This document shows, one piece after another, positions 1 through 37,160 of a stretch of 37,160 nucleotides of DNA. The stretch is from Actinomycetes bacterium (GTDB lineage Bacteria; Actinomycetota; Acidimicrobiia; Acidimicrobiales; JAJZXF01): positions 1 to 37,160 of the forward strand of contig JAJZXF010000019.1 in NCBI GenBank assembly GCA_021802485.1, read 5' to 3'. Under the pieces are notes generated by a model, which worked only from the letters and a program-made list of their open reading frames with translations, was not told the origin of the DNA and searched no databases. The position numbers were made by a program, and so were the translations under genes. Every line of letters starts with the position of its first letter. The stretch's first letter is position 1.

Positions 1-174
1 AGGCTGGGCGCACAAGTGTGGAAGCTGAACGCGCTGAACTCGTCTCGTGAGTACGCTGCCTGCGCGCACACCGAGGCAGGAAACAGGAAGGGAACCCTCT
101 TTTTGTGCAAGAGCTGCGCTCATCGTGTGCACGCGGACGTGAACGCAGCAGAAGTGCTCACGTCTCGTGGCTAG
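1..174 (+). pseudogene. C-terminal fragment of a TnpB (IS200/IS605-type) protein
   Basis: Frame 1 is open from the window edge to TAG at 172-174 and gives 57 residues. It carries the end of a TnpB zinc ribbon (NRKGTLFLCKSC) and the last RuvC-type motif HADVNAAEVL, including its Asp. TnpB is the RNA-guided nuclease of IS200/IS605 and IS607 elements. The first ribbon half normally reads like C-x2-C; here it is SREYAACAHT, so the first Cys appears to be Tyr, and the usual CGH has become CAH in both halves. The ribbon has probably decayed, so I treat this as a relic. The rest of the gene lies outside the window, so intactness upstream is unknown. The ORF is below the track cut-off. Confidence 0.75.
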
Positions 175-1221
175 GTTGGCGAAGCCGCATGGCGCGGGGT
201 GGGAATGCCGTTGAACCATCGCCCGAAGCCTCGGTTACGACGACGCAAGACAGATGTTGGGGCCGGGTCGGCTCCTTACGCGACAGCCGCGTAGGTCTTC
301 TGACCGCGCGACTTGTTCAGCGACAGACCCTAAGGATTATGCTCGGTCTCGCCGCCGCTGGTTGATGTTGGCAAGCTGCTTGACCAACAGTGCGAGCCGC
401 GAAACGTCTCCGGGCACACAACCAGGCCTACGAACTCATGCCAGATCAACATCCACCGCCGGAGATCTCAACCCACCAAAGCAGGCTCTTTGGCTCCGGC
501 GAACGCCGAGGCGGTTGCTCAGGCAAGCCTCCTCTTGTTGTCCTTGTCCGACTTTCCATCCAGCTGGACAGCCGGGGCGCCCCGCGCCACAACCACAGGC
601 ACGAACCCATGGAGAGCGACCAACTCGCAATGCATGTCCTGCCTTGGCCTGCAGTCTAAGAATTGTGGGTACGAGCCCCCCAATCGGCCAAGAGTTCCAC
701 CTTCACCCCAGGTCTTGACATTGCATCAGTCAATGGGACCGCGTCCGTATTTCCGAGCGCCTCTGCCGCCATGGCCTTCCTGGGGGCATTCGCCGGCCGC
801 AAGGCCGCTGCCTGCATCCGGTCGGTCTTCCAAAGCATCGCCGCGGACCATAGTAGCCAGCCGGGCTCCAGCCAGCTGATCACTCCTTTTTCAGCTGTCG
901 AGACCACTATCCCGGGATACGGGCATGCATCCGCTGAGCGCCTGCTCTCCACCTCATACCAAGTTGCGAGCCGGACAGTGGCCTCATACGTCGCCATCAT
1001 CGCGATTCGAAAGGGGCGCCTGCCGGCAAACATGACCATCACCAGCAGCCCATCTCCAGCGCCCGTCAAGATGGGCAATTCCCCAGCCGCGCCTGCTACC
1101 CGGAGGATAGGTCGGACACCTTGACTCTGTTCTCGCTCATAGCCATTCGAGACTCGCTGTAGCTGATGACGTCGCCAGGCGACCTGGGCTCGGCAACACC
1201 CCGACTGGTACTCTCGTTGCG
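175..1221. other. About 1 kb without a supportable gene
   Basis: No ORF here has a recognisable domain. Directly after the tnpB stop one would expect the element's right end and guide-RNA region, but I cannot define its boundary. The most gene-like stretch is a minus-strand frame at about 656-1078 (TTG start, possibly open further upstream), hydrophobic in places (GLLVMVMFAG) and of normal amino-acid make-up, while the opposite frame looks like an antisense shadow. I do not recognise it and see no good ribosome binding site, so it may be a decayed gene. Confidence 0.4.
1209..1214 (+). promoter_or_regulatory. -10-like hexamer of a probable leaderless promoter
   Basis: TACTCT ends 7 nt before the ATG at 1222, and no Shine-Dalgarno sequence is visible before that ATG. 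The spacing would put the transcription start at or next to the start codon. No clear -35 element is visible. Confidence 0.35.
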
Positions 1222-2904
1222 ATGGAGACCGTCAGTTCCCCCAAACACCGCGGAACGCCAATTCTTGCCCTTGTACTAGCAATCACGACCATCCTCGGAA
1301 CCATCTCGACCGCGACCATGGCGACCGCTGCAACGACACAGGTGCGGCTTCCTGGCCTCACGATAACCGGATCTCAAACTGGACCCTGGTACACGGTGGC
1401 GCTCGGAGCCTCGCTCGCAAGGGGCACCGGAGCAACACAACAATCACTCGACTACGTCAATCGCGTGGCGACTGCTGAATCGCGCATTTACCCTGGGCTC
1501 GTGGTAAAGAATGTGAGCTGCGGGGGTGACACGGTGTCCGCATTGCTCCGGGGCGATCGATGCCGGCCTGCTGGCCAGACGCAGCTTGGCAACGCTCTCG
1601 CAATCCTACGATCCCACCCAGGCCATATCGCGTACATCACCATCGACATCGGCGCCGACGAGGTCCTGCCTTGCATCTCAGGGACAACCGTGAAACTCAC
1701 CTGCGTCGCTTCGGCATTGGCTGAGATCCGCCAGAACCTGCCAACAGTCCTCACCGCATTACAGACCGCGGCACGGGGGGTCCCAATTGTTGGGGCCGTG
1801 TACTACGACCCCGAGCTCTACAGATGGCTTCTTGGCCCGCAAGGACGCGCCGCTGCCCTGCAGTTTCCCCGACTGCTAGCAATCCTCAACAGCACCCTCG
1901 AGAGCATCTACGCCTCGTCTGGAATCCCCGTAGCAAACTGGCAGGCTGCGTTCTATGCTCAGGACTCCTCCCAGCAGGCAACCTGGCAAGGCGTTCAGGT
2001 GCCGGTGAACGTAGCCCGTACCTGCGAGTGGACGCATGAGTGCGACACGGGCCATCTCGGCCAGAACGTCCATGCAAACGACGCGGGCTATGGTGTCCTG
2101 GCCGCTACGATCGAAAATGTCCTGACACAGCTCCGCCAGGATGCCTCGATGCCGGGTCGGTCGTGGCTCGCTGCCGCGGACGGTGGGGTGTTCGCTTTCG
2201 GCAGCGCTCGCTTCTTCGGCTCGATGGGCACTAAGCCGCTGAACGCCCCAATCGTTGGCATCGCTGCTGCACCTAACGGAAATGGCTACTGGCTCGCTGC
2301 CGCGGACGGTGGGGTGTTCGCCTTCGGCAGCGCTCGCTTCTTCGGCTCGATGGGCGCTAAGCCGCTGAACGCCCCAATCGTTGGCATCGCTGCTACACCT
2401 AACGGAAATGGCTACTGGCTCACTGCTGCGGACGGTGGGGTGTTCGCTTTCGGCAGCGCAGCGTTCTTTGGGTCCGCAGCTAGAATCTCCCTCACCAAGC
2501 ATGTCGTCGCAATCGTCGCCTCGCCTGATGGTGCAGGCTATTGGCTTGTTGCCTCCGATGGGGGCGTCTTTACCTATGGCGACGCGGCGTTCTTCGGCTC
2601 CCTTGGAAGCCGACCCCTCAATCTCCCCATTGTGGCGGCTCATGTTACGCCTGATGGCAACGGATACTGGTTGGTCGCCTCCGATGGCGGGGTGTTCGCC
2701 TTTGGCGATGCCCAATATTACGGCTCCAGTGCAGGCCTTAAGCTCACTTCACCGATCTCAGCGTTCCTTGCAACCCTCAGCGGCAATGGCTACCGGTTGA
2801 TTGCTTCCGATGGTGGAGACTTCGCATATGGCGGCGCACACTTCTCCGGCTCGCTGGCAGGCAGAAGGCTAAATGCGCCCATAGTGGCCGCAGCAACGCC
2901 ATGA
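1222..2904 (+). CDS. Secreted SGNH-hydrolase-like protein with six C-terminal DGGVFAFG repeats
   Basis: The 560-residue product starts with a signal peptide (basic n-region, hydrophobic stretch ALVLAITTILGTI, likely cleavage near ATAA at about residue 37). Residues about 55-310 form an SGNH/GDSL-like esterase domain: block I is VALGASLARG, block II has SCGGD, block III is IDIGADEV and block V is NVHANDAGY. The Ser and His are present, but GDS reads GAS, GxND reads GADE, and the Asp expected three residues before the His is Gln. Hydrolase activity is therefore uncertain. Residues about 312-560 are six repeats of about 42 residues (WLxAxDGGVFAFGxAxFFGS...LNAPIVxIxATPxGNGY), probably a propeller-like or surface-binding domain. 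The same module ends the protein at 22290. The start is the ATG next to a -10-like hexamer. It probably acts outside the cell or on the envelope. Confidence 0.8.
   Translation: METVSSPKHRGTPILALVLAITTILGTISTATMATAATTQVRLPGLTITGSQTGPWYTVALGASLARGTGATQQSLDYVNRVATAESRIYPGLVVKNVSCGGDTVSALLRGDRCRPAGQTQLGNALAILRSHPGHIAYITIDIGADEVLPCISGTTVKLTCVASALAEIRQNLPTVLTALQTAARGVPIVGAVYYDPELYRWLLGPQGRAAALQFPRLLAILNSTLESIYASSGIPVANWQAAFYAQDSSQQATWQGVQVPVNVARTCEWTHECDTGHLGQNVHANDAGYGVLAATIENVLTQLRQDASMPGRSWLAAADGGVFAFGSARFFGSMGTKPLNAPIVGIAAAPNGNGYWLAAADGGVFAFGSARFFGSMGAKPLNAPIVGIAATPNGNGYWLTAADGGVFAFGSAAFFGSAARISLTKHVVAIVASPDGAGYWLVASDGGVFTYGDAAFFGSLGSRPLNLPIVAAHVTPDGNGYWLVASDGGVFAFGDAQYYGSSAGLKLTSPISAFLATLSGNGYRLIASDGGDFAYGGAHFSGSLAGRRLNAPIVAAATP
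2161..2412 (+). repeat. Near-identical 126-bp tandem duplication inside the gene
   Basis: Two consecutive 126-bp units (2161-2286 and 2287-2412) encode repeats 1 and 2 of the C-terminal array and differ at only a few positions. The later units are much more diverged, so these two probably arose by recent duplication or gene conversion. Confidence 0.85.
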
Positions 2905-3174
2905 GAAAGACCCCTCTGTGGTCACAGGTGGATCGCCCACGCTCACCGGGGATGCCTGGGCTCGCTCGGCCTACGGCTTCAGCCGCGGGCTTTCGCCCCT
3001 ACTCTACCCATGATCGCCAGACACTCCCGAAATGTCGACCAGTACGATCCCTGCTTGGCGCGTCATGCGTTGAACGCGCGAGGCAACTGAACGCCCACCT
3101 CGCTGCCTGGCGCGATTTGCTGCGAACACCCGGGCACCTCACGCAGTAGGATACGAATGACAAAGGAGGCAGAC

Positions 3175-3288
3175 ATGAGCGACAAATCTCCCCGCAAGAG
3201 GGCGTCCAAGAAGTCTGGAAAGACGTTAAAGGAAAAGCGCCAAGAGAAGAAGGTCAAGGGCCAGAGCCGCAAGGGTTTGGTGACCTGA
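3175..3288 (+). CDS. 37-residue lysine-rich conserved small protein
   Basis: ATG at 3175 follows a strong Shine-Dalgarno sequence (AAAGGAGG) with 6 nt spacing. The product begins MSDKSPRKRASKKSGKTLKE and is mostly Lys, Arg, Ser and Gly with no hydrophobic segment. From memory, actinobacterial genomes often encode a small basic protein of this pattern (SPR..SKK.GKS.KEKR..K), of unknown function. High charge suggests binding to nucleic acid or ribosomes, but that is only inference. It is too short for the ORF track. It stands alone between the secreted hydrolase and a transposon relic. Confidence 0.72.
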   Translation: MSDKSPRKRASKKSGKTLKEKRQEKKVKGQSRKGLVT

Positions 3289-3408
3289 AGAGCGCTAGCT
3301 AGTTTTTCGCGATTGGGTTCGCCGAACCTGATCAAGTGAACCTCCCCGCCATGGCGGACGAGGCTTCTACCCCTGCCGTCTGGCTTGGCTTGCCTCGCAT
3401 CGCGCACA

Positions 3409-3792
3409 TCACGCTACCGCGGCCAACGGGTCTCGCTCCAAAGAGCTGGTGGACGAGTTTGCTAGCTTCGGCTTGCACGACGTTTCCGCCGAGGCCTGGT
3501 TCCGGGCACTACTTGGGGTTATGGCCTTTCGGCGCTGCACCTTGTGGTGTGTGTTGCGCTGGTTAGGTGACCAACGCTTGACAGCCCGGAGATACGTGAC
3601 TCCGATGACTATTTCCGCTCCTAGCAGGCTGTCGCAAAATGCATTGGGAGCGGAATGCCACCTGGGGTTTTGCCTTCGGAGACCGCTGTTTCGAGCCATT
3701 TTGCGACAGCCTGCTATAGCGACATATCTCCCATGTATCGCCTCCTGGAGGATATTGATCGCTCCAACAGCGTCGCGGTGACACGGCAGCGG
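3409..3792 (-). pseudogene. TnpB C-terminal relic, split in frame by a miniature element
   Basis: The minus-strand frame contains CHRDAVGAINILQEAIHGRY, the terminal RuvC motif typical of one TnpB group, and further on GVTYLRAVKRWSPNQR, which matches the tail I recall for the same group. Between them lie 31 codons of foreign sequence that coincide with the inverted-repeat element at 3622-3716. Removing the element and one TA restores a continuous TnpB tail. No convincing TnpB sequence is seen upstream of about 3792 (minus sense), so only the tail remains. Reading order on the minus strand is RuvC motif, insertion, tail, stop at 3409. Confidence 0.65.
3622..3716. mobile_element. 95-bp MITE-like element with perfect 20-bp inverted repeats
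   Basis: Perfect inverted repeats (tagcaggctgtcgcaaaatg and its reverse complement) occupy 3622-3641 and 3697-3716 and flank 55 bp that encode nothing recognisable. The outermost bases are TA on both sides, as expected from insertion at and duplication of a TA dinucleotide, the target used by IS630/mariner-type transposases. The family assignment is inference. The element sits inside the TnpB relic and adds exactly 93 nt, so the frame is kept. Confidence 0.7.
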
Positions 3793-3830
3793 CATCGTTG
3801 CTGTGACCTGTCGTGCTAAGCAAGCCGCCA

Positions 3831-3872
3831 GGTTAACCCACCGTGAACAAATGGTAACGTTAGAGTGAACAA
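3831..3872 (-). promoter_or_regulatory. PHO-box-like direct repeats before the phosphate transporter
   Basis: Read on the minus strand, four GTTNAC-type units (GTTCAC, GTTACC, GTTCAC, GTTAAC) follow each other at 12, 10 and 11 nt. This resembles the 11-nt-periodic GTTCACC repeats bound by actinobacterial PhoP. The array ends about 160 bp before the PiT gene, so phosphate-dependent control of the pit-DUF47 pair is likely but inferred. Confidence 0.55.
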
Positions 3873-4032
3873 GCGCCAAACGCAGTCTCGCTCGGTCGAA
3901 CGTCGGCAACGAGCAACAGGTCCCGCCTATCGCAATTTGTCGATGGATGCTGCCTTGGCCGTCCAACAGCATCGCACGGTTGATCAATTACCAGTGAAAA
4001 GAACATGATAACCAGGAGGCAGCAAGACACGT

Positions 4033-5010
4033 ATGACGCTCGCAGTTATCCTGCTCCTCGTCGCGCTTGGGTACGCCCTTCTGAACGGTGCCAACAACGG
4101 CAGCACGATTGTCGCGATCGCCACCTCATCGACAACCCTCCTGCCAGCAACCGCAATAGCGTTCCTGGCTGCCGGATTGGCATTTGGTCCGCTCGTCCTC
4201 GGTACGCTAGTAGCAAGGACCATCGCGAACCGCCTCGTCAACGCCACGGGGTTCACTGGCGAACTCACCTTCCTTGTCGGCATCGTAGCTGCCGTGTTGG
4301 TGATCGGGCTCCTCGCATGGCGCAAGCTGCCAAGCAGCTTGACACTTGCGACGATCGGGGGACTCGCTGGCTCCGCTCTCGCGGGAGGACTCCGCGTGAG
4401 TTGGACTATCAGCTTGCTCGCTGTAGCGCTTGCGATCACAGTGCCACTCGTCACCGGTCTCGTCGCGTTCGTCGCCTCGAAATTCCTGCCCGTAGTACTC
4501 ACGATCGCTGGGAGACATGGACTGGATCGCCGCAAGCTAAGGTGGTTCCGCAATGCAAGCTTTGCCCTGCAAGCGTTGGCGTACGCGACAAATGACGGCC
4601 AGCGGATGATCGCCGTAATGCTCGTCGCACTGGGAACCGGATCGCAGCGAAACCCACTGAACTTTGAGGTCTTGGCTGCGATCGCCGCGGCGTTTGCCCT
4701 CGGTGCGGTTATCGGTACTGGCCGAATGGCACGCGGAGCCCCAGCCCAGATTGCACCAGGGAGCACCTTCGAGCGCTCCCTGGCCTCAGTCATCGCAAGC
4801 CTGGCGGCGTTCTCAAGCTCGGCCCTTGGAATTCCAGTCAGCATGACCCAGACAACGTCCGCCGCGCTTGTCGGGGCCCACACGACCTCAGGAAAGCACC
4901 GAGTTCGCTGGGAGGAGACGACAAAGCTACTGAGCGCGTGGCTCCTTACGCTGCCTGCATCTGCCGCTCTCGGCGCGCTTGGGACTCTCGTAACGATGTG
5001 GGTACGATGA
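4033..5010 (+). CDS. pit: PiT-family inorganic phosphate transporter
   Basis: The 325-residue polytopic membrane protein carries both halves of the PiT signature: LLNGANNGSTIVAIATSS near the N-terminus (canonical GAND..N) and IPVSMTQTTSAALVGAHTTS near the C-terminus (canonical PVSTTH...G). About nine or ten hydrophobic segments are separated by a short cytoplasmic loop around residues 160-195. PiT proteins move metal-phosphate complexes with protons or sodium. The usual GAND Asp is Asn here and the second-half TTH reads TQT, so it may be a divergent subgroup. An AGGAGG lies 13 nt before the ATG, slightly long. The stop overlaps the next start (ATGA), so translation is probably coupled to the DUF47 gene. 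A PHO-box-like array lies upstream. Confidence 0.85.
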   Translation: MTLAVILLLVALGYALLNGANNGSTIVAIATSSTTLLPATAIAFLAAGLAFGPLVLGTLVARTIANRLVNATGFTGELTFLVGIVAAVLVIGLLAWRKLPSSLTLATIGGLAGSALAGGLRVSWTISLLAVALAITVPLVTGLVAFVASKFLPVVLTIAGRHGLDRRKLRWFRNASFALQALAYATNDGQRMIAVMLVALGTGSQRNPLNFEVLAAIAAAFALGAVIGTGRMARGAPAQIAPGSTFERSLASVIASLAAFSSSALGIPVSMTQTTSAALVGAHTTSGKHRVRWEETTKLLSAWLLTLPASAALGALGTLVTMWVR

Positions 5011-5759
5011 GCATCTCCGGCGAGATGGACGGCATTAGCGACACAGACAGGACAACCGACTTCCCAAACTCCACCGAGAAGGTCAATGCAATTCCGGACG
5101 CTGATTCACCAAAGCGCGATGTCGGAGCATGGCGGGCGCGCCTTCGAAACCTGACCGGACGAGGTAGAGCTGATCTTCCGGCACATGTGATACGCCAAAT
5201 CGACGCAACTCTTGATGCTGCAACCCTCGTCCAGAGCGTCGTGGAGTCAACCATGATGCTCGACTCCGCGACCGAGGCCATGCGCTCGGTCGAACATGCG
5301 GGCGATGAGGCTCGTGCCGAGCTCATCGTCGCCCTTTCGTCAGCGTTCAACACACCAATTGATCGAGAGGACTTGTTCCGCCTCTCGCGATCGACCGACG
5401 ACGTCCTCGATAATCTCCGCGACTTCTTGCGGGAAGTGCGGCTATTTCTTCCGGCGGACCTCGTCCCATGCCGACCCTTGCTCGCCCCCGTTAGCGAGGG
5501 CCTTCGCCACCTACGGGAAGGAGTATCCTCAATCGCCGGTAAAGGGACGATCGTGGATCTCTCCACGCTCGCAACCCGAAAGGCAGGCACCGCTATCAGG
5601 CGAGGATACGAAGAAAGGCTTGCCGATCTGTTCGCTCAACCCATCAGCGCTGAGACCCTGAAACAACGCGAGCTCCTCCGGCGGCTCGATATCGTGGGTC
5701 TCCGACTGTGCGAGGCCGCGGATGCTCTCGCAGACGGCTGGTTGAAACGCGGCCGATGA
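5007..5759 (+). CDS. DUF47 / PhoU-like partner of the PiT transporter
   Basis: The ORF track starts at 4938 inside pit, but ATG at 5007 overlaps the pit stop as ATGA and is the natural start, giving 250 residues. The soluble protein is predicted largely alpha-helical, with LVQSVVESTMMLDSATEAMRS, the DILFRLSRSTDDVLDNL-like acidic stretch (DREDLFRLSRSTDDVLDNL) and a helical C-terminal half. This is the pattern of DUF47 (PhoU-divergent) proteins, which are commonly encoded beside PiT transporters and thought to regulate uptake. The first 50 residues are polar and probably disordered. Operon position and overlap support a joint role in phosphate uptake. Confidence 0.8.
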   Translation: MSISGEMDGISDTDRTTDFPNSTEKVNAIPDADSPKRDVGAWRARLRNLTGRGRADLPAHVIRQIDATLDAATLVQSVVESTMMLDSATEAMRSVEHAGDEARAELIVALSSAFNTPIDREDLFRLSRSTDDVLDNLRDFLREVRLFLPADLVPCRPLLAPVSEGLRHLREGVSSIAGKGTIVDLSTLATRKAGTAIRRGYEERLADLFAQPISAETLKQRELLRRLDIVGLRLCEAADALADGWLKRGR

Positions 5760-5779
5760 CCACTCCTGCTTAACCGTGG

Positions 5780-5826
5780 GAGCCTGGGGCTCAGCGGGCA
5801 TTGACCCCTCGCTTAGGAAAGGGGGT
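5780..5826. terminator. Hairpins between convergent DUF47 and dehydrogenase genes
   Basis: GAGCC-TGG-GGCTC (5780-5792) and a weaker CCCCT...AGGGG stem (about 5804-5825) lie between two converging genes. Neither has a strong T-run. A two-way termination zone is plausible. Confidence 0.35.
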
Positions 5827-5853
5827 TGCGGCCGCAATCCAGCTCAAACTCCA

Positions 5854-8346
5854 CTACGGGACATCGGCTCGAATGCGATCGCCAGCGGGATCGAACAGTG
5901 GCGAACTCGCGACGACACCCTCGATCCACTCCCCAAAGACGAGGATCTCAACCCTACCGCCGGGCTCCGCAAGATGCGCCGGCAAGTAAGCATTCGCAAT
6001 CGAACAGCCAACACTGTAGCCGAGACCACCAGACGTCACGCGCCCGACAATATCCCCTCGAACTCTCACGGGTTCGTTCCCGAGCACGACAGAGCGCAGG
6101 TCACAGAGGGTAATACAGGCGAGTTTGCGAAACGCTCCATGATCGCTACCTCTGTCGCTGACTTGAGCAGCGAGCGCATCACTTCCGATGAACTCGGAAC
6201 TCAAAGCCTTGTCCGTGCGCACGCAGAACCCGAGCCCAGCCTCGAACGGATTGTCATCAGGGGTAATGTCGGAGCCCCAGACGCGGTATCCCTTTTCCAG
6301 GCGAAGGCTGTCGATTGCACGGTAGCCGCAGGCGACGAGGCCATGCTCTTGACCCGCAACCCACAGAGTCCGCCACAGCGTCGCGCCGTACTCCGGCGAG
6401 CAGTACAGTTCCCATCCAAGCTCGCCGGCAAAGGTCACTCTCAGCGCAAGTACCGGCACGCTCCCTACGGTGGTCTCGGCGCTCGTCATGTACCCGAAGC
6501 CCGCGTTCGAAAGGTCCATTGGGGTAATTGGTGCGAGCACGTCGCGCGCACGTGGTCCCCAGAGCGCGAAGCAAGCATAGGACCCTGTCACGTCCCGCAC
6601 GTCCACCGAATCGTCCGCGGGAGCGTGCTGGAGGATCCAGTCGAGATCGTGATTGCCGAAGGAGGTTCCGCTCACTATGAGGAACCTGTTGTCAGCGCGC
6701 TGGGTGACGGTGAAGTCTGCCTCGATCCCACCTCTCGAGTTCAGCATCTGGGTGTAGGTTACCCGTCCCCTTCCACGCACAACGTGGTTGTCGCATAAAT
6801 GCTCGAGGAGATCGCTCGCCCCCGGTCCCGAGACTTCGATCTTCGCAAACGACGACTCGTCAAAGAGCCCGACTGACGACCGGGTAGCGAGATGCTCTGC
6901 GGGGATTGCCGTAGACCAGTGATGTCCAGCCCAACCTCGCGGACGCAGGTGCTCGTAGCTCTCGGAGGCGTTCGACTCGTAGTAGTTGACACGCTCCCAT
7001 CCCGACTTCTCGCCAAAAACTGCACCGTGAGCACGATGCCACTCGTACGCGGGAGACACTCGCAGCGGCCGGCCAGCTGTGCGCTCATGGTTCGGGTAAC
7101 GGATGTCGTAGTAGGTCTCGTAGTTCTCCCTCACCCGCTCGAGTGTGTACGTAGGCGAGCGATACTGGTGCCCAAACCTGCGCACGTCCATCTCCCAGAG
7201 ATCCATCCCCGGCTCGCCATCGAGAATCCATTCGGCCATCACCTTGCCGATCCCGCCTGCACCGGCAATGCCGTGCGCGCAGAACCCCGCGGCTACGAAG
7301 AAGCCGCGCACCCCGGTCTCCCCAAGGCAGAACTCATTGTCGGGGGTAAAGGCCTCGGGGCCGTTGATGAGCTTGCGGATCGGGAGACCCTCCATTATGG
7401 GAGCACGCACTTCAGCTCCCCGAGCGATCTCCTCGAAGCGATCCCAGTCCTCTTCAAGGAGCCTGCCATTGAAGTCACGAGGCACGCTGTCAAGCTTGTT
7501 GTCATCGAGAGCGAATGGCATGGATCGGCGCTCGTAGCCGCCCATGAGCAAGCCACGGGCATCCTCGCGGAAGTACACGAGTAGGTCCGGGTCCCGAAGG
7601 GTCGGCAATCTGAGGCGATCATCCATTGAACGGAAGCCTTGCGTCACCAGGTACTGGTGCGAGAATGGCACAATCGGCAGGCGCACCCCTACCATGCGGG
7701 CGATCTCTGAAGCGTACATGCCTCCAGCGTTCACCACGATCTCCGCCTTGATCACACCCCTCTCGGTCCTGACCGCACGCACGCGGCCGCGATCCGTATC
7801 GATTCCCGTCACCCTGGTGTAGGGACGGATCAGCACCCCCGCCTCACGGGCCGAGCGTGCGAGCGCATGAACGAGTTGCGAGGGATCGAGATAGCCATCC
7901 GTCGGAAGGTACGTAGCGCCAAGCACGCCGGTAGGGTCCATGAACGGGAAGCGCTCCTGTGCCTCTGCGGCCGATATCTCCTCCAGCGGGAGGCCGAAGG
8001 TCCGTGCCCAGCCCACTTGACGGCGGAGCTCCTCGAGACGCTCGGGGGTCGAGGCGAGACGGATCCCGCCGCTCTCGACCCAGCCGGGATCGGTATCTCG
8101 GTTCCCCGCGAGCTCGCGGTAGAGTTCGACCGAGTACATCATCATCTTCGTCAAGTTGACCGTGGAGCGCAACTGTCCCACCAGCCCCGCAGAGTGAAAC
8201 GTGGAGCCGTTGGTAAGCTCGTCTCGGTCCAGAACCACCACATCCGCACAGCCCATAGCCGCGAGGTGGTAAGCGATGCTAGCACCTCCAACCCCGCCAC
8301 CAATGACTACTACCCGTGCGGACTCAGGCAGCTCCTGATCAGCCAT
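5854..8346 (-). CDS. Dimethylglycine/sarcosine dehydrogenase-like FAD-GcvT oxidoreductase
   Basis: ATG at 8346 follows AAGGAGG; the track start at 8361 is an upstream GTG that includes this site. The 830-residue protein has an N-terminal DAO-type FAD domain (VVIGGGVGGASIAYHLAAMG, residues about 10-30). The GSTFHSAG motif holds the His that binds FAD covalently in dimethylglycine and sarcosine dehydrogenases. A middle FAO_M-like segment (about 375-430) and a C-terminal GcvT/aminomethyltransferase domain (about 440-820) follow. Family members oxidatively demethylate N-methylglycines and can pass the one-carbon unit to tetrahydrofolate. The exact substrate cannot be read from sequence. The start lies within the 3' end of the HAD gene (8-nt overlap), so the two are cotranscribed, downstream of a choline-kinase-like gene. 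Confidence 0.85.
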   Translation of the reverse strand: MADQELPESARVVVIGGGVGGASIAYHLAAMGCADVVVLDRDELTNGSTFHSAGLVGQLRSTVNLTKMMMYSVELYRELAGNRDTDPGWVESGGIRLASTPERLEELRRQVGWARTFGLPLEEISAAEAQERFPFMDPTGVLGATYLPTDGYLDPSQLVHALARSAREAGVLIRPYTRVTGIDTDRGRVRAVRTERGVIKAEIVVNAGGMYASEIARMVGVRLPIVPFSHQYLVTQGFRSMDDRLRLPTLRDPDLLVYFREDARGLLMGGYERRSMPFALDDNKLDSVPRDFNGRLLEEDWDRFEEIARGAEVRAPIMEGLPIRKLINGPEAFTPDNEFCLGETGVRGFFVAAGFCAHGIAGAGGIGKVMAEWILDGEPGMDLWEMDVRRFGHQYRSPTYTLERVRENYETYYDIRYPNHERTAGRPLRVSPAYEWHRAHGAVFGEKSGWERVNYYESNASESYEHLRPRGWAGHHWSTAIPAEHLATRSSVGLFDESSFAKIEVSGPGASDLLEHLCDNHVVRGRGRVTYTQMLNSRGGIEADFTVTQRADNRFLIVSGTSFGNHDLDWILQHAPADDSVDVRDVTGSYACFALWGPRARDVLAPITPMDLSNAGFGYMTSAETTVGSVPVLALRVTFAGELGWELYCSPEYGATLWRTLWVAGQEHGLVACGYRAIDSLRLEKGYRVWGSDITPDDNPFEAGLGFCVRTDKALSSEFIGSDALAAQVSDRGSDHGAFRKLACITLCDLRSVVLGNEPVRVRGDIVGRVTSGGLGYSVGCSIANAYLPAHLAEPGGRVEILVFGEWIEGVVASSPLFDPAGDRIRADVP

Positions 8347-9097
8347 GCGAACCTCCTTCACCTAGGTCAATGTTCCTGCCTGGACCGGTTGCGAGCATCG
8401 GGATGAGCCACTCGGCAACCTCTTCGTCGAGGCGATTCACGATTCTGGTGGCCTCGCTCGCGAGCAAGGCCGGATCTGCGGTCCCCACAACTCCAACGCA
8501 AGGCATCCCTGCAGCATTCGCGGCGCGAGCTCCAGCAATCGAATCCTCAAAAACGACTACCTCGCAAGCATCGAGGGTGGCAAACACCTCGCGCGGCGCT
8601 AGTGCGCGCAGCGCTGCGAGCGCTATCTCGTACCCCTCGGGATCTGGCTTGCCACGGACGACGTCATCGCCTGCGACGACTACTCGGACATCCAGAGCCA
8701 GCCCAGCCGCTTCGATAGCTGCGTCCACCTCCGCGTGCACTGCTCCGGTGACCACGCCCACCGGCACGAGACGTGCAACCTCGCGCACCAGATGCACCGC
8801 ACCGGGGCGGATCCTCGGCCGCTTTAGCACCTCACGGCAGTAGCGCCGTGTCTTCTCCTGCTGTAGAAACGACGCAAGCTCCGTATCACCGCCACGATCG
8901 TGCATCTCGAGAATGGTTTCGACAATCTCGGCATCGCTGAGCCCCGCCAGCGACCGGTAGTACTCGTCGGCATCCAGAACCACACCAAGGTACTCGGAGA
9001 ATATCGAGCTAAAGAGCTCGCAAAGTAGTGGCTCATCGTCTGAGAGCGTCCCGTTGAAATCAAGTAACGCTGCCCGCACCGCCTGAGCCGCTGTCAC
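8339..9097 (-). CDS. HAD-superfamily hydrolase
   Basis: The 252-residue protein has the HAD motifs in order: motif I ALLDFNGTLSD (nucleophile Asp13), a helical class-I cap (about 20-95), motif II VVTGA, motif III GKPDPEGY and motif IV FEDSIAGARAA. This matches the beta-phosphoglucomutase/phosphatase group. The second motif-I acid, usually Asp in DxDGT, is Asn15. That Asp is the general acid/base in phosphatases, so the variant may work slowly or on another substrate. GTG at 9097 is preceded by GAGGAAGG. The stop overlaps the start of the dehydrogenase. Together with the kinase-like gene upstream it may dephosphorylate a choline-type or sugar phosphate, but this is inference from context. Confidence 0.8.
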   Translation of the reverse strand: MTAAQAVRAALLDFNGTLSDDEPLLCELFSSIFSEYLGVVLDADEYYRSLAGLSDAEIVETILEMHDRGGDTELASFLQQEKTRRYCREVLKRPRIRPGAVHLVREVARLVPVGVVTGAVHAEVDAAIEAAGLALDVRVVVAGDDVVRGKPDPEGYEIALAALRALAPREVFATLDACEVVVFEDSIAGARAANAAGMPCVGVVGTADPALLASEATRIVNRLDEEVAEWLIPMLATGPGRNIDLGEGGSHG

Positions 9098-9149
9098 CCA
9101 GCCTTCCTCGCCAGTAGCGATCCTGCGTCGTTGTAGCGATCACCCATCT

Positions 9150-10145
9150 TCACAGCCTGGAACCTGACATCGCAACATCTTGGAGCAGTCCATCAAGGTC
9201 AGGCCCTTCAAGTTCGGCAACCGCACGATCGTACTTTTCCATACCCCAGCTCCAGAAGTCGAAATCAATCTGTGCGACGCTCGCCTGGATGGATGCCCAG
9301 AGCGTCCATCCGTACTTGGACATGAGTCCCCACAACCGCGCTCGGGCCACCTTCTCTCTCAATGCCGCACCACTCAGCCCGTAGTAGTAAGCGACCAGGC
9401 TCTCGAGCTGTTCTCGAGAAAGGTTCGACTCGCTCCAGATATTGCCGAGCTCAAAACTAGGTTCGTTGTTGCCCGAGTACTCGTAGTCGATGATTCGGAC
9501 CCGTTCGCCGTCATCAATGAAGTTCTCTGCGAGTAGATCGTTGTTGCATGGAACAAGCTTCTCGGGACGCTCCGACATTGCCTTGCGGATCACAGCGATC
9601 CGATCGTCGAAGTCAAGATAGCCCTTCGGAAGGCGAAAGCCGCGCTCGAGCACCAGGCGCAGGTAGCCCTGCTGCACGGCAAACATGTTGAAGTCATTGC
9701 GGAACCGGCGCGCCCGGTGCAACACCCTACATGCCTGTGCAACGCGCTCCAGGCAGTCGCACTCACGAAGGTCCTTCGCCGAGAGGGTCCGCCCCTCCAA
9801 GTGCGCGATCACCAGCACATACGGATCCTCCATGTGGTCGACGACTGGCGCTCCCACACCGGCCTCTGCTGCAGCAATCGAGTTTTCGTACTCGTTTACG
9901 CGGTCGATAGCGAGGAGCCCGGACGTCTCGGGTGCGATGCGGACCACAAGGTCAGCCGAGGACGTCCTAACCCTGTAGTTCTCGTTCGTGAGCCCACCGG
10001 ACAGGCGCTCGATGGAGATCACCGGCCCCACAAGGAGCTCCAGCCGGGCAAGAACACGGTCGAGCCTATCAGCTGACACCCGTCGATCAGAGTCGATCAC
10101 CGTCCGATACTGTGAGATTTCCATCCGGGAGCTTCGATGCCTCAC
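9150..10145 (-). CDS. Choline/ethanolamine kinase-like phosphotransferase
   Basis: This 331-residue protein has the APH/choline-kinase fold: an N-lobe with ERLSGGLTNENYRVRT (phosphate-binding turn) and DLVVRIAP (ATP Lys position taken by Arg), and a C-lobe with the Brenner-type loop PCNNDLLAENFIDD followed by VRIIDYEYSGNNEPSFELGN. The last motif (IDxEY, with N/D metal ligands) is the choline/ethanolamine kinase form rather than the antibiotic kinase form. The catalytic HxD is replaced by NND, as in many bacterial homologues. GTG at 10145 overlaps the gltX stop as GTGA, which supports this start; an ATG at 10124 is the alternative. It would phosphorylate choline, ethanolamine or a related alcohol. 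Confidence 0.75.
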   Translation of the reverse strand: MRHRSSRMEISQYRTVIDSDRRVSADRLDRVLARLELLVGPVISIERLSGGLTNENYRVRTSSADLVVRIAPETSGLLAIDRVNEYENSIAAAEAGVGAPVVDHMEDPYVLVIAHLEGRTLSAKDLRECDCLERVAQACRVLHRARRFRNDFNMFAVQQGYLRLVLERGFRLPKGYLDFDDRIAVIRKAMSERPEKLVPCNNDLLAENFIDDGERVRIIDYEYSGNNEPSFELGNIWSESNLSREQLESLVAYYYGLSGAALREKVARARLWGLMSKYGWTLWASIQASVAQIDFDFWSWGMEKYDRAVAELEGPDLDGLLQDVAMSGSRL

Positions 10146-11707
10146 ACGGGTGCTACGCCAGAGGCCGGCTCAGGCCCTGTGTTCGCTGTGTTCTCGGGCT
10201 CTGCGTTCTCAAGCACTATATTCTCAGCCCCCATGCGCTCGAAAGCCGCTGAGATCCGCTCGAGGGTCTTCGCTCGACCGAGAACTTCGAGCGACTCGAA
10301 CAGCGGCAGCCCTACGGTAGCTCCCGTGACTGCGACCCTGATAGGTGCCTGTGCCTTTGCGAGCTTCATGCCCGCGTTCTCAGCGATCTGAAGTGTAGCC
10401 TCACGAATGGGTTCCTTGGCCCAGTCACAACACCTGTACGCGCTAGCCGCCGCGTCCAGGATTGCCTTCGAAACCGGAGAGCGCATCACCTTCTCCCACG
10501 CGACCTCTTTGACCTCGGGCAAGTCCACGAAGAGGAATCCAACCATTTCCGGAACCTCCGCGAGGGTGCTCACCCTCTCTTGCACGAGGGGTGCAAGCTG
10601 GCGAAATGCGTCAACCTCAAGGGAGCGGGACTGCGTCACCAGCCCAGCGAGCCACGGAAGGCACGTGCTCACGAACTCCTCTCCGGCCATTGCCCTCAGG
10701 TGCTCTCCATTGAAGTGGGTCAGTTTGCGAACATCAAAAAATGCTGGCGAGTGACTCACGTCCTCGAGATCAAAGCTCGACACGAGCTGCTCAATCTGCA
10801 TGATCTCCTCGCCTCCCGGAGGGCTCCATCCAAGCAGCGCTAGATAATTGCAGAACGCTGACGACAAGTAGCCCTGATCTCTATAGAGATCAACCGATAC
10901 CGGATCACGACGTTTCGACAGTTTCTGGCGCCGCTCGTTGACGAGTATCGGCAGATGCGCAAAGACCGGCAGCTCGGGCCCACCGAGCGCGTTCCATACG
11001 AGCACGTTCTTCGGAGCCGACGGGAGGAGATCCTCCCCCCTGATGACGTGCGTTATCCGCATCTCGATGTCATCAACCACATTTGCGAGCACGAAGAGAG
11101 GAGCACCTGTCGACTTTGTAAGCGCAAAGTCCTCGATCGACGAGCAGGCAAACTCAACATCCCCCCGGATCAGGTCCCTGACCACCACATTTCCCTCGTC
11201 AGGAACCCTGAAACGCAACAAGCGTCCTGGCCCCGGCGCGAGGCCTCGGTCCCTGCAGTAGCGATCGTAGCCCGGCGTTGTAGCCTGCTTCGTGCGCCTC
11301 AGAACCTCATCGCGCGTACAATCGCAAGCATAGACCTTACCAGCGGATACGAGCTTTTCGATAGCTGCTGCGTAGAGCTCACCGCGCTCGGACTGGCGAT
11401 AGGGTCCTTCGTCAGGCTCCAGACCAAGCCAGGAAAGCGCCGAAAAGATGCCGTCCACCCACTCCTCACGGTTCCTCTCGGCATCGGTATCCTCGATCCG
11501 AAGTATGAACACACCGCGGTGCCTTCGAGCAAAGAGCCAGTTAAACAAAGCAGTCCTAGCACTGCCAACATGGAGGTAACCGGTCGGCGAGGGAGCAAAC
11601 CTGACCCGGGGAGCACCGATCGGGTCACTCTGGGCGCGACTGACGTCCGAATACAATGCCTCGCTCACCACCCGCGCTTTTTGGCCCACAAGCGAACTCG
11701 CGCACAA
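10142..11707 (-). CDS. gltX: Glutamyl-tRNA synthetase
   Basis: A class I aminoacyl-tRNA synthetase that charges tRNA-Glu (and probably tRNA-Gln, to be amidated by GatCAB as usual in actinobacteria). FAPSPTGYLHVGSARTALFN holds the HIGH motif (HVGS), RIEDTD follows, CDC and a later YDRYC make up the zinc-type insertion, and NERRQKLSKRRD holds the KMSKS-type motif (KLSKR). The C-terminal third is the helical anticodon-binding domain. At 521 residues it is slightly long because of about 30 residues before the core; the start codon (TTG/GTG) is uncertain and a GTG a few codons downstream is possible. It sits inside an otherwise catabolic minus-strand gene run. Confidence 0.93.
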   Translation of the reverse strand: MCASSLVGQKARVVSEALYSDVSRAQSDPIGAPRVRFAPSPTGYLHVGSARTALFNWLFARRHRGVFILRIEDTDAERNREEWVDGIFSALSWLGLEPDEGPYRQSERGELYAAAIEKLVSAGKVYACDCTRDEVLRRTKQATTPGYDRYCRDRGLAPGPGRLLRFRVPDEGNVVVRDLIRGDVEFACSSIEDFALTKSTGAPLFVLANVVDDIEMRITHVIRGEDLLPSAPKNVLVWNALGGPELPVFAHLPILVNERRQKLSKRRDPVSVDLYRDQGYLSSAFCNYLALLGWSPPGGEEIMQIEQLVSSFDLEDVSHSPAFFDVRKLTHFNGEHLRAMAGEEFVSTCLPWLAGLVTQSRSLEVDAFRQLAPLVQERVSTLAEVPEMVGFLFVDLPEVKEVAWEKVMRSPVSKAILDAAASAYRCCDWAKEPIREATLQIAENAGMKLAKAQAPIRVAVTGATVGLPLFESLEVLGRAKTLERISAAFERMGAENIVLENAEPENTANTGPEPASGVAPV

Positions 11708-11717
11708 ACTATAAGGC

Positions 11718-12800
11718 TCACGTGAACTGAATCACCTGGCGGATTACCTCGCCCTTTCGCATAGCATCGAACGCATCGTTCACCTGTGAGATATCCAGCC
11801 TACGAGAGATCATGCCTTCCAGATCCAGCCGGCCTGCCCGCCATAGATCGATGATGCGGCCAAAGTCGCTGCGGACATCCGCAGAGCCGTAGAAGGTGCC
11901 AAGGATCCTCTTTTCCATGTAGAACAGCTCGAAGGCACTCAGCTCCACCATGTCGTCGGAACGTCCCGCACCCACGATCACCGTCGTGCCTCCACGTCGA
12001 GTCGCGTCGTAAGCAGCACGTATGGTCTGGGACAGACCGATCACCTCGAAGGCATAATCGAAGCCGTCACCGCCGGTAATCTCATCCGAGACGCCCATCA
12101 GGTCCGCGGCAAGAACCGCGTGGGTCGCGCCAAAGCGCTTAGCATCCTCGAGCTTCGCCGCCACGGTGTCCACTCCCACTATCGCGGCTGCGCCTGCAAC
12201 GCGGGCCCCCTGTATGGTCGAGATTCCGACTCCGCCGCAGCCGAATACCACCACCGAAGAGCCAGGACGGACCTTCGCACAGTTCACCGCAGCACCAACC
12301 CCGGTCGTCACCGCGCAGCCGATGAGCGCCGCAATGTCGAAGGGGACATCGCTCGGTATCGGGACCACCGCTTCAGACGGAAGGACCACCTGCTCTGCAA
12401 AGACGCCGGTCCCGCCAAAACCAAAGGCCATAGTGTCCGCGTACTTGAACCTCGGCATAAGGCCCACGCCAAACATGATCTTGCTGCAAAGGTTCGCCTG
12501 GCCACCCAGACAGAACCGGCACGAACCACACGGTGGCGCCCAAGCGATGATCACATGATCCCCTTCGGACACGTTGCGCACGCCATCACCTACAGCTAGC
12601 ACCTCTCCAGCGCCTTCGTGCCCCAGCACCGCTGGGGTTGGCTGTGGAAGAACGCCGGTTATTGCCGACAGGTCGGAGTGGCACACCCCAGCCGCGGCAA
12701 TTCGCACCAGAACCTCACCCGCGCCAGGACCCACGACCTCAACATCGTCGCGTACCTCAAGAGCATCATCTCCAACGTCCCTAAGAACAGCTGCACGCAC
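11718..12800 (-). CDS. Zinc-dependent medium-chain alcohol dehydrogenase
   Basis: The product (360 residues from GTG 12800) is an MDR alcohol dehydrogenase. Catalytic zinc ligands are seen in GVCHSD, GHEGAG and GCAVTTG; the structural zinc lobe is CGSCRFCLGGQANLC; the Rossmann motif is VFGCGGVGIST with an acidic residue in VGVDTVAAK, pointing to NAD(H). GGAGGT lies 7 nt before GTG 12800, so this start is preferred over the track start at 12824, which would absorb the Shine-Dalgarno sequence. The protein resembles class III/NDMA-dependent type enzymes of actinobacteria. Substrate is unknown; the neighbours (kinase, HAD, demethylating dehydrogenase) would fit amino-alcohol or one-carbon metabolism. 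Confidence 0.88.
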   Translation of the reverse strand: MRAAVLRDVGDDALEVRDDVEVVGPGAGEVLVRIAAAGVCHSDLSAITGVLPQPTPAVLGHEGAGEVLAVGDGVRNVSEGDHVIIAWAPPCGSCRFCLGGQANLCSKIMFGVGLMPRFKYADTMAFGFGGTGVFAEQVVLPSEAVVPIPSDVPFDIAALIGCAVTTGVGAAVNCAKVRPGSSVVVFGCGGVGISTIQGARVAGAAAIVGVDTVAAKLEDAKRFGATHAVLAADLMGVSDEITGGDGFDYAFEVIGLSQTIRAAYDATRRGGTTVIVGAGRSDDMVELSAFELFYMEKRILGTFYGSADVRSDFGRIIDLWRAGRLDLEGMISRRLDISQVNDAFDAMRKGEVIRQVIQFT

Positions 12801-13032
12801 TTGCCTACCTCCGTCAACTCCCAATACCGCGACACTGCGGATTCAAGGACAACCCGGGCCCTAGGATACTCCCGCGCTCCTTGCTGTGTTAGCCCACACG
12901 GGATTTCCGATCCCCCAGCAATGTTCCCATCGAGCGCGCTTGAGATCATTGCTAGCCGACTCAGTCGCATCCCGCCAAAACAAGACCGCGACCTCTCGGC
13001 AGCCTGCGATGCATCCCAATCGCCGCCAGGCT

Positions 13033-13053
13033 CCGCATTCCAAGTGAATGCGG
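13033..13053 (-). terminator. 8-bp hairpin just after the lipoprotein hydrolase gene
   Basis: CCGCATTC-CAAGT-GAATGCGG is a perfect 8-bp stem with a 5-nt loop that begins about 1 nt after the stop codon (minus sense). There is no T-run. It separates the acyl-CoA dehydrogenase/hydrolase pair from the alcohol dehydrogenase transcript. Confidence 0.55.
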
Positions 13054-13054
13054 A

Positions 13055-15391
13055 TCAGCCGCGATTGCCAGCCGGGACGTAACGCCTGCAGGGCTCGCCT
13101 CGAAGTGATGGACAGGCTGGCTGCGCATCACTTGGCACCAAACCAGGGACTACTGCTAGCACAAGGCTTGACGGCCTGAGCCCACCGAGAGCAACGGTGT
13201 CGAGAACCTTTCCGCGGGTCTGGAACGTGTCGAAAGCCCACTCCGGGCGATCGCCGCCAGGAGCGCTCAATGTTATGCGGATTCGCGACCCAGCTCGAAA
13301 TGCATACGCAATCGGGTCGATCGGGATCCGCACCTCCACAAACCTTCCACGTGGAAGCGGGCGAGCAGTTGACGCGAGGTAGGTCGGGACTGGATGCAGT
13401 GCGCTGGATGCACGCCTGTTCAGAGCACGGTCGCTTGCACGAAGAAAGCCCGAGGTGATGTACATCTCCTCTCCATCCGGGCGAACCTCGGATATCGTCG
13501 CCTGGATGTCTGTGTTCGCCGCTGTCGATGCGAGCATCAAATTCAGGCTGGCCGGACCGACGACGACCATGTCATTGCGGAGGGGCGCCGATATGAACCC
13601 CAGCCCCTCGCTTCCCACGACCGGAGTCCAATCGTAGGGAGGCTGTGCGCTCCATGGGTTCGCAGAAGGAGCGAGATCAGTCGCGGGCCTCAAAGCCGGA
13701 TTCGGTCGGAACGACGCGCTGCTCGAGCCTGGGCGTCTCGTGCTCAGCTGACCACCCGCGCCGAGGTAGAACGTGGTCGCTATCGCCCTTCGCGGTGGCC
13801 AGGTGGAGAAGCCTTGCTCCCATTCCGGCTGCATCGCGCCCGGACCAAGGCTGCCCCCGCCGTTGTCGAACAGAACCCGTACCCGTGGATCATTCTTGAC
13901 AAAGGCAGCGCGCGCTACTGCGAGGCTCTTCGCGTGGGTGAAACGCAGCGGCGGAGGCGTTTCAGCCCTTATCCCGGTAACCGTCGAGTAAAGCTTCTCT
14001 GCGAGAAAGTCGAAGTTCGCTGGCTGCGAAGGGACCACATCCGCGACGTACAGGTCGAGGAACTCCAACCAACGGGATAGGATCGCTGGACCGAGGGAGT
14101 CGATATGGGTGCCATTAATCATCGTGACCCATACCCGCCGGTCACCCGCAAGCGCTGGGATGATGCCAGGCCACTGCGGTCCCGTCTCGTCGTCCTGGAG
14201 AGCACCAGCCAGAAAGACAGGAACCTTGATGTGCCTCGCCCACGCAGTAGGCGAACGAGTAGCGAAGAAGCTTGGAGTCTCGTAGTGGCCGTTTTTCAAT
14301 AGCAAGGCGATATCTCGCGTTTGGAGATGCAGCGCCTGGTCCGCAATGCACTGGCGGTCGCCGGCTGCCACCAGCGCCTTCGCATAAGCATCGCCACCGG
14401 AAGGCGCAGCGCCCGCATCCTTGACGCGTGCAGCGATCCAGGTTGCAGCGAAGCCATTGTTCAATATGCCACCCGGAACCCCCGTATCGTACAGGTTGTT
14501 AGTCACACTCAACGGGGCAATCGCAGCGAGACCGGGAGGGTCTGCTCCAGCGACGAACAGCTGTGAAATTCCCGAGAACGAGATGCCCACCAGCCCTACC
14601 TTGTGATTCTTCACCCAGGGCTGCGAAGCGACGATGCGCACCGCGTCGTATCCATCGTAGGTGGTGTTCAGGCCGAACAGGTCGAATGCACCGCCTGAGC
14701 ATCCGGTGCCACGCATCTGTAGGCTCACGCTAGCGAAGCCCAGCAATGGGGCCATGACCGAGCCGATGATAGTCGCCGTGCTCGGCAACAGCGGGTTCGA
14801 TAGGTTCGCGCCAGGAGTAGCAAGGGCGTTTGCGAGGTTCCCAGGTGCTGCAATCGAGTAGCCTGAGTACTCGATCACCGTTGGGAACGGACCGTCCGCA
14901 AGAGTCTTTCCCGGTGGCAGGCGCAGCGTCGCCGCGAGCTTCACCCCGTCGCGCATGGTGATGTAATTCAAGCCCTCTTGCATGTGCTGGGATGAGTAGA
15001 AGCTCTCAGGTGGCGTGTCATGTACGCTCAGCACTCTGAACGCCCGCGTCCCAAAGACCTTGCGCTGCTCGACAGCTCTAAAGGTGTACCCCCGCCCAGG
15101 CGCAAGACCCCGGACGATCAGGCTCCCGAGCCGGTCAGCAACACCAGACCCCGCGACGTGCCCCGACGCGTCGACTGCAAGGAGCCTTTCACCCGGGCTC
15201 GCACCGAGCACATACGCCTCGTCAATAGACCCATGGCCAGTAAAATCAGCTCGCGCTGTGATTGCTGGAGCAACGCCACGAGGAGCAGCGAGGCTTGCTG
15301 GTGAACCCCTAGGAGCTGCGCAACCAGCCAGCAGCCCGCCGGCCAGCGCTACCGCCAGCAGTGCCCAGCGGCTCCCGGCGAAACCAGTCAG
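13055..15391 (-). CDS. CocE/NonD (S15)-type lipoprotein hydrolase with probable CTG start
   Basis: The track ORF (15211) begins mid-protein. The same frame continues upstream to a lipoprotein signal: [16 protein letters not shown], lipobox Cys at about residue 24. The frame has no ATG, GTG or TTG between the preceding in-frame stop and the lipobox. CTG at 15391 overlaps the stop of the acyl-CoA dehydrogenase (CTGA), the likeliest start, giving 778 residues. The catalytic domain has GISFSG (nucleophile Ser near 271), an Asp in [12 protein letters not shown] and a His in INGTHIDSL, as in X-Pro dipeptidyl-peptidase/cocaine-esterase proteins. The C-terminal third is the jelly-roll domain of that family ([24 protein letters not shown]). 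It would hydrolyse an ester or peptide bond outside the membrane. Confidence 0.82.
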
Positions 15392-16602
15392 CGGATGTGA
15401 ACCCCAGAGATGGCGCGCGAGATGATTAGGCGCTGTATCTCAGAAGTTCCCTCAAAGATCGTGTAGATCTTCGCGTCTCTGTGCCAGCGCTCCACCGGGT
15501 AGTCCTTCACGTATCCGTACCCACCAAGAATCTGGATCGCCTGCTCGGTTACCCACACTGCGGTCTCGCCTGCAAAGAGCTTCGACATGGACCCCTCCCC
15601 GTTCTCAAAGCTCTTGCGATTGGCCGCCATCCACGCAGCACGATGAACCAGCAACCTAGCAGCGTCGACGTTCATCTTCATGTCCGCGAGCTTGAAGGCG
15701 ATTGCCTGATTCTCGATGATCGCGCGACCGAACTGCTTGCGCTCCTTCGCGTACTCGAGCGCGTACTCATACGCGGCTCGCGCTATGCCAACTGCCTGGG
15801 CGCCAACAAGTGGACGCGACGCCTCGAAGGTGGCCATTGCTGCTTGAGAGCTGGAACGCTTGCCCTCGCGCGCACGGCTCAGCCGCTCGTCGAGGCGCTC
15901 CTTGCCGCCAAGAAGGCACCTACCTGGGATGCGGCAGGACTCCAGGATCACCTCAGCTGTATGGGAGGCCCGTATGCCCATCTTCGAGAACTTCTGCCCC
16001 TGGCGGATACCAGCGGTTCCAGAAGGCACCACGAAGCTTGCCTGACCCCGGGAACCGAGCTGTGGATCCACCGATGCCACGATCACGTGCAGGTCTGCAA
16101 TGCCTCCATTGGTGATCCAGGTCTTCGTCCCGTCTAGTGTCCAGGTATCAGATGCCTCGTCATACACCGCCCTCGTGCGAAGTGAGCTGACATCAGAACC
16201 TGCATCGGGCTCCGTCACCGCAAAGGCAGCGAGCTTCACGTCGTCAGGGGTGCCGAAGCACTGGGGAACCCACTCAGCAACCTGCTCAGGCGTCCCAGTG
16301 GCGTAAATTCCAGCAACCGCGAGCGTGGAACCGAAGATCGCGAGGCCAATGCCCGCATCTCCCCACGTAATCTCCTCGCTAATCAATGGGAACGTCAAGC
16401 CAGTCGGATCCAGGTAGCAGTTTGCGATGAAATCGAACGAGTACAGTCCGACCTTTGCAGCTTCCTGGATAATCGGCCAGGGCGTCTCCTCGCGTTCATC
16501 CCACTCTTGTGCAGCTGGTCTTATGACGCTCTCTGCAAAGTCATGGACCCACTTTTGGACCTGGAGCTGATCCTCGTTGAGCTCCAGCGAGAAATCGGAC
16601 AA
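15388..16602 (-). CDS. Acyl-CoA dehydrogenase
   Basis: The 404-residue flavoprotein shows the family order: N-terminal helical domain, central beta-domain with [18 protein letters not shown] and [12 protein letters not shown], and C-terminal helical domain with [32 protein letters not shown] and IFEGTSEIQ. The Glu in IFEGTSE (about residue 384) is the catalytic base of short/medium-chain enzymes. It oxidises an acyl-CoA to the 2-enoyl-CoA and passes electrons to ETF. TTG at 16602 is preceded by GAGGTGAG. The 3' end overlaps the lipoprotein hydrolase start, so both are cotranslated. The chain-length specificity cannot be told. Confidence 0.9.
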
Positions 16603-16649
16603 AGTCTCACCTCGTACGTAGATTGATATGGAGTTCTATTCTTTAGGCT

Positions 16650-16669
16650 AGCCGAAGACACCTTCGGCT
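16650..16669 (-). terminator. Perfect 8-bp hairpin between MFS and acyl-CoA dehydrogenase genes
   Basis: AGCCGAAG-ACAC-CTTCGGCT (plus-strand sequence) forms an 8-bp stem with a 4-nt loop, placed after the MFS stop and before the dehydrogenase start. The T-run is missing, so termination strength is uncertain. The AT-richer stretch just downstream (about 16620-16645) may hold the dehydrogenase promoter. Confidence 0.55.
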
Positions 16670-16740
16670 CCCCTACTCGACATTCTGTGACAGCTGGTCC
16701 CCTGATAGCAGCACCGAGCTACCACAGCGAGCGACCATGC

Positions 16741-17985
16741 TCAGCCATCAGGTGACAGCCTCCGGTCGCGACGACCCGCGGCTGCAACTAAGGCTACTCC
16801 TACTAGCGCTGCGGCCACCAGATAGCTCCCGCTCGCGCCGAGAACCGCAAAAACCACTCCCCCAGCCAGCGGTCCTGCGGTCCTCGCCAGGCTGACAATT
16901 CCCTGCTGCGTGCCGAGAACACCTCCGCTAGCGCCAGCGGATCGGCAAGCAGATATCACCGCGGCAAGCATTGGCGCGGTCAATGCCTGGCCGAGGGCCA
17001 GAGCACCTACAGCACACGCGACGCCAACAAGTGAGTGGGCCTGTGAAAGCACTACGAGCCCCAAGAGCACGCAGGACAAGCCGACCCTGATGCCCGAAGG
17101 CTCGCCGAGGGCCCTCACCACCCGCTTGATCAGGCCCACTTGCACACACACGATCACGATGCCGACCGCTGTGAAGATGACCCCGATACCAGCGAGTCCC
17201 GTACCGAAGCGCCCGTTGACGAACAGTGGAAGTGTCGTCTCGAAACCGCTGAAGGCGACCGTGAGGAGGAAGCTCACCGCTAGCCACCACAACAGGCGAT
17301 TACGACCGGGCTGTACTGCAGGAGCCTGCATGCGATCTTCGTGAATGGGTTGCACATCGTTCGCATGACGGGTCTCGGTGAGCTTCCACGCGGCTATGCA
17401 CGCATTCACGCCGGCAACAACGCCGGCAACGAGGAAGGGAAGCCTCTCGCCACCCAGCGCAGCGAGAGCCCCGAGAGCAGGACCGATCACGAAACCTACG
17501 CCGAAGGCCGCGGACAAGAGCCCGAATAGCCGCGCCCTATCCCCCGGCTCGGTCACATCTGCAACCGAGGCCCTTGCCACAGCAACACTAGAGCCTGACG
17601 CACCGTCAAGGATCCGCGCAGCAAAGAGAACCCACAGGCTAGGCGCCAATCCCGTCGCCACGCTTGCGAGTGCGGTCCCTATCATGGACAAGACGATCAC
17701 CCGCTTGCGCCCGTAGCGATCCGACAGCCGGCCTAGCAGCGGCGCAAAGATGACTTGCGCAGCCGAGAACGAGGCTACAACCGCGCCGATCACAGCTGGT
17801 GACGCTTGAAAGTGCTTCGCGTAAAGCGGGAGCAGGGGAAACACGATCCCGAACCCCACGAGATCAGTCGCCACGGTTATCCAAAGCACCCCGAAGCCAG
17901 CTGGCAACCCAGTCCTTGGGCGCTTTACCTCCCTATTCCCAAGGCTCACAGCTGAAGTCCCGCGATAGACATTTCCTCGATTCAA
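16741..17985 (-). CDS. MFS multidrug-type efflux transporter (DHA1/TetA-like)
   Basis: The 414-residue protein has about 12 membrane segments in two halves joined by a charged loop near residue 210. Motif A is GRLSDRYGRKRV in loop 2-3, and LDGASGSSVAVARASVADV and FGLLSAAFGVGFVIGPALGA are the helix 4/5 motifs (motif C) of drug:H+ antiporters. It is likely an exporter of a small hydrophobic compound; the substrate is unknown. The TTG start at 17985 adds about 25 non-membrane residues; the true start may be an internal GTG/TTG nearer WITVATDLVGFG. It lies 15 nt downstream of cysS and is probably cotranscribed with it. Confidence 0.85.
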   Translation of the reverse strand: MNRGNVYRGTSAVSLGNREVKRPRTGLPAGFGVLWITVATDLVGFGIVFPLLPLYAKHFQASPAVIGAVVASFSAAQVIFAPLLGRLSDRYGRKRVIVLSMIGTALASVATGLAPSLWVLFAARILDGASGSSVAVARASVADVTEPGDRARLFGLLSAAFGVGFVIGPALGALAALGGERLPFLVAGVVAGVNACIAAWKLTETRHANDVQPIHEDRMQAPAVQPGRNRLLWWLAVSFLLTVAFSGFETTLPLFVNGRFGTGLAGIGVIFTAVGIVIVCVQVGLIKRVVRALGEPSGIRVGLSCVLLGLVVLSQAHSLVGVACAVGALALGQALTAPMLAAVISACRSAGASGGVLGTQQGIVSLARTAGPLAGGVVFAVLGASGSYLVAAALVGVALVAAAGRRDRRLSPDG

Positions 17986-18000
17986 GCCGAAAAACAGACG

Positions 18001-19410
18001 CTAGTGCCTTCGCCGCAGCTCACTGCCGCCCGGGAGGTCCTCCACCACCCAACCGCTATCGTAGAGCTCGTCCCGCAGCCGATCAGCGAGCTGGAAGTCC
18101 TTTGCCCTGCGAGCGAGGTCCCTTCGACGGAGGAGATCTGCGCTCTCAGAGTCCACATCCTCACCACCCCCGTTCACGAACAGCCCGAGCGATGCGAGCA
18201 GCGACGCTGCTAGCTGAGCTATCGCCGAGGCGCTCTCAGGCCCGCTAGCTCCTGTGTTCGCTGTACGAACAAGATCGAAGATCCCCGAGATCGCTGCCGG
18301 GGTGTCGAGGTCGTCATCCATGCGACGGACAAAGCTCGCTATATGGGACTTGAGCTCTTCGGAGATCGCCCGATGGTCCCCCTTTTGCTCGTGCTCACTG
18401 CGATCACACGCTAGGTCCATACCACGAGGTGTGATCCCGAAGCGTCGGGCCATAGCGTCAAGGCGCGCGAGCGCTACTCCCGCGGCAGAGATCGTCTCCT
18501 CGGTAACCTCCAAAGGGGACCGGTAGTGCGACTGGAGCACGAGGAGTCGCAACGCTCTAGGGTCTGCACGCTCCAGCAGGTCTGCGAGCGACGTATAATT
18601 ACCCGACGACTTTGACATCTTCTCCCCAGCGATCTCGACGAACGCGTGATGCATCCAATGCCGGGCGAATGGCCTTTGGAGCGCAGCAGCCTGAGCACGT
18701 TCGTTCTCGTGATGCGGGAACTGCAGGTCGAGCCCGCCGCTGTGGATGTCAAACCCGTCTTTGAGCAGATCTAGCGACATCACGACACACTCTGTGTGCC
18801 AGCCTGGACGTCCGGAACCCCACGGTGAAGCCCATGCTGGCTCGCCAGGCTTTGCACGCTTCCAAAGCACGAAATCCACGAGGGAGCGCTTTGTGGGATC
18901 CCTTTCAACCCTCGCTCCCATCTTCAGCGACTCAAGGCTCTGCTTCGCGAGCAACCCATAGTCACGAACCATCTCCGCCGAGAAGTACACCCCGAATTGC
19001 GTCTCGTATGCAAAGCCTGCGTCGACCATCTTCGCGATCGCCTCGATCATCTGGCCTACGTACTCGGTCGCATGCGGGGCCTCAGTCGGACGCAGCACCC
19101 CAAGCTGGTCCATCGCTGCCCACCAGACTGCTTCGTTCTCCTCTGCGACCTCTGAGGTGCTTCGATCCTCTTCAGCGGCGCGCTGGATGATCTTGTCGTC
19201 GATGTCGGTTACGTTCGACACGTGATCCACTTGGATCCCCTTGGCCTCGAGGTATCGCCGCATTACGTCATAGACGAGTGCAGAGCGCCCGTGTCCGAGA
19301 TGCGGGACATCGTAAACCGTCGGACCGCACACATATAGTGCTACCTTTCCGCTCTCGCGGGGAACGATCTCTGTGACCTTGCCAGCAGCAGTGTCGTGAA
19401 GGCTGAGCAC
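18001..19410 (-). CDS. cysS: Cysteinyl-tRNA synthetase
   Basis: A class I synthetase charging tRNA-Cys. From GTG 19410 it is 469 residues. YVCGPTVYDVPHLGHGRSAL holds the first zinc Cys and the HIGH variant HLGH; GWHTECVVMS and FPHHENE give the remaining zinc ligands; GEKMSKSSGN is the KMSKS loop; the C-terminal helical domain ends SELRRRH. The track extends it to 19608, but that part runs antisense through valS and adds about 66 unrelated residues, and CysS proteins normally begin around VLSLHDT. The start is 2 nt from the valS ATG on the other strand, so the promoter must lie in valS coding sequence or be leaderless. Confidence 0.93.
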   Translation of the reverse strand: MLSLHDTAAGKVTEIVPRESGKVALYVCGPTVYDVPHLGHGRSALVYDVMRRYLEAKGIQVDHVSNVTDIDDKIIQRAAEEDRSTSEVAEENEAVWWAAMDQLGVLRPTEAPHATEYVGQMIEAIAKMVDAGFAYETQFGVYFSAEMVRDYGLLAKQSLESLKMGARVERDPTKRSLVDFVLWKRAKPGEPAWASPWGSGRPGWHTECVVMSLDLLKDGFDIHSGGLDLQFPHHENERAQAAALQRPFARHWMHHAFVEIAGEKMSKSSGNYTSLADLLERADPRALRLLVLQSHYRSPLEVTEETISAAGVALARLDAMARRFGITPRGMDLACDRSEHEQKGDHRAISEELKSHIASFVRRMDDDLDTPAAISGIFDLVRTANTGASGPESASAIAQLAASLLASLGLFVNGGGEDVDSESADLLRRRDLARRAKDFQLADRLRDELYDSGWVVEDLPGGSELRRRH

Positions 19411-19412
19411 GC

Positions 19413-22112
19413 ATGTACGATAGCCTGACAATGACGCGGAATCACGAAGAGCCACCCCTGCTGCCAGCAAAGGAGCCAGCAGTACCATCCAAACCCTCAC
19501 TAGACGGCTTGGAGGACGCATGGTCTGCCCGCTGGGAGGCGGGCGGCACCTACCGCTTTGACACGAGCGCACCGAAAGAGCGTGTCTTCTCGATCGACAC
19601 GCCACCACCGACAGTCAGCGGTTCCTTGCACATTGGCCACGTACTCTCCTACACCCACACAGACGTGATCGCTCGCTTCCAGCGCATGAGCGGAGCAGAG
19701 GTCTTCTACCCGATGGGCTGGGACGACAACGGGGTGCCGACCGAACGCAGAGTCCAGAACTACTACGGCGTGCGCTGTGACCCGAGCATCGCCTATGACC
19801 CGGACTTCACGCCACCGGAGCGCCCGGGGAAGTCTCCGCTACCAATATCACGACCAAACTTCGTCGAGTTGTGCCATCGCCTCACCGCAGAGGACGAAAA
19901 GGTATTCGAGCACCTGTGGCGCTACCTTGGCCTCTCGGTCGACTGGACGATGACGTATGCGACGATCGATAAATCCGCCCAGCGCGTCTCACAGCTCGCC
20001 TTCCTTAGACTACTCGAAAGCCGCAGAGCGTACCGGGCCGAAGCGCCGACTCTATGGGACGTCGACTTCGCGACAGCGGTGTCGCAGGCCGAGCTAGAAG
20101 ACCGCGAGATCCCCGGTGCCTACCATCGCGTTCGCTTCGATGTTACCCACGCCGAGGGCTCGCTGGCATCTGGTGTCGAGATAGAGACGACACGCCCGGA
20201 GCTGATCGGAGCATGCGTGGCTCTCGTGGCAAACCCAAAAGACGACCGCTACAGGCCGCTGTTCGGACAAACGGTGACAACACCGCTGTTTCGCACAGAG
20301 GTGCCCGTGCTCGCACATCCGCTCGCTGACAAGGACAAGGGGAGCGGAATAGCAATGGTCTGCACGTTCGGTGACGTGACAGATGTCATCTGGTGGAGGG
20401 ACCTCCATCTCCCGACCCGAACAATGATCGGGCGCGACGGCCGCATCGAGGCTGTGCGCTGGGGAGCTCCCGGTTGGGAATGCGCAGATCCACCCGCAGC
20501 ACAAGCCACTCATGACGAACTGGCAGGCCTAGCTATAAAAGCAGCTCGCTCGCGCATGGTCGATATGCTCCGGGACCACTGTCACCTGATTGGAGACCCC
20601 CGGCCGATCACCCACGCAGTCAAGTTCTTCGAGAAGGGCGAGAGGCCGCTTGAGATCGTCTCAAGCCGTCAGTGGTTCATCAAGCTCCTCGACCTGAAGC
20701 CGCGGCTCGCAGAGCTCGGGCACGAGCTGAATTGGCACCCCCAGCATATGGAGGTCCGCTACCAATCCTGGGTCGAGGGGCTCGCGAGCGACTGGAACGT
20801 GAGCCGCCAGCGCTTCTTCGGGGTCCCCTTCCCCGTTTGGTATCCGATCGACGAGCACGGCAACGTCGATCACGATCACCCGATCGTGCCAGGCGACGAC
20901 GCTCTCCCGATCGACCCCTCAACGGACACTCCGCGTGGTTTCACCGAGAACGAGCGGGGGATCCCCGGGGGCTTCATTGGCGATCCTGACGTAATGGACA
21001 CCTGGGCGACCTCCTCGCTCACCCCACAGATCGCGGGCCGGTGGCTGGATCAGCCCGAGCTGTTCGAAAAGGTCTTTCCGATGGACCTGCGCCCACAGGG
21101 CCAGGACATCATACGCACCTGGCTCTTTTCCACAATCGCGCGATCCGAGCTCGAGCATCACTGCCTCCCCTGGAGGAATGCCGCGATATCGGGCTTCGTT
21201 CTCGACCCAGATCGCAAGAAGATGTCCAAGTCCAAGGGCAACGCCGTCACGCCGCTTCCGCTACTCGAGGCCCACAGCGCTGACGCGGCGCGCTACTGGG
21301 CCGCAAACGGCCGTCCAGGTGTTGATACTGCGGTAGACGAAGGCCAGGTGCGAGTCGGAAGGCGCCTTGCGATCAAGATCCTAAACGCATCACGGTTCGT
21401 ACTGAGCCGGATTGCCGACCTCACGAGCAGCTCTGCTGGAACCTTCGATCGTGGCCTGAGCCCTGGATCAACTGAGATACCTGCAGCTATCCAGGTCACC
21501 GAGCCGTTGGACCTTTCCATGCTCGCTGGACTCTCCTCAGCAGTCGAGGAAGCTACCCGTGCCCTCGAGAACTACGACTACACAAGGGCACTCGAGGGAA
21601 CAGAGGCTTTTTTCTGGAGCTTCTGCGACGACTACCTAGAGCTCGTCAAGGCCCGAGCATACGCGGACATCACGGACCCATCAGCTGTCTCCGCAAGAGC
21701 CTCATTAAGCGCTGCGCTCTCGATCATGTTGAGGATGTTCGCCCCATTCCTGCCCTTCGTCTCCGAGGAGGTCTGGTCCTGGTGGCAGGATGGCTCAGTG
21801 CATCGCTCGCGTTGGCCGTCACCCGATGAGATCAACCTCTTAGTGCAGACGTCCAAGGTTCAGCTGGGGACTCAGGCTCCAGTGCTCGCGGTCGCCTCTG
21901 ACGTTCTCTCCAGGGTACGTAGGGCAAAGTCCGAGGCCAAACAGTCGATGCGCGCCCCTGTAACCCGGGCGATCGTCACCGCTTCGCCTGATCGTCTCGA
22001 GTCCCTCGCTAGAGCGCACGGTGACCTATGTGCTGCAGGTGTGATCAGCAACCTCGAGACGAGGCCCGGTGAGACATTCGACGTACTCGTCGAACTGAGC
22101 GAACCTGGCTAG
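19413..22112 (+). CDS. valS: Valyl-tRNA synthetase
   Basis: The 899-residue class I synthetase charges tRNA-Val. SGSLHIGHVLSYTHTD (HIGH at about 73-76), PMGWDDNGVPTERRVQNYYGVR, an editing (CP1) domain around residues 220-390 with ETTRPELIGACVALVA, DVMDTWATSSLTPQI, and DRKKMSKSKGN (KMSKS near 604) are all present, followed by the helical anticodon-binding domain. The GVRCDPS insertion is characteristic of the ValS type found in a subset of actinobacteria. A possible GAAGG site precedes ATG 19413; ATG 19431 is an alternative that would suit a leaderless start. It is divergent from cysS. Confidence 0.94.
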   Translation: MYDSLTMTRNHEEPPLLPAKEPAVPSKPSLDGLEDAWSARWEAGGTYRFDTSAPKERVFSIDTPPPTVSGSLHIGHVLSYTHTDVIARFQRMSGAEVFYPMGWDDNGVPTERRVQNYYGVRCDPSIAYDPDFTPPERPGKSPLPISRPNFVELCHRLTAEDEKVFEHLWRYLGLSVDWTMTYATIDKSAQRVSQLAFLRLLESRRAYRAEAPTLWDVDFATAVSQAELEDREIPGAYHRVRFDVTHAEGSLASGVEIETTRPELIGACVALVANPKDDRYRPLFGQTVTTPLFRTEVPVLAHPLADKDKGSGIAMVCTFGDVTDVIWWRDLHLPTRTMIGRDGRIEAVRWGAPGWECADPPAAQATHDELAGLAIKAARSRMVDMLRDHCHLIGDPRPITHAVKFFEKGERPLEIVSSRQWFIKLLDLKPRLAELGHELNWHPQHMEVRYQSWVEGLASDWNVSRQRFFGVPFPVWYPIDEHGNVDHDHPIVPGDDALPIDPSTDTPRGFTENERGIPGGFIGDPDVMDTWATSSLTPQIAGRWLDQPELFEKVFPMDLRPQGQDIIRTWLFSTIARSELEHHCLPWRNAAISGFVLDPDRKKMSKSKGNAVTPLPLLEAHSADAARYWAANGRPGVDTAVDEGQVRVGRRLAIKILNASRFVLSRIADLTSSSAGTFDRGLSPGSTEIPAAIQVTEPLDLSMLAGLSSAVEEATRALENYDYTRALEGTEAFFWSFCDDYLELVKARAYADITDPSAVSARASLSAALSIMLRMFAPFLPFVSEEVWSWWQDGSVHRSRWPSPDEINLLVQTSKVQLGTQAPVLAVASDVLSRVRRAKSEAKQSMRAPVTRAIVTASPDRLESLARAHGDLCAAGVISNLETRPGETFDVLVELSEPG
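19416..19422. promoter_or_regulatory. Shared -10-like sequence for divergent cysS and valS
   Basis: TACGATA contains TACGAT on the plus strand (9 nt before an in-frame valS ATG at 19431) and TATCGT on the minus strand (6 nt before the cysS GTG at 19410). Both spacings fit leaderless starts. No -35 elements are clear. This is a pattern-based proposal. Confidence 0.3.
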
Positions 22113-22117
22113 GCGGA

Positions 22118-22277
22118 CCTATCGCAGAAGGAGCGCTATAACGATCGACGCTTCCAGCCCCATGTACGCTCAAGACCCACGTCGCTATCAGGGTGCGATT
22201 GGCGTAGACAGCATGGCAAACCAGTTGTACGGTATAGCTAATCGAAAGCTGGCCGGAACGGCGCGGCTCTAAGGAGG
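22118..22277 (+). ncRNA. Candidate structured leader, copy 1
   Basis: This 160-nt segment between valS and the secreted protein gene reappears at 24896-25055 with about 84% identity by hand alignment. It ends in a consensus AAGGAGG. It can form GGAGCG/CGCTTC around a fully conserved 13-nt loop (ctataacgatcga), a TCGC/GCGA hairpin flanked by ACG/CGT, CCAGTT/AGCTGG, and GCC/GGC near the 3' end. The first hairpin differs from copy 2 by a compensatory C-G to U-A pair. I match it to no riboswitch class I know; it could also be just a duplicated promoter-leader. Confidence 0.5.
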
Positions 22278-22289
22278 CTCGATCGGATC

Positions 22290-24110
22290 ATGAGGTTCGC
22301 ACTCACAGCTAGCGCCAGCATGCACTCGAAGCACAACGTCGCTGGCAATGACCAACGCCAGAAGCCCGATACCCGAATCCGCCAGTTCAGGAAGCCCGCC
22401 GCGGGTGCTTCAATAGCTTCAGTTTCAAGGCGTGCGATAAGAGCGGGGCGTTTATTGGCAATCACGTTCAGCGTTCTCGCAGGGTTGCTCGTGACAACAC
22501 AAACAGGCGCATTTGCACTCACAAACGTTCCCGCCTCAGCTGCATCACAGTCGGGAAGCAACGCGGCCACATGGTCGCGAGTCGCGACGCCGAACACCTC
22601 ATCATCACAGAACAACTACCTTTCCGGCGTCTCGTGCACAGGGCCCAGCTTTTGCGTTGCTGTCGGTTCGTACTCTTCGACCGGGGACTCCCTCAGTGCC
22701 ACGAACATCCACAACCTCCTGCTCACCTGGAACGGCGTCTCCTGGTCACTTGACTCCGCTGCATCGCTTTCAACCTCGGCCTCCCAGCACAACTCCCTCG
22801 ATGGCGTCTCGTGTGCGTCACCTACGTTCTGCGTGGCCGTCGGCCACTACTTCAACGGGACTTCCAACCAGAACCTCCTTCTCACCTGGAACGGCACGAG
22901 CTGGTCCCTCGACTCGTCACCATCGCTGTCAACATCGACGTCCCAAGATAACCGGCTGACCAGCGTCTCTTGTGCGTCACCTACGTTCTGCGTGGCTGCG
23001 GGTTATTACGGCGGGATCACCACCGTACGTCAGAACCTCCTTCTCACGTGGGACGGCACGAGTTGGTCCCTCGATTCGTCACGGTCGCTGTCAACATCGA
23101 CGTCACTGCCAGGCTCAACATTCACGTCACTACCAAACAGGCTATACAGCATCTCTTGTGTGTCTGCGAGGTTCTGCATGGCTGCAGGCAACTTCGGCGG
23201 GGAGGGCTCGGGTACATTGCCTGAAAACCTTATTCTCAACTGGAACGGCGTCTCCTGGTCGCTCGACTCCTCAGCGTCGCTGTCTACCTCGCAGGATTAC
23301 CAGGATTACAACCGCCTTGAGGGCATCTCGTGTACAAGCTCCGCATTCTGCGTTGCGGCTGGCTATTACGACCCGAACGGACCGACGGGACAGCAAGATC
23401 TCATTCTCACCTGGAATGGAGCCAACTGGTCCCTCGACTCCTCAGCGTCGCTGTCGACCTCGCCATCCCAGGATGACTGGCTTTTCGGCGTCTCGTGCGC
23501 CAGCACGACTCTTTGTGTTGCCGTAGGTCAGTACGCCTCAGCGGGATACCAGAGCCTCCTGCTCACCTGGGACGGCAGCAGCTGGACACTGGACTCATCG
23601 CCGTCGCTCTCGCCTGGTGGCGGGCAAGGTAGCACCATTGTCGGCGTGTCATGCACAAGCACCACTGGAGCATCTTGCGTCGCTGCGGGTTCATACAACA
23701 ACGGCATATATGAGCGGACCCTCGCCCTTGCTTATGGAGCGATGTGGGGATATCGTTTCGTCGCAACAGACGGCGGGATCTTCAGCTTCGGCACCGCTGC
23801 CTTCTACGGCTCGATGGGGGGAAAGCACCTGAACGCTCCAATAGTCGGCATGGCAGCTACACCAGATGGCAAGGGGTACTGGTTCGTAGCATCAGACGGT
23901 GGAATCTTTAGCTTCGGGGATGCGAAGTTCTACGGCTCGATGGGTGCAAAGCACCTGAACGCTCCGATAGTTGGCATGGCAGCTGATCCCGTCACGGGCG
24001 GTTACTGGTTCGTAGCATCAGACGGGGGCATCTTCAGCTTCGATGCCCCGTTCTTTGGTTCCATGGGTGGAAAGCACCTGAACGCTCCAATCGTCGGCAT
24101 AGCCATGTGA
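22290..24110 (+). CDS. Secreted seven-repeat protein with three C-terminal DGGIFSFG repeats
   Basis: The 606-residue product has a basic n-region of about 50 residues, a hydrophobic stretch ([16 protein letters not shown]) and an Ala-rich likely cleavage zone (PASAAS, about residue 88). Residues about 95-470 are seven repeats of about 50 residues, each with a GVSC...FCVAVG Cys pair and most with [15 protein letters not shown]; seven units suggest a seven-bladed propeller, with a disulphide per blade. Residues about 480-606 are three repeats ([31 protein letters not shown]) of the same module that ends the SGNH protein at 1222. It is probably a surface or matrix protein. AAGGAGG lies 12 nt before the ATG, at the end of the leader. 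No function can be named. Confidence 0.8.
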
Positions 24111-24137
24111 CTAGCGGCCGCGACGTACAAAGAAGAC

Positions 24138-24216
24138 GGGCACCACCGCCGCAGATTGGGCCGCATGACACGCGTCATGCCTGCACCTAGCGGTAGAGGA
24201 TCCGCAATCCCTAACC
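24138..24216 (+). repeat. 79-bp dispersed repeat, copy A
   Basis: Seventy-two of 79 positions match copy B at 29279-29357 in the same orientation (hand count). It starts GGGCACCACCGCCGCAG, 28 bp after the secreted protein's stop. It may be an end of a lost mobile element; no inverted partner was seen. Confidence 0.7.
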
Positions 24217-24339
24217 CGAAGTTCGCCCCTGTGGTACGCCTGCAACATGACTACCTGGCGACACGCGTATCTCACATGACTACGCGTTGGCATGCATTTC
24301 TGGCCCCTGAGCCTAAGCGACCTGGGCAAATGAACGGCT

Positions 24340-24752
24340 CTTGGTGGGGCCGGAGGGAACTTCGGCCTAGCCGAGCGAAGGCCCTCATCGAGCACTACGC
24401 CCGGCGCATGACCATCGAGCAGCGCCTAGCCGAGATCATCCGGGCCTTCTGTGCTGATACGCTCTCGAGCGCAGTGAATCTCAACGTGGACCTCGATGTC
24501 ATGCTGGCAGTGCTCGCTCAAGCACTTCTGGCCGGGTTGCGCGCCCGGCTACCCAGCTACGCCCATGCGACGCCCGACACCATCCAGCGCCGGTTCCTGG
24601 AGACCCCCGGCCAGATTATCGCGACCGACAACACAATCACCGTCCGCCTGGAACGGCGCGCCTACTCACCAGTGCTACGCCAAGCCGACTTGCCCGCTCA
24701 GACCCGCGTGCCGTGCTGGGGAGACCGTATTCTACGCTTCGAGTTCTCCTGA
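24340..24752 (+). pseudogene. C-terminal fragment of a DDE transposase
   Basis: The track ORF begins at 24156, but recognisable sequence starts near 24340 and runs to the stop: RAKALIEHYARRMTIEQRLAEIIRAF holds a Tyr-x2-Arg-x3-Glu arrangement like the YREK signature of IS4-type transposases, followed by helical sequence and VRLERRAYSPVLRQADL. The catalytic Asp residues and the whole N-terminal part are missing. The upstream piece overlaps the 79-bp repeat and is not coding. Family assignment beyond 'DDE, IS4-like' is uncertain. It marks the start of a rearranged segment between the two leader copies. Confidence 0.6.
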
Positions 24753-24895
24753 AAGTTGTGGTGAATAGGCTGTGTGGAAATCGGCGCTAACGCATACTCG
24801 GGATATTTCTGACCCGCCGATTTGCCGAGACTATCCTGTTCACGTGCGCCTTTTCGAGATTGAGAGCGGACCTGAGTATGCATTAGGGGGCCGGG

Positions 24896-25055
24896 CTTAT
24901 CACAGAAGGAGTGCTATAACGATCGACACTTCCGGCTTCGCGCCCCGGTCAAGACCCACGTCGCTATGACCGTGCGATTGGCGTGAACAGCATGACAAAC
25001 CAGTTGTACAGTGTGGCTATCGAAAGCTGGCCCGAACGGCGCGGATCCAAGGAGG
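24896..25055 (+). ncRNA. Candidate structured leader, copy 2 (orphan)
   Basis: Second copy of the 160-nt leader. It keeps the GGAGTG/CACTTC hairpin with the same 13-nt loop, the later stems and the terminal AAGGAGG (25049-25055), but no secreted-protein gene follows: the nearest ATG (25077) stops after three codons. The XRE gene begins 37 nt downstream with its own probable promoter. The copy therefore looks like the residue of a duplicated leader-gene unit. Residual similarity continues weakly to about 25066. Confidence 0.45.
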
Positions 25056-25067
25056 TTCAATTAGGAA

Positions 25068-25083
25068 CTATCATATATGGTAG
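25068..25083. promoter_or_regulatory. Imperfect palindrome, candidate operator of the XRE gene
   Basis: CTATCATATATGGTAG matches its reverse complement at 14 of 16 positions. It lies 9 nt before the XRE start and overlaps the AT-rich region where a promoter is expected, so it may be the autoregulatory site of the toxin-antitoxin-like pair. Confidence 0.45.
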
Positions 25084-25092
25084 CCTAATGCC

Positions 25093-25431
25093 ATGCGACG
25101 GTACACCCCTGCATCTCACCTGATCCGCCGGGCGCGAAGAGAGGCCGGGATAACTCAATCCGAGCTGGCTGAGGCTGCCGGCATAACGCCAGGCCGGGTT
25201 AGCGACTACGAGACCGCCAAGATTGACCCCACGGTCGATATGTTCCTCCGACTGCTCGCTGCGACGGGCAATACCATCAGGTTGGCTCATCCGAGCGAGG
25301 CGGACTTCGCCAACCCGTATGTGAGCGCGGTCAGCCTGGCAGACGTCCTGGATTTTGCCGACTCCGTGATGACGACCAAGAACGCCGTGAGCAGAAGTAA
25401 GCCCACCCGCGGCACAAAGGGAGTGGCGTGA
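25093..25431 (+). CDS. XRE-family HTH regulator, putative antitoxin
   Basis: The 112-residue protein opens with a helix-turn-helix domain (about residues 8-62): LIRRARREAGITQSELAEAAGITPGRVSDYETAKIDP, the classic XRE arrangement with the recognition helix at TPGRVSDYE. The C-terminal 45 residues are helical then Lys/Arg-rich. Its stop overlaps the start of the nucleotidyltransferase gene (GTGA), so both proteins are made together. In such pairs the HTH protein is usually the antitoxin and represses its own promoter; the palindrome just upstream is a candidate site. No Shine-Dalgarno sequence is close to the ATG, so initiation may be leaderless. Confidence 0.8.
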   Translation: MRRYTPASHLIRRARREAGITQSELAEAAGITPGRVSDYETAKIDPTVDMFLRLLAATGNTIRLAHPSEADFANPYVSAVSLADVLDFADSVMTTKNAVSRSKPTRGTKGVA

Positions 25432-26033
25432 GAGAGAGACACTGCACGTCACCAGGCCAGCGGTCGTTCTCAGATCTCCTTGTCTTGTTGCACCAAGAAC
25501 TGAGCGCTGCCAACGTTGACCACGCTTTTGGCGGTGCGCTTGCCCTGGCGTTCCATGTGGTGAGAGCAAGGGCCACCGAAGACATTGACCTGTCGGTATC
25601 GGCAAGCTCCAAGAAGGTTTCGGACGTCTTCCGCGCCCTGCCGGCGGGCGTTAAGGGGGACGGCCGTTCGGTGAAGATTGCCGAGACCACAGGAGCGGTA
25701 AAGCTCCGGTGGTTCCGTGGCATCTCTGTCAACCTGTTCTTCCCTACAAACGACTTCCTGCGCCTCGCCCTCAACAGGGCCGAGACGCACAGATACCAAG
25801 GCGTCGGCCTGCCGTTTATCACGGCTACAGACCTCACCGTGTTAAAGGCGACGTTCAACAGAGGCACAGACATTGGGGGCAAAGAGAAGGACTGGCTTGA
25901 CATCCGAATGATGCTGGAAGCAGGCACGCCAGACGTTAAGGATGCCATGGCCTGGATAGAGCGCCTAGAGGGACCGAACAGTAGTGCCCTGCAGAAGCTG
26001 TCCGCTCTCGCTCAAGAGACGATGACCCAATAA
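25428..26033 (+). CDS. AbiEii/MNT-like nucleotidyltransferase, putative toxin
   Basis: The 201-residue protein carries the polymerase-beta nucleotidyltransferase signature: GGALALAFHVVRARATEDIDLSV, i.e. a GG motif followed by the metal-binding DID. A basic segment LKATFNRGTDIGGKEKDWLDIRMML follows and the C-terminus is helical. AbiEii and related minimal nucleotidyltransferases act as toxins in type IV-like systems or modify partners by adding nucleotides; the HTH gene upstream is the usual partner type. GTG at 25428 overlaps the XRE stop. The pair looks intact and is the only complete-looking system in the island with no visible defect. Confidence 0.75.
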   Translation: MRERHCTSPGQRSFSDLLVLLHQELSAANVDHAFGGALALAFHVVRARATEDIDLSVSASSKKVSDVFRALPAGVKGDGRSVKIAETTGAVKLRWFRGISVNLFFPTNDFLRLALNRAETHRYQGVGLPFITATDLTVLKATFNRGTDIGGKEKDWLDIRMMLEAGTPDVKDAMAWIERLEGPNSSALQKLSALAQETMTQ

Positions 26034-26735
26034 GCGCCAACGTCACCCAGACCCGAACTCAAGATTACGCCGCCACATTCTCGCAACTCACCAGGGATGA
26101 GGCCGTGAGGCTTCAGGCGCTACGATAGCTATGGATCTGGGGAACCTCGCGTGGTTCCGGGCAGCGAAGGCGGTGCAGCGATTGATCAATGCTCACACCC
26201 CGGGTCGCCGTGTTATATGTGTACACCTGCCCTGGGCGTGTTATATCAATCCAGCCGGAATTGGGCCGGACCTCCAGCACGTGAGCCACTCGCTATGCGA
26301 GCCGTAGCTGTTGTTGGACAAGCCAGGCCTCGACAATCTCGACAGGGGGAGCCGGTCGTGCGTACTGTGAGGCTGTTTTGCTTGAGGCAACAGGCGCACG
26401 GAGAGAGATCCAGATGACGAATATCCTGCTCGTCGCGCATCCGTGCTTCAAGAGCCCGATTCTGCCTCCGCTGGGTCCCTTGGAGCGCAGCGGCGGTCCC
26501 TGGAGCGCCGCTCTGTCAGCTCTTCGCTTATATTGGGATTAGGTCACGTGCGTCCGACCGGCTGGTGCGCGTCCGCAGAGAGGAACTGGGGCGACAGATC
26601 GGCAACAAGGCACGAAGCCAGTCGGACAATGGGCCAGGCCCAGTCCTCTTCGGGATGACGTCCTCGTGCCCTGCGGATCCCGACCGAGATCGGCCCCACC
26701 CAGCAGTACCTAAATGACCTCTTCGGCCTCGACGC
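26034..26735. other. About 700 bp without a supportable gene
   Basis: No conserved domain is seen. One short frame, 26414-26542 (+), starts MTNILLVAHPCFKSP with a GAGAGA-type upstream sequence and stops after 42 residues; it could be the beginning of a lost gene. A 10-bp direct repeat CGTGTTATAT occurs at 26209 and 26237. The segment reads as decayed DNA between two toxin-antitoxin modules. Confidence 0.4.
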
Positions 26736-27392
26736 TTACGCCCCCAAGTGACGAGTCGGGGAATACACCGGCAGGCACCAAATAAGCCTGCTGAACTGGC
26801 CAACCGCCCGATCACAATAAGCTAGCCCGGAAAGTCCCGCTAGTGCATTGCGGCCCGCGCCGGTAGTTCGCGGCCATCGCCCGCCACCTCGACCGAAACC
26901 CCGAGACGATCGGGGACCACCTAAGCCGCATGCAGGTTCATGGCAACCGCAGAAGGCCGGTGCCCGGATACCAGAAAGTGCTACCGTTCGCTCACGCGAG
27001 CCAAAGAAGTCACGGGGCGTCTCAACGGCGATGCCCTGGAAGGAGCCAAGGCCAAGAAGGTCCTCATCACCGGAAACGATGTAATCGGCAGCCCCCTCGA
27101 CCGCCGCCTCAAGCACACGGTTATCGCTCTCATCGCCGACGACAGCGAAGACGCGGCTGGAGAGCACCACAACGCCGCTTGCTTCGACAAGGTCGGCGAG
27201 CTTTCCTCCCCCCTCGATGACCCTCGCCAGCTTCGGGTACAAGAGTACGCGGCGCAGCTCAGCAAGGAGGGGCGGGCTGGTCACGAGTGTGACCCGGCCA
27301 TCCAGCACAGCGTCGAGAACCGCTGCTGGCGCTCCCCGCCACCCGAGCCCGGACACGATCACATTTGTGTCAAGGACAGCCCGCAGGGTCAC
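26736..27392 (-). CDS. PIN-domain toxin (VapC-like) with an unusual C-terminal tail
   Basis: The first about 135 residues form a PIN-domain ribonuclease: AVLDTNVIVSG (first Asp), LLAELRRVL (Glu), GDESDNRVLEAAVEGAADYIVSGDEDLL (further acids) and GIAVETPRDFF near the usual end of the family. Toxins of this kind cut RNA and are held by the antitoxin encoded just upstream. The frame then runs on for about 80 more residues (RAPAFCGCHEPACGLGG, Gly/Arg-rich) that look non-homologous, as if the normal stop had been lost by frameshift or deletion. GTG at 27392 overlaps the antitoxin stop as GTGA. Whether the long form is active is unknown. Confidence 0.78.
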   Translation of the reverse strand: MTLRAVLDTNVIVSGLGWRGAPAAVLDAVLDGRVTLVTSPPLLAELRRVLLYPKLARVIEGGGKLADLVEASGVVVLSSRVFAVVGDESDNRVLEAAVEGAADYIVSGDEDLLGLGSFQGIAVETPRDFFGSRERTVALSGIRAPAFCGCHEPACGLGGPRSSRGFGRGGGRWPRTTGAGRNALAGLSGLAYCDRAVGQFSRLIWCLPVYSPTRHLGA

Positions 27393-27670
27393 GCAACCGT
27401 CCGCGCCGCAGCGATCGCCTCGTCGATAACAGACACATCAAGGCCTGCGTCTGCGACGCTCTTGCGAACCTGCGCCAAGCGTTCTCGCAGTTCTTCGCGA
27501 GCTACCCGCCGTCGAGCCTCGGTCAACCGCTCATACTCGGCGGGACTCACGATAACCGCCAGCACTTCTCCCCGGCGCGTCAGCACAACCGCCTCATCCT
27601 CGGCGGCTACCTCTTCGGCAAGCTGCCCCAACCGCGCCCGTGCTTTGTCAACGCCAATCGTCCGCTCCAT
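27389..27670 (-). CDS. Phd/YefM-type antitoxin
   Basis: The 93-residue protein starts MERTIGVDKARARLGQLAEEV and continues VVLTRRGEVLAVIVSPAEYERL, the standard Phd/YefM N-terminal DNA-binding fold; the helical C-terminal part binds the toxin. GGGAGT precedes the ATG by 5 nt (minus sense). The stop overlaps the toxin start. It should neutralise the PIN toxin downstream and repress the shared promoter, which probably lies within the AT-richer 27671-27715 segment. Confidence 0.85.
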   Translation of the reverse strand: MERTIGVDKARARLGQLAEEVAAEDEAVVLTRRGEVLAVIVSPAEYERLTEARRRVAREELRERLAQVRKSVADAGLDVSVIDEAIAAARTVA

Positions 27671-28043
27671 GTCGTACTCCCTATCGGTCTATCGTACGTC
27701 TAACCTTACGCCAGACATGACGCGTCGTCAAGACTGTCTGCGGACGTCCGCTCACCGCGCAGCGCTCGATCCGAGAACGCCGTGTGAGGTCGACCAGACC
27801 CAGACGCCGACCCTGCTGCGTTGCCTCTCTGGAGCTGGCCAGGTACGACGATTTCCCGTGCAAGTATCGGACCCGGACTTCCCGGTCGTGGACTACGTGG
27901 TAAGTCCACCGTCAAGCGATGCCCGAGGCAACATCGCCGAGCTAAGCAACCACCTGACCCTTGTCCCGAGCGGTCACCCCCGGCGTTGAGCGCGCCGAAG
28001 AGTTCGGGCAGATGAGCGGCTGTGGGCGATCCAGTGACCTCGC
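27671..28043. other. Spacer between two toxin-antitoxin modules
   Basis: Both modules are on the minus strand and this 373-bp spacer holds the probable promoter of the Phd-PIN pair close to 27671-27715. Short ORFs on both strands have no recognisable domain; I see nothing else. Confidence 0.4.
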
Positions 28044-28442
28044 CTACCAGATTGTCTCGACCACTCCTGACTTATGGATGCGCCGGTCGGCAGTGACCAG
28101 CGGTAGGTCGGAGGCGAGCGCGGTAGCGACGATAAATCGGTCCCAAGGATCGCGCAGTAGGCCCCGGTCGATCGTGGTGAACCTCCCGGCGACCGCTTCA
28201 TCGACGCAAGAGAAGGCCATCATGGGGGACGAGGACACCTGTTCGCTAATAGTGTGCAGCTCTTTCTGGCTGACTCCGCGGGTGGTCTTGGTCACGTACC
28301 ACGGCTCGACCAGGGTTACGATCGACATGATCACCCCATCACTCGCGACCGCCTCGTCGAGGGTCTAGCGCGCTCGATCAGACAGCCTCGGTGAGTCGTG
28401 GCCGTACCAGACGATCGCGTGGGAGTCCGCTACAACCCTCAC
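28044..28442 (-). pseudogene. VapC-type PIN toxin interrupted by an in-frame TAG
   Basis: GTG at 28442 overlaps the antitoxin stop (GTGA) and starts MRVVADSHAIVWYGHDSPRL, the PIN N-terminus with its first Asp. After 25 codons a TAG (28367-28365) occurs, and the same frame then continues for 106 residues: LDEAVASDGVIMSIVTLVE, then PWDRFIVATALASDLPLVTADRRI, the normal end of a VapC. The reconstructed length of about 132 matches the family. The single nonsense codon disables the toxin, unless it is read through or translation restarts at an internal GTG/ATG (28334), which would lack the first active-site Asp. The track lists only the downstream part. Confidence 0.8.
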
Positions 28443-28678
28443 GACAGCTCGAAGTCGCTCCTCGCCACCTCGCTTGCATGCTCGAAGTCCTCCCAGCTCG
28501 GCTCCGGAAACCCCTTCAGCGAGCCACGGAAGCCCGATGCAGCGGCTGGCGGCTCGGCAAGGATGATCCGCAGGTGAGAACCTGGTCGAACACCGAGCGC
28601 TGCGAGCCGCTCGGCGGGAATGCTGCCGTCGCCCGCTACGACCACTTCGTAGCCTTGGCCAGCGCCTGCGGTGCTCAC
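28439..28678 (-). CDS. AbrB/SpoVT-type (VapB) antitoxin
   Basis: The track ORF extends to 28882, but the conserved part begins around VVVAGDGSIPAERLAALGVRPGSHLRIIL, the swapped-hairpin AbrB DNA-binding domain; the tail (SLKGFPEPSWEDFEHASEVARSDFELS) is the toxin-binding type. Start GTG 28678 gives 79 residues, the common size, and has a TATACT hexamer 7 nt upstream, so a leaderless start fits. The upstream track sequence is antisense to the IS66-like relic. The antitoxin is intact while its toxin partner carries a nonsense codon. Confidence 0.75.
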   Translation of the reverse strand: MSTAGAGQGYEVVVAGDGSIPAERLAALGVRPGSHLRIILAEPPAAASGFRGSLKGFPEPSWEDFEHASEVARSDFELS

Positions 28679-28686
28679 AACCACAA

Positions 28687-28692
28687 GTATAC
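28687..28692 (-). promoter_or_regulatory. -10-like TATACT before the AbrB antitoxin
   Basis: On the minus strand TATACT is followed by 7 nt and then GTG AGC at 28678. No -35 of standard spacing is obvious. This hexamer supports choosing the short antitoxin start. Confidence 0.45.
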
Positions 28693-28751
28693 CCTGGCGT
28701 GGGCTGACCATCGCAGCAACAGCTTTCGACTTCGTGACGAATAAGAGAGCC

Positions 28752-28940
28752 TGGTTCCACACCGCGTCCAACGAACTCTGCACCTTGCTGTACGCGGACG
28801 TGACCCGACGCAAGGAAGGCACCAAGCGCACTTGGCTGTTCCCGAGCTTCACCGGCACAGCGGTCCATGACCATCTCGTCAAGTACTTCGGCTATGACAA
28901 CGCGACGCACCAGGTCTGTTGTGCTCGTCTGATACGCGAT
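28752..28940 (+). pseudogene. IS66-like transposase fragment
   Basis: About 63 residues (WFHTASNELCTLLYADVTR... PSFTGTAVHDHLVKYFGY... HQVCCARLIRD) match the centre of IS66-type transposases, including the VHD Asp and the place where they read C-NAH-LREL. Only this part is recognisable; the frame then diverges. It overlaps on the opposite strand the spurious 5' extension of the antitoxin ORF. Confidence 0.6.
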
Positions 28941-29278
28941 CGATCTCCGCACCCATGCTATCGCCCTGTAGCACCGCGACACCGCTTTGGCCCGCATCGC
29001 TATCCGCGCCCGTGTCGGGTTCGCCAACACCGCCAAGCCGCAGTATCTACGCGGAGCCACCGGCGAGATTCACGAATTGTGGGAGGACCTTGTCGTCGCA
29101 TGCCTTGACCCACCCCTCGGAAAGTATAGGTCCGCACACGTCAGACAGCACCGGAACTGCTCGAACACTCGGCGTCAGCTGAATGGATGCCAGCCGATTC
29201 GAGTACGAACCAGGGGCCGAGCTTGCTCGGTGCAGAGCCATCTGACCCGCCAAGGCTTAGAAGCGGGAAAAACAAGAT

Positions 29279-29357
29279 GGGCACCACCGCCGCAGATTGG
29301 GCCACATAACACGCGTCGTGCCTGGACCTAGCCGTAGAGGGTCCGCAATCCCTAGCC
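29279..29357 (+). repeat. 79-bp dispersed repeat, copy B
   Basis: Matches copy A at 24138-24216 in 72 of 79 positions in the same orientation. It lies between the IS66-like relic and the beta-helix gene. Confidence 0.7.
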
Positions 29358-29505
29358 GAGGTGACGAGGCTAGAAGCCTTGTCAGCAAGGGTGGCGTAGT
29401 TCAGCGCACTGGAAGTGGCTGACCAGGCGCTCAAACTCGTAGCACAGAGCCGATGGGATCAAGAGCTCATACAAATTGACGATAGGCAAGGCGCTCGCAG
29501 CGGCG

Positions 29506-29511
29506 CATACT
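29506..29511 (+). promoter_or_regulatory. -10-like CATACT before the beta-helix gene
   Basis: CATACT ends 6 nt before ATG 29518 and no Shine-Dalgarno sequence is visible. A TTGACG lies at 29476, too far for a standard 17-nt spacer. Confidence 0.35.
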
Positions 29512-29517
29512 GATGCC

Positions 29518-31476
29518 ATGAGACCATATCCGGGAATTCGTGGGCCCCATCGTTCCTCTCGACACAGCGCTAGCGCGCGCGTTTCGGGTCGGAGGCGCAG
29601 TCGGCTTGGCGTAAAGGGCTTGGCACGCAACATCCTGCGACCACGCACCTTTGCGATCGTTGCCGCTGGGATGCTCCTTTCGAGCGGCGCCTACGCTTTC
29701 ACCGCGTCGAACACACTACCCACAACCACTGCTGGCGCTGGAAGTGGCGCGATCAGTGGCTACGACGTGACCGGGGTTTCTTACACGATGTCTACCGATC
29801 CAGGCAGCTACAGCCAAGCAAGCGCTTCCAACCCGATGATCTCATCCATCACCTTCACCCTCACCCAGAATAACTCTTCTGGAACTCCAGCAACGCCAGC
29901 GAACACAAGCGTCGTCGACGCCGTGATCACCTCGACTACGAGCGGCGTACAACCCGTCAACTACTCCACCTGCAGCGCTCCAAGCGGGTCTGACGTCTGG
30001 ACGTGCTCCCTCGTCGGCACCCAGGCGATGAGCGTCCACGATGCTACGACCTTGAACGTCACTGCCTCGGGTAACTCGAACAGCATCGCTAGCGCGGCTG
30101 GTGTCGGGACCGAGTACAACGTATCGAGCACCGGCACGGATTCGTCTGGCTGCGGTCCAGTATCTGGCCCCTGCAAGACGATCCAGTACGCGGTAGACGA
30201 GGCGTCCCCGGGAGACACCATCAACGTAGAGGCCGGCACATACACAAACTCCTCCACCTCGCCGCTCGTCACCGTCAACAAGGCGCTCACCTTCATCGGC
30301 AACAACTCGACCATTACCGGCACGGGCCCCAGCTTCCTCCTCGGAAGCACCAGTGCCGGGGTGACGGGTGTGACGATCGAGGGGTTCGACTTCTCGAACA
30401 TCACCGGCAGCGGCTACAACGGCGTGATCACCGTGCCTGGCAACGGCGCGGGTGACGTCGTCATCCAGAACAACACGTTCAACACAACAACCGACGAGGC
30501 GATCGGCTACCACGGGAACCCGGGCCTTGCCGCTCCGCTCGGCACGGGCTTCAGCATCCTGAACAACACGATCACGAATGTGACCGGCAACAGCGGCTCT
30601 CCCAGGAGCGGAATGTGGATCGGGAACTTGAGCAACAGTGTCATAGCTGATAACACCATCACCACCACCGCCTACGACGGCCTAGTAGTTTCCGGCGCCG
30701 GCCAGGGAGACGAGCAGAACAACGCTGTCTACGACAACACCGTGTCGTCAGTGCCCGTAGCGGGCATCCAAGTCGCCTTTGGCAACAACGACCAGGTCGT
30801 CGGCAACACGGTATCTGACGCCGGCAACTCTACAATCGCATCTGGTCCGGTGAGTGGTCGCAACTGCGCAATTTGTCTGTACAATACCGGCCAGACCTCC
30901 ATTACCGTAAAGAGCAACTCCGTCACGGGTAGTTACCAAGGGATCGGCGTCGGCCAGTCCACAGCTAGCCCGGGCGCACTCGGGTCCGGGATCGTGATCA
31001 GCTTCAACAACATCGTGAACGACCCCCCGTCATCTTCACCTGCTGGCGGCGCTGGCCTCGTCGACAACGCCACAAGCGGTACGCTGGATGCGGTCGACAA
31101 CTGGTGGGGCTGTAACGCTGGGCCCAACACGTCCGGTTGTACGAGCATCATTGACACAAGCGGCTCGAGCGTAAATGCGACACCGTTCCTCGTGCTGAGC
31201 GCTACCGCTTCCCCGACGTCGATCTCATCGGGCAGCAACTCCACCATCACCGCGTCGCTCACTCAGAACTCCGCTGGGTCCAACACCACCTCTCAGGGAA
31301 TGCTGCCCAACGGCATCAAGGTGGACTTCTCCACGACCTCCGGAACCATGAGTCCAGCTACCGCGACCACAACCAACGGAACTGCATCTTCCACCCTGGG
31401 CTCACCCACGGCTACGGCTACGGTCACAGTCACGGTTGCCGGCCAGAGTGTGGAGGTCACGGTTGCGGTCAGCTGA
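29518..31476 (+). CDS. Exported protein: paralogous N-terminal domain plus right-handed beta-helix
   Basis: From ATG 29518 the product is 652 residues; the track start (TTG 29476) would add 14 residues. After an Arg-rich n-region comes ILRPRTFAIVAAGMLLSSGAYAF, an export signal, and then a domain to about residue 190 (GAISGYDVTGVSYTMSTDPGS.., SGVQPVNYSTCSAP..DVWTC) shared with the protein at 31859. Residues about 205-560 are a parallel beta-helix of the polysaccharide-lyase/NosD type: GPCKTIQYAVDEASPGDTI, then many I.NNTI / V.GNTV turns with Asn ladders. The last 90 residues are Ser/Thr-rich with an Ig-like look. It is likely a surface protein that binds or processes a polysaccharide; no catalytic residues were identified. 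Confidence 0.8.
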   Translation: MRPYPGIRGPHRSSRHSASARVSGRRRSRLGVKGLARNILRPRTFAIVAAGMLLSSGAYAFTASNTLPTTTAGAGSGAISGYDVTGVSYTMSTDPGSYSQASASNPMISSITFTLTQNNSSGTPATPANTSVVDAVITSTTSGVQPVNYSTCSAPSGSDVWTCSLVGTQAMSVHDATTLNVTASGNSNSIASAAGVGTEYNVSSTGTDSSGCGPVSGPCKTIQYAVDEASPGDTINVEAGTYTNSSTSPLVTVNKALTFIGNNSTITGTGPSFLLGSTSAGVTGVTIEGFDFSNITGSGYNGVITVPGNGAGDVVIQNNTFNTTTDEAIGYHGNPGLAAPLGTGFSILNNTITNVTGNSGSPRSGMWIGNLSNSVIADNTITTTAYDGLVVSGAGQGDEQNNAVYDNTVSSVPVAGIQVAFGNNDQVVGNTVSDAGNSTIASGPVSGRNCAICLYNTGQTSITVKSNSVTGSYQGIGVGQSTASPGALGSGIVISFNNIVNDPPSSSPAGGAGLVDNATSGTLDAVDNWWGCNAGPNTSGCTSIIDTSGSSVNATPFLVLSATASPTSISSGSNSTITASLTQNSAGSNTTSQGMLPNGIKVDFSTTSGTMSPATATTTNGTASSTLGSPTATATVTVTVAGQSVEVTVAVS

Positions 31477-31858
31477 GTCCCGCCGCGGGGCCAACAGTTG
31501 ACATGACCTCGTGCTCGCGCCCGCTGCAACTGCCACTACCGCGAGCACGAGGGTAGTTCGCTCCACCAGGATAGTTTGCACCAAGAGAGCAGCTTCAGCG
31601 ATGAAAGCCCACTCCAGATGCTCTCGCTCGCGGGCAGACACCACCTGCTGTGGACAAAGCGAACCCTGTCCTTTGAGCTTCACCGCCACGTCAAGGTGCT
31701 CGCAAGCTCGTAACTCGCGACGTGCTAGCGCATCTCACAGCGAGTGCGGACTAGCAATGCTGGTAGCTGGGACTCGATCAGGTTATCAAAGCAGAGCTCG
31801 CTGCATTGGGCTCGCTCTGCATCACTACAGCAACCCTTTCCGCTACTGCAGCGCTCAC
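31477..31858. other. Spacer between convergent paralogues
   Basis: A minus-strand frame at 31402-31689 contains a hydrophobic run (LVLAVVAVAAG) but has no domain I know and its 3' part is antisense to the beta-helix gene. No gene can be supported. Confidence 0.35.
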
Positions 31859-32500
31859 CTAGCTACCTGACGCTGTGACGCTGAAGCCAGTCGCATCAAG
31901 CGCACTCATCGCCTTGGTCCCGTCGAGCGAGCATCTCCAGACATCAGAGTGGCTTGGAGCGCTGCATGTGGAGTAGTTGACCGGCTGTACGCCGCTAGAC
32001 GTCGAGGTGACGACGGCGTCGACACCTCTAGTGTTCGCGGTCGTTGCCGGGACCCCAGAAGAGTTCTTGGTGAGGGTGAACGTAACGGAGGCGATCATGG
32101 GGTTCGAAGCGCTCGCGCTCTCATAGCTGCCTGGATCGGTAGAAAACGTGTACGACACCTGGCCAACGTCGTAGCCACTGATTGCCACGCTGCCGGCGCC
32201 CAATGCGCTCGCCGGCATGCTGGCCGATGCCGTAAGAGCATAGGCCCCGCTCGACAAGAAGACCCCCGCAGCAACGATCGCAAAGGTGCGCGGCCGCAGG
32301 AACTCCAGTACAAGGCCCTTTAGACGTACCAAAGTGCGCCTTTGCTCCCTAGAGGCGCCACGTTCCCTACAGCTGCGACCGCCCTCTTCGCCCGCGCTTT
32401 GCACGGGCACGAAGACGGAGCAGACCATGCTCTGATGTCTTCCCCGATCTCTAGTCACTCCATTCCTATCGGCAATCGCGACCATCTTCCACATCATCAA
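31859..32500 (-). CDS. Exported single-domain paralogue of the beta-helix protein's N-terminal domain
   Basis: The product (up to 213 residues) has an Arg-rich n-region and FLRPRTFAIVAAGVFLSSGAYAL, nearly identical to the paralogue, then one domain: GSVAISGYDVGQVSYTFSTDPGS, SASNPMIASVTFTLTKNSSG, SSGVQPVNYSTCSAPSHSDVWRC and FSVTASG at the end. Two conserved Cys probably form a disulphide. The GAYA(F/L)TAS signal region and the beta-rich domain resemble the small secreted TasA/camelysin-like or pilin-like subunits found in actinobacteria, but the family is not assigned. The start is uncertain: ATG at MVCSVF (about 32428) or a nearby GTG is more likely than 32500. Confidence 0.65.
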   Translation of the reverse strand: MMMWKMVAIADRNGVTRDRGRHQSMVCSVFVPVQSAGEEGGRSCRERGASREQRRTLVRLKGLVLEFLRPRTFAIVAAGVFLSSGAYALTASASMPASALGAGSVAISGYDVGQVSYTFSTDPGSYESASASNPMIASVTFTLTKNSSGVPATTANTRGVDAVVTSTSSGVQPVNYSTCSAPSHSDVWRCSLDGTKAMSALDATGFSVTASGS

Positions 32501-32570
32501 TCTGCATTAGCACCCTCTCTCGCCCGCACTAGGCCTCGATACCCGCCATACCAAAGTCCCGTACGAGGTG

Positions 32571-32576
32571 TATGAT
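32571..32576 (+). promoter_or_regulatory. -10-like TATGAT of the YbjQ operon
   Basis: TATGAT ends 6 nt before GTG 32583. The spacing fits a leaderless start and argues against the track start at 32568, which would contain the hexamer. Confidence 0.4.
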
Positions 32577-32582
32577 TCCCTC

Positions 32583-33047
32583 GTGCCTGACGATGATGAT
32601 CTGAGCGTCGTAGGCGGCTCCGACCGCCAGGGCGGCATCGCTGACCAGAGCGACCCTTCCGACCCGCTCTCGTTCGACATGCTGAGCGCGTCCCTGCGCG
32701 CTGATGCAGGGGATCTGCGCACCTTCGTAGATGTGCTCGCGACAAAACTTGCTGATGCGCTACCAGGGTCTGTGAGCATCGAACGAGAGCGCGCCCACGG
32801 CTTCCGGCACCGCAATGAGCAGGGTTCGGTCAAGACGCTCACCGTCACCATCGGTGAGCGTCGTCTCAGCCTCTTGCGTGATGGCAACGGTGTTGTGGCG
32901 CGCTCCGCAACGATCGTCCGGGGGATCACTTTGAAGACCGAGGACATACCAATTGCCGCGTGGGTGGAGCAGCTGGCTCATGCGCTCTCCGAAGAAGCCC
33001 AGCGAAACATTGCAAGCCATGACGCGCTTGCGCGCCTGTTGACATGA
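32583..33047 (+). CDS. Small protein of unknown function, first gene of the YbjQ operon
   Basis: The 154-residue product begins with an acidic, probably disordered segment (DDDDLSVVGGSDR). It continues with FDMLSASLRADAGDLRTFVDVLATKLADAL, a mixed beta part (VSIERERAHGFRHRNEQGSVKTLTVTIGERRLSL) and a C-terminal helix (WVEQLAHALSEEAQRN). I do not recognise a named domain. It has no signal peptide or membrane segment. It is followed after 12 nt by the first double-YbjQ gene, so the three genes form an operon. From memory, a protein of this size often precedes YbjQ pairs in actinobacteria. Confidence 0.7.
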   Translation: MPDDDDLSVVGGSDRQGGIADQSDPSDPLSFDMLSASLRADAGDLRTFVDVLATKLADALPGSVSIERERAHGFRHRNEQGSVKTLTVTIGERRLSLLRDGNGVVARSATIVRGITLKTEDIPIAAWVEQLAHALSEEAQRNIASHDALARLLT

Positions 33048-33059
33048 GATCGGAGTAGC

Positions 33060-34058
33060 TTGGCACCGCAACCACCCACAGATGATGCCGCTCGCGTAGC
33101 AGCTCGTGCTCAGTCAGCTGAGCGCTTGGCGGCGGGCCAGCTCCCACTCGAGTCCATACAGCGCCTTACGGAGCTCTCTGCGTCGGGCACCTACACGAGC
33201 GACCTGAGCGTGAACGAGCACCACGCAATCCGATCAGTAGGTTTCCAACCGGTAGGCCAGGTAATGGGCGCCTCCGTGTTCAACATCTCATATACCGGCT
33301 CGTGGCGTTGCGGATTCATGCCTACCGGCTACGGCTACGGCTACGGGCAGGTCGGCTGGAACCCAGGGGGCGCGACCCCGCTCGAGCTCACACCACTGAC
33401 CAACGCTCTCGACATGCTTCGTCATCAGGCTCTCAGCCGGATGCTCGCAGAGTGTTCAGCGCTTGGCGGTGACGGTGTAGTGGGCGTTAGCGTCCGCTTC
33501 GGACGCGGCCGATTCCCCCAGCAGCCGTACGCGGTCGAGCTCGAGCTGATCGGAACTGCTGTACGAGCAGTTGGCAACGTACGCCCCAGGCAACCGTTCG
33601 GCTCAGACCTTTCCGGGCAGGACTTCGCCAAGCTCTTGATGCAGGGCTGGGTCCCCTGCGGGTTGCTGCTCGTAGCGACCTCTTGGATCCGCCATGACGA
33701 CTGGCTCACCCGGAGTCAGGAGAGCCGCTTGGGGACGACAAATGTCGAGATTACCGGTCACTCCGAGCTTGTCCACGCTGCTCGCCATGCGGTCCGCCAG
33801 CGCCTTGGAGCTGACGCGGCTCGCATGGGCGCCGAAGGCGTTGTCGTCGCAAACATGACGCTTGCACTTCACGAGCAGGAGTGTTCCAACGGAGGCGGCC
33901 AGGACCATGTCGTCGAGACTTCCGCAATGGGTACCGCGATCACTCGCTACCGCCACGAGCGCGTTCGAGCCCCGAGGCATAAGTCCCTAGCAGTCTTGCC
34001 AGTCGGAAAATCATCCGGCTTTTCACGCTCTACATCAAACACCCTTATCGGCGGATGA
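33060..34058 (+). CDS. Double YbjQ-domain (UPF0145) protein 1
   Basis: The 332-residue protein contains two YbjQ-like domains. Domain 1 (about 40-165) begins TYTSDLSVNEHHAIRSVGFQPVGQVMG and ends near GGDGVVGVSVRF..ELELIGTAV; domain 2 (about 178-295) begins PFGSDLSGQDFAKLLMQGWVPCGLLL and ends near GAEGVVVANMTL..SAMGTAI. This is the YbjQ/UPF0145 ('heavy-metal-binding') fold, known to form ring-shaped pentamers, function unclear. A Gly/Tyr-rich insertion (TGYGYGYGQVGWNPGG) interrupts domain 1. TTG at 33060 follows GATCGGAG. It may assemble with the paralogue downstream. Confidence 0.78.
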   Translation: MAPQPPTDDAARVAARAQSAERLAAGQLPLESIQRLTELSASGTYTSDLSVNEHHAIRSVGFQPVGQVMGASVFNISYTGSWRCGFMPTGYGYGYGQVGWNPGGATPLELTPLTNALDMLRHQALSRMLAECSALGGDGVVGVSVRFGRGRFPQQPYAVELELIGTAVRAVGNVRPRQPFGSDLSGQDFAKLLMQGWVPCGLLLVATSWIRHDDWLTRSQESRLGTTNVEITGHSELVHAARHAVRQRLGADAARMGAEGVVVANMTLALHEQECSNGGGQDHVVETSAMGTAITRYRHERVRAPRHKSLAVLPVGKSSGFSRSTSNTLIGG

Positions 34059-34139
34059 AGTCGCTCCCAGCGAAGCCGCAGAAAAAGATTCAGTTATTAG
34101 TTCAATCGAAAGCTCGAGACAACTCCAGGAGGATGGTTC

Positions 34140-34988
34140 ATGGCGAAAAAAGCTGAAGCAAACGAGGCGCCTGCCGAAGCGCCAATGGACGTGTCGATCC
34201 CGAAAGAGGCGATGCGCAGGCTGGCTGAGTTGGAGCCCGGTGCTGCAGGCCGCCAGATCTTTACCAGCGATCTGAGCGTAAACGAGTTCCTCTTAGTGAA
34301 AGAGGTTGGCTTTCATCCGCTGGGCCTCGTCTTCGGAAGCTCGATCTATCATGTCGGCATCCAGTTCTCTCGCTGGGGAAACAGCCAGGAGCTAGACGTG
34401 CTCAGCCAGGCGATGTACAAAGCGAGAGAGCTCGCGATGGGACGCATGGAGGCAGAGGCCGACATCCTCGGAGCCGACGGTGTCGTAGGAGTGCGCCTCG
34501 AGGTGGAGCTCAAGGAGTGGGGCTCTGACATAGCAGAGTTCATAGCTGTTGGGACCGCAGTGAAGGCAGAGGATGGAAAGTCCTGGCGGAACAACAAGTC
34601 GAAACCCTTCACGAGCGACCTCTCCGGCCAGGACTTCTGGACACTCCTGCAAACTGGGTACGCTCCCCTAGGGCTAGTGATGGGAACCTGCGTCTACCAC
34701 ATCGCCCACCAGCGCCTCGGCTCCGTGCTCGGGAACATCGGACGCAATGCCGAACTCCCAACCTTCACCCAGGCACTCTATGAGGCAAGAGAGCTTGCCA
34801 TGGACCGGATGCAGCGAGAGGCCGAGGAACTCGAGGCCGAGGGCATCGTTGGCGTACACCTCTCACAGCTAAGTCATTCGTGGGGATCGCACACCACCGA
34901 GTACCTCGCGATCGGTACCGCGGTACGCCCTGCGCGCGAAGGCGGCGTGATGGAACGCCCCGGCCTCGTGCTCCCACTTAGCGACTAG
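34140..34988 (+). CDS. Double YbjQ-domain (UPF0145) protein 2
   Basis: The 282-residue paralogue has domain 1 at about 40-140 (FTSDLSVNEFLLVKEVGFHPLGLVFGSSIYHVG ... GADGVVGVRLEVEL ... FIAVGTAV) and domain 2 at about 158-272 (PFTSDLSGQDFWTLLQTGYAPLGLVMGTCVYHIA ... EAEGIVGVHLSQL ... YLAIGTAV). Each domain carries the same order as in the protein upstream: a first domain with SDLSVNE and a second with SDLSGQDF. AGGAGG precedes ATG 34140 at 8 nt. No signal peptide or membrane segments are seen, so it is cytosolic. The pair probably forms mixed rings; ligand and role are unknown. Confidence 0.8.
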   Translation: MAKKAEANEAPAEAPMDVSIPKEAMRRLAELEPGAAGRQIFTSDLSVNEFLLVKEVGFHPLGLVFGSSIYHVGIQFSRWGNSQELDVLSQAMYKARELAMGRMEAEADILGADGVVGVRLEVELKEWGSDIAEFIAVGTAVKAEDGKSWRNNKSKPFTSDLSGQDFWTLLQTGYAPLGLVMGTCVYHIAHQRLGSVLGNIGRNAELPTFTQALYEARELAMDRMQREAEELEAEGIVGVHLSQLSHSWGSHTTEYLAIGTAVRPAREGGVMERPGLVLPLSD

Positions 34989-35008
34989 GCCGAGCTCGGC
35001 ACTCGGCC
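34988..35008 (+). terminator. 7-bp hairpin after the YbjQ operon
   Basis: GGCCGAG-ctcggca-CTCGGCC begins at the last base of the stop codon of the final gene. There is no T-run. The 34989-35302 spacer otherwise holds only a short tandem repeat and no gene. Confidence 0.5.
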
Positions 35009-35114
35009 GCTCACGATCGTATTGGGCCTCATCATCGGGCAGCAATGGATAGTGTGATCCGCGCCTCTCAACGCGAGGCTCACACCAGGTAGTTTTGGCG
35101 CACGTTCTAGTCAA

Positions 35115-35158
35115 CCAGTAGCTCCGCTGCAAGAGGCCAGTAGCTCTGCTGCAAGAGG
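35115..35158. repeat. Two-copy 22-bp tandem repeat
   Basis: CCAGTAGCTCCGCTGCAAGAGG is followed directly by a second copy with one change (C to T). It lies between the YbjQ operon and the lipoprotein gene; no role is evident. Confidence 0.75.
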
Positions 35159-35302
35159 CTGGATGTAATTCCCGCCAGCAGTCACGCCGCGCTCGGCTAC
35201 TACATGCGGCTCGGGAGGAGGCATACCGCTGCCCCGCACGGATCCTTCCCGAAGTTCGGGCTCTTAAGCCAGCGACGCCCGGCCGCCACGCGTAACTTCT
35301 CG

Positions 35303-35959
35303 CTAGCCTTTCGAACTAGCGCTGCGGCCAGCGTGCTTGCCACCGGCAGGGAGTATCACGACAATCTTGGCGGTTATCGAATCGGTTGCGCTCGTTGATC
35401 CAAGGACGCGAACCCGGTCTCCTGGATGCAGTGACGACGAAGATACGGTTGACCTTCCCATGCGGTAAGTGGTCGAAGAGGACGTCACGACAGATTCCGT
35501 CGTTCCGTTAGCGGAGGTCATTGTGAAGCCACCCGAAGTAACCTTGGTCACAGCGCCGATCACCTGGGCCGGTAGGACGATCACGATCTTGGCAGTCGGC
35601 TGGGCGGCCCCCGCAAGACGACCAACCCGCACCCGGTCCCCCACCGCTACGAGGGACTCCGATCCCCGGGTATGCCCCTCCCGGAATACTGTCGCAGACG
35701 AGATAACGAATGACTTGAGCGTGCCATTTGGCTCACGAACCGTGATGCTGCCCGGCAGGAGAGCGGTCACGGTCTCCGCTCTCGCATGTCCCTTCCGATG
35801 GTGATGAGAAAGCGCGCCGGTACTGCTGGACGTTGTCGATGCCGGCTGGCCGGAGGAGCAGGCGGCTGCCAGCATAGCCACCGCAGCCAGTACAGCAGTC
35901 TTTGCGACGCAAGCGATCGTGCGTTCATGAAAACGGTGGGCTAGGGAAACGGTTCGCAA
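35303..35959 (-). CDS. Lipoprotein with two DUF5666-like beta domains
   Basis: The track start (36175) is too long. TTG at 35959 has AAAGGAG 7 nt upstream and gives 218 residues. The signal (AKTAVLAAVAMLAAAC) ends in a lipobox at Cys of AACSSG, so the protein is anchored outside the membrane. A Ser/Thr linker precedes two similar 60-70-residue units: VTALLPGSITVREPNGTLKSF..LVAVGDRVRVG and VTKVTSGGFTMTSANGTTESV..LHPGDRVRVLG, each with the 'GDRVRV' strand typical of DUF5666. Function is unknown. It stands alone on the minus strand, converging with the YbjQ operon. Confidence 0.75.
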   Translation of the reverse strand: MRTVSLAHRFHERTIACVAKTAVLAAVAMLAAACSSGQPASTTSSSTGALSHHHRKGHARAETVTALLPGSITVREPNGTLKSFVISSATVFREGHTRGSESLVAVGDRVRVGRLAGAAQPTAKIVIVLPAQVIGAVTKVTSGGFTMTSANGTTESVVTSSSTTYRMGRSTVSSSSLHPGDRVRVLGSTSATDSITAKIVVILPAGGKHAGRSASSKG

Positions 35960-36705
35960 CTCAGGGCTCCTTTGTATCTGTGCGTATTTTGTGTGTGTCT
36001 GCATCTTGCCTCTGTGCTGTTTGTTCTTGCCTGCTAGAACTTCCACGGCTGCGGATCGAGGTCCCCAGCATACGGCATACGACCATACAGCGGACGTCGT
36101 CAGGCACGCGCCCACCAAGAAAACGGCGAGGCGAGCGTAGCTGGGCCGGAGGTACGCGCCGGAGTGAACCGGCATGCACTGGACTGCGACGACGAGCAGT
36201 CTAGGCGCCGTCAGGAAGGCCGGCGAGCCGCTCGGCCTAACGCTCCAGGGAACTAGAGCTTGAGCCTACCTGGCCTGCTACGTACCTCCATCACGGTAAA
36301 ATCTGGCCGGAGTCACCAAACGAGAGCGGTAGCGCCGACATTATCCACGATCACTGGGCTCGTACACGACATCCTGGACGTCGCACTACCCAGAGCCTTG
36401 GCGCTGCTATCAGCCACCCGCAGCCTTCCTGCGGGCTCGGCTGCGAATCTTCGGGCGCTGGAGCCCGAGCGAATACGACCTTGCGAATCCAGTTCGTTTT
36501 CGGTGTGACCTCGGCGCATTCGTCTTCTGCGATGAACTCCAGGGACCGCATCCTCGACCCAGCTGACGGGACGAACCTCGCCTCCAACGTGCTCAGCTCC
36601 ACGCTCAAGCGTATCTCACCAAACTCCAACACCAGCTACTGGGGCTACTCGACGGTCCGTCAACGCGTTGCCAGTGAGCGATGTGGAGGTTCGTAAGACG
36701 GGTGC
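35960..36705. other. About 750 bp with no supportable gene
   Basis: The A-rich stretch at about 35975-36025 (minus sense) probably contains the lipoprotein's promoter region. Beyond it, short ORFs on both strands have no domains, Shine-Dalgarno sites or coding character I can defend. Confidence 0.4.
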
Positions 36706-37122
36706 CTAATGTCCGCAAAGCAAGCTGGAGCTCGCCGAAGAGGCCGCATTCCCCGGCCCTGTAGCAGGGACCTCTGCGAGAGAGAGCTCCGATGGCGGCC
36801 AGGCGTCGCAGGTCGCTCCATCGCGCCAGCGATACCCTGACGCAAGGCCGGTACAGATCCCGTACAGAAACTCGAAATCTGCCTGCGTAACGTCACGGAG
36901 GATGACATGGCGACCCACGGTTGGCGGCGCACCCGCATCGCGAACTGGCCGCCCGGCGCGTGCTACGCCAGCCTCAGCGTCGATCTCAGTCGAAATGGCA
37001 ATAGCTGGTCGCTTGAAGCCTCCCGGCCCTAAGGGGCCAGGATTCCGTGTCGACGCCCTGTCTCCTGCCGATACTGCTGGCAGGCCGTAGGGAGCGCCTG
37101 GTTCCCGAGGCATGTTGTTCAT
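36706..37122 (-). pseudogene. Possible GNAT acetyltransferase N-terminal fragment
   Basis: Only residues about 70-105 look conserved: RHVILRDVTQADFEFLYGICTGLASGYRWRDGAT resembles the first strand and helix of GNAT proteins that acetylate amino groups. The preceding 65 residues are low-complexity and the rest shows no acetyl-CoA-binding motif; the frame seems to be lost after RWRDG. The call rests on one short stretch and may be wrong. The region downstream offers no clean continuation in another frame. Confidence 0.3.
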
Positions 37123-37160
37123 GCCGCCACCGATGTAGCTGTGGTGGCGTGGACCGGTAC

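What the first reader, a model, noticed from the sequence alone, without database searches (positions are those of the whole stretch)
29518..32500. Convergent paralogues: a single domain and the same domain fused to a beta-helix
The two proteins share the export signal and about 150 residues, but one is a single-domain protein and the other carries a beta-helix and a Ser/Thr-rich end. A small subunit plus a larger decorated subunit is the layout of surface fibres with a major subunit and an adhesin tip. No sortase or signal peptidase gene is visible beside them.
Basis: inference. Interest (0 to 1): 0.5.

Follow-up and report, generated by a model that had tools for sequence, protein, structure and literature searches.

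The report
SipW-type surface subunit and beta-helix fusion
Two facing genes in an uncultured actinobacterium encode a small exported building block and the same block fused to a large beta-helix surface protein; both carry the unusual export signal of a matrix-fibre-like system whose dedicated signal peptidase lies elsewhere in the genome, so they probably add a decorated subunit to a cell-surface fibre or coat.

Summary
A (29476-31476 +; likely start TTG 29620) and B (31859-32500 -) are convergent, share an export signal plus a ~125-residue domain (116/160 residues identical; dN/dS about 0.26), and only A continues into a beta-helix and an Ig-like end. The missing processing enzyme exists: contig C123 of the same genome has three more single-domain paralogues directly upstream of a signal peptidase fused to DUF5305. 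It is TIGR02228, above cut-off, with the ER/SipW-type Ser-His pair instead of LepB's Ser-Lys. No sortase was found. In all 13 loci with the domain outside this pair, such a peptidase is the next gene; the window pair is the exception. A's beta-helix has close relatives with ordinary signal peptides, one with a C-terminal membrane anchor, but no shared domain: A is a surface protein re-mounted on the subunit. I infer a SipW-processed, sortase-independent surface polymer with A as decorated subunit. The shared domain models well as all-beta (pLDDT 85) with a conserved, loosely predicted N-terminus, but neither profile comparison nor Foldseek links it to TasA/camelysin. 'Works like TasA' is plausible; 'is TasA' failed the tests made. 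Polymer formation and 'major plus tip' roles are untested. New variant of a known kind.

The parts
29476..31476 (+). Protein A, subunit domain fused to beta-helix and Ig-like domain (ORF 666 aa; ATG at 29518; likely start TTG 29620, giving MARNILRPRTF...)
   Evidence: start by analogy with relatives beginning MRNLLKPRTF
29620..29697 (+). Export signal of A, ending ...SSGAYA before FTASN
   Evidence: cleavage position inferred, not shown
29698..30075 (+). Shared subunit domain of A (mature N-terminus FTASNTLPTTTAGAGSGAISGY)
30091..31185 (+). Right-handed beta-helix of A
31186..31473 (+). C-terminal Ig-like (invasin/Big_1-type, weak) domain; the C-terminal membrane anchor of relative L041 is absent here
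31859..32500 (-). Protein B, single-domain paralogue (ORF 213 aa; likely start TTG 32332)
31862..32236 (-). Mature domain of B (125 aa), modelled all-beta, pLDDT 84.7, first ~20 residues low confidence
32237..32332 (-). Export signal of B, ending ...SSGAYA before LTASA

Best explanation
A and B are an accessory pair of a SipW-type, sortase-independent surface-polymer system. Both are exported by Sec with an unusual signal peptide that, in this genome, occurs only on five proteins. The peptide is cut by the one dedicated ER/archaeal-type signal peptidase (fused to DUF5305) encoded on contig C123 with three further single-domain subunits, so the enzyme acts on A and B in trans. After cleavage the freed, highly conserved N-terminal segment (FTASNTxPxTTAGxGxGxISGY) probably docks into the beta-sandwich of a neighbouring subunit, as the N-terminal donor strand of TasA does, giving a fibre or coat. 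A is a decorated subunit: its domain is incorporated like any other and thereby displays a beta-helix plus Ig-like module, which in relatives is a free-standing surface protein with its own ordinary signal and, in one case, its own membrane anchor. The beta-helix most likely binds, or perhaps cuts, a polysaccharide. Shown by sequence: paralogy, unique signal, dedicated peptidase, fusion history. Inferred: cleavage by that peptidase, donor-strand polymerisation, co-assembly of A with B and the C123 subunits, adhesive role.
For: Own genome has five carriers of the domain, A, B and three on C123, and a search with the signal alone finds the same five, next hit E 0.16. C123 ORF 3791-5884 is TIGR02228 signal peptidase (62.6 bits, cut-off 51.85) plus DUF5305 (45.4 bits, cut-off 29); it is the only hit above cut-off for each family in the genome. 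In 13 of 13 loci holding the domain outside the window pair (own C123, genus mate, other genomes of the order and class, a Solirubrobacteraceae and a Saccharibacteria MAG) a peptidase of this kind is the next gene on the same strand. All 13 have Ser (SMxP) and His (HR[IV]) where the genome's own LepB (L020) has Ser and Lys. No sortase. First 30 mature residues are the most conserved stretch (3.03 against 1.81 bits) yet the first ~20 are the least confident of the model, the pattern expected of a strand given to a neighbour; in TasA the donor strand is residues 28-38, near the mature N-terminus (PMC9674648), and the most conserved residues lie in the protomer interface (PMC10151520). A's beta-helix relatives L040 (51%) and L041 (46%) lack the shared domain and have ordinary signals; L041 ends in a membrane anchor. 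L017 has a 967-residue fibronectin-III protein beside its peptidase.
Against: The shared domain shows no detectable relation to PF12389 members of the same class (hhalign probability 0.1%), no Pfam or NCBIfam match and no significant PDB neighbour (best Foldseek E 0.11; no TasA or pilin among the 50 listed). Polymerisation and co-assembly were not modelled. A and B lie on a different contig from the peptidase and are missing from the genus mate at the same place (genome 89% complete), so they are not core parts. B has lost some conserved N-terminal residues (F1, N5).
Confidence: 0.5

Rival explanations
1. Exported by the same SipW-type route but not polymeric: the shared domain is a wall- or membrane-associated mounting module, and A is a tethered beta-helix protein.
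For: No demonstrated relation to any polymerising family. A lost the C-terminal anchor seen in L041, so the domain may simply replace that anchor.
Against: The domain occurs almost always as a stand-alone small protein, often in two or three tandem copies beside the peptidase, more like a structural subunit than an anchor; conserved mature N-terminus.
Confidence: 0.3
2. The shared domain is a true but very diverged TasA/camelysin (M73) family member.
For: Same kind of signal and partner peptidase, all-beta domain; camelysin-family proteins are common in this class (38 of 345 genomes above cut-off), so a divergent branch is plausible.
Against: hhalign probability 0.1%; PF12389 finds nothing in the own genome; no TasA structure among the Foldseek matches listed; the domain is mostly about 100-135 residues against about 170 in the class's M73 members.
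Confidence: 0.2
3. The beta-helix of A is an enzyme, such as a polysaccharide lyase, epimerase or glucanase, mounted on the cell surface, rather than an adhesin.
For: Best structural neighbours include AlgE4 epimerase, GH87 glucanase and RbmB lyase.
Against: The adhesin PfbA is among the same matches; the model is modest (pLDDT 72, three sequences); no active site was tested.
Confidence: 0.3
4. The pair are decaying duplicates without function.
For: They lie beside toxin-antitoxin genes and a transposase remnant and are absent from the genus mate at this place.
Against: Both ORFs are intact; dN/dS about 0.26.
Confidence: 0.05

Closest known systems
tapA-sipW-tasA operon of Bacillus subtilis; sipW-calY operon of Bacillus cereus
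   Same: Small exported all-beta subunits with a special signal peptide, dedicated ER/archaeal-type signal peptidase in the same locus, no sortase; multiple paralogous subunits as in B. cereus (PMC10151520, PMC13082335).
   Different: Subunit domain not detectably homologous to the TasA/CalY family; peptidase fused to or followed by DUF5305-like sequence; no TapA-like gene identified; one subunit fused to a beta-helix protein and two subunits encoded away from the peptidase.
Archaeal thread filament (Saci_0406) and archaeal bundling pili
   Same: Donor-strand assembly of small beta subunits predicted to be cut by a signal-peptidase-I-type enzyme (PMC9715654).
   Different: No sequence or structure link found here; the archaeal bundling pili paper was not held and is known to me only through citing papers.
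Sortase-built Gram-positive pili with tip adhesins
   Same: Layout of small subunit plus larger adhesive subunit.
   Different: No sortase in the genome and a SipW-type route instead.
NosD/pectate-lyase-type beta-helix surface proteins
   Same: A's beta-helix; L040 and L041 are stand-alone relatives at 46-51% identity.
   Different: Those carry ordinary signal peptides and no subunit domain.

Membership tests
TasA/camelysin (Peptidase_M73, PF12389) | Match to the family profile | tested here: not met
   No PF12389 match to A, B or the C123 paralogues; none in own genome
TasA/camelysin (Peptidase_M73, PF12389) | Profile-profile similarity of the mature domain to M73 members | tested here: not met
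   hhalign probability 0.1%, E 0.61; 0.2%, E 0.36
TasA/camelysin (Peptidase_M73, PF12389) | TasA-type fold | tested here: inconclusive
   Confident all-beta model but no significant PDB match and no TasA among the 50 listed; single-chain model, coordinates not available for strand topology
TasA/camelysin (Peptidase_M73, PF12389) | Encoded with a SipW-type (Ser-His) signal peptidase | tested here: met
   Met for the family in 13 of 13 loci; for A and B the enzyme is elsewhere in the genome
TasA/camelysin (Peptidase_M73, PF12389) | Donor-strand polymerisation | not testable with these tools
   No multimer modelling; only the conserved, loosely modelled N-terminus fits
SipW / archaeal-type signal peptidase (TIGR02228), C123 ORF | Profile above curated cut-off | tested here: met
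   62.6 bits, cut-off 51.85; it does not reach the Bacillus SipW equivalog NF046067 (27.5 against 190)
SipW / archaeal-type signal peptidase (TIGR02228), C123 ORF | Ser-His instead of Ser-Lys | tested here: met
   Alignment with own LepB
Sortase-dependent pili | Pilus sortase in the genome | tested here: not met
   PF04203: no match in the own genome, 97% complete
Right-handed beta-helix proteins | Beta-helix fold | tested here: met
   Relatives match PF13229; model matches beta-helix proteins, E down to 1.9e-5
Invasin/Big_1 Ig-like domain | Profile match | tested here: inconclusive
   Only L041, 17.3 bits against a cut-off of 33

The most novel reading that the evidence does not exclude
An actinobacterial, sortase-independent fibre family, unrelated in its subunit to TasA but served by the same kind of signal peptidase, in which surface modules (beta-helix here, possibly fibronectin-III in L017) are loaded onto the fibre by fusing them to, or co-exporting them with, the subunit, and subunit pairs spread to other genome sites.
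Probability: 0.25. Interest if true: 0.65.

Novelty: new variant of a known kind. Interest (0 to 1): 0.45.

Why it matters
SipW-type fibre systems are worked out mainly in Bacillus and a few archaea. A subunit family without a Pfam or NCBIfam model, with its peptidase in every locus examined and a natural subunit-to-surface-protein fusion, would show how monoderm bacteria lacking sortase can mount large surface proteins, and gives a small, testable set of genes.

Tried and rejected
Viral contigs: no relative of B. Foldseek of the shared domain gave only insignificant beta-sandwich matches, reovirus fibre and P19-like among them, not used. Sigma-70 promoter scan found nothing. PDB sequence searches gave nothing useful. 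Full-length alignment of A with L040/L041 misaligned the signal regions, so the beta-helix was modelled alone (alignment A7). Idea that A's beta-helix occurs elsewhere in the own genome: rejected. Idea that the genome has a separate camelysin system: PF12389 absent. The archaeal bundling pili paper was not held.

Full report
What is there. The window is contig C128 of a 2.86 Mb, 152-contig genome, 97% complete. Protein A (29476-31476 +) and protein B (31859-32500 -) are convergent. Their DNA matches at 74% over 501 nt, from just before the export signal to the end of the shared domain and no further. The proteins are identical at 116 of 160 positions; changes concentrate in third codon positions, dN/dS about 0.26. 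In a tree of 20 relatives A and B are sisters (support 100/99); A's branch is short (0.028) and B's long (0.36), so A kept the older sequence and B drifted. This speaks mildly against B as the main subunit.

The missing enzyme. A search of the own genome with B found three more paralogues, all on contig C123, as single-domain genes on one strand. The next gene, same strand, is a 697-residue protein: an archaeal/ER-type signal peptidase (TIGR02228, 62.6 bits, cut-off 51.85) fused to DUF5305 (PF17231). Each family has one hit above cut-off in the genome. The ordinary LepB-type enzyme is elsewhere (L020). In the alignment the C123 enzyme and all 12 partners from other loci have His where LepB has Lys, besides the common Ser. 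No sortase was found.

Distribution. The domain is rare: 7 of 395 genomes of the class, plus hits in a genome-contig scan. In every locus outside the window pair (13 of 13, C123 included) the Ser-His peptidase is the next gene. A and B are therefore satellites of that system and must use the enzyme in trans, if they are processed by it (inference). The signal alone also picks out just these five proteins in the genome. In the genus mate the genes right of the pair (32568-36175) are conserved in order, but A and B are not there; a PIN-domain-like ORF lies nearby (the contig ends 1.8 kb beyond, genome 89% complete).

How A arose. A's beta-helix has relatives L040 (51% identity) and L041 (46%) with ordinary signal peptides and no shared domain; L041 continues through an Ig-like domain to a proline-rich linker and a C-terminal membrane anchor. 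A has the Ig-like domain but stops before the anchor. The simplest reading is that an existing surface protein lost its signal and anchor and was mounted on a duplicated subunit gene. The predicted structure of this part (pLDDT 72) matches beta-helix enzymes and the adhesin PfbA, so adhesion and polysaccharide modification both remain open.

The shared domain. AlphaFold2 gives an all-beta domain, pLDDT 84.7, pTM 0.78, with only the first ~20 mature residues uncertain. The first 30 residues are nevertheless the most conserved. That combination fits a strand that folds only in a neighbour. In TasA the donor strand is near the mature N-terminus (PMC9674648), and the most conserved camelysin residues lie in the protomer interface (PMC10151520). 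TasA's signal is not efficiently cut by E. coli LepB and is processed by SipW, described as ER-type (PMC10269814). Membership of the TasA/camelysin family, however, failed where tested by sequence: no PF12389 match, hhalign probability 0.1-0.2% against 14 M73 proteins from the same class; and no significant PDB neighbour was found.

Mechanism and limits. I commit to a SipW-processed surface polymer in which A is a decorated subunit, confidence 0.5. Export route and fusion history are well supported by sequence; cleavage, polymerisation, co-assembly and adhesion are inference. Whether A sits at a tip or along a fibre cannot be told. The starts of A and B are uncertain: the TTG codons are chosen by analogy with relatives, and the ribosome-binding site of A's TTG is not well placed.

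Novelty. The kind of system is known; the subunit family, its DUF5305-fused peptidase and the subunit-beta-helix fusion were not found in the papers searched, a limited library. I call it a new variant of a known kind.

Noticed in passing
L035:7956-10580 (contig labelled Candidatus Saccharibacteria, 821 kb): Subunit plus peptidase pair whose mature subunit is 87/106 and 83/106 identical to those of two Acidimicrobiaceae MAGs (L036, L037), although local GC (48-53%) matches its own contig and not the 62-63% of the others: looks like a gene transfer between an episymbiont-type lineage and actinobacteria.
   Followed up: partly
L036:4903-7629: One 908-residue ORF joins signal peptidase, a DUF5305-like region and a third exported segment starting with the same FTASNTVPASTAG motif.
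   Followed up: no
L016:9258-9638 and L017:3-2903: Other secreted proteins beside the peptidase: an RTX nonapeptide-repeat protein and a 967-residue fibronectin-III protein whose signal also ends in a FAASNDVPDTGAG-like motif.
   Followed up: no
24156-28882: Cluster next to the pair: transposase remnant, AbiEii-like nucleotidyltransferase, PIN toxin with Phd antitoxin, and a further small pair resembling VapC with an antitoxin.
   Followed up: no
1222-2904 and 22290-24110: Two large exported proteins with repeats of the form ADGGVFAFGSARFFGSMG / [18 protein letters not shown]; the first also has a GDSL lipase domain.
   Followed up: no
L015:9081-9653: Genus mate has a fourth ORF with the VAFTASNAVPVTYLGTGS motif followed by a different, charged sequence, between two subunit genes: a different substrate or a frame-shifted gene.
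   Followed up: no
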